Shown here: positions 1-64,000 of the stretch, piece by piece | Layout of the letters: each line of letters starts with the position of its first letter | Position numbering within the stretch: position 1 is the first letter of the stretch | Notes under the pieces: model-generated | Databases searched by the model: none | What the model saw: the letters and a program-made list of their open reading frames with translations, nothing else | What the model was told of the DNA's origin: nothing | NCBI RefSeq assembly: GCF_000143845.1 | Contig: NC_014363.1 | Coordinates: forward strand, 1,597,186 to 1,661,185 | DNA length: 64,000 nt | Direction: 5' to 3' | DNA from: Olsenella uli DSM 7084 | GTDB taxonomy: Bacteria; Actinomycetota; Coriobacteriia; Coriobacteriales; Atopobiaceae | Translations under genes and position numbers: made by a program

Positions 1-1082
1 ATCTCCTGCTCTGGCACAGCCGAGAAGGACAGACGCACGTACTTGCTGCCCTCCCTCGCCATCTGCCGCTGGATGGCCGCCGAGACCACGTCGCGTGGCT
101 GGAGCTCGTCCGTGAATCGCCGACCGTCCGCCCCCAAAAGGACCGCCCCCTCTCCGCGACAGGACTCCGAGATCAGAAACGCACGGCCGGGACGTGTGCT
201 GTAGAGCGTGGTGGGATGGATCTGCACGTAGTCCATGTGCTCCAGCTCCACGCCGTGCGCCGCCGCCACGCGACAGCCATCGCCCGTGAGGCTGCGGAAG
301 TTGGTGGAGTGCTCGTACAGGCCGCCGACGCCGCCCGTTGCCAGGACGGTGTCATGCGCATGGACCTCAACGCGGGAGGCCGCGCCCCTCTCGGACGCAG
401 CCTCCTCGGATGCGCCCTTCCCGGCAGCGTCCCGCTCGACCACGACACCCGCACAGGCGTCACCCCCCACCAACAGGTCAACCAGGGGACTTCCCTCCCA
501 AATGGCCACGTTTCCCAGCTGGCGGACCTGTTCCAGGAGCCGGGTCGTGATCTCGCGGCCAGTCACGTCCGCATGGTGCAGGATGCGCTTGCGGCTGTGA
601 GCCCCCTCGCGGGTGTAGTCCAGCGCACCCGTCTCGTCACGGTCAAAGCGGACGCCCAGGCGCATGAGGTCGCCGATGACGTCGCGACTGGACCAGATCA
701 TTGCGTCCACGGACTCCACGCGGTTCTCGCCATGCCCCGCCCGCAGGGTGTCGTCGAACCAGGGGCCGTAGTCGTCATGGTCGCGCATCACGCAGATGCC
801 GCCTTGGGCGAGCATGGAGTCGCAGCTGGCTACATCCTCCTTGCAGAGCATGAGGACCCTGAGCGAGCGTGGGAGGTTCAGGGCCGCGTACAGCCCCGCG
901 ACACCACAGCCCACGATCACGACGTCGTACGTCAGCCTGTCTCCCACCCGCGCGACTCCCGTCTGCATGGCCGCCGCCTCCGCAGCATCCATCCACATGG
1001 GCACCGTCTGGGCAGCGCCTGCCTCCATGACCGTCATCCGGACAGCGCCCGGTTGCGCAACCCCTGACTGCAGCCTCACCAT
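1..1082 (-). CDS. nadB: L-aspartate oxidase NadB (C-terminus cut by window edge)
   Basis: NadB oxidises L-aspartate to iminoaspartate, which NadA condenses with DHAP to quinolinate for NAD synthesis. The frame is open from the ATG at 1082 to the window start. It shows an FAD-binding Rossmann motif (VVIVGCGVAGLY, about residues 54-65), the SMLAQGGIC segment and a SCRGEGAVL segment, all typical of the succinate dehydrogenase/LAspO flavoprotein family. The roughly 50 residues before the Rossmann motif are longer than usual, so an internal Met (16, 19 or 31) may be the true start. It lies 9 bp downstream of nadA, so the two are probably co-transcribed. At least 360 residues are visible; the C-terminal domain is off the window. 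Confidence 0.9.
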   Translation of the reverse strand, partial: MVRLQSGVAQPGAVRMTVMEAGAAQTVPMWMDAAEAAAMQTGVARVGDRLTYDVVIVGCGVAGLYAALNLPRSLRVLMLCKEDVASCDSMLAQGGICVMRDHDDYGPWFDDTLRAGHGENRVESVDAMIWSSRDVIGDLMRLGVRFDRDETGALDYTREGAHSRKRILHHADVTGREITTRLLEQVRQLGNVAIWEGSPLVDLLVGGDACAGVVVERDAAGKGASEEAASERGAASRVEVHAHDTVLATGGVGGLYEHSTNFRSLTGDGCRVAAAHGVELEHMDYVQIHPTTLYSTRPGRAFLISESCRGEGAVLLGADGRRFTDELQPRDVVSAAIQRQMAREGSKYVRLSFSAVPEQE

Positions 1083-1091
1083 CGCCCTCCC

Positions 1092-2111
1092 CTAGCGTGC
1101 GGCAAGCTCGAGCATGCGCTCGAGGGGTTGGTTTGCACGATCGGCATTCGCGGGCAGGGGCACCTCGCCCAGGCCTTGCTCGAGCGAACGCAGGACCTTG
1201 TCGGGCGTGACCATCGCCATGTTGGGACAGAGGGGTGTGGTCTGGGGGAAGTAGATTCGCTTGTCCTGCCCCTCGGTAAGCCTGCCGATCTGTGCCGCCA
1301 CGCCCACGACAGTCAGCACGATGAACTCATGCCGGTCGCTTTGTGCTATGCGCTCTATGATCTGCTTGGTCGACCCGATGAAGTCCGCCTCGCCCAGGAC
1401 CTCCTCGCTGCATTCGGGATGTGCCAGGACCTCGGCATCGGGATGGGCGACCTCGAGGGCCTCGACCTCTGCGGGGATGATGCGCTGATGGGTGGGGCAC
1501 CAGCCGCGGTTGAGGATGAAGTTCTTCTCGGATAGCTGCTCGGCAACGTAACGGCCCAGGTTCATGTCGGGAATGAAGAGAATGTTGCGCTGGGGCAGCC
1601 CGCGCACGACCTTCACGGCATTCGATGAGGTCACGCACACGTCCGACCATGTCTTTATTTCGGCGGTCGAGTTGATGTAGCACACGACGGCCAGATCGTC
1701 GTAGCGCTTGCGGACGGCATCAACATCGGCCTTGCGGACCATATGCGCCATGGGACAATCCGCGCGCGGTTCGGGGTTGAGCACCATGCGCTCGGGGTTC
1801 AGGAGCTTGACACTCTGCGCCATGAACGAGACACCGGCCAGGACGATGGTCTTGCAGTCCAACGTACGAGCAAGACGTGCCAGGTAGAATGAGTCGCCCA
1901 CATAGTCGGCGAGCGCCTGGGTCTCGGCCGGGACGTAGTAGTGCGCCAGGATCACGGCATCGCGCTCGTGTTTGAGCTCGGCCACCCGCTTGGCAAGGCC
2001 TCCCAGGGTCGCTGGGTCGACGGGCTGGTATGCAGCGAGCGTTCGCTCGTAGCGCCCCATCTCATCGTCATGCTCGTTCGTTCCAACGACCGCATGCGTC
2101 GACTTCTCCAC
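1092..2111 (-). CDS. nadA: Quinolinate synthase NadA
   Basis: NadA is a 4Fe-4S enzyme that condenses iminoaspartate with DHAP to give quinolinate. The protein has the family motifs AHYYVPAETQALADYVGDS near the N-terminus, a cysteine in PRADCPMAHMV, a second in VCVTSSNAVKVV and HPECSEEV with the third; these match the three iron-sulfur ligands. I chose the GTG at 2111 because a GGGAGAGG-type ribosome site precedes it and it gives 339 residues, the usual family length. An upstream ATG at 2348 would add about 79 low-complexity residues and cross a palindromic operator candidate. It heads a nadA-nadB transcription unit. Confidence 0.93.
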   Translation of the reverse strand: MEKSTHAVVGTNEHDDEMGRYERTLAAYQPVDPATLGGLAKRVAELKHERDAVILAHYYVPAETQALADYVGDSFYLARLARTLDCKTIVLAGVSFMAQSVKLLNPERMVLNPEPRADCPMAHMVRKADVDAVRKRYDDLAVVCYINSTAEIKTWSDVCVTSSNAVKVVRGLPQRNILFIPDMNLGRYVAEQLSEKNFILNRGWCPTHQRIIPAEVEALEVAHPDAEVLAHPECSEEVLGEADFIGSTKQIIERIAQSDRHEFIVLTVVGVAAQIGRLTEGQDKRIYFPQTTPLCPNMAMVTPDKVLRSLEQGLGEVPLPANADRANQPLERMLELAAR

Positions 2112-2180
2112 GCCTCTCCCTCTCCCCGAGTGCACGTTAGATGCACGTTGTTGAGAGGAGAGTATGTCACGATGCCCATC

Positions 2181-2208
2181 TACTGACAAGTCATCTGTCT
2201 TGTCAGTA
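2181..2208. promoter_or_regulatory. Perfect 10-bp palindrome upstream of nadA (operator candidate)
   Basis: TACTGACAAG and CTTGTCAGTA form a perfect 10-bp inverted repeat with an 8-bp spacer, about 70 bp upstream of the nadA GTG start. NAD biosynthesis operons in Gram-positives are commonly repressed by NiaR or NrtR through such palindromes. Which regulator would bind here is inference, as none is encoded in the window. Confidence 0.55.
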
Positions 2209-2335
2209 GGAAGAGCGAGGTGTGACATGCAATGCATGTACGTGGGGTTATTACGTGGAGTTGGATGCGGCACGACATGCAGGGGCCAGGCACGGCGTGA
2301 TGCGCGGAAGACAAGCGTAATTCGATGCGCAGATG

Positions 2336-2575
2336 CTGGATGTAACAAAATTGGCAGTTATGTGTGTTTGACAGCTCGATTAGAGGCACAAGTGAGCCTC
2401 ATCAGAACAGCAAACTCATCGGGCACTGTTTCGCCAATGCGGGGTGCCATACAAAATGCCTGCTAAACATCATAATCAAAAAATATATCTATATCTCTGG
2501 CGTATAACTGAAAAATGTACTTTTGATACAGACATATTTTAATCCACACATAACCCTCGATTTTGTTACATCCAG
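2336..2575. repeat. AT-rich segment bounded by a perfect 16-bp inverted repeat
   Basis: CTGGATGTAACAAAAT (2336-2351) is repeated in exact inverted orientation at 2560-2575. The 208 bp between are clearly richer in A and T than the surroundings and contain no gene. The arrangement is like a MITE or a small mobile-element remnant. No convincing target-site duplication is visible, so this is only a structural observation. The rest of the 2112-2614 gene-free stretch holds the nadA palindrome. Confidence 0.6.
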
Positions 2576-2614
2576 TGTTCGCACTCGAGCGTCACGCCCA
2601 CCCAAGGCAGCGCA

Positions 2615-3424
2615 TCATGGCCCCAGAGCATCAAGTGCCGCGTCAGCGCCGATTTCGTGTAGCTCCACCTCAAACGGAACGTCCACCGCGACCGTGATCA
2701 CGCAGCCATCGCGCTCGCAGCTCCACAGCTCCCAGCCATCCAAGGCCTCCGGATGCTTACGTGGGTCGAGCGAAAAGCCCGTGCCCCTTGCCTTGAGGAT
2801 GGCCTCCATACGCGTCCAGGCCTGTGCCCAAGCGACACGCTGGTCATACGCAGAGCCATCGCCAATCCGGGCCCGCTGCTCCTCGCTATAGTACTTACGA
2901 GCGACGAGCTCGACGGGGCTCGTGTAGGTCGCGGGTACGTTCTCGATGTCGACCCCTATGGGTCGAGCGCTCACGGCAAGCACCGCAAGTCCCACGTCAT
3001 TGGAGAGGTTGAACTCGAGGCCAATGCCACCTGCAGCATCATCATCGAGCCTGGAGCCAACACCGCCCGCCGCGTCACTCTCGGCACTGGATGCAGTGCC
3101 AGCCGCATCCCCGCGCCCCGCTTCCGCGCGCGTCGCGGTGCCCTCCCCTGCAGCCCGCCATGATCTCGCCAGCCGCGTTCTGGCCAGCCGTGCCCTAGCC
3201 AGCCGCGGCTTGCCGAACTCGCCAAACGCCAGGTCGCTATCGTGACGCACGCCCAGGACGTAGCGCAGCAGAAGGCCACAGCCCAGCTCCTCGAGCCGGT
3301 TGCGCTCGGGTCCGACCTCGGAGGCCTGGCGGTAGCGCCCCGCCACGACCGAACGGGCCTCACCCATGCGCGCGGCCAGAGGCGCAGTGTCCAGAACGTA
3401 TAGCCTGACCTCAGCAGCACCCAC
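2615..3424 (-). CDS. 4'-phosphopantetheinyl transferase (Sfp type)
   Basis: This enzyme transfers phosphopantetheine from CoA to a carrier-protein serine. The two Sfp hallmarks are present: GVDIENV with the Mg-binding Asp and Glu, and WAQAWTRMEAILKARGTGF corresponding to the W-x3-E-A-x2-K signature. At 269 residues it is slightly long. Between the N-terminal part and the GVDIE motif lies an Ala/Arg/Gly-rich insert that includes LAR-x-RLAR repeats encoded by 15-bp imperfect tandem repeats. The GTG start at 3424 has only a weak ribosome site. It sits 15 bp after the DUF47 gene, and no polyketide or peptide synthetase is nearby, so the likely client is the fatty-acid acyl carrier protein or something elsewhere. 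Confidence 0.82.
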   Translation of the reverse strand: MGAAEVRLYVLDTAPLAARMGEARSVVAGRYRQASEVGPERNRLEELGCGLLLRYVLGVRHDSDLAFGEFGKPRLARARLARTRLARSWRAAGEGTATRAEAGRGDAAGTASSAESDAAGGVGSRLDDDAAGGIGLEFNLSNDVGLAVLAVSARPIGVDIENVPATYTSPVELVARKYYSEEQRARIGDGSAYDQRVAWAQAWTRMEAILKARGTGFSLDPRKHPEALDGWELWSCERDGCVITVAVDVPFEVELHEIGADAALDALGP

Positions 3425-3439
3425 AGCGTCAGCAGAGGG

Positions 3440-4072
3440 TTACGCGCTCTTCATCACGATGCTGCGCACGACGCCGGCGGCGTGGTCGCAGGCGTCAAGC
3501 GTGCCCTCCATGCGATCGAAGATGCGCAGCCACGCGACGACATGTCCACGGCGGGCATCGTCGATGCTCTCGGAGTGGAAGAGGCCATAGAGGGCACTCT
3601 CGTAGACGGCATCGCCCTCGTCCTCGATGTGGCCGATGGAGATGGCCTTGCGCATGACCTCGGGGTCCTTCTTGTACTCGGGCAGGTGGTCCAGCATCTC
3701 CTTGACCTCCCTCACCGCCGCGAGCGCAAGGTCGGCGAGCTGGCGGGCGTTGCTGTTGGTGCCCGAGGTGTTGAAGAGGTTCAGGCGGATGGCGACACCG
3801 GACATGCTGTCGCAGATGTCGTCGAGCTTGAGGGCTAGCTCAGAGATGTCATTGCGATCGAAGGGCGTAATGAACGAGGAATAGAGTTCCTGCATGATCT
3901 GCTTCACGCACTCGTCACAGCGGTCCTCGTGCAGCTTCATGATGGGGATGAGGCTGTCCGTCTCGGGGAAGCTGTTGATTAGCTTGTCATAGTCCTCGGC
4001 GGCGCTGACGAGCTCATCTCCAAACTGCTTGAACAGGGTGTAGAAGACGTCCTCTTTCTTGGCGTGTGCCAT
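3440..4072 (-). CDS. DUF47/PhoU-like phosphate transport accessory protein
   Basis: A 210-residue all-helical protein of the DUF47 (TIGR00153, PhoU-like) family, which is nearly always paired with a Pit transporter and is thought to regulate it. Acidic metal-site helices such as LHEDRCDECV and HIEDEGDAVYESAL are visible. It starts at an ATG behind AAAGGAG. The pit gene lies immediately upstream (stop at 4181), so the two are very likely one transcript. No membrane segment is seen, so it should act in the cytoplasm on the transporter. Confidence 0.88.
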   Translation of the reverse strand: MAHAKKEDVFYTLFKQFGDELVSAAEDYDKLINSFPETDSLIPIMKLHEDRCDECVKQIMQELYSSFITPFDRNDISELALKLDDICDSMSGVAIRLNLFNTSGTNSNARQLADLALAAVREVKEMLDHLPEYKKDPEVMRKAISIGHIEDEGDAVYESALYGLFHSESIDDARRGHVVAWLRIFDRMEGTLDACDHAAGVVRSIVMKSA

Positions 4073-4140
4073 GTGATGCTCCTTTGGGTGGAAGACGGTG
4101 CTCGCACGTGCAGACGGTCAGTGCAGGGAATGAGCGGGGG

Positions 4141-4184
4141 CATGCCCTAGTAGAACACATGCCCTAGTAGAACACATGCCCTAG
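4141..4184. repeat. 17-bp tandem repeat spanning the pit stop codon
   Basis: CATGCCCTAGTAGAACA occurs twice in tandem (4141-4157 and 4158-4174), followed by a third partial copy (CATGCCCTAG) that contains the pit stop codon. The extra copies lie just after the gene, so the stop-codon region has been duplicated without altering the protein. Confidence 0.85.
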
Positions 4185-5230
4185 AACAGGACGAGGAAGA
4201 GCTTGGCGAGAAAAAATCCGATGAGGCCGCAGCCCGGGAAGGTGAAGACCCAGGTATAGACCATCTCCTTGGCGACGCCCCAGTTGACGGAGCGAACGTC
4301 CTTTGCGGCGCCGGCACCCATGATGGCCGCCGTCTTGGCATGGGTCGTGGAGACAGGGAGACCCGTGAGCGTGGCGACCAGAAGCGAGACGGTGGCAGAG
4401 AGCGAGGCGGCGAAGCCCTGGTACTTCTCCATCTGCACCATCTGCATGCCAACCTTCTTGATGATGCGCTTGCCACCGACCGCAGTGCCGATGGCCATGG
4501 TGGCGGCGCAGAGCACCTCGACCCACAGCGGGAAGCCCCCCATGTCGGCGACGCCCAGGCCGGCCGAGAGGGCGATGGCGAGCATCGCGGTGGACATGAA
4601 CTTCTGGCCGTCCTGCGCACCGTGCATGAGCGCGACGCCAGCGGCGCCTATGACCTGCAGCCTGCCGAAGAGCTCATCGGCGTTCCTGCGGTTCACGTTC
4701 CGGCAAGCCGTACGTATGAGCTTGGTCACCAACCAGCCCGCGACGAAGCCCGCAATGGTCGAGAACACGAGGCCATAGACGACCTTCATCCACTCGCCCA
4801 TGTTCACGCCGTCCAAGTTCCCGTTGACGGCAAGGGCGGCCCCCGTCAGACCCGCTATGAGCGCGTGTGACTCGCTGGTGGGGATGCCGAACACCCAGGC
4901 GCCCACACCCCAGGCGACGATGCCTACGGTTGCGGCGGCAAGCGCTATGAGGGCGGTGTGGGTGTTGCCGCCAAAGTTGACCATGCCGCTTATGGTGTCC
5001 GCGACGGCGGTCGAGATCATCGTCATGACCACGAGGCCCACGAAGTTGCAGGCCACGCTCATGGCGATGGCCGCATTCACACCTATGGAACGGGTGCCGA
5101 TGGGCTCGGCGATGGCATTTGCCGCATCCGTCGCGCCATTGACGAAGATGGTCCCCAGCACAAGGGCGATGACCACTGCGAGAAACGGGTTCGTCTGCAG
5201 CATGCCAAGAAATTGCTCGAAGCTGATCAC
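4181..5230 (-). CDS. pit: Low-affinity inorganic phosphate transporter, Pit family
   Basis: A 349-residue integral membrane protein with the two inverted PiT signature repeats: VNGATDAANAIAEPIGTRS near the N-terminus and HGAQDGQKFM in the second half, plus PTSESHALIAG and PVSTTHAKTAAIMGAG. Some nine to ten hydrophobic segments are visible. It imports phosphate as a metal-phosphate or ion symporter. The GTG start at 5230 is preceded by GGAAGGG. It is followed at 4072 by its DUF47 partner. The 189 bp upstream (5231-5419) carry no gene. Confidence 0.93.
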   Translation of the reverse strand: MISFEQFLGMLQTNPFLAVVIALVLGTIFVNGATDAANAIAEPIGTRSIGVNAAIAMSVACNFVGLVVMTMISTAVADTISGMVNFGGNTHTALIALAAATVGIVAWGVGAWVFGIPTSESHALIAGLTGAALAVNGNLDGVNMGEWMKVVYGLVFSTIAGFVAGWLVTKLIRTACRNVNRRNADELFGRLQVIGAAGVALMHGAQDGQKFMSTAMLAIALSAGLGVADMGGFPLWVEVLCAATMAIGTAVGGKRIIKKVGMQMVQMEKYQGFAASLSATVSLLVATLTGLPVSTTHAKTAAIMGAGAAKDVRSVNWGVAKEMVYTWVFTFPGCGLIGFFLAKLFLVLF

Positions 5231-5419
5231 TATGGTCCCTTCCTTTTGTGCTCACATCTTACTTTAAGAGGGAGAAGCGCAAGCTACGAGAATCGATTTG
5301 TGTGGGAGCAGGGCCAACTTTTACGAATCCGTGGTCAACTTGCCCAGGGCAGCGCGGCGACCGGGTCCGCTCAGGGCAACGCAACCCGAAGGCATCGAAA
5401 GCATCGCCGGCACCGGGCC

Positions 5420-6241
5420 CTACAGCGCGTCAAGCGCGAGCTGCCTGAACTCCACATTGCCCATCGCGTCATGGACGAGGACGTTCGTGTGGGTGAAGCC
5501 GCACTCGATCGCCGTCGCAACCGCCACGTCGAAGGCGCCGTCGATCAACTCCGCGTGATGCGCGTCGGAGCTGATCACGATCTCGCCACCAAAGTCGCGA
5601 AGCGCGCACAGCAGCTCACGACGCGGATAGAGCTCGCGCCTGAGGCCACGATTCACCGCACCGCAGTTTATCTCGAGGGGAACGCCCTCGCCCACCAGCG
5701 CCTCCATGGCATCAAGTGCCGGGCCCAAGTAGCGTGCGTCCGTCTCGTCCACGAAGCGAAGCTCGTCGTTGAACTTGGCGACCAGGTCGAAGTGGCCCAC
5801 GAACGTGCAGCTGGTGCGTTCTACCACCTGCGCCTCAAGCTCAAAGTAGGCGCGGCAGAGGGCCAGCCAGTCTCCACCGTAGTAGTCACGGCAAAGCTCC
5901 TGGAGCATGCGGGGGCTGTTGTCGACGCTCATGGGCACGGGCGAGTCCACGGGCAGGAAGTGCGTGGAGCCGATCGTGTACTCGGCACCAGGTGCGCACG
6001 CGGGATCGTAGACGCCGTCCAGCTCGACGCCCGCGAGAATGTCCAGCCGGTCTCCATAGAGCGCGCGCAGGCGGCCCATCTCGGCCATATATGCGGGCCA
6101 ATCCATATGGATGTCGGGGTCCATGTGGCCCGAGAAGCCCAAATGGAGGAAGCCGCGACCGAGGGCGGCCCGCACCATCTCCTCGGGCGTGTCGCTCCCG
6201 TCGCAGAACACCGTGTGCGTGTGGTAGTTGGCCCTCAGCAT
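5420..6241 (-). CDS. PHP-domain histidinol-phosphatase (HisJ/HisK type)
   Basis: A 273-residue PHP metallohydrolase. The N-terminal NYHTHTVFCDGSDTPEEM, the middle GFSGHMDPD, VGHFDLVAKF and the late SSDAHHAE supply the usual His/Asp metal ligands. The family dephosphorylates L-histidinol phosphate in histidine synthesis, although other phosphoesters are possible. The ATG at 6241 follows AGGAAGGGG. The frame is open further upstream, but without a good start, and it would collide with the divergent fructosidase promoter. No other his genes are nearby. Confidence 0.82.
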   Translation of the reverse strand: MLRANYHTHTVFCDGSDTPEEMVRAALGRGFLHLGFSGHMDPDIHMDWPAYMAEMGRLRALYGDRLDILAGVELDGVYDPACAPGAEYTIGSTHFLPVDSPVPMSVDNSPRMLQELCRDYYGGDWLALCRAYFELEAQVVERTSCTFVGHFDLVAKFNDELRFVDETDARYLGPALDAMEALVGEGVPLEINCGAVNRGLRRELYPRRELLCALRDFGGEIVISSDAHHAELIDGAFDVAVATAIECGFTHTNVLVHDAMGNVEFRQLALDAL

Positions 6242-6446
6242 CTTGGTCAGCCCCTTCCTGTCTGACCCACCATACCCAAAGCCGCGGGCGATGCACAGCG
6301 GTACCGCTCGCGGACGACTCGCGCCGTTTGCCGCCTCTTCCCGCGATATGAAATCGTTCTCACATATCCTGAGAGGGACGGACATGCCGGTGGCGACTCC
6401 CCCGTGGCCTGACGGCCGACGGGACGTCCGCGAGAGGAGAACGAGA

Positions 6447-7985
6447 ATGAGCAACGATTCCTGGCGTCCCAAGCTGCACCTCGCCCCACAGAACGGATCC
6501 ATCTCCGATCCCAATGGGCTCTGCCAGTTCAGAGGCACGTACCACGTCTTCTGCCAGAATGCGCCCGAGTACCCCGGCAACCTCGACAGCCCTCACGGCT
6601 GGGGGCACTTCGCCAGCCGTGACCTGGTGAGCTGGGTCTTCCTGGGCTGCCACGTGATGCCCGACGCCCCCAGCGACCGTGACGGATCGTACTCCGGCGG
6701 TGCCTACGTGACCCAGGACGGCGAGGAGCTGTGGCTCTACTACACGGGAAACGTCCGCGAGCCGGAGGGCGACGGCACCTATGCGGGCCGCCTGGCCAAC
6801 CAGACCCGCATGCGCTCCTACAACGGCATCAACCTGGGACCCAAGGAGGTCGTGCTCGACAACGCGGGCTATCCCGCCTACTGCTCGAACCACGTGCGCG
6901 ATCCCAAGGTCTGGCTCCAGGATGGGACGCTCCACATGATGCTGGGCGCCCGCACCCGCACGGACTCGCGCGGCTCGATCCTCATGTACGACTCGCCTGA
7001 CGGGGAGAGGTGGGGGCTCTCGGGCTCGCTCACCAACCAGGGACCTGCGTTCGGCTACATGTGGGAGTGCCCTGACCGCATCGTGCTGGGCGGCGAGGAA
7101 GGTACCCGCGAGTTTCTCGCCTGCTGTCCCCAGGGCACCGATAACTATGCCCACAAGTGCCAGAACGTCCACTCGGCCGGCTACTTCCCCATCGAGGGGA
7201 CGATCTGCGACCTCATGCGCGAGGACGCGCTGCTCATGGGCGCCTCCGCGCCGCATGCCACGGACCAGGCCGGCGTCAGCGCCGACGGCTTCGTGGAATG
7301 GGACCATGGCTTTGACTACTACGCCTGCCAGACCCTCGTGGACGAGCAGGGTCGCACGATCCTCGTCGGATGGATGAGCCTCCCCCACGACAAGAACGAC
7401 GTACGACCGTACGACAATCCCACGGACAGCTGGCGCGGCTGCCTCACCGTCCCCCGCGTGCTTTCCCTGGACGAGAGGAGCGGGCGCATCCTGCAGCAGC
7501 CAGCGGCGGAGATCGACTCGCTTAGGGGCGAGCGGCTCCCCATCGAGGGCGAGGGGCCCTGTGCCGAGGACGGCAGGCACCCAGGCCAGGGCACACAGGG
7601 CGAAGCCCAGCGCCGCAAGGTCACCATCTGCGGCAAGGTGGGCGACGTGCTTCTCGGCGGCGTGAGCGGCAACGGGGTCGTGCGCTTCGACGACTTCCTC
7701 GAGCTGCGCATCGCGGACGGCGTGGCCGAGCTGGCCTTCACGGACGATTCCGTGGGGCAGGGGCGCACGGTGAGGCAAGCGCTTTGCGGTGAGGTCCATG
7801 ACCTGCGCATCCTGGTGGACACCTCTGTGCTCGAGATCTTCCTCAACGGCGGCGAGACCGTCTTTGGCACCCGCTACTACGCCGAGACAGACGCGCTCAC
7901 CCTATGCGCGACGTTCGGGCGGATCGGCGAGGCAGCTGCCTGGAGCATGAGGCCCCTCTCGGTCAACTACCTGGTCACGCGCTAG
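6447..7985 (+). CDS. GH32 fructosidase / sucrose-6-phosphate hydrolase
   Basis: A 512-residue glycoside hydrolase family 32 enzyme that cleaves beta-fructosides such as sucrose, sucrose-6-phosphate or short fructans. The three catalytic motifs are present: SDPNG with the nucleophile Asp near residue 21, RDPK with the transition-state stabiliser, and WECPD with the acid/base Glu. A C-terminal beta-sandwich follows (LRILVDTSVLEIFLNGG is typical). The ATG at 6447 has AGGAGAA. No signal peptide is visible, so it acts intracellularly on imported, possibly phosphorylated, sugar. No PTS or transporter gene is adjacent. Residues about 370-390 form a Gly/Gln-rich linker. Confidence 0.9.
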   Translation: MSNDSWRPKLHLAPQNGSISDPNGLCQFRGTYHVFCQNAPEYPGNLDSPHGWGHFASRDLVSWVFLGCHVMPDAPSDRDGSYSGGAYVTQDGEELWLYYTGNVREPEGDGTYAGRLANQTRMRSYNGINLGPKEVVLDNAGYPAYCSNHVRDPKVWLQDGTLHMMLGARTRTDSRGSILMYDSPDGERWGLSGSLTNQGPAFGYMWECPDRIVLGGEEGTREFLACCPQGTDNYAHKCQNVHSAGYFPIEGTICDLMREDALLMGASAPHATDQAGVSADGFVEWDHGFDYYACQTLVDEQGRTILVGWMSLPHDKNDVRPYDNPTDSWRGCLTVPRVLSLDERSGRILQQPAAEIDSLRGERLPIEGEGPCAEDGRHPGQGTQGEAQRRKVTICGKVGDVLLGGVSGNGVVRFDDFLELRIADGVAELAFTDDSVGQGRTVRQALCGEVHDLRILVDTSVLEIFLNGGETVFGTRYYAETDALTLCATFGRIGEAAAWSMRPLSVNYLVTR

Positions 7986-8163
7986 CGTGCGGCCGACCCT
8001 GACGCTTGCCTGCGTGTCTGAGGACAGCGGTACGGGCTGTAGCGCGATGCGCTAGGAGAGGCTGCATTACGGTAGGATGGGCTGCATTTTTCACCTTTTT
8101 GCAGCCATGTCATTCGCTGCGATCCGAAGGACGGCGCAAGCCGACGCCGTCATCGGGCCCTCG

Positions 8164-8391
8164 TCATCGGGCCCTTCCCCTGACACTGAAGAAGACGACG
8201 AGCGCGCTTGCGACCAGCTGCACGACGCTTCCCGGCAGAATACCCAGCCAATCGTAGAAGAACAGGAACACGCGCGGTATGGGAATGCTCCCGGTCAGGC
8301 TCTCCGTCAGATAGAGCGCCAGTATGAGCGCGGCCATGAGAAACCATATCGTCCCGAAAACGATGCCCACCCAATCACGCTTCCTACCCAT
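8164..8391 (-). CDS. Small membrane protein of unknown function
   Basis: A 75-residue protein starting MGRKRDWVG behind a clear AAAGGAG. Two hydrophobic helices are visible (roughly residues 7-29 and 45-68) with a positively charged N-terminus and an Arg-rich C-terminus. I do not recognise the family. It stands alone between the fructosidase and the divergent AAA+ gene. The 178 bp after the fructosidase stop contain a 7-bp GGCTGCA inverted repeat around a T-rich loop, and a direct repeat of GTCATCGGGCCC. Confidence 0.6.
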   Translation of the reverse strand: MGRKRDWVGIVFGTIWFLMAALILALYLTESLTGSIPIPRVFLFFYDWLGILPGSVVQLVASALVVFFSVRGRAR

Positions 8392-8583
8392 ATCCACATC
8401 TCCTTTGTCATGTTGCGTCTCTCTGCCCCCCTGTTTATAGCGTTTCTTGGCGACGTGTCGCACCGTGATTTACTGAACGGCATGCACGGACCTGTCACAG
8501 AGGGAGACACTCGTGAAGCGTTGGGCTCTGTAGACCTATCCATCAGCTGGGTTCCCCTGCCGCTACGCTGTACTTGTTACAGG

Positions 8584-8636
8584 AGGCAAAAGAGGCAAAA
8601 ATAGGCAAAGGAGGCAAAAACAGGCAAAGGAGGCAG
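8584..8636 (+). repeat. AGGCAAA short repeats in the leader of the AAA+ gene
   Basis: AGGCAAA starts at 8584, 8593, 8603, 8612 and 8622, with a partial copy (AGGCAG) at 8631. The spacing alternates 9 and 10 bp, giving a 19-bp higher-order period. The last copies supply the purine-rich ribosome site (AAAGGAGG) for the GTG start at 8641, so changes in repeat number could alter translation. Confidence 0.8.
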
Positions 8637-8640
8637 ACCC

Positions 8641-9741
8641 GTGAGCCAGCCCAATCCTTTCACCCCAGCATTTGGCACGGCCCCCGCCATCCTCGCGGGA
8701 CGAGACGCACTGCTGCAAGAGATGCATGGCGCCCTGGAGCAAGGACGGGGCAATCCCAATCTCTCAAGCATCCTGATCGGAGCGCGCGGCACCGGGAAAA
8801 CGGTCTGCCTCTCGTACATCAGCGAAGATGCCGAGGAAAACGGCTGGGTTGCCGTCAGCACGTCCGCCATTCCCGGCATGCTGGAGGACCTCTACGAGCA
8901 GGTTCTGCGCAAGGCGCGGGGATTTATCAAGACGCATGAGGGGGTGCGGCTGACGAGCTTGGGCATTGGCCCCGTAAGCGCTGGATGGGAGCACGGCGGC
9001 CGGCAGGCGAGCAACTGGCGCACACGCATGAGCGATGTGCTCGACGATCTGGGCGATCGGGACGTCGGGCTGCTCATGACCATAGACGAAGTGGACGCCA
9101 GCCTAGACGAGATGATTGCGCTCGCCTCCGTCTACCAGCATTTCGTGCGAGAGGGCCGCAAGGTCGCCCTCGTCATGGCCGGTCTTCCCGGCAACGTAAG
9201 CGCACTCCTCTCGAACAAGAGCGTCTCGTTCCTCAGGAGGGCCCAGCAGCATAGGCTTGCGCGCATCAGCGATGCGGATGTCGCCGATGCCATGCGGAGG
9301 ACGATCGAATCTGCTGGGAAGGCAATCGACGAGAGGGCGCTCTCTGCCTGCATCGAGGCCGTGGACGGCTTTCCCTACATGCTGCAGCTCGTGGGGTTCA
9401 GGAGCTGGCAGGCGGCACAAGGCGATGCGCGCATCTCGCTTGCCGCGGCACGGCATGGCATCGCTGGCGCGCGGAGGGACTTCGAAAGCCATGTGCTCGC
9501 GTCGACCTATCGCGAGCTGTCCCCAACGGACCTGCTCTTCGTCGAAGCCATGCTCCCGGACAAACGAGAGAGCAGACTGGCGGACATAGCGAGGAGAATG
9601 GGCGTCACCAGCCGCTACGCCTCCTCGTACCGCGCACGGCTGCAGTCCGCCGGGGTCATAGATGAGCTTGCCCGCGGCATCGTGTGCTTCAGCTTGCCGG
9701 GCTTTGCCGACTACGTGGCCAGCAGGATGCCAGACGAGTGA
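8641..9741 (+). CDS. AAA+ ATPase with C-terminal winged-helix domain
   Basis: A 366-residue P-loop ATPase. Walker A is GARGTGKT at about residues 47-54; Walker B is LLMTIDEVD near 143. A sensor-like LVMAGLP follows. The C-terminal 100 residues look like a winged helix (a DIARRMGVTSRYASSYRARLQSAGVI segment lies there). This is the general layout of the STAND/ArsA-like 'ATP-binding' proteins often found alone or in mobile regions; a defence or regulatory role is possible but not shown. The GTG start is preceded by the AGGCAAA repeats. It is monocistronic. Confidence 0.75.
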   Translation: MSQPNPFTPAFGTAPAILAGRDALLQEMHGALEQGRGNPNLSSILIGARGTGKTVCLSYISEDAEENGWVAVSTSAIPGMLEDLYEQVLRKARGFIKTHEGVRLTSLGIGPVSAGWEHGGRQASNWRTRMSDVLDDLGDRDVGLLMTIDEVDASLDEMIALASVYQHFVREGRKVALVMAGLPGNVSALLSNKSVSFLRRAQQHRLARISDADVADAMRRTIESAGKAIDERALSACIEAVDGFPYMLQLVGFRSWQAAQGDARISLAAARHGIAGARRDFESHVLASTYRELSPTDLLFVEAMLPDKRESRLADIARRMGVTSRYASSYRARLQSAGVIDELARGIVCFSLPGFADYVASRMPDE

Positions 9742-9871
9742 GTCCCTGGTATGTAGGACCACTTGTCAGATGGTGAAGCGACTCAAGCCCGAGGAATCTC
9801 CGAGACGGGGCCGCTTCCTATGGGTTACCCCACCCGTAGGTGCGTCCGTCTCGACTGCATGCGCTAGCGCA

Positions 9872-9997
9872 GAGGTCAATGAGATGGTGGTCGAGAGCCT
9901 AGCCGTCATCAACCAGCGCGGGGAGACCGTTTTGGTTGCGAATCACCTCCTGATGTGCGACCGTAAGGAACCAGCGCAGCCCAACCAGTCGCACTAG
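9872..9997 (+). pseudogene. Possible remnant of a MaoC-like hydratase C-terminus
   Basis: In the otherwise gene-free 9742-10038 stretch, one frame ends in VVESLAVINQRGETVL followed by LMCDRK and a stop. This resembles the C-terminal strand of MaoC/R-hydratases (NQ-GE-VL pattern). There is no start, and the upstream part is not recognisable. It could be chance; low confidence. Confidence 0.3.
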
Positions 9998-10038
9998 GTC
10001 TTGGAATGTTCAAAAGAGCATCGATTGGAGTACAAGTC

Positions 10039-11202
10039 ATGGGTGTCAATCGCTTCGTCCTCAACACCATCTCGTATCACGGCTCGGGTGCCATCAAGGA
10101 GATCCCCGGCGAGATCAAGCGCCACGGCCTGGAGAAGGCCTTCGTCTGCTCCGACCCCGACCTCGTGAAGTTCGGCGTGACCTCCAGGGTCACCGACCTT
10201 CTGGACGAGGCCGGCGTGGCCTGGGACCTGTACTCCGAGATCAAGCCCAACCCCACCATCCAGAACGTCCAGGACGGCGTGAGGGCCATCAACGAGTCCG
10301 GTGCCGACTGCATCGTAGCCATCGGCGGCGGCTCCTCCATGGACACCGCCAAGGCCATCGGCGTCATCAAGGAGAACCCCGAATTCGGCGACGTGCGCTC
10401 GCTCGAGGGCGTGGCGGACACCAAGAACCACGCCACCTTCACCATCGCCGTGCCCACCACGGCCGGCACCGCTGCCGAGGTCACCATCAACTACGTGATC
10501 ACCGACCCAGAGAGGGTCCGCAAGTTCGTGTGCGTGGACACCAACGACATCCCCGAGGTCGCCGTGGTCGACCCCGACATGATGGCCTCCATGCCCGCGG
10601 GCCTCACCGCCGCCACCGGCATGGACGCGCTCACCCACGCCATCGAGGGCTACACGACCAAGGCAGCCTGGGAGCTCTCGGACATGTTCCACTACGAGGC
10701 CATCAGCCTCATCAGCTCGCACCTACGCGACGCCTACGCCGAGGCGAAGGCGGGCGAGCCCGCCTCGGGCCGCGAGGGCATGGCTCTGGGCCAGTACATC
10801 GCTGGCATGGGCTTCTCCAACGTGGGCCTGGGCATCGACCACGCCATGGCGCACACGCTCTCGGCCCACTACGACACGCCGCACGGCGTCGCGTGCGCTA
10901 TGCTGCTGCCCATCTCCATGGAGTTCAACAAGCCCGTCGTGGCCGAGCGGCAGGCCAGGATCGCCACGGCCATGGGCGTCGACACCACGGGCATGAGCAC
11001 CGAGGAGGCCGCCGACGCGGCCATCGCCGCCGTGCGCAGGCTCTCTGAGGACGTCAGCATCCCCAAGACGTGCAGGGGACTTGTGGAGGAGGACCTGGAC
11101 CAGCTGGCAGATGACGCCCTCGCCGATGCCTGCTATCCCGGCAACCCCCGCGAGGCCACGCACGAGCAGGTAAAGGAACTGTTCCGCAAGATCATGGCGT
11201 AG
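10039..11202 (+). CDS. fucO: Lactaldehyde reductase / 1,2-propanediol oxidoreductase
   Basis: A 387-residue iron-dependent group III alcohol dehydrogenase very similar in pattern to FucO. It has the NAD-binding GGGSSMDTAKAIG, PTTAGTAAEVTINYVITD, and the metal-binding DALTHAIEGY, GIDHAMAH and TPHGVA. It interconverts L-lactaldehyde and 1,2-propanediol, closing the redox balance of fucose or rhamnose fermentation. The ATG at 10039 was chosen because the conserved N-terminus (NRFVLN) begins there. No fucose genes are adjacent, so it may serve lactaldehyde from another deoxysugar pathway. It is followed by a strong hairpin. Confidence 0.88.
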   Translation: MGVNRFVLNTISYHGSGAIKEIPGEIKRHGLEKAFVCSDPDLVKFGVTSRVTDLLDEAGVAWDLYSEIKPNPTIQNVQDGVRAINESGADCIVAIGGGSSMDTAKAIGVIKENPEFGDVRSLEGVADTKNHATFTIAVPTTAGTAAEVTINYVITDPERVRKFVCVDTNDIPEVAVVDPDMMASMPAGLTAATGMDALTHAIEGYTTKAAWELSDMFHYEAISLISSHLRDAYAEAKAGEPASGREGMALGQYIAGMGFSNVGLGIDHAMAHTLSAHYDTPHGVACAMLLPISMEFNKPVVAERQARIATAMGVDTTGMSTEEAADAAIAAVRRLSEDVSIPKTCRGLVEEDLDQLADDALADACYPGNPREATHEQVKELFRKIMA

Positions 11203-11308
11203 GGGCGCGACGCACGGAGGGGCCTGGCTCTGCTCCCATGCCTCGAAGCCGGACGAGAGGACGAGGAAGTTCCGCCCCTGCCCCTCTCCCCTCATCGTAA
11301 AGGAATGC

Positions 11309-11345
11309 GACTTGGTGCCGTCGAATGCCGCGACGGCACCAAGTC
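11309..11345. terminator. Strong hairpin between fucO and the convergent btpA gene
   Basis: GACTTGGTGCCGTCG and its exact complement form a perfect 15-bp stem with a 7-nt loop. It lies between the convergent fucO and BtpA-family genes, a position expected for a bidirectional terminator. No U-tract follows on either strand. Confidence 0.7.
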
Positions 11346-11396
11346 GTCCGGACCGAGCGAGAGATCGGTCACGGCCCGTTGCCAGTCATGTGTCCG

Positions 11397-12233
11397 TCAT
11401 CGCTGCAGACCCACGCGCACATCATGGACGACGTCCATGAACTCTCTCACACGATCGACGTCCACGCGGACGTTGTCGAAGCGCGCATCCTCAAAGCGGC
11501 CCCCCTCCTTGAAGTACGTCCCAACGACGGCGGCATCGCAGACAGAGAGCTTCTCGCGGATGGTATCGGGACGACAGCCTGTATTAACCAGGACGGCTAC
11601 CTCTGGGTTCTTCCTCTTTACGGAGTCGATCAGATCCCTGTCGACATCGGAGCCCGCAGAGGCCGCCGACACGCAGAGCCCATCGGGGTGCGCCTTGAAG
11701 ATCGTCGAAGCGGCGATGTCCGACAGGGCACGCGTATCCAGGCTCCGGTCAGACTCGGGGTTGATGAAGTACAGCATCTTAAGGTCGCCAAGGCAAAGGG
11801 CGGCCTTCCTCCTCATGAGCACAGAGAAGTCGTTGTCATAGAGCCCGCCGTCACCTACATAGACGCCAGAGAACGTGCCGCGGACGAAGGCGGCCTCACA
11901 CGCGGCAGCAAGCTCTATGCACGCAAGTCCGTCGGAGATGGCATCCACGCCGTACGGCACGGACAGCTGGGGCTTGAGTTGGCCGATGACGTAGGCCATG
12001 GAGGCCGGGGTCACGTAGTCCATGTGACGCTGGTACGGAAGGGAGAACTCGTTCGAGACGATGACCCCGTCCACGCCTCCCCTCTGGAGTGCGTCCAGGT
12101 CCCTCTTGGCATGCTCGACGGCACCTTTGAGGGTCCCCCCATTGTGACCGAAGCGTGGGTCTCCGGGGAGCGGGTCAAGGTGAAGCATCGAGATTATGGG
12201 TTTCCTGGTACCAAACAGTTCGTCAATCCACAT
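11397..12233 (-). CDS. BtpA/SgcQ family protein
   Basis: A 278-residue TIM-barrel protein of the BtpA family. Its N-terminus ISMLHLDPLPGDPRF and the GVDGVIVSNEF segment are family-typical. The founding member affects photosystem I stability, but bacterial members such as SgcQ sit in sugar operons and their reaction is unknown. It is the last gene of the minus-strand run that begins with the FrlD-like kinase at 18593, 74 bp after the FGGY kinase. A sugar-phosphate related activity is inferred from context only. Confidence 0.75.
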   Translation of the reverse strand: MWIDELFGTRKPIISMLHLDPLPGDPRFGHNGGTLKGAVEHAKRDLDALQRGGVDGVIVSNEFSLPYQRHMDYVTPASMAYVIGQLKPQLSVPYGVDAISDGLACIELAAACEAAFVRGTFSGVYVGDGGLYDNDFSVLMRRKAALCLGDLKMLYFINPESDRSLDTRALSDIAASTIFKAHPDGLCVSAASAGSDVDRDLIDSVKRKNPEVAVLVNTGCRPDTIREKLSVCDAAVVGTYFKEGGRFEDARFDNVRVDVDRVREFMDVVHDVRVGLQR

Positions 12234-12307
12234 GGTCGACCCCCATCATCTTGGGCTGTCTGCAGAGCTCTTGGACTTGGGCGTACTTCCCCGGGACAAA
12301 CCTGCGC

Positions 12308-13831
12308 CTATCCTCGCAGCTCGTGCATGAGCTCCTTGGTGGCAGGGTACAGCCTGTCAAACACCGCCTGGTATTCACGGTATCTCTCGCAGCTGTCCCC
12401 GTCGGGCTTATACGTGACTCCCGTGCGCACCTTGCTCGCAAGTTCGTCAAAGCCGCTCCAGGCGCCCGTGCCGACGGCGGCCATCATCGCATCCCCATAG
12501 CTGGCCCCGATGCCAATCGAGGGGACGGCGATCTCCTTGCCCGTCACGTCGGCGACGATCTGCATCCACAGGGGGTTCTTGGTGCCCCCGCCAGCAGCCA
12601 TCACCCGCCTGATGGGGAGGCCGTCTTCTTCGAAGATCCTGAAGTGCTGGTTGATGGAATAGGCGACGCCCTCAAGCCCCGCCCGGCAGAGATGCGCGCG
12701 CGTATGCGAGAGGCGAAGGCCAAAGTAGGCGCCCCGCGCATCTGGATCGTTGATGGGCGTGCGCTCCCCCGCGAAGTACGGCAGACAGAGGAGGCCGTCG
12801 CTCCCCAAGGGCACGTCCTCGGCCTCCCTTGCCATTGCTGCGTAGGCATTCTCCCCACGGGCGTCGGCGGCATTCTTGAGGTCGACGAACACAGTGTCGC
12901 GAAGCCACCTCGTCAACGTCCCCGCCGTGTTAGTGCCGGCGGACACATCGAACGTGCCGGGGATGATGAAGCGTTCGCGCCAGATTCGATCATCACTCAC
13001 CAGGTGGTCCGTGACGAGGAACATGTAGACGGAGGAGCCGAGCTGCAGCATCAGGTCGCCCAGTCTGCCGATGCCGCACGAGATTCCCTCCGCGCCCGAG
13101 TCATCCGTTCCGACGGTCACCGGCGTTCCCTCCGCCAGGCCGGTCTCGCCTGATGCCTTTGCCGTGACGCATCCGGCGATGTCAGTCGTTTCGCCGACCT
13201 TGGCCAGCTGGTCTGGCCGACAGACTGGCCCACACAGCCTGGGGTCGGGTCGTCCGTCCTGGCCATAGAGCGGGTTGAAGCTCGCGAGGCCCAGAAACTT
13301 GTCAACGTAGTACTCGCCGGTCAACTTGGCAGTGATGTAGCTCGACCCGGTCAGGAACTTGTGAGCGCGGGCGTGCACGTCAGGCTCGTTCTCCTTGATC
13401 CATAGGATCTTCGGCATCACGTCAGAGGACCCGAGCGGACGGCCGAACCAGGCTCTGATCTGCGTTTCGCCATACATTTCCGTAAGCTCACGGCACTGGT
13501 CGAGGGCGCGTGCGTCGATACCGTAGAGGATCGCCTTGCGAAGGGGGTTGCACTCCTCATCCACCGGAAGGCAGTCTGCGCCCAGCGCGCTTGCCGCGAC
13601 GCCTCCGATCTCCTTTGGGTCGATTCCGCTTTTGGAGATGAGCTCGTTGCTGATCTGGCAAAAGTCATGCCACCATACGGCCTCGGCGTCATGCTCGTAG
13701 AAGTTTGGACGTGGGTTCTCCATGCCATGCCCTACCGCGCTCTGGGCGACGACGCTGGCATCCGCATCAATGAGAACGCCCTTGCTCGCAAACGTACCCG
13801 TGTCGATTCCCATGAAGTAAGCGCTTGCCAT
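12308..13831 (-). CDS. FGGY-family carbohydrate kinase
   Basis: A 507-residue kinase with the actin-like fold. The N-terminal phosphate-1 motif GIDTGTFASKGVLID, the WWHDF region and the C-terminal MAAGGGTKNPLWMQI with the adenosine site are visible. The FGGY family phosphorylates pentuloses, glycerol or other ketoses; the specific substrate cannot be read. The ATG at 13831 was chosen over one five codons upstream because AAGGGA precedes it at normal distance. It follows two GntR regulators and precedes BtpA. An imperfect palindrome upstream may be its operator. Confidence 0.85.
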   Translation of the reverse strand: MASAYFMGIDTGTFASKGVLIDADASVVAQSAVGHGMENPRPNFYEHDAEAVWWHDFCQISNELISKSGIDPKEIGGVAASALGADCLPVDEECNPLRKAILYGIDARALDQCRELTEMYGETQIRAWFGRPLGSSDVMPKILWIKENEPDVHARAHKFLTGSSYITAKLTGEYYVDKFLGLASFNPLYGQDGRPDPRLCGPVCRPDQLAKVGETTDIAGCVTAKASGETGLAEGTPVTVGTDDSGAEGISCGIGRLGDLMLQLGSSVYMFLVTDHLVSDDRIWRERFIIPGTFDVSAGTNTAGTLTRWLRDTVFVDLKNAADARGENAYAAMAREAEDVPLGSDGLLCLPYFAGERTPINDPDARGAYFGLRLSHTRAHLCRAGLEGVAYSINQHFRIFEEDGLPIRRVMAAGGGTKNPLWMQIVADVTGKEIAVPSIGIGASYGDAMMAAVGTGAWSGFDELASKVRTGVTYKPDGDSCERYREYQAVFDRLYPATKELMHELRG

Positions 13832-13854
13832 GAGCAATCCCTTCACACCAGGGC

Positions 13855-13882
13855 AGATAATAGATAACTATACCTATTATCT
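13855..13882. promoter_or_regulatory. Palindromic GntR operator candidate
   Basis: AGATAATAG (13855-13863) and CTATTATCT (13874-13882) are exact inverted repeats around a 10-bp core that includes ATAACTATAC. It lies just upstream of the FGGY kinase start in an AT-rich gap after two GntR/HutC regulator genes. The octamer TAGATAAC found here recurs (inverted) upstream of the permease near 25390, and ACAGATAAC upstream of the lyase near 21790. Function is inferred. Confidence 0.5.
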
Positions 13883-13966
13883 ATACCATCTGACTGATTT
13901 TTCGCGATGGACCACGTTAGCGGTCGGCCGCATCAGACGAGCGGCACGATGGCAGAGTCAGCTGTG

Positions 13967-14692
13967 TCAGTTATTGGCGACCTTGACGGTGAAGAAGCAC
14001 GAGTCACTTCTGTTGTAGGACTGCATGAACTCGATCATCCTACCGTCTGGCCTATAGGTGTAACAGGTGAAGAGCAGCACGTCACGGTCTTCGCCCAGCC
14101 CAAACATCCTTGCCAGCTTGGGCTCGGCGGAAACGATGTCCAGGGTCTGCCAGGCACGCTCCGGGGCAGAGCCATAGAAGCCGTAGATCTCCTGGAGGGA
14201 GAACACCTCGAGATCGACATCCAGCAGGTTGGGGAACAGTTCGAAGGGCACGTAGACATGTTCCAGGGATATGGGCTTACCGTCCGCGAAACAGAGCCTC
14301 TTGATGTAGATGATGTCGTCGTCAGGAGAGATTTCCAGCTCATGGGCGTAGAAGGCTCCTGCCTGGCGCCTCTTTCTCTCGAGGATCTTTACCCCGGGGT
14401 TCGAGAACCCTCCCTCGATGGCCTTGTGGAACCCAGTGAGGTAGTCGAGGTTGCGCTCGATGCGCTTCCCCACGACAAAGACGCCCTTGCCCTGGACCCT
14501 CTTGAGGAGGCCTTCCTTCACCAAGCCGTCAAGCGCGCTTCTCACGGTAAGGCGATTGATCCCGTAGGTCTGTGCCAGCACGTTCTCCGAGGGAATGGCG
14601 ACGCCGGGAGCATACTCTCCGGTGGTGATGCGCCCACGGACAACCTCGCGCAGCTGCATGAAAATGGGGGAGTTCTCATCGATCCTAGACAT
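13967..14692 (-). CDS. GntR/HutC-family transcriptional regulator (first copy)
   Basis: A 241-residue regulator with an N-terminal winged helix (EYAPGVAIPSENVLAQTYGI followed by RLTVRSALDGL) and a C-terminal UTRA effector domain. UTRA domains of this family usually bind phosphorylated sugars or amino sugars, and FrlR belongs here. The start ATG overlaps the stop of the upstream GntR gene by 8 bp, which implies translational coupling. It probably represses the surrounding sugar operons by binding palindromes in the AT-rich gaps. Confidence 0.87.
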   Translation of the reverse strand: MSRIDENSPIFMQLREVVRGRITTGEYAPGVAIPSENVLAQTYGINRLTVRSALDGLVKEGLLKRVQGKGVFVVGKRIERNLDYLTGFHKAIEGGFSNPGVKILERKRRQAGAFYAHELEISPDDDIIYIKRLCFADGKPISLEHVYVPFELFPNLLDVDLEVFSLQEIYGFYGSAPERAWQTLDIVSAEPKLARMFGLGEDRDVLLFTCYTYRPDGRMIEFMQSYNRSDSCFFTVKVANN

Positions 14693-15419
14693 CCCTGGTC
14701 CCATCTTCACTGACGAAAGGCCTGAGTTCGGTACCCAAGATGACGTGACGGGGCATGATCACGTTCGTGAAGTACTCCAGGGGATCACCGTTTTGGTTGA
14801 GCATCAGGCCCTCCTGGAAAAACGCCGGCGCGCCCACAGGGCACCCAAGCAATCCCGCCTCGTCCTCGTCAAGCGACGTGACGTCGATCTTCTCTGACCC
14901 ATGGTCCGCGATGATACCGTAGTCATCCTGGAGCACTCCGTAGAGTGACTCCACGGAATAGTCATGCCGCTCTATGCCATCGCAGCCGCGGGCATTCACA
15001 AGGACGTTTTCGATGGCGGCCTTCTCTCCATCGATGCTCGCGACGCGGATCAGCGCCAGCACGGGGGAGGCGAGCATGACGTGAAGGTGCTTCATTGCAA
15101 ACTTGTCTGCCTCGACAAGCCCGCTGTACACGACGTGCCTGGTGAGCTTGCCGCCCGCAGCGCGAACGGCGTCCGAGAAGCTCAGGGTGTCCTGAAGGTT
15201 GCGCACGATTCTGGGCTTTGCGACGAAGGTGCCCAGACCCACCTTGCTCTCCAACACGCCGAGCTCCTCAAGGCGTTTGATGGCGTTTCTCAACGTCATC
15301 CTGTTCACGCCCCATATCTCGCACAGCTCGCGCTCGGACGGGAGCCTGTCCCCTGGCCCTAGCCCCTTGTCGATGATAAAAGACTGGATGAGTTCGGCAA
15401 TCTCGTCTCTTGAACTCAT
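14685..15419 (-). CDS. GntR/HutC-family transcriptional regulator (second copy)
   Basis: A 244-residue paralogue-like regulator: winged helix with GPGDRLPSERELCEIWGVN and RMTLRNAIKRLEELGVL, then a UTRA domain. It overlaps the next GntR gene by 8 bp, so the pair is co-translated. The two proteins differ enough to suggest they sense different ligands or work as a heteromeric pair; that is inference. No strong ribosome site precedes the ATG. Confidence 0.87.
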   Translation of the reverse strand: MSSRDEIAELIQSFIIDKGLGPGDRLPSERELCEIWGVNRMTLRNAIKRLEELGVLESKVGLGTFVAKPRIVRNLQDTLSFSDAVRAAGGKLTRHVVYSGLVEADKFAMKHLHVMLASPVLALIRVASIDGEKAAIENVLVNARGCDGIERHDYSVESLYGVLQDDYGIIADHGSEKIDVTSLDEDEAGLLGCPVGAPAFFQEGLMLNQNGDPLEYFTNVIMPRHVILGTELRPFVSEDGTRDV

Positions 15420-15556
15420 CTGGGTTCCAGTCCATTCAAAGTATCGTCTCCTGCAACGCCTCCCTGATTACGCCCATATTATAGCCGTTGGTCCACAACC
15501 CCTTTGCGCGGACATGGACCGCTGCGTCACCGGCACACCGAGGCATGCGGAGGCGT

Positions 15557-15985
15557 CTAGTCTCCCATCACCTGAACGATGAGGGTCCTCTCTGACGGAC
15601 CGTCGAACTCGCAGAGGTAGACCTCCTGTGCTCCACCCCTCTCGACCATACCGTCGCGCACGACGAAATGGGCGTGATTCCCCGTGAGCAGGGCCTTGAG
15701 GTGCCCGGTTGGGTTGCCCGCCGTCGAACCGTAGTCCGACAGCATCCTTGCATGGGAATACGGATGGTCCTCTGGGACCAGGCGGGCAAGGAAGGCGTCT
15801 ATGTCGCTCTCGAGGCACTCAAGGGCCTCGTTGGTGGTAATGCCGGCGGTCGTGTGCTTCGAGATGGCGGTCACCATGCCGTTCTTGATGCCGCTCTCCC
15901 GTACGGCCTGCTCGATCTTGTCGGTCACGAGTATGTACTGGTTGTACTCGCTCGTGAGGAACGTGAAGCTCTCTTCGAACACCAT
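15557..15985 (-). CDS. YjbQ / UPF0047 family protein
   Basis: A 142-residue member of the UPF0047 (YjbQ) family: ISKHTTAGITTNEALECLESD and the late NHAHFVVRDG segment with conserved His residues are diagnostic. Family members complement thiamine phosphate synthase weakly, but the physiological reaction is unclear. It lies 6 bp after the amidohydrolase gene and upstream of the regulators, so it belongs to the sugar operon. A catabolic role here is inferred from context. Confidence 0.82.
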   Translation of the reverse strand: MVFEESFTFLTSEYNQYILVTDKIEQAVRESGIKNGMVTAISKHTTAGITTNEALECLESDIDAFLARLVPEDHPYSHARMLSDYGSTAGNPTGHLKALLTGNHAHFVVRDGMVERGGAQEVYLCEFDGPSERTLIVQVMGD

Positions 15986-15991
15986 GGGTAC

Positions 15992-16846
15992 TCACTGCTC
16001 CAAGCCATTGAGGAAGTCGAGTGCGTTGGCACCCTTGATCAGTTCGACCGTGCTCTCCCTGAGTCCCAGCCCGTCCAGTGCGCGTGCCATCCTGATCTGC
16101 TCGAAGCGTGGGCTGTCGCTGCCGAACATCACTTGGTGGCGGAGGCTCCTGTCGATCCAGGTGCTGGGGAGCTCTCGTGTAAAGAGATGCGCATAGAACT
16201 CCCTCGCGCTGTCGAAGTACAGGAGTCCCGTGTCCGCATAGACGTTCTTGTGCTTGACCATGAGCATCGCCGCCTCTTCCAACCATGGCCACCCAAAGTG
16301 GCCCAAGCAGAAGCGCAGCCTTGGCCTGGTCTCCGCAAGCTCCTCGAACTCGACGGGCCTTCCGTACTTGGCAAGCGTATGGGGCTCCCATGACATCCCC
16401 GTGTGGAACATCACCGGCCTGTTGTAGCGCTCGCAGATGTCATAGAGCCCTTGCACGCAGCCGTCCATGGGATAGAAGCGCTGCCTGCCCGGATGCAGGT
16501 TGAGTCCCCTGAGATCCAAGTCGGCGAAGGCGTGCTCCAGCTTGTCGGGCGCCTCGAGGTCATGTGGGTCGACGGCGGCAAAGCCTATGAACTCGTCAGG
16601 CCTCAGGTCGACGAGCCTCTTGACCTCCTCGTTCGTGACGGGCGTGCACCCAGCCTCGCTCAGATAGTCCTGGGGGATGAGGCACATCTTGTCCAGGCCG
16701 GCAAGCCGCATCTGGTTCAAGACGTGTTCGAGCTTGGCTATGCCGTTGAGGTGGATGTCGAGCACCTCGTGGCGCATCTCCTCGCGTCTTGGGTCATCGT
16801 TGATCGGCTCATAGAACGCTGGGTGAGCGTGAACGTCGATGAACAT
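15992..16846 (-). CDS. Amidohydrolase family 2 metal-dependent hydrolase
   Basis: A 284-residue TIM-barrel hydrolase (PF04909 type). Metal-site motifs are visible: MFIDVHAHPAF at the N-terminus, MFHTGMSWE, CLGHFGWPW and the late FGSDSPRFEQ. This family contains decarboxylases, lactonases and amidases. It sits between the FrlC-like epimerase and YjbQ with short gaps. A lactone or amide step in degradation of a sugar-amine compound is a fair inference but the substrate is not visible. Confidence 0.82.
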   Translation of the reverse strand: MFIDVHAHPAFYEPINDDPRREEMRHEVLDIHLNGIAKLEHVLNQMRLAGLDKMCLIPQDYLSEAGCTPVTNEEVKRLVDLRPDEFIGFAAVDPHDLEAPDKLEHAFADLDLRGLNLHPGRQRFYPMDGCVQGLYDICERYNRPVMFHTGMSWEPHTLAKYGRPVEFEELAETRPRLRFCLGHFGWPWLEEAAMLMVKHKNVYADTGLLYFDSAREFYAHLFTRELPSTWIDRSLRHQVMFGSDSPRFEQIRMARALDGLGLRESTVELIKGANALDFLNGLEQ

Positions 16847-16864
16847 GTCTTCCCACCCATGCCC

Positions 16865-17689
16865 TTACTCGTCGAGCATTGCGCGCACATTGTCGATGGA
16901 GCGCCTCGAGTAGAGGCGCGGCTCGCTCAGGTAGTTGGTGACGAGTTCGATCGTCGCGGTCCGCTCGTAGGGCAGATCGCGAATCTCCTGCAGGAGCTCC
17001 TTGTATGGCGTGACGCCCTCGCCTGGAACCAGGTGGGTCGCGTCGACACCATTGGAGTCAGGGATATGCAGGTGGTAGAGCTTGTCCCCGAGCAGCGTGA
17101 AGTAGCTCGTCATCTGCTCCTGCTGGATGAACGGCACCACGATGTCCATCATGCCATACAGATAGTCGTTATCCACGTGCTCGAAGAGGTCGAGGAGATC
17201 GTCGGCGTTCTTGAAGCAGTTCGACTCCTCGGGGGTGAGCGTCTCTACGACGAGCTTCACGCCGACGTTCTTGGCATAGGCGGCCAGGTCCTCTACGGTC
17301 CTGTACAGACGGTCATGCATCTGCACATACGTCGTCTCGTATCCCGCATGCGCAGGCGAGATAAGCATGAAGTCCGAACCCAGGGCCTTCGCCTGGTCAA
17401 GACAGACCTTCAGGTAGCGAACGGCATCCTCGCGCTGGCGCTCGGATCCGATCATGAAGTTATAGGGATAGGCGTTGTGCTCGGGGCAGAAGCCCGTGAT
17501 GGGCACACCGTACTTGTCGCGCAGGCGGATGATCTCATCGATGTCACCATCGGCAAGGTCAGGAGCATATGCATGGGGACGCCCTCCCCAAAGCTCTATG
17601 TAGTCATAGCCAAAGCGCCTGGCGTCGATGAACATGTCTTCGATGTTGTTGCGCTGATAACCTGATGTGAACATGCCGATCTTGAACAT
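16865..17689 (-). CDS. FrlC-like sugar epimerase (fructoselysine 3-epimerase family)
   Basis: A 274-residue AP-endonuclease-2-type TIM barrel. Its motifs follow E. coli FrlC closely: the N-terminal KIGMFTSGYQR, YIELWGGRPHAYAPDL, PEHNAYPYN, SPAHAGYET, the metal ligand Glu in VVETLTPEESN, and HLHIPDSNG with VPGEG. FrlC interconverts fructoselysine and psicoselysine. The ATG at 17689 fits the family N-terminus. It lies between the FrlD-like kinase and the amidohydrolase. The match is from memory of the E. coli protein, but the run of shared motifs is long. Confidence 0.85.
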   Translation of the reverse strand: MFKIGMFTSGYQRNNIEDMFIDARRFGYDYIELWGGRPHAYAPDLADGDIDEIIRLRDKYGVPITGFCPEHNAYPYNFMIGSERQREDAVRYLKVCLDQAKALGSDFMLISPAHAGYETTYVQMHDRLYRTVEDLAAYAKNVGVKLVVETLTPEESNCFKNADDLLDLFEHVDNDYLYGMMDIVVPFIQQEQMTSYFTLLGDKLYHLHIPDSNGVDATHLVPGEGVTPYKELLQEIRDLPYERTATIELVTNYLSEPRLYSRRSIDNVRAMLDE

Positions 17690-17792
17690 ACCCCGTCCTT
17701 TCTCCTGCAACCCCACTGCCAGCCGTTTGACGAAAAGTCAAAGGCCCCTTCTGCCGCTCGGCATCCGATGACCACCCCCATCGGATAGGTGG

Positions 17793-18593
17793 TCACTCGC
17801 TGACGACCCAAGGCTCGAAGACGCTCACTATCCGAGAGGCGATGCGTGCGCCACGGTCCAGGCAGCCGTCAGTGCCATCACCGTTGAGGACGCCCACAAG
17901 GAAGCCCGCGACGAACGAATCGCCGGCACCGACCGTATTGGTCAGGTGTTCCGCCGGATAGACCGGACCGTCATAGAACCTGGCCCCATCCCAGGAGAGA
18001 CTCCCCTCCTCGCCAAAGGTGGCGGTGGCGACCTTGAGGCCCCGATCCACCTTGTCCCTGAGGAAGTCTCGGATGAAGTCATCCTTGCCCCTGTGATAGG
18101 AGTAGAAGCCATAGTCGACCGAGCCGAGCGTGCTCTCGACCAGCGGATGGTCAAGCCTGTCGGCATAGTCAAAGCTCACGAGGATGCCAGCCTCATGGAT
18201 TCTGGGAAGGGTGGACTCGGCGTTTCCCCAGAGGGCGGTATGCACGATGTCGTGCGTGCAGGCAAATCGGACGTCCTCGTCATCAAAGACCATGTCGGCC
18301 AGGACGCCCTCCTCGTACTCGCCATGCACGCGGTCCAGGCCCTCGAGGTCCATGTACGTGACGGCAGTCCTACCCTTCGCGACCTTGAGGTGCGAGGTGT
18401 CGAGGCCCTCCCTCCTAAGGGACTCGATCATCCAGGTCCCATACTCGTCAGATCCGGTCGTCGAGATGATTGCCGAAGGGACCCCGAGATGCTGCATGTT
18501 GACCGCCGTATCAACGGCGTTCCCCGTGGGATAGCCGCGATCGAGGTTGCGATAGTAGTCGACGCAGTTATCGCCAATGCAGGCCGCCTTCAT
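17793..18593 (-). CDS. FrlD-like PfkB-family sugar kinase (copy 1)
   Basis: A 266-residue PfkB kinase of the fructoselysine-6-kinase type. The short N-terminus AACIGDNCVDYYRNL and the RVHGEYEEGVL segment parallel FrlD, and the C-terminal NTVGAGDSFVAGFL carries the catalytic Asp. Expected role: phosphorylating an imported Amadori compound at C6 before deglycation. The ATG at 18593 has a good GGAGG. It is the first gene of a minus-strand operon ending at BtpA, and is divergent from a second FrlD-like gene. It matches FrlD less well than copy 2 (SFDYADRL and YHRGKDDF replace more typical residues), so specificity may differ. Confidence 0.85.
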   Translation of the reverse strand: MKAACIGDNCVDYYRNLDRGYPTGNAVDTAVNMQHLGVPSAIISTTGSDEYGTWMIESLRREGLDTSHLKVAKGRTAVTYMDLEGLDRVHGEYEEGVLADMVFDDEDVRFACTHDIVHTALWGNAESTLPRIHEAGILVSFDYADRLDHPLVESTLGSVDYGFYSYHRGKDDFIRDFLRDKVDRGLKVATATFGEEGSLSWDGARFYDGPVYPAEHLTNTVGAGDSFVAGFLVGVLNGDGTDGCLDRGARIASRIVSVFEPWVVSE

Positions 18594-18863
18594 TCGCGTC
18601 TCCTCCGTCTGGTATGTAAATATGATATACTTATATATTATCATTCTCACACATACTGTGGACGAATGTCCCAACTACCGTTCACCGTATTTTTTATAAC
18701 GTTCAACACCACTTCTACTAATTTTCAAAGCCGAGGCACAGCGATGTGAATCTATATACCGATAGGCGATATTTTCATACCTCTACACGAATACAACCAT
18801 AAGGAGGCATCCGGTCCTCCTATAGTGGGGGTGCATACGCCTTTGACTCTAGGGGGGATCATC
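18594..18863. promoter_or_regulatory. AT-rich divergent promoter region between the two FrlD-like kinases
   Basis: The 270-bp gap is far richer in A/T than the genes. Around 18611-18650 it contains GGTATGTAAATATGATATAC and TTATATATTATCATTC, which offer several TATA-like -10 elements on both strands and a GTAT...ATAC arrangement like GntR/HutC half-sites. The plus-strand gene has an AGGGGGG ribosome site at 18851. No gene is seen. Confidence 0.5.
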
Positions 18864-19649
18864 GTGAAGGTTGCCACCACGGGTGATAACTGCGTCGACG
18901 TGTACGAAAAGGAGGGCAGGCAGTATCCGGGAGGAAACCCGGTCAACGTTGCCGTATACCTCAGGCGGATGGGCGTGGACGCCTCCTACACCGGTGCCGT
19001 GGGTACCGACGAGCAGGGGAAGCTCCTCGTCGACGCACTTGACGCAAGGGGCGTCGACACGAGCCACGTCCATGTGGACGAAGGCCCCACCGCCGTGACC
19101 TACGTCGAGATCGTCAGCGGAAACCGCGTGTTCGGCGACTACGTCGAGGGTGTGATGGAGGACTTCAGGCTGACCGACGAGGACGTCGAGTTCCTCTGCT
19201 CACAGGACCTCGTCGTGAGCGGTATCTGGGGGCACACGGCCGAGGACCTGGGAAAGATCAGGGCCCACGGCACGCCCATCGCGTTCGACTACTCCGATCA
19301 GCCCGACGACCCCATTGTCGACGCCTCGATCCCCAACGTCGACTATGCCTTCTTCGGCCTCGAGTCGGATGACACCGAGCGGATCAGGGAGTTCATGAAG
19401 CGCAAGCAGGCCATGGGACCCAAGGTCGTCACCGTGACGCTCGGCGAGCACGGAAGCCTCTCCTACGATGGCGATCGGTTCTACAAGCATGGCATCGTCG
19501 AGGTCGACGTCGTGGACACCATGGGTGCGGGCGATTCCTTCATCGCAGGCTTCCTCAAGGGGGTCCTCGAGGGCAAGGATATACCGGCCTGCATGGACGA
19601 GGGGGCCCGGAGCTCGGCGGTCACCCTGCAGTATCCGGGAGCATGGTAG
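18864..19649 (+). CDS. FrlD-like PfkB-family sugar kinase (copy 2, fructoselysine-6-kinase type)
   Basis: A 261-residue PfkB kinase closely patterned on E. coli FrlD: ATTGDNCVDVYEKEG, GGNPVNVAVYLRRMG, NRVFGDYVEGVMEDF, IWGHTAEDLG, DTMGAGDSFIAGFLKG and a C-terminal QYPGAW (FrlD ends QYHGAW). This is the best Amadori-kinase candidate of the four PfkB proteins here. The GTG at 18864 follows AGGGGGG at the right spacing. It is transcribed alone on the plus strand, convergent with the kinase ending at 19682. Confidence 0.88.
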   Translation: MKVATTGDNCVDVYEKEGRQYPGGNPVNVAVYLRRMGVDASYTGAVGTDEQGKLLVDALDARGVDTSHVHVDEGPTAVTYVEIVSGNRVFGDYVEGVMEDFRLTDEDVEFLCSQDLVVSGIWGHTAEDLGKIRAHGTPIAFDYSDQPDDPIVDASIPNVDYAFFGLESDDTERIREFMKRKQAMGPKVVTVTLGEHGSLSYDGDRFYKHGIVEVDVVDTMGAGDSFIAGFLKGVLEGKDIPACMDEGARSSAVTLQYPGAW

Positions 19650-19681
19650 CGGCCATGCTATGGGGCGCTTCGCTGCTCGGT

Positions 19682-20647
19682 TCACTGCTCGGCGTGCGCC
19701 CTCATCCACTCCTCGACGTCGGCGAGCGGAGGATAGCCCTCACCGGGACGGTTGGTCATCGTCCCCTCGCGCGTAACCTTACAGGCAGCATACTTGCTGG
19801 CCCACTCGCACGCTTCCCTGAGGGGCTTGCCCCACACGAGCCCTGCTGCCGTGGCGGCAAGGTAGCCGTCGCCGGCGCCAATCGTATAGACGGCCTTGAC
19901 CCTGGTGCCTTCGACGAAGAAGTACTCATCGCCATCGAGCACGGCAGAGCCATCGGGACCGCAGGTCATGATCACGCCGTGGCAGCCGTGATCGGCGACT
20001 ATCTTGTGACAGACGTCCTCGAAGGACACGCCGGAGTCCTCCGGCAACCCGCACAGCACCCTGCCCTCGACGTCGTTGACGACGAGGTGGTCCACGAAGC
20101 TGAGGTTGCCCAGAAGGTCAGACGGCAGCGGCGACGCGTTGCAGAACGTCTCCATGCCAAACTCCGCCTTGGCGATCCTGGCACCGGCGAGGGCCTTCTG
20201 GTAGGGCATGCCAAAGCCCGTGATGAAGACCTTGGCCTCCCTCATGGCCCCTATGGCATCATGGATCTCTTCGATAGTGAGTGCCTTGCAGGCGGAATCG
20301 CCATCGACGATGGTGTTGAGCCCATCGTCGTCGATCATGATGAGACCGGTGCCCGTGGAGACGCTGCGGTCGCGATACAGGTGGGTGGTATCCACCCCAG
20401 ACTCGCTCATCCACTTGTCTCCCAGGTCGCCCCAGGGGTCATAGCCGACCTTGCCGATGTAAGCGGTCGAGACACCCAGGCGACCCAGCGCGACGGAGAC
20501 GGTGGCACCCTTGCCGCCGTCCTCCTCGACATGCCAGTCCCAGGCCTCCATGGTCTCGCCGCGACGAGGGAGGCGGTGGACGCGGCACACCTGGCCGACG
20601 CCATGGGAGTTCATCACGATCACGTCGATAGGTCCGTTCTTGCCCAT
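19682..20647 (-). CDS. Ribokinase-type PfkB kinase (paralogue A)
   Basis: A 321-residue PfkB kinase. It has GGKGATVSVALGRLG near the N-terminus, the CNASPLPSDLL segment and YTIGAGDGYLAATAAGLVWG with the catalytic Asp. It is a clear paralogue of the kinase at 21845-22783: both start with a DVIV-x-NSHGVGQ segment not usual for ribokinase. The substrate is unknown. The ATG at 20647 follows CGGAG. It lies downstream of the DapA-like lyase; a kinase-aldolase pair of this type is used for 2-keto-3-deoxy sugar acids, which is one hypothesis. Confidence 0.85.
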   Translation of the reverse strand: MGKNGPIDVIVMNSHGVGQVCRVHRLPRRGETMEAWDWHVEEDGGKGATVSVALGRLGVSTAYIGKVGYDPWGDLGDKWMSESGVDTTHLYRDRSVSTGTGLIMIDDDGLNTIVDGDSACKALTIEEIHDAIGAMREAKVFITGFGMPYQKALAGARIAKAEFGMETFCNASPLPSDLLGNLSFVDHLVVNDVEGRVLCGLPEDSGVSFEDVCHKIVADHGCHGVIMTCGPDGSAVLDGDEYFFVEGTRVKAVYTIGAGDGYLAATAAGLVWGKPLREACEWASKYAACKVTREGTMTNRPGEGYPPLADVEEWMRAHAEQ

Positions 20648-20801
20648 TTCAACGCTCCGTTCCTTGTTCGGAGGCGGATCCGGGCCCGCCCCGTGCGGCC
20701 CCATCGAATCTATCGCCGCCGATCTCCAACAAGTGACTGGGATGGGGTATGCCGGGGTCCCCCACCTCAACCGATGGGCACATCGCCTCGAGCGCCCGTG
20801 C

Positions 20802-21764
20802 TCAGCGGAAGTCCGTCCTTCCGGATAGCTCCTCGTCAAGCTCGGTCGGTGAGATCTTGTCGCCAAGGCTCTGGTAGCCGTACTCGACCATGAGGTCATC
20901 AAGCTCCCTCTTGACCTCAAGGGGGACCCAGTCCTGCTTCTCGCCCATGCGAGAGATGGTCGGGCGCCCGAAGCCATACTGCATCGCCCAGTTCCAACCC
21001 GCGTTGAACGGTGTCTTCTTGAGAATGTTGCGTATGCGCAGGACCTTCTGCTGGGCCTCGACACATCCCTTCCAGTCGCCAGCGAGGCCCTTGTCGACGA
21101 TCTCCTTCATCTCGCGAGGGAAGGGCACGGCCATGAAGGAGACGCAGCCCACGCCACCGAGGAGCACCATGATGCCGTCAAATCCGTCACAGCCGCCCAC
21201 GAGGTCGAAGTCTTCGGGATCGACCTGAAGCAGGTCGTTCTGGAAGTTGATGATGTCAGTCGACGCATCCTTGAATCCGCGCAGGTTCTTGTGCTCGCGT
21301 GCCAACTTGCCCAGGGTCTCGGGCGCGTACATGACACCCTGTTCGCGACAGTTGTAGATGAATACGGGACGCTTGGCATAATCAATCAGCTCGGCCGTCC
21401 AGTCATAGAGCGCCGCCTGGGAGAACTTGTAGAAGGGGGGTGCGGTGACGCAGTAGCAGTCACACATTCCCGTCTCCTCGTAGGCGTCGAGGAGCCTCCT
21501 GTTTGCACGGAGGTCATTCTCGAAGGAGCATCCCATGATCTTGGCGCGCCCCTGGCTTGCCTCGTGGACGCAGCCGAGAACCTCGAGCTTCTCGTCAAAC
21601 GAGAGCTCGAAGGACTCACCCGCATAGCCGTTGACAAAGAAGTTCTCGATGCCGCAGCCGATCTGCCAAGCAATCAGATCGTGCAGGTACTCGAAGTCAA
21701 TCTGCCCGCCCTCCCTGAACGGCGTGCAGATCTCGGTCAGTACGCCGGTGATGTAGTGTGACAT
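20802..21764 (-). CDS. DapA/N-acetylneuraminate-lyase superfamily aldolase or lyase
   Basis: A 320-residue Class I aldolase. The Schiff-base lysine is in LRGFKDASTDI, the catalytic tyrosine in VFIYNCREQG, and the substrate-carboxylate loop is GYAGESFELSF (usual GTTGE changed to GYAGE). The family acts on pyruvate-derived or alpha-keto acids, including 2-keto-3-deoxy sugars. The altered carboxylate-binding loop suggests a substrate other than those of DapA or NanA. Two ribokinase-like kinases flank it. The ATG at 21764 matches the family N-terminus. Confidence 0.83.
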   Translation of the reverse strand: MSHYITGVLTEICTPFREGGQIDFEYLHDLIAWQIGCGIENFFVNGYAGESFELSFDEKLEVLGCVHEASQGRAKIMGCSFENDLRANRRLLDAYEETGMCDCYCVTAPPFYKFSQAALYDWTAELIDYAKRPVFIYNCREQGVMYAPETLGKLAREHKNLRGFKDASTDIINFQNDLLQVDPEDFDLVGGCDGFDGIMVLLGGVGCVSFMAVPFPREMKEIVDKGLAGDWKGCVEAQQKVLRIRNILKKTPFNAGWNWAMQYGFGRPTISRMGEKQDWVPLEVKRELDDLMVEYGYQSLGDKISPTELDEELSGRTDFR

Positions 21765-21844
21765 CCCACGAGCTCCGTTCCCTCTTGAAATAGATACAGA
21801 TAACCTCAATTGTGCTCCATGCCACCAGAAAGAAAGCTGTCACC

Positions 21845-22783
21845 CTATGACAAGACATCCTCTCTCTCGATGAAGGCCTCGACCTCGTCGAGGGGACGAT
21901 AGGCGGGGATGGTGCCGTCGATGGTGACTACCAGCGCGGCATAGTGGCTCGCCCACTCCATGGCCTCGCGCAGGGGCTTTTCCCGCACGAGCCCGGCCAC
22001 CGTAGCGGCCATGAAGCCGTCGCCAGCTCCGGCGGTGTTGGCCACGTTGTCCACGTGGACGGGATCGACCTCGATGAAGTCGCCCTCCTCCGTAAGGGCG
22101 CAGGAGCCCTCGGAACCCAGGGTCACGACAACGTTCTTCGCACCGGTCACCCTGAGCACCGCAGCCGCAAGCTCCCTCGGATCGTTCGCCGAGACGCCCG
22201 CGATGTGCTCGGACTCCACCTCGTTCACGAAGAGGTAGTCGATGTAGCCGATCGGGGAGAGCCCTCCCTCTGGGAGCGGTGACGGGTTGAGGACGGTCTT
22301 CATACCCAGCTCGCAGGCATGGCGAGCACCGGCAAGCGCGACTTCTTCGGGTATTTCGAAGCCCGTGACGAAGTACTTCGAGCCGGCCATCGCGTCGATT
22401 GCGGCATATACCTCCTCGATGGTGAGGGCGGCGCCCGAGCTGTCCCCATCGATGATCGAGTTTCGACCGTCGGGCGCGATGAGGACGAGACCCGTCCCCG
22501 TCGATACGCCAGGGTCGCGGTAGAGGTAGGTCGTATCCGCGCCTGCCTCGCGCATCCATCTGTCACCGAGGTCGCCCCACGCGTCATTCCCCACCTTGCC
22601 GACGTAGGCCACGTTCAGCCCAAGGCGCCCAAGCGCCACGGTCACGTTAGAGCCCTTCCCGCCGTCTTCGGCGATATGCCACTTCCTGACCGAGAGGGTC
22701 TCCCCCCAGCGGGGCATGCGGTCGCAATACGCGTACTGCCCCACCCCATGGCTGTTGAGGACGATGACGTCTTTTGCCGACAT
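21845..22783 (-). CDS. Ribokinase-type PfkB kinase (paralogue B)
   Basis: A 312-residue PfkB kinase, paralogous to that at 19682-20647: DVIVLNSHGVGQYA at the start, GGKGSNVTVALGRLG, LNPSPLPEGGL and NTAGAGDGFMAATVAG with the catalytic Asp. Its ATG at 22783 lies 2 bp after the stop of the NagB-like gene, so the two are almost surely co-translated. A sugar phosphorylation step feeding the NagB-like protein or the lyase is plausible. No substrate can be named. Confidence 0.85.
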   Translation of the reverse strand: MSAKDVIVLNSHGVGQYAYCDRMPRWGETLSVRKWHIAEDGGKGSNVTVALGRLGLNVAYVGKVGNDAWGDLGDRWMREAGADTTYLYRDPGVSTGTGLVLIAPDGRNSIIDGDSSGAALTIEEVYAAIDAMAGSKYFVTGFEIPEEVALAGARHACELGMKTVLNPSPLPEGGLSPIGYIDYLFVNEVESEHIAGVSANDPRELAAAVLRVTGAKNVVVTLGSEGSCALTEEGDFIEVDPVHVDNVANTAGAGDGFMAATVAGLVREKPLREAMEWASHYAALVVTIDGTIPAYRPLDEVEAFIEREDVLS

Positions 22784-22785
22784 CC

Positions 22786-23679
22786 CTACCACCCCTTCGT
22801 CTCGTGTGACATGGGGTGGTCGATCGTGTACTCGTCCGTGTAGAGCGTCACGTCAGACACGTACTTGGGCAGGATGGTGACAGGGTACTCGGTCGTCGGA
22901 TCGCTGAAGAGCATGATGCGGCAGACCGTCTTCTTCCAGTCGCCGGTCGCCACCATGTAGACCGCCCGCCTGGCGGAACAGATGACGTGGAAGCCGATGG
23001 TAAGGCCCTTGGGCGGGACGCGGTCGAGGCAGGTGCCGAACGAGCGCTCCGCCATCGCCAACATGGTATCGGAGTTGATGTCGACGATCCTCGTCTTGGA
23101 GTCTGCGTACTCCTCGACCGTCGGTCGGCACCAGTAGTCGCGAGGCTCCTCGTCAAACGCAATGAGGCCCGTGGCCCCCACGCCCGCCCACACGGTGTCG
23201 ACGCCGCCGAGCTTGTCGCACATCTCGTCCGGGTAGTCGAGGTTCGTGATCCTTGGCCAGATCCTATGGTCCTCCCCGGGCCGCAGCTCCTCGTCGATCC
23301 TGTCGTAGAAGCAAGCCGCCATGGTACCCTCGAGGCTCTCATAGGCGTCCGAGACGGGATACGGGCGACACTGCCAGTCGAGGAACTCATCCATGTGGAA
23401 CACCCAGAGGTTCGTGCAGTCGATCCCCTCCTCGTTCACCCTCCTGATGAAGCCGTCGTACTCGTCGCAGGGACCTGCGGGGAGCACCCACTTCGTCGGC
23501 AGCCCCTGGGCATTGTGCTCCTTGACCTCGTCGGCCATGAGACTGCCTATCTCCTCCATCATCTCCCTGCGGTCCTTGCGGACGGCGAGCTTGATCTTCT
23601 TGTCCCTCCCATCGAGCTCCCGCCAAGGGATGGAGCACCAGTCGAAGATCTCCTGACTCGTGAGCCTGTTCATCAGCAT
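22786..23679 (-). CDS. NagB-like glucosamine-6-phosphate deaminase family protein, altered active site
   Basis: A 297-residue protein with the NagB/6-phosphogluconolactonase fold. HMDEFLDWQ matches the NagB NMDEYVG motif with the proton-transfer Asp. The usual catalytic loop GVGxDGHIAFNEP is replaced by GVGATGLIAFDEEP: the ring-opening His is Leu and the paired Asp is Thr. It may therefore not be a deaminase of GlcN6P but an isomerase, hydrolase or deglycase on a related amine sugar. The ATG at 23679 follows GGAGG. It is the second gene after the permease and is coupled to a PfkB kinase. Confidence 0.8.
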   Translation of the reverse strand: MLMNRLTSQEIFDWCSIPWRELDGRDKKIKLAVRKDRREMMEEIGSLMADEVKEHNAQGLPTKWVLPAGPCDEYDGFIRRVNEEGIDCTNLWVFHMDEFLDWQCRPYPVSDAYESLEGTMAACFYDRIDEELRPGEDHRIWPRITNLDYPDEMCDKLGGVDTVWAGVGATGLIAFDEEPRDYWCRPTVEEYADSKTRIVDINSDTMLAMAERSFGTCLDRVPPKGLTIGFHVICSARRAVYMVATGDWKKTVCRIMLFSDPTTEYPVTILPKYVSDVTLYTDEYTIDHPMSHETKGW

Positions 23680-23791
23680 ATCCTGACACCTCCAGAGAGC
23701 GGCCACCCGACGATCGACTCTCGTCCGACGGCCGGGTGGCAATGTTCAGATGGCTCAGATGATCACCTGCTACGGTGCTGCAGTTCTGCCC

Positions 23792-25405
<1,614 letters not shown>

Positions 25406-25560
25406 TAAGTAACACGTGACGTGCGGACTCTGCCCCCAGGTTTTCCCAACGCCTTGCGCAAACCGATGCATCGGGCATCCCTGCCATGGTATGACTTGGC
25501 ATCTCGATGGTTTTCCCATACGCTACGACGAGGACGGGCGCTGTCGGAAGGAGTCGGGCC

Positions 25561-26349
25561 ATGAGCACCCTGAGCGGAGACCTCTACTCCAAGTCACTGC
25601 GTATCACCCAGCATGTGAACGTGATCATACCAGATGAGTCCGAGGACTTCTGGACCAAGATAGATGATGGGGTCCGCGTCTTATACCTTCTGCACGGGCT
25701 TGGCTCCAACTCGAACGAGTGGACGCGTTTCTCGATGATCGAGGCTTACGCCAAAATCTACGGTTTCGCAGTCATCATGCCGGACGGCAACCGCAGCTTC
25801 TACGAGAACATGACCTACGGTCCGCACTACCTTGACTGGATCTCCCAAGAGTTGCCAGGCCTCATCCACACCTGGTTCAGGCTCCCCTCCGACAGGAACC
25901 ACACGTTCATAGCGGGCGAGAGCATGGGCGGCTTTGGTGCCCTGAGGATTGCGCTCGAGAACCCTGACCGCTACGGAGGCGTCGTCGCCCTCTCCCCCGT
26001 CACAGACCCGCTGGCCCTCGTAAACGACTTCTCGAGCCTCTTCTTCGGCAGCGACGAGTGGAGGGCGGTGTTCGGACCCTCGGGACCCCTTGAGGACGAC
26101 TCGATAGCAAGCACCGCGAGAATGTCCGTCCTCAGCCATGGTGCCGGCGCCATCCCCAGGATCATCCAGATGGTCGGAACCGATGACCCATTTTGTCCGT
26201 ACGTCGAGGAGGTCGCACGGGAACTCACGCGCCTCGGCATACAAAACAGCTTCTCCAGCTGGCCCGGACGTCACGACTTCCTCTTCTGGAACACGGCCAT
26301 AGAGCGCGCCATCCGCATGCTTTGCGGGATGGAAGGGTCAGGCTGCTAA
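25561..26349 (+). CDS. Esterase D / tributyrin esterase-like alpha/beta hydrolase
   Basis: A 262-residue alpha/beta hydrolase. The oxyanion-site region is LYLLHGLGSNSNEW, the nucleophile elbow is GESMGGFGALR, and a late HDFLFW supplies the catalytic His; Asp is probably in GTDDPFCP. The family hydrolyses acetyl or short acyl esters. The ATG at 25561 follows AAGGAG. It is a lone plus-strand gene inside the sugar region, divergent from the permease; removal of an acyl group from the imported substrate is possible. Confidence 0.82.
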   Translation: MSTLSGDLYSKSLRITQHVNVIIPDESEDFWTKIDDGVRVLYLLHGLGSNSNEWTRFSMIEAYAKIYGFAVIMPDGNRSFYENMTYGPHYLDWISQELPGLIHTWFRLPSDRNHTFIAGESMGGFGALRIALENPDRYGGVVALSPVTDPLALVNDFSSLFFGSDEWRAVFGPSGPLEDDSIASTARMSVLSHGAGAIPRIIQMVGTDDPFCPYVEEVARELTRLGIQNSFSSWPGRHDFLFWNTAIERAIRMLCGMEGSGC

Positions 26350-26475
26350 GAGTCTCCGGCACAGGGCGCCGGAGGGGACAAGGTCGGCCAAGCCATGTCG
26401 ACGCCCGTCCCCTCAGGCATGGGCACGCATGCGAGGGGCCACCGAACGGGAAGGGTGCGCGCCAGAACGGGGGGC

Positions 26476-27333
26476 CTAGTCCCTCAGGCCCAGTTCCTCG
26501 CGCAGGTACCTGCACGTCTCAACATGTGGCCCATGGGGGTCCTCCCAGTAGATGGAGTCGTTGATCTCGAGATCGATGCCGTTCTCGAAGTCATGGTCCT
26601 CAAGCGTGCGGATGAATCCCGCAAGCTTGTCCCTCCCGTAGGCGCCGCTGCCTACAACCTCGTGGTGGCTGTCGGAGTAGTGGATCCACTCCACCTTGTC
26701 TCCGAAGGCGTCAAAGTACTGCTCGAGGTCCTCCCCTTGGACCTCCATGGCCGTGAGGTCAACGCAGACCCTCAGGTTGGGCGAGCCGACCGCCTCAAGC
26801 ATGTGGCGCACATCCCCAAGCCCCACCACAAGGTTGGACTCGTACGGCTGCAGCTGCTCGAGGGGGACGATGATGTCTTCCGCCTCGGCGAGGTCGAGTA
26901 TGACCCTGAACGTGTCCACGCATCGTTTGAGGGACTCCTCACGCGAGAGGTCTCTGAGCCCCGAGCCGCTGTTGATGAACACGCGGTTGCACCCGAGCAC
27001 GTGTGCGTCCTCGAACGCCCACTTGAAGTACTCGATGGTCCGTAGGGTGAGGGCGGGATTGGGATCGCTGAAGTTGAACGGGTAGCCGAGGGTCTCCGGC
27101 GTATAGATGGTGACGCGCTGGTCCCTGGCCTCCATCTCCGCACGCATCTTCCTCAATCGCTGCATCGCAGAGTGGCTGTCTGGGTAGTCGAGCCTGCAGT
27201 AGAAGGGCTCCGCGCCCCAGAGGTCGATACCATGGATACCAAGCTCGCACATGGAGTCCAGAAAGTACTCGAATGAGTGGTGCACGTAGGACGTCCCCAT
27301 GACGGAGACGTCACGCATGGCAATTGTCGACAT
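26476..27333 (-). CDS. FrlC-like sugar phosphate isomerase/epimerase (copy 2)
   Basis: A 285-residue AP-endonuclease-2-type TIM barrel, a divergent relative of the FrlC-like protein at 16865-17689. It shows FLDSMCELGIHGIDLWGAEPF, YTPETLGYPFN, the metal Glu in IVPLEQLQPYESN, and HYSDSHHEV. The ATG at 27333 has AAGGGAG. It is the last gene of the SDR-SIS-epimerase operon. It may epimerise a second Amadori or ketose substrate. Confidence 0.82.
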   Translation of the reverse strand: MSTIAMRDVSVMGTSYVHHSFEYFLDSMCELGIHGIDLWGAEPFYCRLDYPDSHSAMQRLRKMRAEMEARDQRVTIYTPETLGYPFNFSDPNPALTLRTIEYFKWAFEDAHVLGCNRVFINSGSGLRDLSREESLKRCVDTFRVILDLAEAEDIIVPLEQLQPYESNLVVGLGDVRHMLEAVGSPNLRVCVDLTAMEVQGEDLEQYFDAFGDKVEWIHYSDSHHEVVGSGAYGRDKLAGFIRTLEDHDFENGIDLEINDSIYWEDPHGPHVETCRYLREELGLRD

Positions 27334-27422
27334 AAGGCACTCCCTTGCACAACGTAAATCCTCCGGGACGAACGCAAAGTGGGACGGGGCCATCCCGGGC
27401 TGGGATGGCCACGCCAAGATGC

Positions 27423-28418
27423 CTAGTACGCGAGCTGGCGGTAGTAGCGACGGATCTCCATCGGATGGCAGTTGATGCGCTCGATGTGAATGTCGATGCG
27501 GTTGGTGACCTGATGCGTCACGAGGTGGCTCAGATAGCCACGGTACTCGGAAGAGATCCCCTTGAGCTCGTAGTCCTTCGAATCGATCAGCGTATAGCGC
27601 GCACAGACCTTGGGCAGGAACTTGGCCACACGCTCGGCAAGCGGACGCTCGGCGTCCTCTCCTAGGAAGACCGTGACATTGGTGTCCCTGTCCACGACCT
27701 CGAACATGCCATGGAAGAACTCCGCGGCATGAATGGACTTGGTGCGCAACCAGTGCTGCTCCTCCCAGTAGCACATGGCGTAGGAGTACGTGGAGCCGTA
27801 CTGCCCACCAGCTCCGACGAAGTAGTGGATCGGATCGTCGTGATGCTCTTGGGCAAAGTCCCGCGCAAACTCGTCGGACGCCACGGCGACGCTCGCGAGA
27901 CCTTCGGCGAGGTTGGCGTCAAGCTGAGCGTAGTACTCCTCATACTGCGGAAACTGTCCGGCGTTCTCCATGAAGCGGTCGGCGACCATGGAGAACTTGA
28001 GCTGCTCGTTCTCGGGGTAGGTGATGCAGTGGGTGGCGTCCTTGGCCAACGGGGAGTCCGCGACGTCCACGAACCCGATGGTGGTGACGCCTTCCCTCTT
28101 GAGGGTCTCCATCGCAGCGACCATCTCTGCGGTGTTGCCGGACACGGACGAGAAGACCACGACGCTCTTTTTGGTGATGCGCCTGTTGCCCACGACGTTG
28201 AACTGCCCCGCGTTCTCCACCGTGATGGGGAGGTCGCTGAGCTCCTTGACGTGGGACTCGACCTGGAGCGCAGATGCCCACGTGCCGCCGATGCCCATGT
28301 AGCAGATGAGGTCGTAGCCCCTCTCGCAGATCTCGTCCACCACCCTCTCGATCTGGGGACGAATCGCGAGCGCGCCATTGACGCTGTCCAGCTCGTGCTG
28401 CCTGTCATACTTGATCAT
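27423..28418 (-). CDS. FrlB-like SIS-domain deglycase
   Basis: A 331-residue double-SIS protein. The first SIS domain has MGIGGTWASALQVESHV and VVVFSSVSGNTAEMV (sugar-phosphate loop), the second FVGAGGQYGSTYSYAMCYWEE and FFHGMFEVV. The C-terminus RRYYRQLAY parallels the FrlB end (RRYYGGLVEY). FrlB cleaves fructoselysine-6-phosphate to glucose-6-phosphate and lysine, so this is the candidate deglycase of the region. It lies between the SDR and the second epimerase gene. The ATG at 28418 has AAGGA. Confidence 0.84.
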   Translation of the reverse strand: MIKYDRQHELDSVNGALAIRPQIERVVDEICERGYDLICYMGIGGTWASALQVESHVKELSDLPITVENAGQFNVVGNRRITKKSVVVFSSVSGNTAEMVAAMETLKREGVTTIGFVDVADSPLAKDATHCITYPENEQLKFSMVADRFMENAGQFPQYEEYYAQLDANLAEGLASVAVASDEFARDFAQEHHDDPIHYFVGAGGQYGSTYSYAMCYWEEQHWLRTKSIHAAEFFHGMFEVVDRDTNVTVFLGEDAERPLAERVAKFLPKVCARYTLIDSKDYELKGISSEYRGYLSHLVTHQVTNRIDIHIERINCHPMEIRRYYRQLAY

Positions 28419-28514
28419 CTGGGTCGCATCCTTACGTGTTGATGGTCCGAACCAAACTTGCCGGGAAAGACGGGGCGTCGCCACAGGAGGGCGTGCGCCC
28501 CGTCTCCTAAGCTG

Positions 28515-29288
28515 CTACTGCTTTCCCAGGTATTTGCCTCCGTCAGCGTGGATGTCCACACCGTTGAGGACCTTCGCGTCGTCGGACGCCAGGAAGGCGA
28601 ATATGCCCGCTATCTCGGAGGGCTCCTCCGCACGACCGAGGGGACCGTAGTCCACCAGGTCGCCTTCGTTCTGGTAGTCCATGCCACCAAAGCCGTCTGC
28701 CGTCTCATCCATCATCGGGGTCTTGACCCAGCCGGGTGACACGCAGTTGACGCGGATCGTGTTGCCGTTCTCATTGGCGAGGCACTGCGTGAGGTGGATG
28801 ACCCCCGCCTTGCTCATGGCATAGGGGGCCTCATATGCGTAGCACGCGGTTCCGTCCACCGAGGCGGTATTGAGGATCACGCCCTCGCCCTGAGCCTTCA
28901 TGACAGGCAGGACGCGGTTGATCATGCAGTACGTGCCCAGGAGATTGACCTCGATGACCGTGCGCGCATCGGAAACGGGCTGGTCCTCCACGGGACCGAC
29001 CCTGCCACCGATTCCCGCTATGTTGCACAGGACATCGATGCGCCCGAACCTTTTAACTACCGCACTCACTGCGGAGCAGACCTGCCCGTCAACCGTGACG
29101 TCAACAGGCTGGACCATATATGCGCCCTCGGCAAGGCCCAGGTCCTCGGCAGACGCCTCAAGTGCGTCCTGCTTCAGGTCGAGCATCGCGACGAGCGCCC
29201 CCTCGTCCGAGAAGCGCTTCACGGTTGCCTTTCCGATGCCACTCGCTGCACCGGTAACCACCACGACCTTGCCCTTTATTCCTTCCAT
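28515..29288 (-). CDS. Short-chain dehydrogenase/reductase
   Basis: A 257-residue classical SDR: TGAASGIGKA cofactor loop, NIAGIGGR, catalytic Ser in NTASVDGT and YAMSK. Asp in MLDLKQ after beta-2 points to NAD(H). Sugar, polyol or hydroxy-acid oxidation is likely. It is the first gene of the operon with the SIS and epimerase genes, facing the divergent isomerase operon across a palindrome. The ATG at 29288 has a GGAG-type site upstream. Confidence 0.88.
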   Translation of the reverse strand: MEGIKGKVVVVTGAASGIGKATVKRFSDEGALVAMLDLKQDALEASAEDLGLAEGAYMVQPVDVTVDGQVCSAVSAVVKRFGRIDVLCNIAGIGGRVGPVEDQPVSDARTVIEVNLLGTYCMINRVLPVMKAQGEGVILNTASVDGTACYAYEAPYAMSKAGVIHLTQCLANENGNTIRVNCVSPGWVKTPMMDETADGFGGMDYQNEGDLVDYGPLGRAEEPSEIAGIFAFLASDDAKVLNGVDIHADGGKYLGKQ

Positions 29289-29368
29289 GAGAACTCCTTT
29301 CGCTAAACGCCGAAGCCATCCTCCCGGACGCCAAAAACGACTCTTCAGTCTTCGTGAGTGATCACCGT

Positions 29369-29380
29369 TATACTGGTATA
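29369..29380. promoter_or_regulatory. GntR/HutC-type palindrome in the divergent SDR/isomerase gap
   Basis: TATAC-TG-GTATA is a 12-bp palindrome flanked by AT-rich sequence in the 177-bp gap between the SDR and the phosphomannose-isomerase-like gene. Its GTATA half-sites resemble those bound by HutC-type GntR proteins, two of which are encoded at 13967-15419. The direct link is inference. Confidence 0.5.
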
Positions 29381-29465
29381 CGTTTCGTATTAACTTATTT
29401 AGTACTTACTTTCAAGGGATAATTTGTAAAGCGGTAAGCTAGACCTCCGAGGAGGTACGTCATCC

Positions 29466-31208
29466 ATGTATGAGACACGTCCCTGTACGCATTTCCCCGA
29501 ATTGGGGCCCGCCTGGCGCAGCTGGCACGACATCGCCGGGGCCATCGATGCGCGGCTTGCCGCGACAACCGCCGGGCCTGCGGTCCTGGCGCTGGAATGC
29601 TATCCGGGCGTGGACCTATCCGAGCTTGAGCGAGGAATTCTCCCCCTCCTCTCGCCCTCCGTCGTGCTTCGAGCGGACGACTTCTCTTGGGACGTCGATC
29701 GCGTCCAAGCTCGAATCGCCGACACCATCACCAACGACCGCGTCTTCGGCGTCATGTCCCACTACACCATCGACCAGTTCTTTGACGACGAGCGCCTGGA
29801 GGCCGCACGCACGAAAGTGGCGGGAGCGCATGGCCTTGCGGTGGTCATGGGCTTCGGCGCCACCCTTCTCTGCGAGCCCGACCTTGTCGTCTATGCCGAT
29901 CTCACCCGTTGGGAGATCCAGTGCCGCCACCGTCGTGGGATGCCCAACTGGAAGGCAGGCAACGACGGGGAGGACGCGCTGCGCAAGTTCAAGCGAGGCT
30001 ACTTCTTCGAGTGGCGAATGGCGGACCGTCTCAAGCAGGTCGTGATGCCAACGGCCGACCTGGTGCTTGATACGAACCGTCCTGATGACCCACGCATGGT
30101 GGATGGCGCCGCCTGCAGGGAGGCGCTCGCTCGCCTGTCCGCTCGTCCCTTCAGGCTGGTCCCCTACTTCGATCAGAGCGTCTGGGGAGGCCGCTGGATG
30201 CAGGAGCACTTTGGCCTGGATCCCGAGGCACCCAATTTCGGCTGGGCCTTCGATGGCGTGCCGGAGGAGAACTCCCTTCTCATGGACTTTGGGGGCATCG
30301 AGGTGGAGGTGCCGGCACTCGATCTGGTCTTCTTCCATCCCGACGAGCTTCTGGGCCCCAAGGTGCATGCACGGTTTGGCACCGAATTCCCCATACGCTT
30401 CGACTACCTGGACACCATGGGTGGCGGCAACCTGAGCCTGCAGGTGCATCCGCTCACCGAGTACATCCGGGACCGCTTTGGCATGGCCTATACGCAGGAT
30501 GAGAGCTACTACATCCTCGACGCCATGGCAGGGTCGCATGTGTACCTGGGCGTGAGGACCGGCGTCAACAAAGATGACATGGTGCGCGACCTCGAGCGCG
30601 CCGCCGCCGGGGAGATTCGCTTCCCCGATGAGGCCTATGTCAACCGCCTGCCGGTGGACAAGCATGACCACGTGCACATTCCCGCAGGCACAGTTCACTG
30701 CGGGGGCGCGGGCACCGTCATTCTCGAGATCAGCGCCACGCCCTATGTATTCACCTTCAAGCTGTGGGACTGGGGCCGCGTCGGCCTCGACGGCATCCCC
30801 CGTCCGACCCATGTGGAGCATGGTGCACGCAACATCCTGACCTCACGCGACACCGAGCTCTGCGCCACACGGCTCATCGACCGTGCGGCAGATCCGCACC
30901 AGAACCTCTCCTCGCAGGAAGGCGTGGTCGAGGAGCATACCGGTCTCAACGAGCTGGAGTTCATCGAGACGCGCCGCCACTGGTTCACGCGCTCCGCCAG
31001 GCTCGAATGTCACGACAGCGTCAACGTGCTCAACCTGGTGGAAGGCGGAAGCGCTCGGGTGGAGAGCGTCGATGGGCCCTTCGAGCCCTTCCCCGTGAAC
31101 TACGGCGAGACCTTCATCGTGCCGGCACGGGTCGGCACCTACCGCATCACCAACACGAGCGAGGCGGACCGCCGCATTGCCGTCATCCAAGCCTATGTCC
31201 GCAACTAG
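29466..31208 (+). CDS. Class I phosphomannose isomerase-like protein with ~200-residue N-terminal domain
   Basis: A 580-residue protein. From about residue 210 it is a type I (cupin) mannose-6-phosphate isomerase: QSVWGGRWM, GGNLSLQVHP with Gln/His metal ligands near 322, DKHDHVHIPAGTVHC near 400, and a C-terminal cupin. The first 200 residues are an added domain with no P-loop (ALECYPGVDLSELERG, VLRADDFSWDVDRVQ, LVVMGFGATLLCEPD). Its size and order recall a nucleotide-binding fold, but I do not recognise it. It is the first gene of the plus-strand operon with a cupin isomerase and a P-loop kinase. Fructose/mannose-6-phosphate interconversion is the safest call. Confidence 0.82.
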   Translation: MYETRPCTHFPELGPAWRSWHDIAGAIDARLAATTAGPAVLALECYPGVDLSELERGILPLLSPSVVLRADDFSWDVDRVQARIADTITNDRVFGVMSHYTIDQFFDDERLEAARTKVAGAHGLAVVMGFGATLLCEPDLVVYADLTRWEIQCRHRRGMPNWKAGNDGEDALRKFKRGYFFEWRMADRLKQVVMPTADLVLDTNRPDDPRMVDGAACREALARLSARPFRLVPYFDQSVWGGRWMQEHFGLDPEAPNFGWAFDGVPEENSLLMDFGGIEVEVPALDLVFFHPDELLGPKVHARFGTEFPIRFDYLDTMGGGNLSLQVHPLTEYIRDRFGMAYTQDESYYILDAMAGSHVYLGVRTGVNKDDMVRDLERAAAGEIRFPDEAYVNRLPVDKHDHVHIPAGTVHCGGAGTVILEISATPYVFTFKLWDWGRVGLDGIPRPTHVEHGARNILTSRDTELCATRLIDRAADPHQNLSSQEGVVEEHTGLNELEFIETRRHWFTRSARLECHDSVNVLNLVEGGSARVESVDGPFEPFPVNYGETFIVPARVGTYRITNTSEADRRIAVIQAYVRN

Positions 31209-31223
31209 AAGGAGGGGGCAGCC

Positions 31224-32000
31224 ATGTGGTTCGACCCTGGATTCGACATCGAACCTGACTACCGGGCCATGACCTTCAGGTACGGTCCCGACACCTTTGG
31301 CCCGATGCCCGAGCGCCGGCATCTGGACGACATCAGGCAGAGCCTGCGTGACCCATGCTGCACGGGACCCGAAATCCCCTACATCGTGTCGATGGACGTG
31401 GGGCGCATGGCCGATCGCACGGACCTGATAGGGCGCAACCTGCTCTATGGCGCGATGATCTACGCCGTCGGCACGCTGGGGAGCGAGCCCGTACGCAGCC
31501 AGGGACATGTGCATGCGGTCTCCGTCTCGTGCGGCTGCTCCACGCCAGAGGTCTATGAGATCTGGGACGGCGAGGCCGTCATCTACATGCAGGAGAGCGC
31601 CCAGGACCAGCCTGGCAGCTGCTATGCGGTTCATGCCAAGCCGGGGCAGGTAGTGGTGGTGCCGCCGGCCTGGGCCCACTGCACCGTCAATGCCGATCCG
31701 TCTCGTCCCATGGCCTTCGGGGCCTGGTGCGTGCGAGATTACGGCTTCGACTATGCGGATGTTCGCCGGCATGGGGGGCTGGCCTACTTTCCCGAGGTCA
31801 GGACCGGCGGCCTCTCGTGGGTGCACAACGACGCATACGAGCCGTCCTCCCTCATCCTGCGCGAGGCCCGTGGCGCCGAGGAGCTGGGCCTGACGAGCGG
31901 CATGAGCATCTACGAGCAGTACGAGCGCGACCACGAGCTCTTCCGCTTCGTCACCGATCCGCAGACGGCCCGGAACATCTGGGCCGTCCATGAGCCGTAA
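31224..32000 (+). CDS. Cupin-type glucose-6-phosphate isomerase
   Basis: A 258-residue cupin of the archaeal-type phosphoglucose isomerase family (PF06560-like). Metal ligands are visible in GHVHAVSVSCG, the Glu in TPEVYEIWDG and VVVPPAWAHCTVN. The ATG follows AAGGAGGGGGC. It lies 15 bp after the phosphomannose-isomerase-like gene, so both act in one operon; together they could interconvert glucose-, fructose- and mannose-6-phosphate released by the deglycase. Bacterial copies are rarer than archaeal ones. Confidence 0.84.
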   Translation: MWFDPGFDIEPDYRAMTFRYGPDTFGPMPERRHLDDIRQSLRDPCCTGPEIPYIVSMDVGRMADRTDLIGRNLLYGAMIYAVGTLGSEPVRSQGHVHAVSVSCGCSTPEVYEIWDGEAVIYMQESAQDQPGSCYAVHAKPGQVVVVPPAWAHCTVNADPSRPMAFGAWCVRDYGFDYADVRRHGGLAYFPEVRTGGLSWVHNDAYEPSSLILREARGAEELGLTSGMSIYEQYERDHELFRFVTDPQTARNIWAVHEP

Positions 32001-32011
32001 GGGGACATTCC

Positions 32012-32113
32012 GTGGACACGCAGCGCACCGACGGGTACTGGGGGCTCCCCGGTCGCGGCATGGGTGCCTTTGGCGAGAAGGGAGGCTTCTCCACGGAGGT
32101 GCTCCCCACGTGA
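32012..32113 (+). CDS. Possible 33-residue small protein
   Basis: A GTG at 32012 with AAGGGG seven bases upstream opens a 33-residue frame rich in Gly (GYWGLPGRGMGAFGEKG), ending at 32113. It sits between the isomerase and the kinase, in the same orientation. No family is recognised; it may be a gene remnant or a true small ORF. Confidence 0.3.
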   Translation: MDTQRTDGYWGLPGRGMGAFGEKGGFSTEVLPT

Positions 32114-32190
32114 CATACAAGGCGCGGGGCGCGTCCGTTAGGATGTGGTGGGAGGGGCGCAGTGGCGCAGAGGACGTCCGAAGGGGAGCC

Positions 32191-33039
32191 ATGCGAGTGA
32201 GCATCACCGTGAACGGCCTGGACATCGAGGCCAGCTATCGCGACGAGGACATCGAGGGCGTCTTCAAACCCCTCGTGCGGCACTGGTCCGCCGCCCAGCG
32301 TCGCCTGGGCGGGCGCTACATCGTGCTCATGAGCGCGCCTCCGGGATCGGGCAAGACGACGCTCTCGCTCTGCCTCGCGCAGCTGTCGCACGACATGGAC
32401 GGCTGCGTGCCCATCCAGGCGATCGGCATGGACGGCTATCACTATCCCAACGCCTACCTGGACTCCCATACCTACGTGGAGGACGGCGAGACGATCACGC
32501 TGCGCTCGCGCAAGGGGGCGTCCTTCACCTACGACGTGGCGGGACTGCGGGCGAAGCTGGCGGACGCGCGCGGCGAGCACCCCACCCCCTGGCCCGAGTA
32601 CTCGCGCGTGCTGCATGACGCCGTCCCCGACGCGATGGAGGTCACGGGGGACATCCTGCTGGTCGAGGGCAACTACTTCCAGATCGGCGAGGGCGCATGG
32701 GCGGGCATTGGCGAGCTTGCCGACGAGACCGTCTACATCTCCGCGCCGATGGGGCTGCTGCGCGACAGGCTCGTGGGTCGCAAGCTGAAGGGCGGTTCCA
32801 CGCAAGAGGAGGCAGAGGCCTGGTTCGAACGGTCGGACGACAAGAACGTCCGTCGCGTGCTCGGCGGGCACGTGCCCGCCGACATCGAGCTCGCGCTCGG
32901 CGAGGACGGGGGCTACACGCTCACGAAGGGCACCGAGCTGCTGGTAGGGGACCCGCACTATGAGAGAGGAGCAAAGGGCCAGAGGGGTCATCCCCTCCGG
33001 CCTGCTTCTCCCTGGAGCCAGTTATCAGACTCGAACTGA
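32191..33039 (+). CDS. P-loop kinase of the uridine-kinase/pantothenate-kinase-like family
   Basis: A 282-residue kinase with Walker A SAPPGSGKTT at about residues 48-57, GMDGYHYPNAYLD (Mg/substrate loop, as in PanK/uridine kinase-like YggC proteins), SRKGASFTYD and VEGNYF. YggC-type proteins are linked to sugar operons and phosphorylate small molecules. The ATG at 32191 has AAGGGG. The frame runs on into the antisense strand of the tRNA gene at 33013, so the last roughly 20 residues (after GDPHYER) look foreign, as if the natural 3' end was lost. Confidence 0.8.
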   Translation: MRVSITVNGLDIEASYRDEDIEGVFKPLVRHWSAAQRRLGGRYIVLMSAPPGSGKTTLSLCLAQLSHDMDGCVPIQAIGMDGYHYPNAYLDSHTYVEDGETITLRSRKGASFTYDVAGLRAKLADARGEHPTPWPEYSRVLHDAVPDAMEVTGDILLVEGNYFQIGEGAWAGIGELADETVYISAPMGLLRDRLVGRKLKGGSTQEEAEAWFERSDDKNVRRVLGGHVPADIELALGEDGGYTLTKGTELLVGDPHYERGAKGQRGHPLRPASPWSQLSDSN

Positions 33040-33088
33040 TGACCCCCGCTTTACGAGAGCGGTGCTCTGCCAACTGAGCTAAACTGGC
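33013..33088 (-). tRNA. tRNA-Thr (anticodon CGT)
   Basis: A full cloverleaf is visible on the minus strand. The acceptor stem is GCCAGTT paired with AACTGGC, discriminator T, and CCA is encoded. The D arm is AGCTCAGTTGGCAGAGC, and the anticodon stem CCGCT/AGCGG carries loop CTCGTAA with anticodon CGT. The T arm is GTTCGAG-type. It overlaps the 3' end of the kinase frame on the other strand. Confidence 0.93.
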
Positions 33089-33185
33089 GCCCCTATGATG
33101 CACCTCGCGGTGCGGCGTATAGATACTAAGCGAAGAGCCCTCCCCTTTCAAGGGCCGCTCTGCAATCTCCCCCACCATCACAGCC

Positions 33186-34087
33186 CTATGCACCAGGAGC
33201 GGGCAGCAGCGACCAGAACGTGGAGTCCCTCCGAGCGGCGGCAAGCTCGCCGTCGGGAACGGTCACGTCCTGCCAGCCACGGATGAAGCTGCCGTCCTTC
33301 GAGACCCAGAACGTGACGTCCAGGTTGACCTTGCCGTTGCCGTCGACGAAGAGCGTGGTCTGAAAGCGCTGGGCAAGCTCCCCCTGGCCCTTGAGTGCCT
33401 GGACCAGCTGCTCACGCGGGGCGATCTTGGTCAGGAGGCACTCGTCCGCAGAGACCCGGCCATCGCCGCCGCTCCCGTAGCCGTCCTCAATGAAATGACG
33501 CTCGCCATCACGGAGCGATAGTAGTCGGTGGGGCTCTCGTAGCTGTCGCTCACGAAGCGCATGGCCGTCTGCCCGAGCGTCTCGTTCACCTGATCCACGT
33601 TGGCAATCCCACCATGAAACTGCGGGTATGCGACGTCGAAGTCGGTCAGGACCGTGGAGCCGTAGGCAGCGATCTACTCCCTCTCCGTATGCCGATAGGC
33701 CTCGCTGGCATAGCTGTAGCCGACGTTCTCGTTCCAGGCGTCGTGGAGCTCGCCATCGTCTGCGGAGACATCACCCGTTGGGTCCCCGCTCGCATCGATG
33801 GGGCTCTCGTTCCCATCGGAGGGGGGCGTCGAGCCCACGTCGTTGGGCTCGACGCCATCCAAGAGGTCGTGCAGGTTGGAATCCCCGTAGATGCTGTCAT
33901 CCCTGCGCTTGAGCGCCGAGACTGCGGCCGAGGGGTCGCTGTCCGCAGTGACGACGGCCCTGCCGGCACCACCCAGGTCTGGCACGCCGCCGAAGAGCGC
34001 GAGCACCAGGAAGGCGACGATGCCCACAACCGCTGCCATGCTGCCGAGGCTGCTCCTGAGGCGCGGTAGAACGGCACGAGACGACAT
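33186..34087 (-). pseudogene. Membrane-anchored secreted protein gene broken by stop and frameshift
   Basis: From the ATG at 34087 the protein has a hydrophobic anchor (VVGIVAFLVLALFGG), an acidic Asp/Ser-rich linker and a segment ending SEAYRHTERE at an in-frame TAG (33673-33675). Translation past this stop continues sensibly (AAYGSTVLTDFDVAYPQF, ETLGQTAMRFVSDSYES). Near 33505-33520 the frame shifts, then reads HFIEDGYG, KIAPREQLVQALKGQG, FVDGNGKVNLDVTFWVS and ends in LLPAPGA. Codon use is normal in every piece, so one ~300-codon gene was inactivated twice. I do not recognise the family. Confidence 0.7.
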
Positions 34088-34097
34088 GGTCCCTCCC

Positions 34098-35288
34098 CTA
34101 CAGCAGGTGCAGCACGCCGCGAACCAGACGCTCGAAGTCATCGGCATGCCTGCCGGCCTCGGCCAGGACGCTCTCATGCGTGACGGTGGCATCACCGGAC
34201 TCGTTGGCTGCCAACGTAAGCCCCAGCACGTTCATGCCCAGGGCGTGCGCCATGATGACTTCGCAGACGGTGGACATGCCCACATAGGAGACGCCCAGCA
34301 TCCTGAGCATGCCGATCTCGGCGGGCGTCTCGAAGGTGGGCCCGAGCGTGCCGGCGTAGACGCCCTCCTCCACGGATATGCCCAGGTCGTCCGCCACGCC
34401 GCGGGCGAGCGTGCGCAGGTAGGGGGTGTAGGCGTCGGTCATGCCCACGAATGGCGTCTCGACCTCGCGGATCTCGTCCCACTCGGCCAGGGGGTTGCGC
34501 CCGGTGAGGTTGATCTGGTCGGTAAGGATGCCCAGGCCCGTGCTGGCGTTTCCGGGAACGGAACCCGTGGCGCAGGCAAAGATGATGTCACGGCAGCCCA
34601 GGTGATGCGCGTGACGCACCAGCGAAGTGATTTCCATGGCGCTGTATCCCTGGTACAGGTGGATGCGCCCGGGATAGACGACCACGGGCACATCGTCTAT
34701 CGTACCGACGGCAGCCTGGAAGCTGTGGCCAGCCATGGGGCGGGCCTCGTCGGGAAAGCCGTCTATGTCGTGGTAGTCGATGTGGCGAGCGGGCTTGACC
34801 AGCGAACCCAGGTGGCCGAGGCCCGTGCCCAACACGATCGCCACGGGATGTTCGACGGACGGCTTGCAGCTCTTGACGATGTCCTCGGTTACCACGCAGA
34901 TCCCCTCCTCCTGCAGGAGATGGGCAAGGATGCCGTCTCCCTTGGTCAACTTGCCGGTATGGCTTCCATCGTAGATGACCCCGACGCCGCATGAGGGGCT
35001 CTTGGCCTTGAGAACCGCGAGCGGCGCACCAGAGGCCTTGGCCCTCCCGAGCGAGATGTCAGCCCCGCGTTTGAAGTCCTCCGTCACGTCGCTGCCGTCC
35101 TTCAATATCACACGCCCGTCCACCTGCTCTGCAGGCGGACGGGGCACGGGCAGCCCGCTGGCCACTTCGGGGCAGACGCCCACGACGTCGACCTTCTCGC
35201 AGAGCTCCTGCACGGCCGAGACGGGCTTGGCTCCCCCGTCGTAGCGGCACGCGACGCCCCTCAGGCACTCGCTCACGATGACGCGCAC
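34098..35288 (-). CDS. DUF523 / purine nucleoside phosphorylase fusion
   Basis: A 396-residue two-domain protein. Residues 1-145 are a DUF523 (YbbK-like) domain: IVSECLRGVACRYDGG, GVCPEVASGL and AKSPSCGVG with conserved Cys 7, 14, 39 and 100. From residue about 147 it is a trimeric-type purine nucleoside phosphorylase: VLGTGLG phosphate loop, GRIHLYQGYSAMEI, and PAEIGMLRMLGVSYVGMS (then TVCEV, where TVPEV is usual). PNP splits (deoxy)guanosine or inosine to base and pentose-1-phosphate. GTG at 35288 follows a run of GGAGGGG. Confidence 0.85.
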   Translation of the reverse strand: MRVIVSECLRGVACRYDGGAKPVSAVQELCEKVDVVGVCPEVASGLPVPRPPAEQVDGRVILKDGSDVTEDFKRGADISLGRAKASGAPLAVLKAKSPSCGVGVIYDGSHTGKLTKGDGILAHLLQEEGICVVTEDIVKSCKPSVEHPVAIVLGTGLGHLGSLVKPARHIDYHDIDGFPDEARPMAGHSFQAAVGTIDDVPVVVYPGRIHLYQGYSAMEITSLVRHAHHLGCRDIIFACATGSVPGNASTGLGILTDQINLTGRNPLAEWDEIREVETPFVGMTDAYTPYLRTLARGVADDLGISVEEGVYAGTLGPTFETPAEIGMLRMLGVSYVGMSTVCEVIMAHALGMNVLGLTLAANESGDATVTHESVLAEAGRHADDFERLVRGVLHLL

Positions 35289-35568
35289 GGCATCCCCTCC
35301 CCTCCATACGGAAGGGCGGGCGGGACCACACCGTCCCACCCGCCCAATGCGACCACGTGTAGGATATGCCAACTCGGGAAAGGACGTATCCGATGTGTAT
35401 CGTCCAAACGGAATAGCTACGGCCGAACGGACCAGAACGACTTGCTCGCGGCGGCCGCTGCCTCACGCTTACAGTCCATGTTCACATGCGTGTTCGGCAT
35501 GTCCGATGATGGCGCCACCGTGGGCCTCCGAGACGTCGACGGCGATTGCCTGCACGTGGAGAACGTGA

Positions 35569-35760
35569 TTCACGACTCTCGAAGAGAGGGCAATCTTGGA
35601 TGCGCTTCCAGCGGGAATGCTCATGGCTCGCAAGCAGGTTGCGGATGCATGCGGCATGAGCCTCTCGACAACGGGGCGCCTGCTCGCTTCGCTCGAGCGG
35701 AAGGGCCTGGTGGAGCGTAGCGGTGCAGGAAGAGGAGCGAGGGATTCACGTAGAACGTGA
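35569..35760 (+). pseudogene. Winged-helix domain remnant
   Basis: In the 487-bp gap between two genes, the plus strand reads EERAILDALPAGMLMARKQV, then ADACGMSLSTTGRLLASLE and RKGLVERSGAG to a stop at 35760. This is a typical MarR/Fic-type winged helix (recognition helix and wing), but upstream the frame is closed by a TGA and no good start exists. It is likely the C-terminal remnant of a DNA-binding protein. The remainder of the gap holds nothing identifiable. Confidence 0.45.
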
Positions 35761-35775
35761 CCTGTGGAGCACTCC

Positions 35776-36720
35776 CTACTGCCCGCAGATCAGTGATTTG
35801 GCCCGGTCGAGAAGGCCATCGGATTCGTAGCAGACAAGTTCCTGCCACTGTCCCCCGTACATGAGCACGTCCCCCGCGCTCTGCCCCGTCTTGGGGCGGA
35901 AGCCGTTCTTCCGATTGCCGCTCACGTGCTCTGGCATGAGGAAGGGGTAGGGAATCCACCCGCTTCTCGTCATACCCTCCTTTGTCAGCACGCGGCCTCG
36001 GGCAAAATCCAGGGTACCGTAGCCCGGAAGCCCTGGAGCGAAGCTCAATCGTTGGGTGGGAATATACAGGGTGTTGTTGTCGCCATCGAGTTTGCCAGGC
36101 TGTGCGTGCGGATGCCAGTAGTACTGGCGTATCTCCTCGGAATCGGTGAGGATGGCGCCAACCTCCATGTAGCCCCATATAACCTGGAGGTCAGAGAAGC
36201 GGTACCAGTCATCGGAGTTCTCGCTGCGGCGAAAGTCGCGACCCTTGCTCATATACCGCAGCGCCCCATCCTTGGTTCTCATGACGCCTCTGAACCACCC
36301 AAAGAACAGGAAGAGGTCTCCCTTCATGACGCCAGCGTTACACAGCTGCTTCTGCGCCTTTCCCGTCTGTCCAAACGCGGGCTTCCAGTCGCGAGGCTGT
36401 TCTCTGCGTGTCCCCTCGCGGATATCGGGGTCCACGTGGCACTTGGCCGTCTTGTTTTTGGCTTTGAGAGACGAGACGACCTGGTCGTACCCCATTCCGT
36501 CATACTCCAGGTCAGCATACGAGTCTCGGGCATCACCATCTGGGATGGGAAGCGAGAGGAGCGTACCCGCGAGGTCGCGTGTGTCCTCGAAGAAAACCGG
36601 ACTAGCTTTTCCTCCCGCACTGCTATCGAATCCCTTGCGCGAGAGGATGACCTTCCTGCCGTAAGTGTGGGCGACTCCCTCGTGCCCGTCTTTCGCAGAG
36701 TCGCGCTTGCTCATCAGCAT
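35776..36720 (-). CDS. Nmad3 (nucleotide modification-associated domain 3) protein
   Basis: A 314-residue protein with the family opening KVILSRKGFDSSAGG, LLSLPIPDG, DPDIREGTR and later GYMEVGAIL, GYGTLDFARGRVLT and WIPYPFLMP. This fits the Nmad3 domain, predicted from comparative genomics to be associated with DNA base modification in phages and bacterial conflict loci; no activity is established. Two ATGs (36720 and 36714) are possible starts. No neighbouring modification genes are visible. Its surroundings are decayed and AT-richer than the core genome, consistent with transfer. Confidence 0.65.
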   Translation of the reverse strand: MLMSKRDSAKDGHEGVAHTYGRKVILSRKGFDSSAGGKASPVFFEDTRDLAGTLLSLPIPDGDARDSYADLEYDGMGYDQVVSSLKAKNKTAKCHVDPDIREGTRREQPRDWKPAFGQTGKAQKQLCNAGVMKGDLFLFFGWFRGVMRTKDGALRYMSKGRDFRRSENSDDWYRFSDLQVIWGYMEVGAILTDSEEIRQYYWHPHAQPGKLDGDNNTLYIPTQRLSFAPGLPGYGTLDFARGRVLTKEGMTRSGWIPYPFLMPEHVSGNRKNGFRPKTGQSAGDVLMYGGQWQELVCYESDGLLDRAKSLICGQ

Positions 36721-37376
36721 CTACACCCGCACTCCCGTATGTACTGGGGATTCGAACTATCGCCCGAACCATCCATATATGGTCGAAGGGCATATTCAAG
36801 GACGAGAGAGCTGCTCGTCCGTGAGCCCAACCTCCTTGTGTCCTCGTCTCAGGTCCTTGATCAGCTTGGGTAGGCTGACTTCTCCCTCGTCTCCCGATCA
36901 TACATGGCGGACCTCCTTGTCTCCAAGCTTTAGTCCACACCCCCAAAAGGTGAAAGTAGGGACGTGTTCCTGAAGAAACTGGCTAATATTAGGATGTATT
37001 CTATTCCCACTCGATAGTTGCAAAACAGGGAAGCATGAACTCAAAGAGATGCCTAGCCAGCGACTTTATTTATTCCTAGCATCGCGAAATGGTCCCAAAA
37101 CTGGAATTCAGCCGGAACTCAACACTGAGTTCCACTTTGGCACGCGATAGCCGAGAATAAATACAGATTACTAGGGAGTAAACGTCTGACCTGTTGAAAT
37201 GTTGAAACGTGCCACACGGCTGAGTTCACGCTGGAATCGGAGTTGGAAAATCCTATCTGACTTTGCTGGGGAGTAAGTCCACGCTTTGGAGAATATATGG
37301 TTTGATCTGCGGTAACGTTACTTGATGGCAGGCAACCAGGTTCAAAGTGAGAACTCGCATCACTTGTAAAGCTGTT
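36721..37376. other. Low-GC gene-free stretch at the edge of the TA islet
   Basis: No gene is seen in these 656 bp. It has visibly lower GC than neighbours, an 8-bp hairpin (GGAACTCA/TGAGTTCC, 37114-37133) and the first att-like core at 37001-37017. Short related fragments (TGAGTTC, GGAACTC, GGAATC) recur around 37100-37240. Confidence 0.5.
37001..37017 (-). other. guaA 3'-end-like attachment core (left copy)
   Basis: CTATTCCCACTCGATAG reads, on the minus strand, ATC GAG TGG GAA TAG preceded by GCA ACT, i.e. ATIEWE-stop, exactly the conserved C-terminus of GMP synthetase GuaA. guaA 3' ends are known integration sites for genomic islands. No guaA gene is here, so this is most likely a copied attachment core. 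It forms a 12-bp direct repeat with 39360-39371. Confidence 0.6.
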
Positions 37377-37682
37377 TCAGCGCCTCTTCTTTGGATTTTT
37401 CACCTCGGGTATCATGTCGGCAATCACGCTCGCAATCTCGCTTGGGTTTTCAATATCGACGAGGAGCATAGCCTTAGCTCCCTCGTAGGGTGTTTGCTCT
37501 AACGGGAACACGGCGCGGGCTGCAGGTACATCCTTCAGCAGAAATCTGTCGTCGTAAACGCCTCCAAAAAGAACGCCTTCGCTGTACAGGAGATATTCGC
37601 CCATCATCTTCCGATGGGTAACAGAGGGGACGTCCCGCAGCAGACCAAGGACGAATTCGAGGTATTCTTCGCTGCTTGCCAT
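37377..37682 (-). CDS. TfoX N-terminal domain protein
   Basis: A 101-residue protein of the TfoX_N family: SSEEYLEFVLGLLRD, RKMMGEYLLY, GVLFGGVYDDRFLLK and a basic C-terminal NPKKRR. The name comes from competence regulation in Haemophilus, but stand-alone TfoX_N proteins in Gram-positives have no defined role. It lies 7 bp after the AbiEii toxin gene inside the att-bounded islet, so it may be a passenger. Confidence 0.78.
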   Translation of the reverse strand: MASSEEYLEFVLGLLRDVPSVTHRKMMGEYLLYSEGVLFGGVYDDRFLLKDVPAARAVFPLEQTPYEGAKAMLLVDIENPSEIASVIADMIPEVKNPKKRR

Positions 37683-37689
37683 AGCGATC

Positions 37690-38577
37690 TTACTCCTCCC
37701 AAGCTGTCTTTTGCGGACTCCACGTCATGTCATTTGCCAAACCGGCAAGAGCGGGGTCGAAAAGTCTGCGGGCGAGCTTAGCCGACGCGTCAATGCTCCA
37801 AAACGAATCAGCTAATCCCGTCTGCAAGCACATCTTCTCGAACCGCCCCTCATGGGATTCATCCCAGCCTTCGGGAATGGCGAAGGATTTCGGCAGGGCT
37901 ACCCTTCGGACGGCTGCTTCGCGATGCACGCATTTCTGCAACTTATCTCCATTGATGGAGCACGTCGTCGCGTAGATTGCAATGTCGACCAGGTCTTTCA
38001 CTCGCGAGGATACTCTTCCGCCGTGCTTTTCAGCCAAGGCGCAAAGCTTGTCTGCCAATGCATTCTCCACGGGGTAGACGAGATAGTCGCAAGTCTGCAG
38101 CCCCTCAATGTCGATTCTGTCCACGGGTGCAATGAGCTCTGTGTCCTCGAGGGGAATTTCTTCGATGACGAGGTCGATCGCAATCTGCTGCATGCGCTTT
38201 GAGCCGATGATGGGGATGAACCTCACGGAGAGGCCGCTGCGGTGTTCGTCTTCGGCCTTGATGGGCCTCGATCCGGCGAACTCGAAAGTGACGAAGTCAT
38301 CCATATTCTCCTGCGCCAGTCCGATGAGGCTTCGGAGCGCTTCGTCGAGGTCGCCCCTTGTCGCCAGCAGGTCGATGTCGCGCGTCGCCCTCGCATCGAT
38401 CGTGCGGGCGAGCATCGACTGGCCGCCTTTGAGGACAAACGCATCGTTACCGCCGGCGAACACGCGGCAGAGGAACCGGTGGAAATAGAAGGAGGAGATG
38501 GCCCTGCTCGTGTTGAGGGGAGATGATAAAGCAGCGGCCTTGACCGCCATTTCCAGAGCAGCGGCGCTTTTGTACAT
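37690..38577 (-). CDS. AbiEii-type nucleotidyltransferase toxin (type IV TA)
   Basis: A 295-residue nucleotidyltransferase. The motif FVLKGGQSMLARTIDARATR runs into DIDLLATR with the catalytic Asp pair, and IAIDLVIEE carries the third acidic residue. AbiEii toxins use NTPs to modify tRNA or other targets and cause reversible growth arrest. The ATG overlaps the stop of the antitoxin gene (TAATG), giving tight coupling. The segment DKLCALAEKHGGRVSSRVKDLVD is a typical late motif of the family. Confidence 0.87.
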   Translation of the reverse strand: MYKSAAALEMAVKAAALSSPLNTSRAISSFYFHRFLCRVFAGGNDAFVLKGGQSMLARTIDARATRDIDLLATRGDLDEALRSLIGLAQENMDDFVTFEFAGSRPIKAEDEHRSGLSVRFIPIIGSKRMQQIAIDLVIEEIPLEDTELIAPVDRIDIEGLQTCDYLVYPVENALADKLCALAEKHGGRVSSRVKDLVDIAIYATTCSINGDKLQKCVHREAAVRRVALPKSFAIPEGWDESHEGRFEKMCLQTGLADSFWSIDASAKLARRLFDPALAGLANDMTWSPQKTAWEE

Positions 38578-39233
38578 TATGGCGTCCCCTCCTTATCCCT
38601 CAGGCCCGAATCCTCCAGAAGGCCTCGGTAGAGGCTCTCTGCTCTCGCTTCTCCGTAGTGGCTTCTCAGGAGGCCGGCGAGCCTTTTAAAGTCGAAGTCG
38701 CGGTTTGCATGCCATGCATCCTTCAACACGTCGGCGATCAAAGACAAGTCCTCGTCGTCCACGACGAGGTCGAACACGGTGCGCTCAGGCCGAGTCACCG
38801 GCAGGTCGTGGGAAAACATCACGTCGCTTCGGGGCACCGTGCGCTTTGCGAAGCTCGCTGACGGGTTCCTCGTATTTATCCTCTTGGGGGCGTAGAGCCG
38901 GTATGGCGAGAGGTGGAGGTCGCCTATCTCGAGAAGAGCCGATGCGGTGGATCCCCCGACAACGATGCCGTCCCACTCGGAGGCACGCAGCCTCTCGTGA
39001 GTGAACTTCGCCGGCTCGGTAAGCTTCCATATCGCTGCGAGCTCGTCAGTGAAGGATGAGCCAGAGCCGACCATACGGTAGGCTCCGCGCACGATCCTCT
39101 CGATGCGGCCGGACTCGACTGCATCGTGCAGGGCATCGCGGGGGATGCCCATGCGTCTCGCCTGCGCCGTAGTGAAGATGCTCTCGGATTCCGAGAGTTG
39201 TGCGATAGCCTCTATGTGGTTCGAATTACTCAT
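38577..39233 (-). CDS. AbiEi-type antitoxin/autoregulator (type IV TA)
   Basis: A 218-residue protein with the AbiEi N-terminal winged helix (SIFTTAQARRMGIPRDALHDAV, then RIERIVRGAYRMV) and a larger C-terminal antitoxin domain (VVGGSTASALLEIGDL, RPERTVFDLVVDDEDL). AbiEi neutralises AbiEii and represses the operon by binding upstream inverted repeats. The ATG at 39233 directly abuts a perfect 14-bp palindrome, fitting autoregulation. No Shine-Dalgarno is visible because the palindrome occupies its place. Confidence 0.87.
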   Translation of the reverse strand: MSNSNHIEAIAQLSESESIFTTAQARRMGIPRDALHDAVESGRIERIVRGAYRMVGSGSSFTDELAAIWKLTEPAKFTHERLRASEWDGIVVGGSTASALLEIGDLHLSPYRLYAPKRINTRNPSASFAKRTVPRSDVMFSHDLPVTRPERTVFDLVVDDEDLSLIADVLKDAWHANRDFDFKRLAGLLRSHYGEARAESLYRGLLEDSGLRDKEGTP

Positions 39234-39268
39234 GTTGCAATTGTAGGCTATAACCCTACAATTGCAAC
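39234..39268. promoter_or_regulatory. Perfect 14-bp inverted repeat abutting the abiEi start
   Basis: GTTGCAATTGTAGG and its exact complement are separated by 7 bp and end immediately before the abiEi ATG. This is the expected AbiEi operator. As RNA it would form a strong hairpin next to the start codon, so it could also limit translation. ATTATA on the minus strand at 39271-39276 may be the -10 element. Confidence 0.75.
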
Positions 39269-39359
39269 ACTATAATCTTTAGTCGGGTGTTATTGATGCA
39301 AGAAACTGCACGAAATAACGCTCGATGACAGTTCCTGCTAGCAAATGCTAAATACGATA

Positions 39360-39376
39360 CTATTCCCACTCAGTAG
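39360..39376 (-). other. guaA 3'-end-like attachment core (right copy)
   Basis: CTATTCCCACTCAGTAG shares the first 12 bases with 37001-37012 in the same orientation and also reads EWE-stop on the minus strand. The two copies bracket the 2.3-kb low-GC TA islet. Confidence 0.55.
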
Positions 39377-39409
39377 AGGCTAACGGCTCTGTCTGCCCCG
39401 ATAAGGGCA

Positions 39410-39444
39410 GCCCGGCCAGGCCCCTTCAAAGGGCCCGGCCGGGC
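39410..39444. terminator. GC-rich hairpin
   Basis: GCCCGGCCAGGCCC and GGGCCCGGCCGGGC pair at 13 of 14 positions around a 7-nt loop. It lies 130 bp downstream of the SurA-like gene on the minus strand and likely terminates it; there is no U-tract. The rest of the 39377-39575 gap has no gene. Confidence 0.55.
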
Positions 39445-39575
39445 TTGATCCATGACGGGAATGCCCATGGTTGCGTCGCGGACTGCGGCGCGATGGCATC
39501 ACGCGATGCCAGGACCTTCGGCTTCGCTACATCAAGCTCGTCCGAAGGACCATCGTGGCAAGCTGCATGCCTTCC

Positions 39576-40553
39576 TTATGCGACCAGCGAGAAGACGGAG
39601 ATGCTGGCGTTGCAGAGCAGGCCGTTGACGTAGTTCGTCCACTGGGACTTGGCCACCGACTGGGTCGAGGAGTACTGCTGGTAGGCGACGTAATACGCGG
39701 CCTGGGCAGCCTCATAGGTAGCCGAGTCGTTGGTGATGGTGTAGTTGGAGAGTGCGGTGGCGTAGGGGCCATCGGTCGCAGCCCAGCCATTGTTGTCGGC
39801 GTCCCACTCGCTGCCGGCGAGCCCGATGACGTATTGGGCGTAGTCTGACGTGGCGGCGTCCTGCTGGCCGTCGGCCGGCTTGGTCGGGGCGGTCGGCGCG
39901 GTGCCGGCATTGGTCGTCACGACGCTGTCGCGCAGCTTGCTCATGGCGGCGGACTGGCTGATGAGCTTCTTCACGGTGTCGGCGTCCATGCCGTAGGAGG
40001 AGGCTATGCTGTCGTAGTCGCTGTTGCCCAGGGTGGACTGGGCGTATGCGTCACGGTCCTCGTCGGAGATGGAGATGCCCTGGTCCTCGGCGGCCTTGGC
40101 GAGGATCGCCGAGCGCGCGTACGAGACGACGCCGTCGGCAGCGGGAACCTTGTAGCTGCCGTCCTCCTGCTTTGCGGAGCTGAGCGAGGACTGTGTGGTG
40201 ATGACGTCACGCGCGGTCACGTCGTACGTCTTGCCACCATAGGTGTAGGTACCCATGACGGAGTCCAGCTGGTCCTCCGAGAGGGTCGTCTTGCCCGACA
40301 GGCTGCTGCCTCCGATACCGCCCAGCAGGAAGTGGCCACCCAGCACGCCGACCACCAGCGCCACGACCACAAGGGCGACCCAGACCGGGGTCGAAAGCCC
40401 CTTGCGTGCGGCGGCGGGCTTGTCATCGGGTGCAGAAGTGTCCTTCTTGGTGTCCTTCTTGGTGTCCTTCTTGGTGTCCCTCTCGACCTCCTCTTCGGGC
40501 GCGTCCTCGACCGTCTCCTCGGTCACCTCTGGCTCCTTGGTGGAGTCATCCAT
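39576..40553 (-). CDS. Membrane-anchored SurA-N-like chaperone/foldase
   Basis: A 325-residue protein: acidic cytoplasmic N-terminus with three KKDT repeats (about residues 28-39), one transmembrane helix (VWVALVVVALVVGVLGG, near 55-75) and a helical extracytoplasmic domain rich in Ser/Ala/Tyr (GVVSYARSAILAKAAEDQG, then SISDEDRDAYAQSTLG), as in SurA/PrsA N-terminal domains. A parvulin domain is not evident, so it is a chaperone-like protein rather than a proven isomerase. The ATG at 40553 follows GGAGG. Confidence 0.7.
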   Translation of the reverse strand: MDDSTKEPEVTEETVEDAPEEEVERDTKKDTKKDTKKDTSAPDDKPAAARKGLSTPVWVALVVVALVVGVLGGHFLLGGIGGSSLSGKTTLSEDQLDSVMGTYTYGGKTYDVTARDVITTQSSLSSAKQEDGSYKVPAADGVVSYARSAILAKAAEDQGISISDEDRDAYAQSTLGNSDYDSIASSYGMDADTVKKLISQSAAMSKLRDSVVTTNAGTAPTAPTKPADGQQDAATSDYAQYVIGLAGSEWDADNNGWAATDGPYATALSNYTITNDSATYEAAQAAYYVAYQQYSSTQSVAKSQWTNYVNGLLCNASISVFSLVA

Positions 40554-40760
40554 CGCATAACCTCCCACTCGTCGCTCCCGACGAACGGGAGTCACTTCCG
40601 TACGATTGCGCTCGTACGCTTGGCAGAACGTCTTCATGCTACTACTTGGTCTGGCCACGGCAAGAACCACGGGCCTGGCATCCAAGCGAACATATCTCTA
40701 CGCACCGACTGAAAGGGGCCTTCCCCTCGGGTCGAGAGGCGCAAAGCCCCGAAGACAAGC

Positions 40761-41348
40761 CTACTGCCCCCGTGCGGCCGCCACGGCCGCAGCTATCTCG
40801 GTCGAATAAGCCTTGATGTAGCCACGGCCGCTCTCCGCGTCGAAGGCGACGCGAGCGGCCAGGGCGTCACGGCTCTTCTCCGAGAGGGAGCCACGGGCAA
40901 ACTCCAGCATGCTCACCAGCATGTCATGGTACTCGGGGTCTCCGTGATAGCACTGCACCGCCTCGTCCAGCAGGGGCCAGACGGCATCGGAGGCCCGCTC
41001 CGAGGTGGCGCCATAGCAGGACAGGAACTTGAAGGCGGCCAGGCGGACGATGGCCGACCCATCATCGAAGAGGGATGCCTCGGCACCGTCGAACCCCGCC
41101 GCCACGACCGACGCGTCGACGGATGTCACCGAGGTCAGGGCGTCGAGCATCTCCCAACGCGTCTGGGCCTCGGGGCGATCCAACGCGTCGACGAGATCGT
41201 CGGCATATGTGACCAGCGACTGGGGGTCTGCCTTTGCCAGCACGGCGATCTCGTGCGCGGCCTCCTGGCGACCACGGCGGCGCGATCCCTTCAGCCGTTC
41301 CACCAGCGCCTCGAGCGACGCGCCGTCCTTGCTCTCATCCTCTGCCAT
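40761..41348 (-). CDS. HEAT-repeat-like protein
   Basis: A 195-residue helical protein. Repeated helix pairs (GRQEAAHEIAVLAKADPQSL, AQTRWEMLDALTSV, GSAIVRLAAFKFLSCYG) suggest HEAT/ARM repeats. No catalytic motif is visible. It starts behind AAAGGAAG and sits 18 bp after the NYN RNase gene, in one operon. Likely a scaffold or adaptor; function not known. Confidence 0.65.
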   Translation of the reverse strand: MAEDESKDGASLEALVERLKGSRRRGRQEAAHEIAVLAKADPQSLVTYADDLVDALDRPEAQTRWEMLDALTSVTSVDASVVAAGFDGAEASLFDDGSAIVRLAAFKFLSCYGATSERASDAVWPLLDEAVQCYHGDPEYHDMLVSMLEFARGSLSEKSRDALAARVAFDAESGRGYIKAYSTEIAAAVAAARGQ

Positions 41349-41366
41349 GCGTTGCTTCCTTTCGCG

Positions 41367-42143
41367 TCACTCGCAGAAGCCGTCTACCATGACGGTTCCG
41401 CTCCGAAGGTCCTGGTGTATGTCGATGAAGCCCAGCTTGGAGGCCTCGCGCAGCAGCATCGAGAACGACCGGTAGCCATAGCTTCTCTCGGAGAACTGCG
41501 GGCGCTTGCGCTTCATGGTGTCCTTCAGGCGCGACGCCAGGACGGCGCTGTCGCTCTCGCCCTGAAGCGCGTCGATGGTCTCGAACAGCAGCTGGTAGCA
41601 GGGATGCTTGTCCTTGCTGACCTTCTGCGTGAAGTCGGGCACGCCGCCGGCGCTCACGATGTCCTCGTAGAACAGGAACTCGTCGCAGACCTCGGCCAGA
41701 AGCGTGCTGGTGGACTCCTTCATGCCCACGCCGATCACGGTCTTGCCAAACTCCTTGAGCTTGGCGACGAGCGGCGAGAAGTCCGAGTCGCCGGACAGGA
41801 TGGCAAAGGTGTCGATGTGGTCCTTGGTCAGGCACATCTCCATCGCATCGACCGCCAGGCGGATGTCGGCGGAGTTCTTGCCCGTGAAGGCGCGGTCGGG
41901 TATCTCGATGAGCTCGATGCCCAGCTCGTGGAGGGGCGTGATGGCGTCATCGAAGCGCTGCCAGTCACAGTAGGCGCGCTTGGCCGTGATGCGGCCCTTG
42001 TCGACGAGGCGCTCCAGGATGCGCTTGGCGTCGGGGCGCGGACCCGGCTCCTGGTGGCCGTTGCGCTTGCGGCGGCCCGTTCCCAGCGCCAGGTTCTCGT
42101 AGTCTATGAGAACCGCCAGGGAGCTCTGGTTTGCTTCACTCAT
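41367..42143 (-). CDS. NYN-domain ribonuclease with OST-HTH/LOTUS-like C-terminus
   Basis: A 258-residue protein. The NYN/PIN-like nuclease core shows AVLIDYENLA, AYCDWQRFDD, KNSADIRLAVDAMEM and ILSGDSDFSPLV, containing the conserved acidic residues for metal binding. The C-terminal 80 residues (SRLKDTMKRKRPQFSERSYG, SFSMLLREASKLGFI) match an OST-HTH (LOTUS) RNA-binding domain. Expected role is RNA cleavage or silencing in the cytoplasm. It is co-directional with, and close to, the HEAT protein and a membrane protein. Confidence 0.85.
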   Translation of the reverse strand: MSEANQSSLAVLIDYENLALGTGRRKRNGHQEPGPRPDAKRILERLVDKGRITAKRAYCDWQRFDDAITPLHELGIELIEIPDRAFTGKNSADIRLAVDAMEMCLTKDHIDTFAILSGDSDFSPLVAKLKEFGKTVIGVGMKESTSTLLAEVCDEFLFYEDIVSAGGVPDFTQKVSKDKHPCYQLLFETIDALQGESDSAVLASRLKDTMKRKRPQFSERSYGYRSFSMLLREASKLGFIDIHQDLRSGTVMVDGFCE

Positions 42144-42149
42144 GTGTCG

Positions 42150-42578
42150 TTATTTCCCTTCGTGGTCCGCCGGCCTCGCACCGGTCGCGACACTCATGAG
42201 CTCGGGCTCGGGAGTGCCGTCCCTGCGCGCGCGGCGCACCGCCTCGGCGTTGCCGTCCTCGGAACGCCTCAGTTGGTCCTTGTTCACGCGAAGCGCACGG
42301 TCGTGGAACTTCCACGGCCCCACGCTCTCGCCGAAGTCCATCTTCAGTGCCGCGATGGCCCCGGCCATGCCTCCCAAGGGGATGCCCGAGAGCAGCAGGA
42401 GGCCACTCGCCCACACGACGGCGGAGACCACCACCCCCACACCCAGGACCCCGAGGTTGGCCATCCAATACTCATGTCGGGTGACGCAACGCGGCGCCAG
42501 CTCGGCCCCGACGCGCAGGCCCAGCACGATGCCGAAGAAGAACAGGAGCAGCGCGACGACCGCCAGGGAGAACGCCAA
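42150..42578 (-). CDS. Two- to three-helix membrane protein of unknown function
   Basis: A 142-residue protein with a TTG start that has GGGGAGG upstream. Hydrophobic segments lie at about residues 2-22 and 40-75 (VLGVGVVVSAVVWASGLLLL), and the last 50 residues are charged and cytoplasmic-looking (RRSEDGNAEAVRRARRDG). The family is not recognised. It lies 2 bp after the hydroxyisobutyrate dehydrogenase-like gene and 6 bp before the NYN gene, so it is in the operon. Confidence 0.65.
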   Translation of the reverse strand: MAFSLAVVALLLFFFGIVLGLRVGAELAPRCVTRHEYWMANLGVLGVGVVVSAVVWASGLLLLSGIPLGGMAGAIAALKMDFGESVGPWKFHDRALRVNKDQLRRSEDGNAEAVRRARRDGTPEPELMSVATGARPADHEGK

Positions 42579-42580
42579 GG

Positions 42581-43627
42581 CTAGGCCTCCCCATGGTGGT
42601 GCCCGCAGCCGCAGTGGTCGTGCTCGCAGTGGCCATGGCCGTCACCGCGGTGGTCATGGTCGCAATGGTCGTGAGCGCATCCGGGCTCGTCCTCCCACTC
42701 GCTCGCGTCCAGGCGCGACCAGTCCAAGCCAGCTGCGAAGCCCGTCTGCTCGTCGGCGTAGAGCAGGGAGATCGCCTGGGTCCCCAGGCGGGAGCCGCCT
42801 ACGGTGCAGAGGGTGTCGTACAGGTTGAAGGCCGTCTCGGCGCCCGGGAGCGTAAGGTCGAGGTCGTCTGCGCGCATCAGGGCAAGCCCCAGGTCCTTGC
42901 GCAGGTGCTCCGCCAAGAAGCCGGGCCTGAAGTCGCCGGCGACGGACTTGGGCGCCAGGCGCTCCATGGCGGCCGACCCACCCATGCCGTCGCACATCAT
43001 GTCGACGACCTGGTCGAGGTCGAGCCCGGACTGCTCGGCCAGCGCCAGCGCATCGGCATAGCCCATCATGCACGACGCCAGCGACACCTGGTTGCAGAGC
43101 TTGGCCGCCTGGCCCCTGCCGGCTGCGCCGAAGTAGTAGACCTTGGACGAGAAGCTCTCGAGCACGGGGAGGAGGATGCGTGCGTCGTCCTCCCCGGCAC
43201 CGACCATCAGTGTCAGGGTACCGGCCTCGGCGCCCGACTGGCCGCCCGTGACGGGGCAGTCGAAGGCATGCTTGCCCACGACCTCGGCGGCATCATGCAG
43301 CTCGCGCGCAAGCGTCGGAGAGCTGGTCGTGAGATCGACGAGCCAAGCCCCCTTCTTGGCCGCCTCGAGTATGCCCCCTGCGCCCAGATAGACGTCCTCC
43401 ACGTCATCCGGGTAGCCTACCATCGTGAAGACGACGTCCGCCTCGGCAGCGGCTGCGGCGGGACTGTCGGCCCAGGTGGCGCCACGGGCGACGAGGCCGT
43501 CTGCCTTCTCCCTGCTGCGGTTGTGGACCGTCAGGCCAAAGCCTGCGTCCAAGACGTGGCCCGCGATGGGGGCGCCCATGATGCCGGTCCCGACGAACGC
43601 GACCCTGCGGATCTTCTGAACTGCCAT
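42581..43627 (-). CDS. 3-hydroxyisobutyrate dehydrogenase family oxidoreductase with His/Cys-rich tail
   Basis: A 348-residue beta-hydroxyacid dehydrogenase. The Rossmann motif VAFVGTGIMGAPIA is N-terminal, the substrate motif CPVTGGQSGAEAGTL central, and the catalytic Lys in GRGQAAKLCNQ. It should oxidise 3-hydroxyisobutyrate, tartronate semialdehyde or a similar acid with NAD(P). The last 30 residues are exceptional: HDHCDHDHRGDGHGH followed by CEHDHCGCGHHH, a metal-binding-like tail absent from normal family members. The tail is encoded in frame and ends just before the next gene. Confidence 0.85.
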   Translation of the reverse strand: MAVQKIRRVAFVGTGIMGAPIAGHVLDAGFGLTVHNRSREKADGLVARGATWADSPAAAAAEADVVFTMVGYPDDVEDVYLGAGGILEAAKKGAWLVDLTTSSPTLARELHDAAEVVGKHAFDCPVTGGQSGAEAGTLTLMVGAGEDDARILLPVLESFSSKVYYFGAAGRGQAAKLCNQVSLASCMMGYADALALAEQSGLDLDQVVDMMCDGMGGSAAMERLAPKSVAGDFRPGFLAEHLRKDLGLALMRADDLDLTLPGAETAFNLYDTLCTVGGSRLGTQAISLLYADEQTGFAAGLDWSRLDASEWEDEPGCAHDHCDHDHRGDGHGHCEHDHCGCGHHHGEA

Positions 43628-43636
43628 GCTCTCTCC

Positions 43637-44656
43637 CTACTGGGCGCCCTTCTTGACCTTGCGGGCGATGCGGTCGGTCAGCGAGACCTTCTCCCTGCGG
43701 TCGGTGCCCCAGAACACCAGGGCGACCATGCCGGGGCCAACGTGGGACCCCAGGATCGGCGAGACCTGGCTGCGAATGACGGTGACGTCCTCGCAGCCCT
43801 TCTCCTTGCGGACCTCGCGCTCGAGCCAGTCTGCGTCCTTCTCGGCATCGGTCGAGACGATGGCGAGCGGCAGCGAGCTGTCATGGGCGTAGTTCTCGCG
43901 GAAGTCCTGGATGATGGCACGCAGGGCCTTCTTGCGACCACGGCACATGCCCCTGAGCGTCAGGGCACCATTGAGGTCATAGGAGAGCTCGGGTTTGATG
44001 TCCAGCTTGCCGCCCACGTTCGCCGCTGCGGGCGGGATGCGCCCGCCTGCCGCCAGCGCGTCGAAGCTATCGAGCGTGAAGTAGCCTTGGACGAAGTAGC
44101 GGGCGTCGGACGCCCAGGCGTAGAGCTCCTCCGCACTCAGGCCGTTGGACGCCTGGCGCACGACCTCGATGGCGAGAAGCTCCCCCGCAGCGGAGTCGCA
44201 GCGGGTGTCCAGGACGTAGATCTCGAAGTCGGGATGGCTGTCCCGCACCATCTGGGCGGCCTGCTCGGCCGCATAGATGGAGGACGAGAGGCCGGCGGTG
44301 AGGCCCATGTAGATGGTGGGCAGGCCCTCCTCGGCGGCGCGCTCGAAGACCTCGAGGTAGCGGCCAGGGGTGACGGCCGACGTCGTGTAGCGCACGTGGG
44401 GGTTCTTGCGCATACCCTCGTAGAACTCGTGCGGGTCGCTCGTGGCCCAGAGGTCGTCCACATGCTCGCCGTCGGGTCCCACATAGGTGAAGGGAATGAC
44501 CTCGACGCCCAGCTGCTCGGCGACGCCGGGCGCGTAGTCTGCGGTGGAGTCTACGATGATTTTGACCTGGCGCTTCTGATGATAGGCCCGGCCGACGCTC
44601 CTCACGTCGACCGGAGCCCCCGCAGGCGCCAGCTGGTCAGACAGATCCTGAGCCAT
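43637..44656 (-). CDS. DegV family fatty-acid-binding protein
   Basis: A 339-residue DegV protein: KIIVDSTADY, FTYVGPDGEHVDD-type loop, MGLTAGLSSSIYAAEQA, LDTRCDSAAGELLA, DALAAGGRIPPA and the late SHVGPGMVALVFWG. DegV/FakB proteins bind a fatty acid for phosphorylation by FakA kinase. About 30 extra residues precede the domain. No fakA is seen here. It lies between HPF and the dehydrogenase with short gaps. Confidence 0.87.
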   Translation of the reverse strand: MAQDLSDQLAPAGAPVDVRSVGRAYHQKRQVKIIVDSTADYAPGVAEQLGVEVIPFTYVGPDGEHVDDLWATSDPHEFYEGMRKNPHVRYTTSAVTPGRYLEVFERAAEEGLPTIYMGLTAGLSSSIYAAEQAAQMVRDSHPDFEIYVLDTRCDSAAGELLAIEVVRQASNGLSAEELYAWASDARYFVQGYFTLDSFDALAAGGRIPPAAANVGGKLDIKPELSYDLNGALTLRGMCRGRKKALRAIIQDFRENYAHDSSLPLAIVSTDAEKDADWLEREVRKEKGCEDVTVIRSQVSPILGSHVGPGMVALVFWGTDRREKVSLTDRIARKVKKGAQ

Positions 44657-44671
44657 GTGTGGTATCTCCCG

Positions 44672-45250
44672 CTATGCCACGCCGTCCTCGGTCTCGAGTC
44701 TCGGCTTGATGATTCCATAGCCACCATTATGGCGGTGGTAGATGACGTTGATGAGACCGGTGGTCGCATTCTCGAAAACATAGAAGTCGTGCCCTATGAG
44801 GTCGGTCTGGACCAGGGCCTCCTCCTCGGTCATCGGCCTGAGGTCGATGAGCTTCTCCCTCACCAGGGCATCGTCCTCGTCCACGATGAGGTCTGCGAGG
44901 TCGTCGCTGCTCGAGGGCACGGGCATGGGAACCGGGCGCTGCCTGCGGTCGATCACGCGCGTCTTGTACTTGCGCAGCTGGCGGGCGACCTTGTCGGCCG
45001 CCTCGTCGATGGCGGCGTACATGTCGGCGCTGCTGGCCTCGACACGCACCACGTTGTCGCGGACGAACACCGTGACCTCGCACATCTTGCGGTCGGGGTT
45101 CGAGGGGTTCTTGTCAACGCGCAGCACTACGTCGCAGGTCATGGGCTTGATATCGAAAACCTTGAGGGACTCGCCGACCTTCTCGTTCACATGGTCGCGC
45201 ATGGCGTCCGTCACGGAGACTTTGCGTCCTGAGATCTTGATGTCTACCAT
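44672..45250 (-). CDS. hpf: Long-form ribosome hibernation promoting factor HPF
   Basis: A 192-residue long HPF/RaiA. The N-terminal ribosome-binding domain (VDIKISGRKVSVTDAM, VTVFVRDNVVRVEASSADMY and IDEAADKVARQLRKYK) is followed by a linker and the C-terminal dimerisation domain (PMTEEEALVQTDLIGHDF and YVFENATTGLINVIY). It makes 100S ribosomes in stationary phase. The ATG has GAGGAGG. The position close to comFC and a structured RNA matches the context of the raiA-motif RNA. Confidence 0.92.
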   Translation of the reverse strand: MVDIKISGRKVSVTDAMRDHVNEKVGESLKVFDIKPMTCDVVLRVDKNPSNPDRKMCEVTVFVRDNVVRVEASSADMYAAIDEAADKVARQLRKYKTRVIDRRQRPVPMPVPSSSDDLADLIVDEDDALVREKLIDLRPMTEEEALVQTDLIGHDFYVFENATTGLINVIYHRHNGGYGIIKPRLETEDGVA

Positions 45251-45405
45251 CAGTACCTCCTCGTGTCGCGTTTAAACCCCTATGGGAGTCCTGTCGTATC
45301 CCATTGATACCCAATCGGAATGCCCCCAACGGGACGCGTCCGGCGAATGGGCCAATAATCCGCAGGGCAACACCCGAAGGGATGCCAGGCTCCCGAGCGA
45401 GGTGG

Positions 45406-46377
45406 CTACATCGTCACGGCGTTCGAGCCGGCACCGTCGACGCCGGCAGCGTTCGTGTCAGTCCCCTCCCCCGCGGACGACCCCGTCGCCGAGCCGGCGG
45501 ATGTGGTTGCCTCGGGAATGTTTCTGACCTGGGCTCCGGCACCCAGGGACTCCAGAGACCCCACCCAGCGGGTGCGCTCGAGGTCCATGATGCCGTTGGA
45601 CTGGATGGCCTCCAGGGCAGACCTCACGGCCGAGAAGAGCTCGGAGTTCGTGCGCGCGACGCCGACGCCGACAGCGGCGGGCGCGTCGAGCGTACCGGCA
45701 AGGCTGATGTCGTCGTATGCCTTTGCCAGGTAGGCGCCAGAGTAGGCATCGCACAGGACGTAGTCGACCTTTCCCGCCTCAAGGTCGGCAAACGCCTCGT
45801 TGAGGTTGCTGTAGCTGGCCCGCTCCACCACGAGGCCCGTGTTGCCGAGGGTCTTCTCGGACACGGAGCCTGCCTGCAGTCCCAGCTTCTTGGACGAGAG
45901 GTCCTCGATCTTGGCCACGCCCGTCGAGCCCCTGCGGAAGAGCGCGGCTGCGGACTCGGCGTAGCTGCCGGCGAGCACGGCGGCGTTGGTGTCGCTCCCC
46001 TTCATGCCCATCACGACGTCGCAGCTCTGACCCAGAGAGGAACCCGCATCGCTGACATCGACGAACTTGACCCTGAGGCCCAGCTCGTCACCCAGGGCGT
46101 AGGCAAGCTCGACGTCGAGGCCCTGCACCTGGCTCCCGTCCGAGGTGATGCAGAACGGGGCCGTCGAGGAGGAGGTCCTGAGACCCACCGTGAGGTAGCC
46201 TGCCTCGACGAGTGCCGAGGCATCGACCTTGGGGGACAGCGACGCGGCATGGGCGGCCTTGGCGTCTGGGACGGAGGTGGTCTGGACGCCTGGCAGACCA
46301 TCGCAACCGGTGAGCAGCAGGGCGAGGGAGAGGGACGCCGTCGCCGCAACGGACCTGAATGTGCCTGTGTTCTTCAT
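45406..46377 (-). CDS. Amino-acid ABC transporter solute-binding lipoprotein
   Basis: A 323-residue extracellular solute-binding protein of family 3. The lipoprotein signal peptide ends in LLLTGCDG (acylated Cys about residue 24). The core shows LTVGLRTSSSTAPFCITSDG, GLDVELAYALGDELGLRVKF, AGSVSEKTLG and DLEAGKVDYVLCDAYSG. It should capture an amino acid or similar compound. No permease or ATPase gene is adjacent, so it is an orphan binding component. It sits between the structured RNA and hpf. Confidence 0.85.
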   Translation of the reverse strand: MKNTGTFRSVAATASLSLALLLTGCDGLPGVQTTSVPDAKAAHAASLSPKVDASALVEAGYLTVGLRTSSSTAPFCITSDGSQVQGLDVELAYALGDELGLRVKFVDVSDAGSSLGQSCDVVMGMKGSDTNAAVLAGSYAESAAALFRRGSTGVAKIEDLSSKKLGLQAGSVSEKTLGNTGLVVERASYSNLNEAFADLEAGKVDYVLCDAYSGAYLAKAYDDISLAGTLDAPAAVGVGVARTNSELFSAVRSALEAIQSNGIMDLERTRWVGSLESLGAGAQVRNIPEATTSAGSATGSSAGEGTDTNAAGVDGAGSNAVTM

Positions 46378-46450
46378 CTGCCTGCCCCTGCTCCTCTGTC
46401 TGCCCCTCCGCCACACTGCCCGGCACGCGCGCCCCAAGTGCCTCGAGCCA

Positions 46451-46707
46451 GCGTTTTACCCAGCTGACCTGGTATTTGACCCCACACTCGCACACCGGGG
46501 CTCTCGCTTCGGGACTGCACGGTCCCCCACTGATGGCCCTCTCGCCCGTGAGGCTGGACGCCTCGGCTTGGTTTCGGGCGGTGCGACTTACTTCTAGGAC
46601 GAGCCATGCTCGCCCGGGTGCGCACACCCGGGCTTACGTGGATCCTTTCGGCCTCGTCTGCCATGAACTAGGGCTTGCGCCCGCAACCACAGACCTGGGT
46701 AAAACGC
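46451..46707 (-). ncRNA. Structured non-coding RNA, candidate raiA-motif RNA
   Basis: The minus-strand transcript is closed by an exact 13-bp terminal helix: GCGTTTTACCCAG at the 5' end (46707-46695) and CTGGGTAAAACGC at the 3' end (46463-46451). Inside are many hairpins: GGGC-GCAA-GCCC (GNRA loop), CC-GAAA-GG, GCCCGGGTG-TGCG-CACCCGGGC, GAGGC-GTCCA-GCCTC and GGGAC-CGTGCA-GTCCC. An extended -10 promoter lies directly upstream. There is no open frame. raiA-motif RNAs are known near comFC and hpf genes in Firmicutes and Actinobacteria, matching this position. The family assignment is inference; the structured RNA itself is well supported. Confidence 0.65.
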
Positions 46708-46711
46708 ACCG

Positions 46712-46720
46712 ATTATAACA
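46712..46720 (-). promoter_or_regulatory. Extended -10 promoter of the structured RNA
   Basis: On the minus strand TGTTATAAT is an extended -10 (TG-n-TATAAT). Transcription starting about 7 bases on would begin at the terminal helix of the RNA. No good -35 is visible. Confidence 0.6.
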
Positions 46721-46737
46721 GTTGCAACGTTTTGTCT

Positions 46738-46767
46738 CCCAGGGCACGGCGAACGTCGTGCCCTGGG
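46738..46767 (-). terminator. Terminator-like hairpin after comFC
   Basis: CCCAGGGCACG and CGTGCCCTGGG form a perfect 11-bp stem with an 8-nt loop between the comFC stop and the RNA promoter. It would separate the two transcripts. No U-tract is present. Confidence 0.6.
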
Positions 46768-46792
46768 TCTCGGGACGGCTCGTGGCGGGACG

Positions 46793-47593
46793 CTACCACA
46801 CGCGTGCCAGGGCACAGCCGCCCACCTCGGCAGCGCCCGACGAGATGAGCGCGCGGGCACAGGCCCGCATGCTTGCGCCCGTGGTGACGATATCGTCCAA
46901 CAGCAGGAGCCGGGCGCCGCGCACGTCGTCGACCACATGCACGCCGCCCTCGAGGTTGGCCGCACGCCCTCGCCTGTCCAGCGTGCGCTGGTCCCGAGCG
47001 GGATCGCGCGCCAGGACGTCAGCCACGGGAAGGGCCAGCTCCGCCGCAAGGGCGCGGGTCACGAGCTCCATGTGGTCGAAGCCCCTGCGCAGGCACGCCG
47101 CCTGGGTTGCCGGAACGAAGCAGAGCGCGTCGACCCGATCCGCATCGAAGCGGGCGTTCCCGTCGGGTGCGGCCCATGCCGACGCCTCGTCCAGGGACGT
47201 CGCCATGGCCGACGCCAGAACCGGCGCGAGCCGAAGCTCGTGCTCGTCCTTCAGGACCGTGGCCATGCGCGCTGCCGTGCCCGCGAACACGAGGGCGCAG
47301 GTGGTCGTGCGCAGCTCCCAGTCCCCCGTGCACTCCGTACAGGTGAGCCAGCCGAACGGGGCGCCACAGACGGGACAGGCCCAACGCTGGCCTATCCACG
47401 CAAGGTGGGTGCGGCACTCCTCGCACAGCAGGCTGCCGGGCGCATTGCAGCGAACGCAGCGCGTGGGCCAGACGAGTTCCTCTCCCCCGGAGAGCAGGCC
47501 GCCATGCAAGGTATTGCCAAGGGCATCATGCAGTGGGTCGCACAGGGCATCGCGTAGCAGCGCCTCCAGCCTCGTACCAGCATGAAAAAGCAC
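46793..47593 (-). CDS. comFC: ComF family phosphoribosyltransferase-like protein
   Basis: A 266-residue ComFC protein. An N-terminal zinc-finger region has CVRCNAPGSLLCEEC and CPVCGAPFGWLTCTEC. The C-terminal phosphoribosyltransferase fold has the PRPP motif LLLLDDIVTTGASM and a preceding RGFDHMELVTRALA. ComFC supports DNA uptake for transformation; the reaction is not settled. The GTG at 47593 follows CAGGAGG. It lies between tatD and the structured RNA. Confidence 0.85.
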   Translation of the reverse strand: MLFHAGTRLEALLRDALCDPLHDALGNTLHGGLLSGGEELVWPTRCVRCNAPGSLLCEECRTHLAWIGQRWACPVCGAPFGWLTCTECTGDWELRTTTCALVFAGTAARMATVLKDEHELRLAPVLASAMATSLDEASAWAAPDGNARFDADRVDALCFVPATQAACLRRGFDHMELVTRALAAELALPVADVLARDPARDQRTLDRRGRAANLEGGVHVVDDVRGARLLLLDDIVTTGASMRACARALISSGAAEVGGCALARVW

Positions 47594-47688
47594 ACGACCC
47601 TCCTGGCGCTCGTACGCGCGGGGGGTCGGCTTGGTTGTGAGACGATGATAGCGCGAGCAGGCACCCCATGGGCACAGGATGGCTGTGT

Positions 47689-48723
47689 CTACCCTCCCAA
47701 AAGCGAGGTGGCATTCTCCCAGAGCTGGCGGTAGGCCTCCCCACGCGTGGCGATGCCCGCTCGGGCACGGACGTCTGCCAGAAGCGATGCCGTGAAGGCG
47801 ACCATGGCCGGCTCGCACTCCTGCCCGCGCAGGGGCACCGGGGCCATGTACGGGGCATCCGTCTCTGAGATGATCAAGCCGTCCGGGCAGGTGCCTACGG
47901 CGGCACGGATGTCCTCCGAGCGCCTGAACGTCGCGGCGCCACCGAACGCGATGTGGCAACCCAGGTCCACGAACGGCTGCATCACGTCGGGCCCACAGGT
48001 GAAGCAGTGGATGTCGCAGCCAGCCGAGGGGACGCCTTCCTCTGACAGGACGCGGGCCGCATCGGCATGCGCGGCAGCCGATGGGTCATTGTCGGCATCA
48101 CGGAGGTGCAGCTCGACAGGCAGGTTCCTCTCGGCAGCCAGGCGTAGCTGGGCGCGAAAGGCGGCGAGCTGGACGTCGCGGGGAAGCTCGTTGTAGGGGC
48201 CATAGTCCAGGCCGATCTCGCCGACGCCCACGCAGCGCGGGGACGCCATGAGCTCCTCGAGCCGTGCGCGGACCGAGGCGTCCTCCAGGTAGCGTCGGGC
48301 CCCGTACGGGTGCGCCCCCGCCACGATGCGGACGTTGCCAAGCAGGTCGGGCACGTCGGCGAAGCCGGGAAACTCCGGGGGGACCAGCCCGTGCGCCGCG
48401 CATTCGCCCATGCGCCCGCAAGCACGCTCGACCTGGTCATCAAGCCAGCCGAGAAGGGCGCCGACGCTCGTGCCCCAGGTCGCATCGCCCACCATGTCGT
48501 CTGCGGGATCGATGGGGACCACCAGCAGGCAGACGCCCGCCAAGGCAGCGCGGCAGAGGGCCACCGAGGCGTCATGCGTGCGGAAGTGCGTGAGGTGACC
48601 GTGGGTGTCCGCGAGAGGGGCCAGTGGCCGTGGCAGTGGCACCGGCCGACCCTTGGCATCATGGAAGAGCGTGCCATCCTCGGGGGCGAGGGCGTCCGGT
48701 GGTGTCTGGGGCTTGCGGGGCAT
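47689..48723 (-). CDS. tatD: TatD family metal-dependent DNase
   Basis: A 344-residue TatD hydrolase. DTHGHL gives the first metal ligands, VGVGEIGLDYG the Glu, LPVELHLRDAD and IHCFTCG the His residues, and SETDAPYMAP the last Asp. TatD is a 3'-5' exo/endonuclease involved in DNA repair and turnover. It is longer than usual (about 260) owing to an N-terminal 40-residue extension and an insert after the first strand. The ATG at 48723 has AGGAGG. It follows rsmA by 10 bp, as in many Gram-positives. Confidence 0.88.
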   Translation of the reverse strand: MPRKPQTPPDALAPEDGTLFHDAKGRPVPLPRPLAPLADTHGHLTHFRTHDASVALCRAALAGVCLLVVPIDPADDMVGDATWGTSVGALLGWLDDQVERACGRMGECAAHGLVPPEFPGFADVPDLLGNVRIVAGAHPYGARRYLEDASVRARLEELMASPRCVGVGEIGLDYGPYNELPRDVQLAAFRAQLRLAAERNLPVELHLRDADNDPSAAAHADAARVLSEEGVPSAGCDIHCFTCGPDVMQPFVDLGCHIAFGGAATFRRSEDIRAAVGTCPDGLIISETDAPYMAPVPLRGQECEPAMVAFTASLLADVRARAGIATRGEAYRQLWENATSLLGG

Positions 48724-48733
48724 GGGCGGCCTC

Positions 48734-49777
48734 CTAGCGCGTGGCGGGTGCCGACGGCGTCGGGGCATCGGGCCCTGCGCCCGAGACGCCCGCCGAGCGC
48801 AGCGCGGCATCCAGACGCACGAAGTCTGCCGTCGAGAGGGCCTCGGCACGTACGGTCGGCTCGATGGAGGCCTCCGCCAGGGCCACGTCGAGCGCGTCCC
48901 TCTCGAACCCTGACGCGGCCATGGAGTTGCGGATGGTCTTGCGGCGCTGGGCGAACGCGGCGTCGATTGCCACGACGCAGGAAGCCAGGCGCCCCGTGTC
49001 GAGCGGCTCGGCCGTCTGGGGATCGCATGCGGGCACACGGTCGATGCGGACCACCGCAGAGTCCACGTGGGGCGCCGGCATGAAGTTGCCGGGCCCCACC
49101 TCGAAGCGACCCGTGACCGTGCCGTACAGCCCCAGCTTGGCCGTGTAGCCGCCATATGCGCGGCTGCCAGGACGTGCGGACATGCGGTCGGCCACCTCGG
49201 ACTGGACCATCACGACGGCGCGGCGGATGCTGGGCATCTCTTGGAAGGCCTTGAGGACGATGGTGGCCGCCACCTGGTAGGGCAGGTTGCTGACGAGCTT
49301 GTTGGGCGAGGCGGGCAGGCCGTCTATGCCAAGCGAGGCAAGCTCGGCCGAGAGGGACGCGCCGTCGACGTCAAGGGCGTCCCCCAAGACGAGGGAAAAG
49401 CGCTCGGAGTCACGCGCGCAGGTGTGGGCGAGGACGGGCGCGAGGGAGCGATCCGCCTCGACGGAGCAGACGGCACCCGCCAACGGGAGCATCGCCACCG
49501 TGAGGGTGCCGATGCCCGGACCGACCTCGAGGACCACGTCTGAGGTCCCCAGCTCGGCCAGACCGAGAATCCTCCCGATCACGGCATCGCTCACCAGGAA
49601 GTTCTGCCCCAGGCGATGCTTGGTGCAGAGGCCGAACCCATCGAGGACGGACTTCGTGGCACGCGGGTTGGCGAGCCAGGAATGCGGCAGCGCGGCGTTG
49701 TCCGACGCGGCGCTGGCGCCCGGGATGCCAGCAGCATCGGTGCCCGAAACGCCGTCGGCGTCAGCCAGGCAGGACAC
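48734..49777 (-). CDS. rsmA: 16S rRNA dimethyladenosine transferase
   Basis: A 347-residue KsgA/RsmA. It has KHRLGQNFLVSDAVIGRI, the SAM motif LEVGPGIGTLTVAML, LVSNLPYQVAATIV (NLPY catalytic), VQSEVADRM and the C-terminal RRKTIRNSM. It dimethylates two adenines in the 3' end hairpin of 16S rRNA. The GTG at 49777 follows GGGGAGAA, 10 bp after metG. About 45 N-terminal residues before the domain are poorly conserved. Confidence 0.9.
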   Translation of the reverse strand: MSCLADADGVSGTDAAGIPGASAASDNAALPHSWLANPRATKSVLDGFGLCTKHRLGQNFLVSDAVIGRILGLAELGTSDVVLEVGPGIGTLTVAMLPLAGAVCSVEADRSLAPVLAHTCARDSERFSLVLGDALDVDGASLSAELASLGIDGLPASPNKLVSNLPYQVAATIVLKAFQEMPSIRRAVVMVQSEVADRMSARPGSRAYGGYTAKLGLYGTVTGRFEVGPGNFMPAPHVDSAVVRIDRVPACDPQTAEPLDTGRLASCVVAIDAAFAQRRKTIRNSMAASGFERDALDVALAEASIEPTVRAEALSTADFVRLDAALRSAGVSGAGPDAPTPSAPATR

Positions 49778-49787
49778 GTCTTCTCCC

Positions 49788-51392
49788 CTAGGCCCTGGGC
49801 GAGAGGCGCGGGAAGAGCGCGTCGCCCTTGCTGACGGGAGCGTCCCCCGCCAGCTGGCCCCACGCGCAGGCGGCGGCGAGGTCGTCGGTTGTGGCCTCGT
49901 CCCCAAGGCTCATGCGGCGCAGGACCTCTGCGGAGGTCTGGGGCATGAACGGTGAGAGCAGGTGGGCGCAGATGCGAATGGACTCGAGGAGGCTGCAGAT
50001 GATGCCTGCGAGCTCCTCCCTACGGGCGGGGTCCTTGGCGACGGTCCAGGGGGCGGAGTCCTCGATGTAGTGGTTCGCGGCGTGGACCAGCTCCATCACG
50101 ACGTCCTTGGCTGCGACGTACTCGATCTTGTCCATGTGCTCCGCATAGCGCCCGAAGATGCCCTGGGCGATGTCGCACAGCGGGTTGGGGCGCTCGGACC
50201 ACCCATCCGCGAGCTGCGGCGTCTTGCCGTCGAAGTACTTGGCGCTCATGTTGAGCGAGCGGCTGACGAGATTGCCCCAGCTGTTGGCGAGGTCCGCGTT
50301 GTAGACCTGCTCCATGCGGGAGAAGCTGATGGCACCATCCTCGCCGGGGACGCAGTCGGTCATGAAGTAGTAGCGGTAGCCCTCGACGCCCAAGAGGTCG
50401 ATGACCTCCTCGGGCGCGATGGCATTGCCGCGGGACTTGCTCATCTTCTCGCCCTGCCCGGTCTCCTCGTTCTTGACCATGAGGAAGCCATGCGCGAAGA
50501 CGTGCTCGGGCAGGGCCTCCCCGATGGCCATGAGCATCGCAGGCCAGATGACGCAGTGGAAGCGGATGATGTCCTTGCCCACCATGTGGTACTGGGCGGG
50601 CCAGCGACGTGCGAACTCGGCTGCAGCCTCGTCTGTGCCCTGGCCGAAGCCCACGGCGGTCATGTAGTTGAGAAGGGCATCGAACCACACGTAGGTGACG
50701 TGCCTGTCGTCAAAGGGAACGGGGATGCCCCAGTCGAAGGAGGTGCGGCTGACCGAGAGGTCCTGCAGGCCGCCCTCGACGAAGCTACGGACCTCCCTCA
50801 TGCGAAAGTCTGGCATCACGAAGTCGGGGTGCTCGTCATAGAGTCTCAGCAGGCGGTCCTGGAAGGCGGAGAGCCTGAAGAAGTAGGACTCCTCCTGCAC
50901 ACGCTCCAGGGGGCGGCCGCAGTCGGGGCAGAGGTGCTGGCCCTGCGTCCCGCGCTCCTCGTCCGCATGGGAGACCTGGGTCTCGGTGAAGTAGGTCTCG
51001 TCCGGCACGCAGTACCAGCCGTCGTAGGTCCCCTTGTACAGGTAGCCGGACTCCCTCATGCGCTCCCACAGGTACTGGACGGCGCGCGTCTGGCGCGCCT
51101 CGGTGGTGCGGATGAAGTCGTCATTGGAGATCTCCAGCGTCTGCCAGAGGTCCTCGAAGAACGGCGCCTGGCTGTCGCACCACTCCTGGGGATCCATGCC
51201 ATGGGAGCGGGCGGCCTCCTCGACCTTCTCGCCATGTTCGTCCATACCGGTGAGGAACCTGACGTCGAGGCCCGTGGCGCGGCGATAGCGTGCCTGGACG
51301 TCGCAGAGGACGGTGGTGTAGGCCGTGCCCAGGTGCGGCCTGGCGTTGACATAGTAGATGGGCGTGGTGATGAAGAAGGGGGTCTTTGCCAT
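49788..51392 (-). CDS. metG: Methionyl-tRNA synthetase
   Basis: A 534-residue class I synthetase. HLGTAY is the HIGH-like motif, KMSKSRGNAI the KMSKS loop; a single CPDCGRPLE zinc knuckle lies near residue 150, and WFDALLNYM and the anticodon-binding helices follow. It lacks the C-terminal dimerisation (EMAP) domain, so it is the short form. The ATG at 51392 has GGAGAC. It heads the metG-rsmA-tatD-comFC run. Confidence 0.93.
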   Translation of the reverse strand: MAKTPFFITTPIYYVNARPHLGTAYTTVLCDVQARYRRATGLDVRFLTGMDEHGEKVEEAARSHGMDPQEWCDSQAPFFEDLWQTLEISNDDFIRTTEARQTRAVQYLWERMRESGYLYKGTYDGWYCVPDETYFTETQVSHADEERGTQGQHLCPDCGRPLERVQEESYFFRLSAFQDRLLRLYDEHPDFVMPDFRMREVRSFVEGGLQDLSVSRTSFDWGIPVPFDDRHVTYVWFDALLNYMTAVGFGQGTDEAAAEFARRWPAQYHMVGKDIIRFHCVIWPAMLMAIGEALPEHVFAHGFLMVKNEETGQGEKMSKSRGNAIAPEEVIDLLGVEGYRYYFMTDCVPGEDGAISFSRMEQVYNADLANSWGNLVSRSLNMSAKYFDGKTPQLADGWSERPNPLCDIAQGIFGRYAEHMDKIEYVAAKDVVMELVHAANHYIEDSAPWTVAKDPARREELAGIICSLLESIRICAHLLSPFMPQTSAEVLRRMSLGDEATTDDLAAACAWGQLAGDAPVSKGDALFPRLSPRA

Positions 51393-51570
51393 GGGTGAAG
51401 TCTCCTAATGACGGATATGGCCCTGGGTCTTTGGGACTCTGGGTCCGGGCCGTACGGCGCCGTGGGGCACTGCGCTCCGCAACGCGCCGCACGTCGGGAC
51501 GCCGTATGCCGTCGTGCAGCACCGCGAGGCGCCGCATGGGGACGCAGCAGGGCGCCACGCAGAGACACAC

Positions 51571-51597
51571 GACGCACACGACGCACACGACGCACAC
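51571..51597. repeat. 9-bp microsatellite-like repeat
   Basis: GACGCACAC is repeated three times in tandem (51571, 51580, 51589) with partial copies on both sides, in the leader upstream of metG. Confidence 0.8.
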
Positions 51598-51747
51598 GAC
51601 GGCTGATTGTACCTCAGTCGCGGGGCCGGTCGCCCGCAGGAACGGCCGATTCCGAAGCCATCCGGACGAGGGGTATGCGGACGGGAGGGCATGTGGACGG
51701 GAGGGGGCGTCCAAGCGGGAGGGAGCGTTCCGACGGGAGAAGCGTCT

Positions 51748-52017
51748 GGACGGCAGAGAAACTATTGTGAGTGGAGTTCGGGGCATCGCTCACAATAGTT
51801 CGTCACACGTCCGATTTCGGGAGTTCCGAGGATGGTAGGCGAACTATTGTGAGTGGATGTCGCAAACCGACTCACAATTCCTCTCCTGCCGTCCCCCAGA
51901 GTGCGAATTATGGACGTGTGACGAGCTATTGTGAGTTTCTCCTTCACCATGACTCACAGAACTTCCCCTGCCATCCCGGCGGCCTCAAAAAATGGACGCG
52001 TGGTGAGGTTCTGTGAA
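51748..52017. repeat. Alternating inverted-repeat array 1 (seven 24-bp units, 17-bp spacers)
   Basis: Seven 24-bp units lie at 51748, 51789, 51830, 51871, 51912, 51953 and 51994, an exact 41-bp step. Orientation alternates strictly. In the forward reading a unit starts CTCACAATAGTT and ends CGTCACACGTCC (51789 is the consensus-like copy). Each pair of neighbours is separated by exactly 17 bp of unrelated sequence. Any adjacent pair can fold as a hairpin with a 17-nt loop. The 51393-52226 stretch has no gene; before the array are degenerate GGACGGGAG repeats. Confidence 0.9.
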
Positions 52018-52226
52018 GGTGTCCCGCCGACGGAACGGTCAACGAGGCTCAACGAGATATCCGGCGGGGCGCTCGACGAGATGGCCGATAGGAAACCCGG
52101 GTCCAGTGGGCACCCGCAACCCGCCAGCGCCCGCAACCTATCGGCCAGTTGGTACCCGCAAGCAACCAGCATCTACAATAGGGCCGAGGAACATGCCACC
52201 TGAGCACACCGACGGGCGGAGGCACC

Positions 52227-53006
52227 ATGCGCTTTCCAAACATCCTCAGGCACGTCCACGCGACCAACTCGACCAGACCGGATCCTCGGGACGGCGTCCT
52301 GTGCGTGCCCACGAGCGAGAACGTCCGCGACCTCGGTGGCATCCCCGTCCCAGGAGGCTCCACGCTCACACGCCGCTTCGTGCGCTCGGCAAGCCTCTCC
52401 GAACTCTCGGAGGAGGACGTAGACTACCTGGTCGGCTACGGCATCACGCTCGATCTGGACCTCCGCAGTCCCGAAGAGGTCATGCGCTCGCCCGACGTCC
52501 TTGGCCGCCACCGCGCCATCCGCTACCTCAACGTCCCCGCGCTCGACCTCAACCTCCATGACCCCGATCTCAAGGCAGCCCAGACAGGTGACGAGGAGCT
52601 CTCCTACTTCGCACGAGGCTACCTCAGGATTCTCGCCAACCAAGATGCCGTTCGGCGCATCTTCACGTTCTTCGCCACCGCGCGACCGACGGACTGCGTG
52701 ATATTCCACTGCGCGGCGGGCATGGACCGCACCGGCATCGTAAGCATGCTCCTTCTCGCGCTCGCCGGCGCGGACGAGGACCACGTCGCAGCGGACTATG
52801 CCTACTCCTTCTTCCCGCACGAGGTCGCAGACGCGGCCATCTTCGGGGACACGCCCCCGCAGGACTTCGACCCACTGCTAGTCGACGTGATTCGCAGCGT
52901 CTTTCGCATCCTGCTCAAGCGCTATGGATCGTGCTCGGCGTACCTCTCGGCATGCGGGCTCGCCACGACACAGATCGAAGCCGCGCGCGGCCATCTCACG
53001 GGATAG
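52227..53006 (+). CDS. Tyrosine/serine protein phosphatase (DSP/PTP-LMW-unrelated, PF13350 type)
   Basis: A 259-residue phosphatase. NVRDLGGIPVPGG is the typical N-terminal signature, LDLRSPEEV follows, and HCAAGMDRTGI is the Cx5R active site. These proteins dephosphorylate Tyr or phosphoinositides; in actinobacteria some are secreted effectors but no signal peptide is seen. GGCGGAGG precedes the ATG with slightly short spacing. It is monocistronic, located just after repeat array 1. Confidence 0.87.
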   Translation: MRFPNILRHVHATNSTRPDPRDGVLCVPTSENVRDLGGIPVPGGSTLTRRFVRSASLSELSEEDVDYLVGYGITLDLDLRSPEEVMRSPDVLGRHRAIRYLNVPALDLNLHDPDLKAAQTGDEELSYFARGYLRILANQDAVRRIFTFFATARPTDCVIFHCAAGMDRTGIVSMLLLALAGADEDHVAADYAYSFFPHEVADAAIFGDTPPQDFDPLLVDVIRSVFRILLKRYGSCSAYLSACGLATTQIEAARGHLTG

Positions 53007-53122
53007 GTCACCGTCCCACGGGGCACGGACCCACGCACCATGCCCGACGCCATGCCAAACGTCACGCGTCGACCTCAGCTGGTCGTTCGCGTGCAGGCAG
53101 ACCATGCGTCAGCCTTGACCCG

Positions 53123-54016
53123 TCACTCATGCGCGGCGAGGTCCAGGATCCTCTCATAAACCTCGGCCCTGCTGGTCGAGAAGGGCCTGGCGAGTCGCTT
53201 TGCGAGCTTGCTCTTGGGCTCGCCCTCCTCCAGGCCGCGGGCGATGGCCTCCTCGAGGGTGGCGGGCACCTCCCCTGGCACCGCGGTACGCTGGCGCTCG
53301 GCAAGCTCCGCGGCGTCGGGAGCCCCGATGACGATGACGCACTCGCCCCGCAGGGTCTCCCTGGCGGCGAGCTTGCGCGCGACCTCCAGGCTCGCCCCGC
53401 GCACCACCTCCTCGTGCAGCTTCGTGAGCTCGCGCACCAGGGCCACCTGGCGCGCGGGGAACTCCTCGGCGATGCGATCGAGCGTCGACGCCACGCGATG
53501 GGGGGACTCGTAGACCACGAGGGCGCCGGGGATGCCTGCCAGCGCCTCGAGGCGGCTGGCCATGGCCGATGCCTTGCGCGGCAGGAAGCCCTCGAAGAAG
53601 AAGTGTTCCATCGGCAGGCCCGAGGCGACGAGGGCGCAGGTCACGGCTGAGGGCCCCGGGATGACCTCGACCCTCAGGCCACGGTCCAGGGCCGCGTCGA
53701 CGAGCCTCTGGCCCGGATCGGACACGCCGGGCATGCCCGCATCCGACACGAAGGCCACACGCCCTCCCGCCTCGATCCGAGCGATGGCGGGCGCGACCCT
53801 CTCGGCCAGGACGTTCTCGTCGGCCCGTTGCAAGGGGACCCGTATGCCAAAGTGTGCGAGCAGCTTGGACGTCACGCGGGTGTCCTCGCACAGGAGCAGG
53901 TCGGCCGCACGCAGCGTCTCGAGCGCGCGGGGAGTGACGTCCCGTAGGTTGCCGATGGGCGTGCCCACGACGGAGAGGACCCCGCCGAGGGGCCCGCCCG
54001 TCTGCGTCCCTGCCAT
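53123..54016 (-). CDS. rsmI: 16S rRNA 2'-O-methyltransferase RsmI
   Basis: A 297-residue SAM tetrapyrrole-type methyltransferase: LSVVGTPIGNLRDVTPRAL, CEDTRVTSKLL, VSDAGMPGVSDPG, IPGPSAVTCALVASGLP, FEGFLPRK and ESPHRV are all RsmI motifs. It methylates the ribose of C1402 in 16S rRNA. The ATG overlaps the stop of the GH5-like gene (TGATG), so the two are coupled. Confidence 0.92.
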   Translation of the reverse strand: MAGTQTGGPLGGVLSVVGTPIGNLRDVTPRALETLRAADLLLCEDTRVTSKLLAHFGIRVPLQRADENVLAERVAPAIARIEAGGRVAFVSDAGMPGVSDPGQRLVDAALDRGLRVEVIPGPSAVTCALVASGLPMEHFFFEGFLPRKASAMASRLEALAGIPGALVVYESPHRVASTLDRIAEEFPARQVALVRELTKLHEEVVRGASLEVARKLAARETLRGECVIVIGAPDAAELAERQRTAVPGEVPATLEEAIARGLEEGEPKSKLAKRLARPFSTSRAEVYERILDLAAHE

Positions 54017-55059
54017 CAGCCAAGCATCCTGCGCTCGAAGGAGGCAAGCGCGACGCGGGCGTCCCAGCCCGGCAGGCGGCCCTCGGTCTTCCATGTCTGA
54101 AAGAACCAGGCGGGACAGGATCGGAAGGCACCGATCTGCTCGGACGAGAAGACGCGTTCGAGCGCTATGCGACCCTCGGGCGTCGTGACGGTATCGGAGA
54201 ACGGCAGGGACGCGCACCACTTGCCCACCATCACCGGCAGCCCGCTGCTACCGGCAAGCTCGACCGACTTGCGGGAGCGGTCCGTGAGCATGCGAATGCC
54301 TACGGGTCCCGACGAGTCCACATGATCGGCATAGTGGTACAGGTGGCTGTCGAGCCAGACGTTGTGATAGCGGTCCTGTGACATGAAGTGGCGCCACGCG
54401 CCCGGTTGCCCGGCGTCGGGGACCACGACGACGAGGTCCTCCCCCGCAATCCCACGTACGGCCTCATAGCAGCTACGATAGTAGTTGCGCAGCTGGTGGG
54501 GAGGTACGCCCGGGATGACCGAGAGACCACGGCGAACCTGCATCGCCGGCTCGTCCGCCACCTCGATGGCCGAGAACGCCACGCGACTCGCATAGCGTTT
54601 GGCAAGGGCCGCCACCACCGAAACCAAATCATCACGGTAGCGCCTGAAGTCATCATGGTTGTGCACGAGATCCGCCTCGTGCCCCTCCGCACCAGGGTTC
54701 ACGGCCAGCGCCAGCACGACCTTGAGCCCGATGCCATCGGCCCAGTCAAACGCGGCGTCCACCAGGTCCACGCAGCCCAGGAACGGCCCGGGGTTGGGCC
54801 CGGCGTCACCGAACACGTACCAGGGAACGGGCAGGCGCACGGCGTTGAAGCCGCGAGCGGCGATCTGCCGGAAGTCAGACTCCCCCAGAAACGAGGCGCG
54901 ATGGCGAGAGACCCGGTCGTTGTAGCCCCTGCGGCCCACGGCCGAGACGAGGTCCGGCTCCTCGAGGGCTCCGGAGTCCGCAAAAAGCTCCGGGGTCACC
55001 CACGGCTCAAGGGTCAACCAACCCGTAAGGTTCACGCCATGCAGCGCACGCTCCGCCAC
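54016..55059 (-). CDS. GH5-like glycosidase fold protein lacking the nucleophile
   Basis: A 347-residue TIM barrel resembling family 5 exo-glucanases: GVNLTGWLTLEPWVTPELF, FNAVRLPVPWYVFG, VVLALAVNPG and DSHLYHYADHVD. The acid/base region IEVADEPAMQ keeps Glu (normally NEP). The nucleophile position VMVGKWC has Lys where GEW is expected. No signal peptide is present. It may be a non-catalytic sugar-binding protein or use another residue. The GTG at 55059 follows GAGGAGGG. It is coupled to rsmI. Confidence 0.75.
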   Translation of the reverse strand: MAERALHGVNLTGWLTLEPWVTPELFADSGALEEPDLVSAVGRRGYNDRVSRHRASFLGESDFRQIAARGFNAVRLPVPWYVFGDAGPNPGPFLGCVDLVDAAFDWADGIGLKVVLALAVNPGAEGHEADLVHNHDDFRRYRDDLVSVVAALAKRYASRVAFSAIEVADEPAMQVRRGLSVIPGVPPHQLRNYYRSCYEAVRGIAGEDLVVVVPDAGQPGAWRHFMSQDRYHNVWLDSHLYHYADHVDSSGPVGIRMLTDRSRKSVELAGSSGLPVMVGKWCASLPFSDTVTTPEGRIALERVFSSEQIGAFRSCPAWFFQTWKTEGRLPGWDARVALASFERRMLG

Positions 55060-55300
55060 GGCTGCCCTCCTCTCGTCCCGTCGCGTCTGGCTTCGAGTAT
55101 ACCCACTCGCCACAAACATGCATGCCCCTGCGCAAAGCCGTTGCCAGGACCCGCGACGTTCGTCCCGGGGAGGCGTTCGTAGGCAACGGATCGGACGAGG
55201 GGGGAGCTCGTCTCGGCCAAGGAGAAGTGGACGTCACTCGCGCCTATGGCCGCACTGGCCTCATCATCCAGGACGTCGGTACGAAGGGCCTGGCCCGTAA

Positions 55301-55429
55301 GCCAGAAGTGAGTACTTTTTCGCCCCTTCAGAGGCACGTGACGCCTAACGAAGTTACGTTTCTCAACATCGTCGCAGGTACCAAGCCTACTGAAACTATC
55401 AGAAGTGAGCATTGGTACTCACTTCTGGC
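55301..55429. repeat. Nested inverted repeats (CAGAAGTGAG family)
   Basis: GCCAGAAGTGAGTAC (55301-55315) has an exact inverted copy at 55415-55429. A third copy, CAGAAGTGAG (55400-55409), pairs with CTCACTTCTG (55418-55427) as a tight hairpin. Two mutually exclusive foldings are thus possible. The 55060-56131 stretch has no convincing gene. Confidence 0.8.
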
Positions 55430-55702
55430 GATTGGCGAGACCGACACCGGGTTCCGGCGCTCCCAGCGCCACCGATGTCCGGCTCCGAGACCCGCAAGGT
55501 TCCCCGATGGCCGGCCGGGCTTCTACGCCGGAACCGTCGCCTGCTCCGTGGGCGACGTCGGCATCGTCATAACCGGAAGGACCACCCACGGCGCAGCGAC
55601 ATACGAGGGCGTCGACCCCATCAACGTCGGGTGCCCTTTTGCCCTGACGTCACCGATCCCGGTACCGCAGCATGGGTGACAGGTCGTCAACTAATGCCGA
55701 AT

Positions 55703-55981
55703 GGATGCCTGACAAAGAATTGTGAGTCCCGGCCATCCGAAACTCACAATACTTCGTCACGCATCCAATTTCACGACCCCCGTGGACGGCTGGCGAACTA
55801 TTGTGAAAAGTTTTTCAACTTTAGCATCACCAGACTCACAATACTTCTCCACGCGTCCTTTGGGAGACGCTCTTTGGGATGGCTGAAGAGTTATTGTGAG
55901 TCTCCCGATCCCGTCGCTCACAATAGTTGCCCAGCCGTCCACACGGTCACGAAAAGCGGACGTGTGAGCAACTATTGTGAA
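55703..55981. repeat. Alternating inverted-repeat array 2 (seven 24-bp units)
   Basis: Seven units of the same family as array 1 lie at 55703, 55743, 55784, 55835, 55877, 55917 and 55958, in strictly alternating orientation. Spacers are 16, 17, 27, 18, 16 and 17 bp. The conserved half CTCACAATA and the terminal TCC are kept; the middle varies. The spacers are unrelated to those of array 1. Confidence 0.88.
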
Positions 55982-56043
55982 AACAGGCCGAGGGACAGCG
56001 CCTCGGAGGCAGGGGCCGCAGCGTCCCCGGACGAACCGCTTTC

Positions 56044-56115
56044 CCGCCAGGCAATCCATCCGCCAGGCTATTCGCCCGCCAGGCAATCCATCCGCCAGGC
56101 CATCTGCCCGCCGGA
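56044..56115. repeat. 16-bp tandem repeat
   Basis: CCGCCAGGC starts at 56044, 56060, 56076 and 56092, with a partial fifth copy near 56108, giving a 16-bp unit (CCGCCAGGCAATCCAT and variants). It lies just after array 2 and before queD. Confidence 0.8.
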
Positions 56116-56131
56116 CCACCCCTCCCGATGC

Positions 56132-56556
56132 CTACTTCCCGAAGTAGCTGGCGCAGTTGAGGGGCGTCTCGTACACGTCCACCTGGCTGACGGGCAGGTG
56201 GCGTGCCGAGATTCGCTGGTACAGGTACCTGGCGAGGTTCTCGGCCGTAGTGCGGAAGGGCAGCACCAGCAGAGTGAACCCCTCGCCCTGGAGCGCCTCT
56301 ATGGTCGACCTCCTGAGCGATCCCTCCTCGACAAGGAACATGTGGTCGAGCCTGGCCACCTCCTCGCGAACCGCTTGCTTGAAGGCGCCGAAGTCTACGA
56401 CCATGCCACGCGTCGTGCCCTCGGCCTGCAGTTCTTCCTGCCGCACGTATGCCACGACGCGCGCCAGCGATGCCCATGCAGGTTCTCGCACTTGCCGTGA
56501 TAGTCCGTCAGGAAGTGCGCGCCGTCGAAGCTCGCCTCTGTCTTGAGTCCGTACAC
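56132..56556 (-). pseudogene. queD: 6-carboxytetrahydropterin synthase QueD, frameshifted
   Basis: The N-terminal part from the GTG at 56556 (GLKTEASFDGAHFLTDYHG and CENLHGHRW) and the C-terminal part in another frame (VVAYVRQEEL, MVVDFGAFKQAV, LDHMFLVE, TAENLARYLYQ, VDVYETPLNCASY) together make a complete QueD/PTPS. The break is at a GCGCGC run (about 56458-56465): removing one GC gives HGHRWRVVAY. All catalytic His/Cys are intact, so this is either a recent +2 slip or a sequence error. QueD acts in queuosine/7-deazaguanine synthesis. Confidence 0.8.
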
Positions 56557-56652
56557 GCGCTCCCCCTGTCGTCTTCGCCCGTCGCGCCCCCGCACCCCGC
56601 GCGAAGCCCCCCGCACCCCGCGACGCCCTGGTGCCCTGACGTCACCACTTGC

Positions 56653-58185
56653 CTACTCGCTGGCAGGCTCGCTGCCGCCTGCACCGGAAGTGCCGCTGCC
56701 GCTGCCACCCCTGCCGCGACTGCGACGGCGCCTGGACCTGCCGCCACCCTCGCCCTGCAGGCCAGCCTCGCCACGGGAGCCACCCTGCCCCTGCGGACGA
56801 CCGTCGGATCGTTGTGCGCTGGCGTCGCCGGGACCCTGTCCGCCGTGATCTCCCGGACGGCGGCGACGGCGCACGGGGCGCGCACCAGGCTTGGGCCCGG
56901 CGGAACCCTGCGGCTCCGCGGTACGCCGGGCGTGGTGCTGCGAAGTCGAATCCGGCTGAGCTGCGGAAGCGCCTCCCGTCACGCCGTGGTGACGGCGACG
57001 GCGACGGGAGGCGGGCTCGTCGGCGTTTGGTGCGCCCTGTCCCACGGTGTCAGTGGGGGGCTCGCCCTTCTTGCGACGACGGCGGGTGCGCTTGGAGGCA
57101 CCCCTCTCGACCACATCGCCCTTGTCCGAGGGGCCATCGGATGCCTGGGTGCCGCTGCCGCCCTGCTTGCGCCCGCGACGGCGCCTCGGCTTGGTCTCCA
57201 CGAAGATGTCAGACTCGCTGTAGGTCGTGACCCCGGTCTCGATGCCCATCTGGCGGTCGAGCTCGGCGAGGGCCATCTGCACGTCGGGTGACTGGAGTCG
57301 TTCCAGGGCGGAACGCGTGACGGTGTCGGGACGGCAGGCGCAGCCCAGCTCCTCGCTCTTCTTGCGGGCCGCCTCGGAGGCCTCCATGTCGACCAGTGGG
57401 ACGCGCACCTGCTTGCCGTTCTCGAGGCGCAGGCAGATCTGCTCCTTGGGGGTGTCGTATTCGACGATCTTCGCCTTGCCCAGGGGCGTCTCTATCACAG
57501 CGTTGCGCTTGGGGGCACGCCCCTTGAAGTCGCGGTAGGCCTCGAACTCGTAGCGCAGGCAGCACATCAGGCGTCCGCAGGCGCCGGAGATCTTGGACGA
57601 GTTGAGCGGCAGGTCCTGCTCCTTGGCCATGCGGATCGAGACGGGCTCGAACTGGTGCCCGAAGCGGGCGCAGCACAGCTCCTGTCCGCAGTGCGCATAG
57701 CCGCCGACGATGGCCGCCTCCTCGCGGACGCCGATCTGGCGCATGTCGATGCGCTCGTGCAGTTCGCGGGAGAGGTCCCGCACGAGCTGGCGGAAGTCGA
57801 CGCGCTCCTCGGCCGAGAAGTAGCACACCGCCTTGTTGCCACCGAACAGGTACTCCACGCCCACTGGCTTCATGTCCAGCCCGGCCTCGTGGACCAGGCG
57901 CCTGAACGTCGGCAGGGCCTCGTCGCCCTTGTCGGCGAGCCTGGCGGCATGGTTGAGGTCGCCCTCGGTCGCGATGCGGTCGAGGGGCCTCAGCGTGGAC
58001 TCACCGATGGCCTCATGCAGCCGCTCGTCGCTCACCTCGCGGGCACCCGCAGTCACGAGGCCGATCTCCTGGCCACGCTCGGTCGTGCAGATGACGTGGT
58101 CACCCTCCTGGGCGTCCGTCTGGGCGGGATCGAACCACAGGTCACGGGCAGCATACTTGAACTTCACCGGGATGACGGCGGGCAT
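56653..58185 (-). CDS. PSP1/RicT-like protein with Arg-rich tail
   Basis: A 510-residue protein. Residues 1-290 are a PSP1 domain (RicT/YaaT-like): CQ-containing GYAHCGQELCCARFG, SSKISGACGRLMCCLRYE with the Cys cluster, and VEYLFGGNKAVCYFSAEER. RicT joins the Y-complex for RNA maturation in Bacillus. The C-terminal about 180 residues are a disordered, Arg/Gly/Ser-rich tail (RRRRGRK, RRRRRR-type stretches), suited to nucleic-acid binding. It overlaps holB by 22 bp; the two are usually neighbours. Confidence 0.85.
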   Translation of the reverse strand: MPAVIPVKFKYAARDLWFDPAQTDAQEGDHVICTTERGQEIGLVTAGAREVSDERLHEAIGESTLRPLDRIATEGDLNHAARLADKGDEALPTFRRLVHEAGLDMKPVGVEYLFGGNKAVCYFSAEERVDFRQLVRDLSRELHERIDMRQIGVREEAAIVGGYAHCGQELCCARFGHQFEPVSIRMAKEQDLPLNSSKISGACGRLMCCLRYEFEAYRDFKGRAPKRNAVIETPLGKAKIVEYDTPKEQICLRLENGKQVRVPLVDMEASEAARKKSEELGCACRPDTVTRSALERLQSPDVQMALAELDRQMGIETGVTTYSESDIFVETKPRRRRGRKQGGSGTQASDGPSDKGDVVERGASKRTRRRRKKGEPPTDTVGQGAPNADEPASRRRRRHHGVTGGASAAQPDSTSQHHARRTAEPQGSAGPKPGARPVRRRRRPGDHGGQGPGDASAQRSDGRPQGQGGSRGEAGLQGEGGGRSRRRRSRGRGGSGSGTSGAGGSEPASE

Positions 58186-59303
58186 GCGAGTGCCTCCTTG
58201 ACAGTGAGGAGCATGGCCTCGAAGGCCAGCTGGGGGACAACGTTGTGGGCAAGGTCGTCTGACGCGACGTCAATGGCATCGAGCGCACGGACCACGCCCT
58301 CGGTGCACGAGTCGGACGCGATGCGCTCGACCACATCCGCGACGTCCTCGTTCACGATGGGCTCACGAACTCCCTCGCAACGCAGGAGCGCGTCTCTCAG
58401 CAGGGAGTCTGCCGCTGCGAGGGCCTCCATCATACCCGAACGCTCCCGGGCGGTGAGTTCGCGCTTGTTGGCGTCCTCGATCCTGCGCAGGGCGGCCGTA
58501 GTCAGGTAGTCGGCGCTCTCGCCCAAGGCCGCCTCCTGCTCGCCCCTGAGTTCGCCCAGGGGCGCCTTCACGGCCTCGACGATCCCCTTGGCGGAGCGCA
58601 GCACGTCCCAGGCGTCGTCACGCGAGAGCTCGCCTATGGTACGTACCATCAGACGCCGAACCTGCCTCCTCTCGGATGACGCGAGGAACTCGGCCGCCCC
58701 CTGGGGCGTCCCCGCCACGGCGAGGGCGACGCGCGCCTCCCAGCCGACGGTGCCTGCGGCAAGCTCGACGGCCCGCTCGGCGGCGCCGGGCGAGACGATG
58801 CGGAAGGGCACCTGCTGGCAGCGCGACGCGATGGTGGGCATCACTGCCGCCGCAGAGCGTGCCATCAGGATGAAGTGAACGCCCTCCGGTGGCTCTTCAA
58901 TGGTTTTGAGCAGGGCGTTTGCTGAAGCTCCCCGCAAAAGCCCCGCATCCTCGAGGACGTAGGCCTTGCCCTGCGCCCGCACGGGCGCACGCGAGACGTC
59001 CTCGATGAGTTCCCGCACCTGTGCCACCAGATAGCCACTCGTGCCCTCGGGCCTAAGGAAGCGCACGTCGGGATGGGTGTGATGGCGCACGCGAATGCAC
59101 TCGTCGCAGCTGCCGTCACCCCCCGAGGGGCATACGACGGCCTGCGCCACTGCCTCAGCGGCCTCCAACATGCCGGAGCCTGGTGCCCCCACGAACAGGT
59201 ATGCATGGCTCAGCCGTCCCTCGCCCGCCGCCACGGAGAGGAACTCCCTCACACGTGGTTGCTGGGACAGGCAGTCGAACGCCGTGGGTGAGGCTGTGGG
59301 CAC
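58164..59303 (-). CDS. holB: DNA polymerase III delta' subunit
   Basis: A 379-residue clamp-loader subunit. HAYLFVGAPGSGMLEAAE is a degenerate P-loop (no Lys-Thr), then zinc ligands CPSGGDGSCDEC, LEDAGLLRGASANALLKTIEEPPEGVHF-like region (LLKTIEEPP) and SRCQQVPF. The GTG at 59303 follows ACAGGAGG and gives the family N-terminus. It belongs to the tmk-holB-PSP1 group. Confidence 0.87.
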   Translation of the reverse strand: MPTASPTAFDCLSQQPRVREFLSVAAGEGRLSHAYLFVGAPGSGMLEAAEAVAQAVVCPSGGDGSCDECIRVRHHTHPDVRFLRPEGTSGYLVAQVRELIEDVSRAPVRAQGKAYVLEDAGLLRGASANALLKTIEEPPEGVHFILMARSAAAVMPTIASRCQQVPFRIVSPGAAERAVELAAGTVGWEARVALAVAGTPQGAAEFLASSERRQVRRLMVRTIGELSRDDAWDVLRSAKGIVEAVKAPLGELRGEQEAALGESADYLTTAALRRIEDANKRELTARERSGMMEALAAADSLLRDALLRCEGVREPIVNEDVADVVERIASDSCTEGVVRALDAIDVASDDLAHNVVPQLAFEAMLLTVKEALACPPSSR

Positions 59304-59394
59304 AAACGCCTCCTGTCGCGCGGACAAGCCGCGCCATCGTGGGCGGACGGTGGGATGGGCACCCCTACTCTAGCAGGCCGATGTGGGCATCTCG

Positions 59395-60069
59395 TCAGCG
59401 CAGGACGTCGGCGAGGACGAGAAGGGCGCGCCTGCCCACCTCGTCCGCGCTGCCCGTTGCGTCGATGACGCGCACGCGGGCGGGTTCCTTCGCCGCAAGA
59501 TCGAGGTAGCTCGCACGGACCCGTTCCTGGAATCGCAGGCCCGCGCCCTCGAGGCGGTCCCTGCCCCCCTGGGTCGCGCGGGCGAAGGCGACGGTCGGGT
59601 CGAGGTCGAACACGAGCGTGACGTCCGGCCTGCGGCCACAGCTGCCCAGCTCGTTGCAGCGCTCGACCAGCGTGCGGTCCAGTCCGCGGCCCCCGTGCTG
59701 GTAGGCGTAGGTGGAGTCGAAGTAGCGGTCGCACACGACCACGGCGCCCCGCTCGAGCGCGGGCTCTATCACCTGACGCACCAGCTGGGCGCGGGAGGCC
59801 TCGTAGAGCAGCAGCTCGCACTCGTCGGCCATCTCGTCGTTGACGGGGTCCAGCAGCAGCTGGCGTATCTTCTCGCTGACGGCGGTGCCGCCGGGCTCGC
59901 GCAGACAGACGACCTCGTGCCCGGATGCCTCGAGATGGTCGGCCAGGAGGGCCGCCTGGGTGGACTTGCCGCAGCCGTCGATGCCCTCCAGGGTCACGAG
60001 GCGGCCGCGGCGGGCAGTGCTCTCGGCGGGTGCCTCTCGTACGTCAGGGACGGGGGTGGCGCGCCGCAC
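59395..60069 (-). CDS. tmk: Thymidylate kinase
   Basis: A 224-residue dTMP kinase: VTLEGIDGCGKSTQAALL is the P-loop, REPGG the DR/E loop, CDRYFDSTYAYQ the DRY motif, and LVFDLDP follows. It makes dTDP. The GTG at 60069, 4 bp after the topA stop with GGTAGGGG, was chosen; a second GTG at 59997 would give 200 residues but has no ribosome site. It precedes holB by about 90 bp. Confidence 0.88.
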   Translation of the reverse strand: MRRATPVPDVREAPAESTARRGRLVTLEGIDGCGKSTQAALLADHLEASGHEVVCLREPGGTAVSEKIRQLLLDPVNDEMADECELLLYEASRAQLVRQVIEPALERGAVVVCDRYFDSTYAYQHGGRGLDRTLVERCNELGSCGRRPDVTLVFDLDPTVAFARATQGGRDRLEGAGLRFQERVRASYLDLAAKEPARVRVIDATGSADEVGRRALLVLADVLR

Positions 60070-60073
60070 GCCC

Positions 60074-62593
60074 CTACCCACGGGAGGCACCCTTGCCACC
60101 AGCGGCCTTTGCCCCACCGGCCTTGCGGGTGCCGCGAGCCGACTTCTTCTCCTTGCCGGGGCAGTCCATGTTGACGCAGATGCGCCAGGGGCCACGCTGC
60201 GTGATAACCTCGACGAGGGGGGCGCCGCAGTGCTCGCAGACCTTGCCCGTGGCGTGGATCTCGCCGCGCTGGGGCAGAGGGTAGCTGGTGTTGCAGACGT
60301 CGTAGTTGGTGCAGCGGATGAAGCGCCTGCCCGTGCGCTCGCTCTTGTGGGCGACGAGGTCGCCGTGATTCCCGGCGGCCTTGCAGACGGCGCACTCGCC
60401 CACGACCACGTCGGGCTCGCGGTTGGTGGGGCAGGCCGCATTGATGCAGGTCTCGTATGCACGCTGACGGAACGGCTGCACCTTGACGCGTGGTGCGCCG
60501 CACTCGGGACAGACGCCGCCCTCCCCCTCTATGGGAGAGATGCGGCCCTTGGGCACCGGGTAGGTGACGTCGCAGTCCGGCCAGCCCATGCAGCCCACGA
60601 AGCTCGAGCGGTTCTTTGCGGAGGTCTTCATGACCAGGTCCTTGCCGCACTTGGGACAGACGCCCACCTTCGCGTCGGCCGTGACGGCGTCGGCGATGGC
60701 ATCGCCCAGGTCGTCCTTGTGCTCGATGAGGGCGTCCATCATGGAGGCGAGGAGGGACCTCGAATGGGTCACGACCTCGTCCTGGGTGTCGGTGCCCTCG
60801 GCCACCTTGGTCATGTCGTCCTCGAGCTGGGCGGTCATGCCCGCGCTCGTGATGTGGGGGGCATACTGCGTCAGCGCGTCGATGACGGCCATGCCCAGCT
60901 GCGATGGCTCGACCGGGTCGTTCTTGAGGTACTTGACGTCGTAGAGCCGTTGGATAATGGAGGCGCGCGTGGACTTGGTGCCGAGGTTGCGCTTCTCCAT
61001 CTCCTGGATCAGGCGACCCTGGCTGTAGCGCGCCGGAGGCTCGGTCTGCTTGGCGTCGAGCGCCATGGAGACGACGTCACAGGAATCCCCCACCTCGAGC
61101 GGGGGCAGCTGCTCGTCCTTGCGCAGGCCGTACGGGTAGATCGCGCGGAAGCCAGGCTTCACCAGCACGGTTCCGGACGCACTGAAGGGCTCGCCGCTGA
61201 CGTCGAAGGCGACCTTGGTGCCCTCGCTCACGGACGCCTGCGAGAGCGTCGCCAGGAAGCGACGTGCGATGAGGTTGTAGAGCTTCCAGGCCGCGCCCTC
61301 CAGCTTGCCGGGATCGGCCGCGGCCGTGGGATAGATGGGCGGATGGTCGGTGGTCTCCTGCTTGCCACGCGTCGCGTGGAGCGGGCCCGCGTCCAGGAGC
61401 TCCCTGCAGGCGGCGCGGTACTGCGGCACCTGGGACAGCATGCGGACGCATCCCCTGAGGTCAAGCGACTTGGGATAGACCGTGTTGTCGACACGGGGGT
61501 ACGAGATGAGGCCATCCATGTAGAGGGACTCGGCCAGGCGCATGGTACGTGCCGGGGAGATGCCCTCCGATGCCGCCGCCGTCTGCAGCGACGTGGTGTT
61601 GAACGGCGCGGGCGGCCGCGTGGTGCGGGACCTCTTCTCCACGGCCGTGACGGTGGCCGTCCTGGCATCACGCACGTGGGACCAGGCGGCCTGGGCCGCC
61701 GCCTGGTCCTTGAAGCGAGCCGTCGTGTGGGTGGCCTTGAACCGGGCGTCCTCGTCCGCGGTGCCCGCAGGCGCAAGCATGCCCGAGAGCACCCAGTAGT
61801 CCTCGGGCACGAAGGCCTGGCGCTCGCGCTCCTTCTCGACCACCAGTGCCAGCGTGGGGGTTTGGACGCGACCGGCCGAGCGCACGTTGCCGAAGCCGCC
61901 GAAGCGTGCCATGGTGAGATAGCGCGTGAGCACGGCGCCCCAGATGAGGTCTATGTACTGGCGGCTCTCTCCGGCATCGGCGAGGTCCTGGTCGAGGTCG
62001 ACCAGGTTCGCGAAGGCATGGTCTATCTCGGCCTTGGTGAAGGCGGAGTAGCGTGCACGGCTGACCGGCACGTCAGGGGCGACCTGACGCATCTGGCGCA
62101 GGGCGTCCGAGCCGATGAGCTCGCCCTCGCGGTCGAAGTCCGTGCCGATCACGATGGAGTCCGCCTTCTTGGCGAGGTTCTTGAGGGCGCGGATGATGCC
62201 CCTCTCGGCAGGGAGCTTCTCTATGGGGGCCCAGACCAGGTACGGGAGGCTGGGTACCTTCCAGCCCTTGATGTCGATGCCGTCCTTGAGGAAGGGCTTG
62301 CGCTTGCTCTCGTAGGGCGGGCGGAGGAGGGTGTCGGGGATCTGTGCCGGGAGGACCTCCCCCCCCTCGCTTACCGCGAACCATCCCTCCCGCTTGCTGT
62401 AATGGAGCTCGGAGGGGAAGTCCGGTGCCATGATGTGGCCGCGCAGACCGATGGTGACCCACTCCTCGCCCTCGCGCGTGAAGCGATAGACGGGCGTGTC
62501 GTAGACCTTGTCGGCCTTGGGCTTGCCAACCGTCGACAGCAGACGCGCAATCTGCTGGGCGGCGTCGTTCTTCTCTGTGACGACGAGCTTCAA
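60074..62593 (-). CDS. topA: DNA topoisomerase I (type IA)
   Basis: An 839-residue topoisomerase IA. The Toprim begins with LKLVVTEKNDAAQQIARLL; GTDFDREGELIG carries the acidic Mg triad, and GLISYPRVDNTVYP has the catalytic Tyr. The C-terminus bears several zinc-ribbon repeats (CPKCGKDL, CPECGAP, CEHCGAP). The TTG at 62593 was chosen because the conserved N-terminus (KLVVTEK) starts right after it. It removes negative supercoils. Confidence 0.9.
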   Translation of the reverse strand: MKLVVTEKNDAAQQIARLLSTVGKPKADKVYDTPVYRFTREGEEWVTIGLRGHIMAPDFPSELHYSKREGWFAVSEGGEVLPAQIPDTLLRPPYESKRKPFLKDGIDIKGWKVPSLPYLVWAPIEKLPAERGIIRALKNLAKKADSIVIGTDFDREGELIGSDALRQMRQVAPDVPVSRARYSAFTKAEIDHAFANLVDLDQDLADAGESRQYIDLIWGAVLTRYLTMARFGGFGNVRSAGRVQTPTLALVVEKERERQAFVPEDYWVLSGMLAPAGTADEDARFKATHTTARFKDQAAAQAAWSHVRDARTATVTAVEKRSRTTRPPAPFNTTSLQTAAASEGISPARTMRLAESLYMDGLISYPRVDNTVYPKSLDLRGCVRMLSQVPQYRAACRELLDAGPLHATRGKQETTDHPPIYPTAAADPGKLEGAAWKLYNLIARRFLATLSQASVSEGTKVAFDVSGEPFSASGTVLVKPGFRAIYPYGLRKDEQLPPLEVGDSCDVVSMALDAKQTEPPARYSQGRLIQEMEKRNLGTKSTRASIIQRLYDVKYLKNDPVEPSQLGMAVIDALTQYAPHITSAGMTAQLEDDMTKVAEGTDTQDEVVTHSRSLLASMMDALIEHKDDLGDAIADAVTADAKVGVCPKCGKDLVMKTSAKNRSSFVGCMGWPDCDVTYPVPKGRISPIEGEGGVCPECGAPRVKVQPFRQRAYETCINAACPTNREPDVVVGECAVCKAAGNHGDLVAHKSERTGRRFIRCTNYDVCNTSYPLPQRGEIHATGKVCEHCGAPLVEVITQRGPWRICVNMDCPGKEKKSARGTRKAGGAKAAGGKGASRG

Positions 62594-62798
62594 GCTGGGA
62601 CCCCTGATCTCTTGGCGGCTTGCCAACGGGTGCTGGCCGGTGGTGCGGATGCGCTGGCACGGACACGCCGATGGCACGCCTCGCACGGCGCACGACAAGG
62701 CCTGATGCACGCCACGACGCCTTTGCCTGCGGCGAACACTTTATACCCTATTGGGTGGACGTGGCGCCACCCGGATGTGGCGGGCATGCGCCGCACGC

Positions 62799-63611
62799 CT
62801 ACTGCTTGGAGAGGTCCTCCTCGTACTTCTCCTCCTCGTGGCGCTCGTAGTCCTCGCGCGTCCACTTGAGGGACGCCTTGCCGTCGCGGGCGATGAGGAT
62901 GTAGCGCGCCACGGCGAGGGCAACCTCGTAGAGCGCGATGAGCGCCGCGAACATGAGGATCATCGTGACGGGCGAGGCGTCCGGCGTGACGACGCCCGAG
63001 AGGATCATGAGCCCCACGTAGACGTAGCGCCACTGTTCGCGGAAGACCTTGTACGGGACGATGTGGAGGATCGAGAGGTAGAAGATCACGAGCGGCAGCT
63101 GGAACGCGACGCCGAAGCCGATCTCGAGCAGCATCATGATGTTGAGGTAGTCCTCCGCGTCGGCGATGACCGCGGCGAACTCCGTCGACTGGTCGATCAT
63201 CCAGCCCACGGCCGCGTTCTGGATCACGAGGTAGCAGAAGAGCATGCCGAGGAGGAACAGGATGACCATGGCGGCGACCGTGGGCACCACCCAGCGACGC
63301 TCCCTCTCGGTCAGGGCGGGCAGGAAGAAGCCCATGATCTCCCAGATGACGATGGGTGCCGCAATGATGAGGCCGAAGAACAGGGCCACCTTGAAGCGGA
63401 TGGTGAAGCCTCCCAGGACCGTGAGGACCGTGAGCGAGCTGCCCTCGGGGAGGGCGCTGCGGATGGGGTCGATCATGATGTCGATCAAGGTCGGCGTGGC
63501 AGCGTAGACCACGATGGCGGTGACCAGGACCGAGACGACGACGATGGTGAGGCGTCTCCTGAGCTCACCGAGGTGATCCATCAGGGGCATGCGTGCGGGT
63601 CCGATGGGCAT
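62799..63611 (-). CDS. tatC: Sec-independent protein translocase TatC
   Basis: A 270-residue membrane protein with six hydrophobic helices. MPLMDHLGELRRRL is the signature N-terminus with the conserved Glu, and EIMGFFLPALTERERRWV, AFQLPLVIFYLSIL and SGVVTPDASPVTMI are other TatC marks. It recognises twin-arginine signal peptides. The ATG has GGAGGAG and overlaps the end of the preceding tatB-like frame closely. The C-terminal tail is charged. Confidence 0.93.
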   Translation of the reverse strand: MPIGPARMPLMDHLGELRRRLTIVVVSVLVTAIVVYAATPTLIDIMIDPIRSALPEGSSLTVLTVLGGFTIRFKVALFFGLIIAAPIVIWEIMGFFLPALTERERRWVVPTVAAMVILFLLGMLFCYLVIQNAAVGWMIDQSTEFAAVIADAEDYLNIMMLLEIGFGVAFQLPLVIFYLSILHIVPYKVFREQWRYVYVGLMILSGVVTPDASPVTMILMFAALIALYEVALAVARYILIARDGKASLKWTREDYERHEEEKYEEDLSKQ

Positions 63612-63614
63612 CTC

Positions 63615-64000
63615 TACTCCTCCCCCATGGCGCTGGCGTCGGCGGTGGGGTCTGCGGCCTCACCGGGACTCGGGTCCGCAGGGGCCTCCACGGCCTCCCC
63701 GCGGACCGGCCGCATGGCGTAGAGGGCGGCGGCGCTGATGTCGGGCCTGGCCTCCTTGGCGATCCCGGGGGACGAGGGCCCGGTGGCCGCAGCGGGAACA
63801 CGGCCGTCGCCGCCTGTGCCGACGGGGGCGTCCGTGCTGGCAGGAGCGTCCGAACCAGCGGGGTCGGCAACCGCCTCGGCATCCGGCCCGGCACCCGTCG
63901 CGCCCCCGCCGACCGCAGAGGCACCAGAGGCCTTGGCAGACCCCTCGCCCTTGCGTGCCTCGCGCTCCTTGCGCTCCCTCTCGAGACGCGAGCGACGCTC
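63615..64000 (-). CDS. TatA/TatB-like translocase subunit, C-terminal part
   Basis: The frame enters from the window end and stops at 63617, just before tatC. The visible 128 residues are the low-complexity C-terminal tail (RLERERKEREARKGEG, then Ala/Pro/Gly/Asp-rich) typical of TatB proteins. The N-terminal membrane helix is off the window, so the name rests on the tat context. Confidence 0.6.

Follow-up and report, generated by a model that had tools for sequence, protein, structure and literature searches.

A raiA-motif (ModT) RNA ahead of a solute-binding lipoprotein gene in Olsenella uli

The minus-strand segment 46451–46707 of the stretch of O. uli DSM 7084 DNA analysed here (64,000 nucleotides, hereafter the window) is supported as a genuine member of the raiA-motif (ModT) RNA family in its usual neighbourhood. 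When the window was compared with all 4227 Rfam families by cmscan, the model RF03072 (raiA) matched at 46455–46703 with 167.8 bits against a gathering cut-off of 101.3 (E = 2.4e-42), covering model positions 1–209 of 209, and the only other match at gathering cut-offs was one tRNA. The earlier note on this DNA had proposed a likely raiA-motif RNA, to be checked with Infernal and the Rfam models; the significant full-length match, a comFC gene upstream, an hpf/raiA gene two genes downstream and the covariation described below all agree with that proposal. The O. uli genome (2,051,896 bases, one contig) contains a single copy. An identity as 6S, SRP, tmRNA or RNase P RNA was rejected, as the window has no match to these at gathering cut-offs. 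That the element is one of these other structured RNAs, or a terminator region of comFC, would fit its position and size alone and is already refuted by raiA being the sole match here among the 4227 families, so that we regard this explanation as practically untenable. The kind of RNA found here is already known, and its likeliest mode of action, which we consider probable, is that of a structured RNA that would be freed from the 5′ end of a longer transcript and act in trans.

A raiA RNA was found in 284 of 296 Coriobacteriia genomes, almost always in one copy, and in 76 of 198 genomes of a draw from the phylum Actinomycetota. Two genomes (G186 and G119) have two matches each. Laxer filters left the same 12 class genomes unmatched, and a thirteenth (G221) gave, when rechecked, one partial match below the cut-off. 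Since eight of the 12 also lack any hpf match, most of these absences look like assembly gaps, and true losses of the RNA in the class were rejected as their explanation. The locus comparisons below use 66 class loci, namely the window and 65 stretches that were hand-picked from among the matches listed, at about one for each genus and without prior knowledge of the surrounding genes.

Covariation was assessed in an alignment of 81 sequences, comprising the window, 65 sequences from the class and 15 from other Actinomycetota, and the counted structure combined the published description with the window's own pairing. Over 14 counted helices, 95.0% of 5198 cells are paired and 43 of 65 pairs have changed on both sides. 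None of 500 alignment shuffles reached any of the covariation measures, and sliding the partners by one to three columns lowered pairing to 31–45% (every control at most 44.5%). Some of this difference is to be expected, since it was the window to which the structure had been fitted. The earlier note had looked to relatives for covariance support, and the structure covaries strongly across these 81 sequences. The folding energy of the 257-nt minus strand is −120.9 kcal/mol, compared with a mean of −100.9 for shuffled sequences (z −4.0), and none of 200 dinucleotide shuffles folds as well.

The fold is compact and is closed by the helix P1, pseudoknot 1 and a putative second pseudoknot, all elements lying on the minus strand. 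The 13-nt arms of P1 (46695–46707 and 46451–46463) are exact reverse complements, as the terminal helix had been described. The outer three pairs of P1, which lie beyond the Rfam model, covary in the 81-sequence alignment, and the extension past the Rfam ends has on average 3.1 pairs, compared with 1.2 for pairings between flanks taken from different loci. The optional hairpin P2 (46671–46682; 4 bp) sits at the turn from P1c to P3, and all three of its counted pairs have changed on both sides. Its GCAA loop and the UGCG loop of the 9-bp hairpin P5 (46612–46633), as read from the sequence, are a GNRA and a UNCG-like loop of the kind that had been pointed out before. All six counted pairs of P5 have changed on both sides, with pairing at only 56–84%. 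In P3a and P3b (46643–46667), 100% of the cells are paired. The P3 loop (46653–46659) and the pk-loop (46597–46603) form pseudoknot 1, in which 92.8% of the cells are paired and four of seven pairs have changed on both sides. Six of these seven pairs are standard in the window; the exception is A46659 × C46597, the first pair, which is nonstandard in 41 of the 81 sequences, the window included. In the alignment, the letters of the window's pseudoknot 1 are unlike the ones found in most relatives from other families, and they are compensated. The two arms of P4 (46636–46641 and 46482–46487) pair with each other and are nearly invariant (99.8% of cells paired). The domain P6-P7-P8 (46491–46585) is placed by the covariation alignment, with pairing of 100% in P6, 99.5% in P7 and 98.1% in P8a. 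The putative pseudoknot 2 would consist of two almost invariant pairs (95.1% of cells paired), which were placed from the published text, not from coordinates.

These features can be compared with the C. acetobutylicum raiA RNA, for which cryo-EM structures are available (entries 9CXF and 9ELY; PMC11751092, PMC12286853). The passages of these papers describe the same pseudoknot between the P3 loop and the pk-loop and the same stack of P4 and P5, and, judging by the description in PMC11751092, the P6-P7-P8 domain of O. uli corresponds to the larger variant reported there. In passages of PMC11706538, the C. difficile RNA is without P2, whereas the O. uli RNA carries it.

Mechanically called open reading frames overlap the RNA, and in the window one opposite-strand frame is free of stops throughout it. 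But among the relatives no frame is open through the RNA in more than 11 of 66, in keeping with the previous statement that the region has no coding potential. The lengths of the RNA in the 66 loci range from 220 to 317 nt and fall in all three phases.

The RNA lies directly behind an extended −10 element, TGTTATAAT (46720–46712, minus strand), as had been noticed before, and a transcript from it would start about 5–7 nt further on, at the base of P1. Just upstream of the RNA, 66 of 66 class loci have a −10 hexamer that agrees with the consensus in at least four of six letters, and TG precedes it in 56, while control searches at four upstream offsets gave such an element in only 5–9 of 66 loci. 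The outermost base of P1 follows the −10 by a median of 6 nt in the 66 loci, which puts the first nucleotide of the RNA at the base of P1 or immediately beside it. A consensus scan, which requires a −35, found no promoter with a good −35 ahead of the RNA. No intrinsic-terminator-like site was found between P1 and the start of the downstream solute-binding protein (SBP) gene in any of the 62 class loci with such a gene. Just upstream of the raiA promoter, an 11-bp perfect hairpin without a T-run (46738–46767, minus strand) follows comFC and might stop or slow down the transcription of that gene.

From this geometry we infer the following course of events. Transcription would start at the P1 foot from the extended −10 promoter, so that the first nucleotides of the RNA would pair with its last. 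Because no intrinsic terminator lies behind it, transcription would probably continue into the lipoprotein gene and perhaps into hpf, with the RNA as the first part of a longer transcript. A stable species of the kind known from clostridia would be released once this transcript is cleaved and trimmed as far as P1. The released molecule would be a stable regulatory RNA that acts in trans, probably together with a protein, and tunes how cells go from growth into stationary phase. The trans action would follow from published clostridial work, in that the passages of PMC11706538 describe ModT of C. difficile as abundant, stable and complemented in trans, and the family as occurring in non-spore-formers as well. 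These passages also report a long isoform in C. difficile that bears a terminator, whereas the O. uli RNA has no intrinsic terminator and lies about 77 nt before the lipoprotein gene.

The genes around the RNA in the window are, in order, comFC, the raiA RNA, a solute-binding lipoprotein gene, hpf and degV. The comFC-like gene upstream (46793–47593, minus strand) has matches to PF00156 and PF18912. The first gene downstream (45406–46377, minus strand) encodes an SBP_bac_3 protein (PF00497, 39.6 bits) with a lipobox cysteine, and its start codon lies 77 nt after the Rfam 3′ end of the RNA. It is followed by hpf/raiA, coding for a long-form ribosome hibernation factor (44672–45250, minus strand; PF02482 and PF16321). 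Both comFC and hpf/raiA lie within 2 kb of the RNA on the same strand, and these Pfam assignments confirm the neighbours that had been recognised earlier as a raiA context. Overall, the locus shares with raiA/ModT (RF03072) the full-length model match, P1–P8, pseudoknot 1, a predicted promoter of its own, comFC upstream, and hpf/raiA and, as in print, a periplasmic-binding protein gene downstream. The suggestion that the lipoprotein gene is a new association was rejected, because a passage of the review PMC11477304, citing earlier work, already describes raiA RNAs as often preceding either the gene for RaiA or one for a periplasmic-binding protein whose specificity is unknown; the link is known in kind. 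What we add are the class-wide SBP counts without a terminator, the order of an ABC operon, the placement of the −10 and the presence of the RNA in genomes without a detectable GGDEF domain. In the passages of PMC11706538, PMC11751092, PMC12286853 and PMC11477304 that were covered, the class-wide counts, the operon order and the zinc-finger gene described below were not found.

In 62 of the 66 class loci, the first gene recognised behind the RNA encodes an SBP. This gene starts a median of 34 nt, typically 31–37 nt, after the Rfam end, and within 60 nt in 53 of the 62, with start codons that were chosen by rule and look wrong in a few cases (L039, L040, L050, L052). In family f2, the RNA and the SBP gene stand together in all 11 loci where hpf lies outside the fetched stretch. 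In a separate search, the SBP of the window had a match in 20 of 21 relatives, and the best match adjoins a raiA RNA in the eight genomes whose coordinates were compared (G241, G290, G015, G168, G225, G004, G197, G256). Such close spacing throughout the class speaks for at least coupled expression. It also counts against an action in trans, since it is closer than the passage of PMC11477304 describes and resembles that of a cis-acting leader. Like the riboswitch leaders of amino-acid transporter genes, the RNA is a structured element directly before a solute-binding protein gene, and Rfam itself gives RF03072 the type Cis-reg; riboswitch. Together with the lack of a terminator between RNA and gene and the persistence of the pair in family f2, this could mean that the RNA of the class is a riboswitch-like leader which controls expression of the SBP gene on sensing a nutrient. 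We nevertheless consider such a cis-acting role unlikely. Four of the 66 loci (L042, L044, L114, L115) keep a high-scoring RNA without an SBP gene, which differs from riboswitch leaders and fits a role in trans or beyond the SBP gene, and rescue in trans has been published for two clostridia, according to passages of PMC11706538. Moreover, the Shine-Dalgarno sequence is not hidden in excess, with a mean unpaired value of 0.451 compared with 0.412 for shuffled raiA and a lower value in 21 of 54 cases. Regulation by hiding the ribosome-binding site of the SBP gene accordingly gave no signal and was set aside, in a comparison based on MFE-type folds, which are a weak test for pseudoknotted RNA.

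A further point against a cis-acting leader is that the downstream gene varies by lineage, being an SBP, zinc-finger or hpf gene. None of the 15 loci from other Actinomycetota has an SBP gene downstream. Outside the class, 80 raiA loci without P2, mostly from Bacillota, were collected from among the matches listed, a set in which RNAs with P2 are not seen; the 3′ end was found in 75 of them, and 60 had at least 700 nt downstream. The first recognised gene within 700 nt in these 60 loci is hpf in 25, a zinc-finger gene in 21 and an SBP gene in four, with none in 10. The zinc-finger gene, which stands behind raiA in many Clostridia, encodes a small protein that contains two zinc fingers of the treble-clef type (PF13451, PF23477) and, among the matches listed (L116–L195), often starts some 40 nt behind P1.

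Two published handles on raiA/ModT function, sporulation and c-di-GMP, both come from clostridia; in C. difficile, loss of ModT raises c-di-GMP, which the passages of PMC11706538 link to the spore defect. No GGDEF domain was detected in 31 of 119 class genomes. In the 20 listed of these 31, none was detected even at E 10 (controls positive in 9 of 14), and all 20, when rechecked, have a raiA RNA above the cut-off. The output reported for C. difficile, c-di-GMP, is therefore unlikely to be the conserved output of raiA, and in these genomes the RNA must do something else unless c-di-GMP is made by an enzyme outside PF00990. The O. uli genome itself has one GGDEF match. Three of these 20 genomes (G044, G056, G082) are 1.5–1.7 Mb in size, 99% complete and assembled into one or two contigs, so the core role can be sought there. 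The Coriobacteriia as a whole are not known to make spores. The host species in particular is described as non-sporulating in an abstract on O. uli VPI D76D-27C and differs in this from the spore-forming clostridia. Judging from the relatives, these observations suggest that the basic job of raiA/ModT needs neither spores nor c-di-GMP. The class is thus a cleaner system for studying the core role of the RNA, which is nearly universal there: spores play no part, and some members of the class have no detectable GGDEF proteins either. The tight link between RNA and SBP gene suggests nutrient status as the factor to examine.

In 23 of the 66 class loci, a complete polar-amino-acid ABC operon, consisting of the SBP (SBP1), a second SBP (SBP2), a permease and an ATPase, stands behind raiA (L075, L077, L078–L098); 21 of these loci belong to deeper families of the class and the other two to family f6. 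The O. uli permease closest to the raiA-linked ones is encoded away from the raiA locus (G000:C1:1542956–1543675), where it is fused to another SBP. In the permease tree it branches among the raiA-linked permeases, a placement that is moderately supported (90/99 and 91/97). On this evidence from sequence comparison, the ABC transporter seems to have moved elsewhere in the O. uli genome, leaving the first SBP with the raiA RNA. An arginine that is present in 16 of 23 SBP2 proteins is missing in 62 of 62 SBP1 proteins, its column being a gap in 18 of the 62 SBP1 rows and having an R within three to four columns in four. This arginine binds the carboxylate of the amino acid. Since a residue typical of amino-acid SBPs is absent throughout, SBP1 appears to be no ordinary uptake protein.

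The missing arginine, the class-wide linkage and the presence of SBP genes near raiA in 6 of 75 non-class loci among the matches listed (from Negativicutes, a Natroniella and one unassigned Bacillota) would all agree with the RNA and the nutrient-binding lipoprotein being a functional pair that serves the same growth decision and is kept together for that reason. We give this explanation only a slim chance, because co-transcription alone could hold the two together, most loci outside the class are without an SBP gene, and permeases from the two phyla form no common group. The idea that the raiA-linked amino-acid ABC operon of Coriobacteriia and Negativicutes arose only once was rejected, as the permease tree does not join them, although its deep forks are weak.

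The trans-acting RNA that we prefer could also be part of a wider picture, in which a conserved raiA/ModT job independent of sporulation and c-di-GMP would be tied, in Coriobacteriia, to a nutrient-binding lipoprotein. The RNA would then be the released 5′ head of the mRNA for an SBP without the usual amino-acid-binding arginine, left behind when the ABC transporter moved, and both would act on one nutrient-dependent growth decision. We consider this combination improbable as a whole.

In nine loci (L078, L080, L081, L083, L084, L086, L088, L092, L094), the second SBP behind raiA looks circularly permuted by the order of its motifs, with the stretch of the arginine motif at the C-terminal end, preceded by the aspartate motif, whereas these motifs usually come in the opposite order. 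The fused SBP-ABC permease gene of O. uli (G000:C1:1542956–1545152, L270) codes for 771 amino acids and has an ATPase gene beside it. Also next to this fusion lies a likely glutamine synthetase gene, which was named by eye.

Follow-up and report, generated by a model that had tools for sequence, protein, structure and literature searches.

Strictly alternating arrays of a 24-bp repeat in Olsenella uli as candidate phased platforms for a DNA-binding protein

What kind of element is the short run of evenly spaced repeats that lies between two genes of the mouth bacterium Olsenella uli, and why would its copies change orientation at every step? In the window, the stretch of 64,000 nucleotides analysed here, the first-pass annotation had described seven copies of a 24-bp repeat, stepping by 41 bp in strictly alternating orientation, and the coordinates and orientations of the copies bear this description out (array 1, Table 1). 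The exact 17-bp spacing that it had also reported holds for all six spacers of array 1 but not as a rule, since only a few other arrays share it. A second array, missed in that annotation, is present at 55703-55981. The degenerate consensus GGAYGNSWGRNGARNTWNTGTGAR has eight exact matches in the window, every one inside these two arrays, whereas 100 shuffles gave no match. Elsewhere in the window, a raiA RNA was found at 46455-46703 on the minus strand (Rfam RF03072, 167.8 bits).

Table 1. Repeats, spacers and related features of the two window arrays, with the arrays of genome G069
Feature	Position	Strand	Remarks
Array 1	51748..52017		seven 24-bp repeats, F R F R F R F; all six gaps 17 bp
Array 1, setting	divergent intergenic region		metG (minus) / protein-tyrosine-phosphatase-like gene (plus); names read from translations
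Array 1, two additional 5′ half-sites GGACGGGAGG	51679..51704	+	at 51679 and 51695; F1 orientation; within short 16-bp tandem repeat
Array 1, repeat F1 GGACGGCAGAGAAACTATTGTGAG	51748..51771	+	35.7 bits
Array 1, repeat R1 GGACGTGTGACGAACTATTGTGAG	51789..51812	-	34.1 bits
Array 1, outer spacer 1	51813..51829		T-tract GATTTCGGGAGTTCCGA adjoining GGA end of R1; tract position-specific, in most arrays
Array 1, repeat F2	51830..51853	+	34.2 bits
Array 1, repeat R2	51871..51894	-	32.6 bits
Array 1, repeat F3	51912..51935	+	32.8 bits
Array 1, repeat R3	51953..51976	-	34.7 bits
Array 1, outer spacer 3	51977..51993		A-tract CGGCGGCCTCAAAAAAT adjoining GGA end of F4; mirrors outer spacer 1
Array 1, repeat F4	51994..52017	+	27.7 bits
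Array 2	55703..55981		seven repeats, F R F R F R F; gaps 16, 17, 27, 18, 16, 17
Array 2, repeat F1	55703..55726	+	29.3 bits
Array 2, repeat R1	55743..55766	-	33.3 bits
Array 2, repeat F2	55784..55807	+	36.4 bits
Array 2, inner spacer	55808..55834		27 bp (17+10, one helical turn); AT-rich motif AAGTTTTTCAACTTT, which recurs in other arrays' inner spacers
Array 2, repeat R2	55835..55858	-	34.0 bits
Array 2, repeat F3	55877..55900	+	35.7 bits
Array 2, repeat R3	55917..55940	-	34.8 bits
Array 2, repeat F4	55958..55981	+	32.6 bits
G069 arrays	L148:4285-4570; L151, L153-L179

The genome, a single contig of 2,051,896 bp, was searched first with a weight matrix and then with a 105-position sequence profile. 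It carries 26 arrays with 164 copies of the repeat. The core TATTGTGA occurs 61 times, against two occurrences of its reversed control, and the reversed-sequence controls of the weight-matrix search gave two weak matches only. Fifteen arrays have seven copies, five have six and two have eight; four short or decayed arrays have 4, 4, 3 and 2. A repeat is called F if the plus strand reads GGAYG...TGTGAR, and R in the opposite orientation. An intact array is built of three back-to-back R-F pairs; an F may be added at one end and an R at the opposite one, giving 6 to 8 copies with sharp ends. No degenerate site was found past the last copy of intact arrays, and the core and profile searches found no solitary sites elsewhere in the genome.

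Orientation alternates in all 138 neighbouring pairs. For the inner gaps, between TGTGAR ends, the lengths were 16 bp (30 cases), 17 bp (32), 27 bp (3), 6 bp (1) and 10 bp (1); for the outer gaps, between GGA ends, they were 17 bp (56), 18 bp (12) and 28 bp (3). Only 8 of the 138 gaps were thus atypical, and seven of these were offset by about one helical turn (+10/11 or -10/11): 27 is 17+10, 28 is 18+10, and 6 is 16 or 17 minus 10 or 11. Arrays with a common shift also share its position, so that about four independent shift events are indicated, three of them of a full turn. The step of 41 bp corresponds to 3.9 helical turns and would place successive sites on nearly one face of the DNA. Conserved sites, free spacers and spacing quantised in helical turns, the features expected of a phased protein-binding array, are all seen here, with one off-turn exception, the gap of 10 (minus 7, not a full turn) in a decayed array. 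The first-pass annotation took a step close to four helical turns as a hint of a protein assembling on the DNA, and the 41-bp lattice with its mostly helical-turn shifts supports this view. Its other suggestion, an unusual copying mechanism, found no direct support, although the shared gap signature and some tract positions point to common descent. Several arrays, lying in either direction along the genome, repeat the gap series 16,17,17,18,16,17, and together with partial spacer similarity this argues that at least a subset of the arrays descends from a common ancestor. Part of the spacing regularity is therefore inherited.

The repeat itself is highly constrained. Over 161 copies, G1, G2, A3, A13, T19, G20, T21, G22 and A23 were fixed at 98-100%. 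Position 4 was always Y, position 8 always W and position 10 always R, whereas position 14 was R in 99%, position 7 was S in 96% and position 17 was W in 98% of the copies. Position 24 was mostly R, and positions 6, 11 and 15 were nearly free. The base-specific blocks are spaced by about 10 bp, and between them, at positions 7-8 and at position 17, roughly a turn from each other, lies the two-fold-symmetric degeneracy (S/W). S/W degeneracy is expected where the minor groove faces a protein. From what is known of groove recognition, the pattern fits a protein that would lie along one face of B-DNA for slightly more than two turns.

Spacers, in contrast, have diverged almost to randomness. Their identity between arrays was 0.30-0.34, compared with 0.27-0.29 for shuffled sequences. 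Outer spacers 1 and 3, with identities of 0.43-0.44, carry mirror-image T- and A-tracts beside the GGA ends. The earlier description of the spacers as mutually unrelated is thus largely right, apart from these conserved tracts. That the spacers drifted while the sites stayed fixed implies purifying selection on the sites, as judged by comparing copies within one genome. No significant homogenisation of copies within arrays was detected.

Two further sequence patterns were observed in and around the arrays. An AT-rich motif (about AAGTTTTTCAACTWTT) occurs in inner spacer 2 or, reverse-complemented, in inner spacer 3, between repeats ending GAA (L046, L048, L050, L055, both arrays of L057, L060, L084 and window 55808-55834). 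Outside the terminal F repeats, the 5′ half-site GGAYGNSWGR was found seven times in array orientation and once in the opposite orientation; its density near arrays was about twice that farther off (window 51679-51704 and the L086, L087 and L057 flanks).

Constant repeat and spacer lengths recall a CRISPR or an array for site-specific recombination, and one CRISPR repeat is recorded in the published genome description (PMC3035265). However, a CRISPR consists of direct, near-identical repeats with unique spacers, whereas the repeats here alternate strictly and are degenerate, which agrees with the first-pass annotation in setting a CRISPR aside. The arrays, moreover, number 26 and are of fixed size, and their 16-18-bp spacers have conserved tracts in two slots. 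No cas genes were present among the 20 flanking proteins scanned, and a comparison of array 1 with phages and plasmids, as that annotation had proposed, gave no match in either. Recombination by inversion would leave disordered arrays, but none of the 138 pairs was disordered. We consider this explanation extremely unlikely.

Neighbouring copies in opposite orientation might also work as hairpins in RNA or single-stranded DNA, that is, as transcription terminators, mRNA stabilisers or cruciforms. Neighbouring pairs do fold well (z-scores of -2.2 to -6.9 for pairs and -7.9 for the whole array), and a T-tract follows F1-R1 in most arrays. Nevertheless, at the variable positions neighbours did not match each other better than they matched copies from other arrays: the inner match was 0.504 with 0.504 expected, and the outer match was 0.485 with 0.497 expected. 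Pairing that tolerates G-U was also at the random level (0.622 and 0.620), and no compensatory covariation of the arms was seen. Since neighbours pair no better than random, hairpin pairing is not under selection. All inner and outer pairings are equally possible, and the near mirror symmetry of the arrays gives no strand direction. Recognisable terminators were found at 4 of 24 array-adjoining genes and at 12 of 88 others, a similar frequency, so they are not rarer beside arrays. On these grounds RNA hairpins and terminators were rejected, and a hairpin element of any of these kinds seems improbable. The hairpin with ambiguous partners proposed in the first-pass annotation can therefore form, but the random level of complementarity between neighbours speaks against it as the functional form.

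By the codon-usage gene calls made in this analysis, all 26 arrays are intergenic: 7 are flanked by convergent genes, 16 by tandem and 3 by divergent ones. In the tandem class, 14 of 16 are closer to the 3′ end of the upstream gene (p=0.004). Arrays lay a median of 120 bp from 3′ ends, compared with 380 bp from 5′ starts. These positions bear on whether the arrays are operators of a transcriptional regulon. The consensus does resemble a protein site, and three arrays (window array 1, L043 and L059) are in divergent promoter regions; most arrays, however, lie behind 3′ ends and far from 5′ starts, and 6-8 sites per locus far exceed what an operator needs. The neighbouring genes are also unrelated, encoding EF-G, pyk, hisF, hcp, glycerate kinase, ABC transporters and others. 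Pfam analysis of 20 neighbouring proteins showed no functional theme. No cognate binder was found, and no protein consistently adjoined the arrays. Operator arrays are thus very unlikely. Genes for GntR-type regulators were seen near three arrays (L046, L047 and L088), probably by chance.

Two general properties of the chromosome were examined and rejected as explanations. The distances of arrays from dnaA did not differ from a uniform distribution (KS p=0.25), which leaves no origin- or terminus-related distribution along the replichores. Predicted intrinsic curvature was only marginally higher than in other intergenic DNA.

Short tandem duplications were observed less than 200 bp from arrays 16 times, with 3.3 expected, a density about fivefold that of intergenic sequence elsewhere in these loci; compared by region (11 of 26 versus 5 of 21), the difference was not significant. 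Examples are at window 51566-51601, 51659-51739 and 56043-56112, at L058:4591-4702 and at L044:5086-5160, among others. If real, these duplications would fit either difficulties of replication or repair next to a firmly bound block, or the neutral slippage that any tolerated intergenic site shows.

How widely are the arrays distributed? The sequence profile detected no array in 139 other genomes of the family, 298 close relatives and 395 genomes from across the phylum (overlapping sets). Weak matches in G180 (one, E=0.0095) and G010 were rejected because they were not arrays. Viral, phage and plasmid collections contained no array, the own genome being possibly masked in the large ones, and the sole match in a scan of genome contigs, in Pseudanabaena, was attributed to chance. 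The first-pass annotation had reasoned that single, irregularly spaced copies in related genomes would make the regularity an accident; the relatives searched carry no copies at all. At the convergent glycosidase-pyk junction, O. uli has 582 bp with an array, while the array-free G047 and G055 have about 154 bp and 107 bp. As to a target-site duplication or a precise empty site, these sister-genus junctions are shorter, but their intergenic sequences have diverged too far for an alignment. Array-free relatives and a shorter junction mean that the arrays either arose in the O. uli lineage or disappeared from every relative sampled.

A scan by geometry only, over about 1.6 Mb from 11 relatives, detected a single further alternating array, in genome G069 from a sister genus; such a scan would miss roughly one in three O. 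uli loci, and rarer or shifted arrays in relatives could escape it. The G069 core, TGTGTACACTNNTGCG, is unrelated to the O. uli motif. It has 198 exact copies in G069 and none in four sampled congeners. Like the O. uli arrays, the G069 element has tandem units in alternating inverted orientation and variants shortened by 10 bp (steps of 50 and 52-54, with 44-bp variants). Unlike them, it has longer palindromic units, conserved loops and evidently recent copies, several of which share the terminal sequences GGCTTCGTGAGTTCGTGTGGGT / CTCTTCRGGGGTTCGTGTGGGT. The conserved loops and shared termini give it the appearance of a younger mobile element, and it looks MITE-like. It may show, by analogy, one way in which alternating arrays start. 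G069 also has two Y1 transposase-like genes (L220 and L222), and the motif is not beside them.

BIME-like dispersed alternating repeats are usually explained as by-products of transposase activity. The O. uli arrays were compared with known families of this kind. BIME-2/REP arrays, known from Escherichia, Xanthomonas and Stenotrophomonas, are likewise lineage-specific extragenic clusters of a short unit with regularly alternating orientation, and BIMEs are bound by gyrase, IHF or Pol I (PMC2817692). The O. uli units are as regular and extragenic (no violation in 138 pairs; 26 of 26 arrays intergenic). They are not palindromic, however: the modal unit folds with 0 kcal/mol and a second unit with only -1.9. 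In place of a GTAG or CGTC tag beside a stem there is a CRTCC end with no adjacent stem, and the RAYT (Y1) transposase, PF01797, is absent from the genome, as it also is for the CGTC REP families. The nearly random spacers of fixed length, the 6-8 copies with sharp ends and the phased lattice with mostly helical-turn shifts are further differences. CGTC-tagged REPs are similar in being dispersed and having no known dedicated transposase, and the O. uli motif ends CGTCC on one strand; they have an 8-9-bp stem, a 4-5-bp loop and a CCA tail and are mostly dimers, whereas the O. uli motif has neither stem nor tail (PMC3733652). Because the unit is not palindromic and the RAYT gene is absent, we rejected assignment to REP/BIME.

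The strongest rival to the reading preferred below is that the arrays are decayed, non-autonomous elements of a MITE- or BIME-like kind that spread in this lineage long ago, with repeats that are past or present transposase sites and no host function today. Their position behind 3′ ends, away from promoters, would agree with this, as would the common descent indicated by the gap signature and tract positions shared in either orientation. The longer glycosidase-pyk junction likewise implies DNA added here or lost elsewhere, and the younger element of G069, bounded by terminal repeats, does contain an internal alternating array, although a different one. On the other side, a core conserved at 98-100% among spacers that are almost unalignable argues that the repeats are not decaying neutrally. 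The terminal inverted repeats and shared boundaries of a MITE were not seen either: the 300-bp flanks share only low-complexity or short chance matches. Solitary copies are absent, and a search for the RAYT/Y1 family found no such transposase in the genome. We regard this explanation as possible but doubtful.

The reading that we prefer, and hold to be slightly more likely than not, is that the arrays are ancient, spread originally and were kept as phased binding platforms for a putative architectural protein. They probably spread at first as an element. Each 24-bp repeat would be an asymmetric site for a single DNA-binding protein, specific in sequence and confined to one lineage, or for one subunit of a dimer, and would be covered along one face for slightly over two helical turns. 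This protein would contact the major groove at GGAYG, GA and TGTGA, about 10 bp apart, and read the minor groove or DNA shape between them. With back-to-back sites every 41 bp or so (3.9 turns), 6-8 protomers could align on nearly one face and form a closed, roughly two-fold symmetric nucleoprotein block of about 230-310 bp. We infer the binding, its cooperativity and the architectural role from the sequence pattern. Iteron- and centromere-type arrays such as sopC and parC are evenly spaced protein sites that assemble one nucleoprotein complex, but they are usually direct repeats at a single locus, whereas the O. uli sites alternate strictly and occupy 26 loci. Placed between genes, the 26 blocks would most likely serve chromosome folding or bridging, or the insulation of transcription units, rather than promoter regulation.

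A tentative extension of this platform reading, which we put forward with reserve, is an undescribed system of chromosome architecture in which one putative protein acts on 26 mirror-symmetric arrays as insulators, bridging points or barriers to replication forks or transcription. Phased arrays of alternating sites may also recur as an architecture that different species build from unrelated sequences. Fixed sites among drifting spacers, together with mostly helical-turn shifts, indicate selection on the geometry of the DNA itself. If the protein is found, it would define a new bacterial architectural or insulator system limited to one lineage, and the arrays would be an example of selfish repeats turning into parts of the chromosome.
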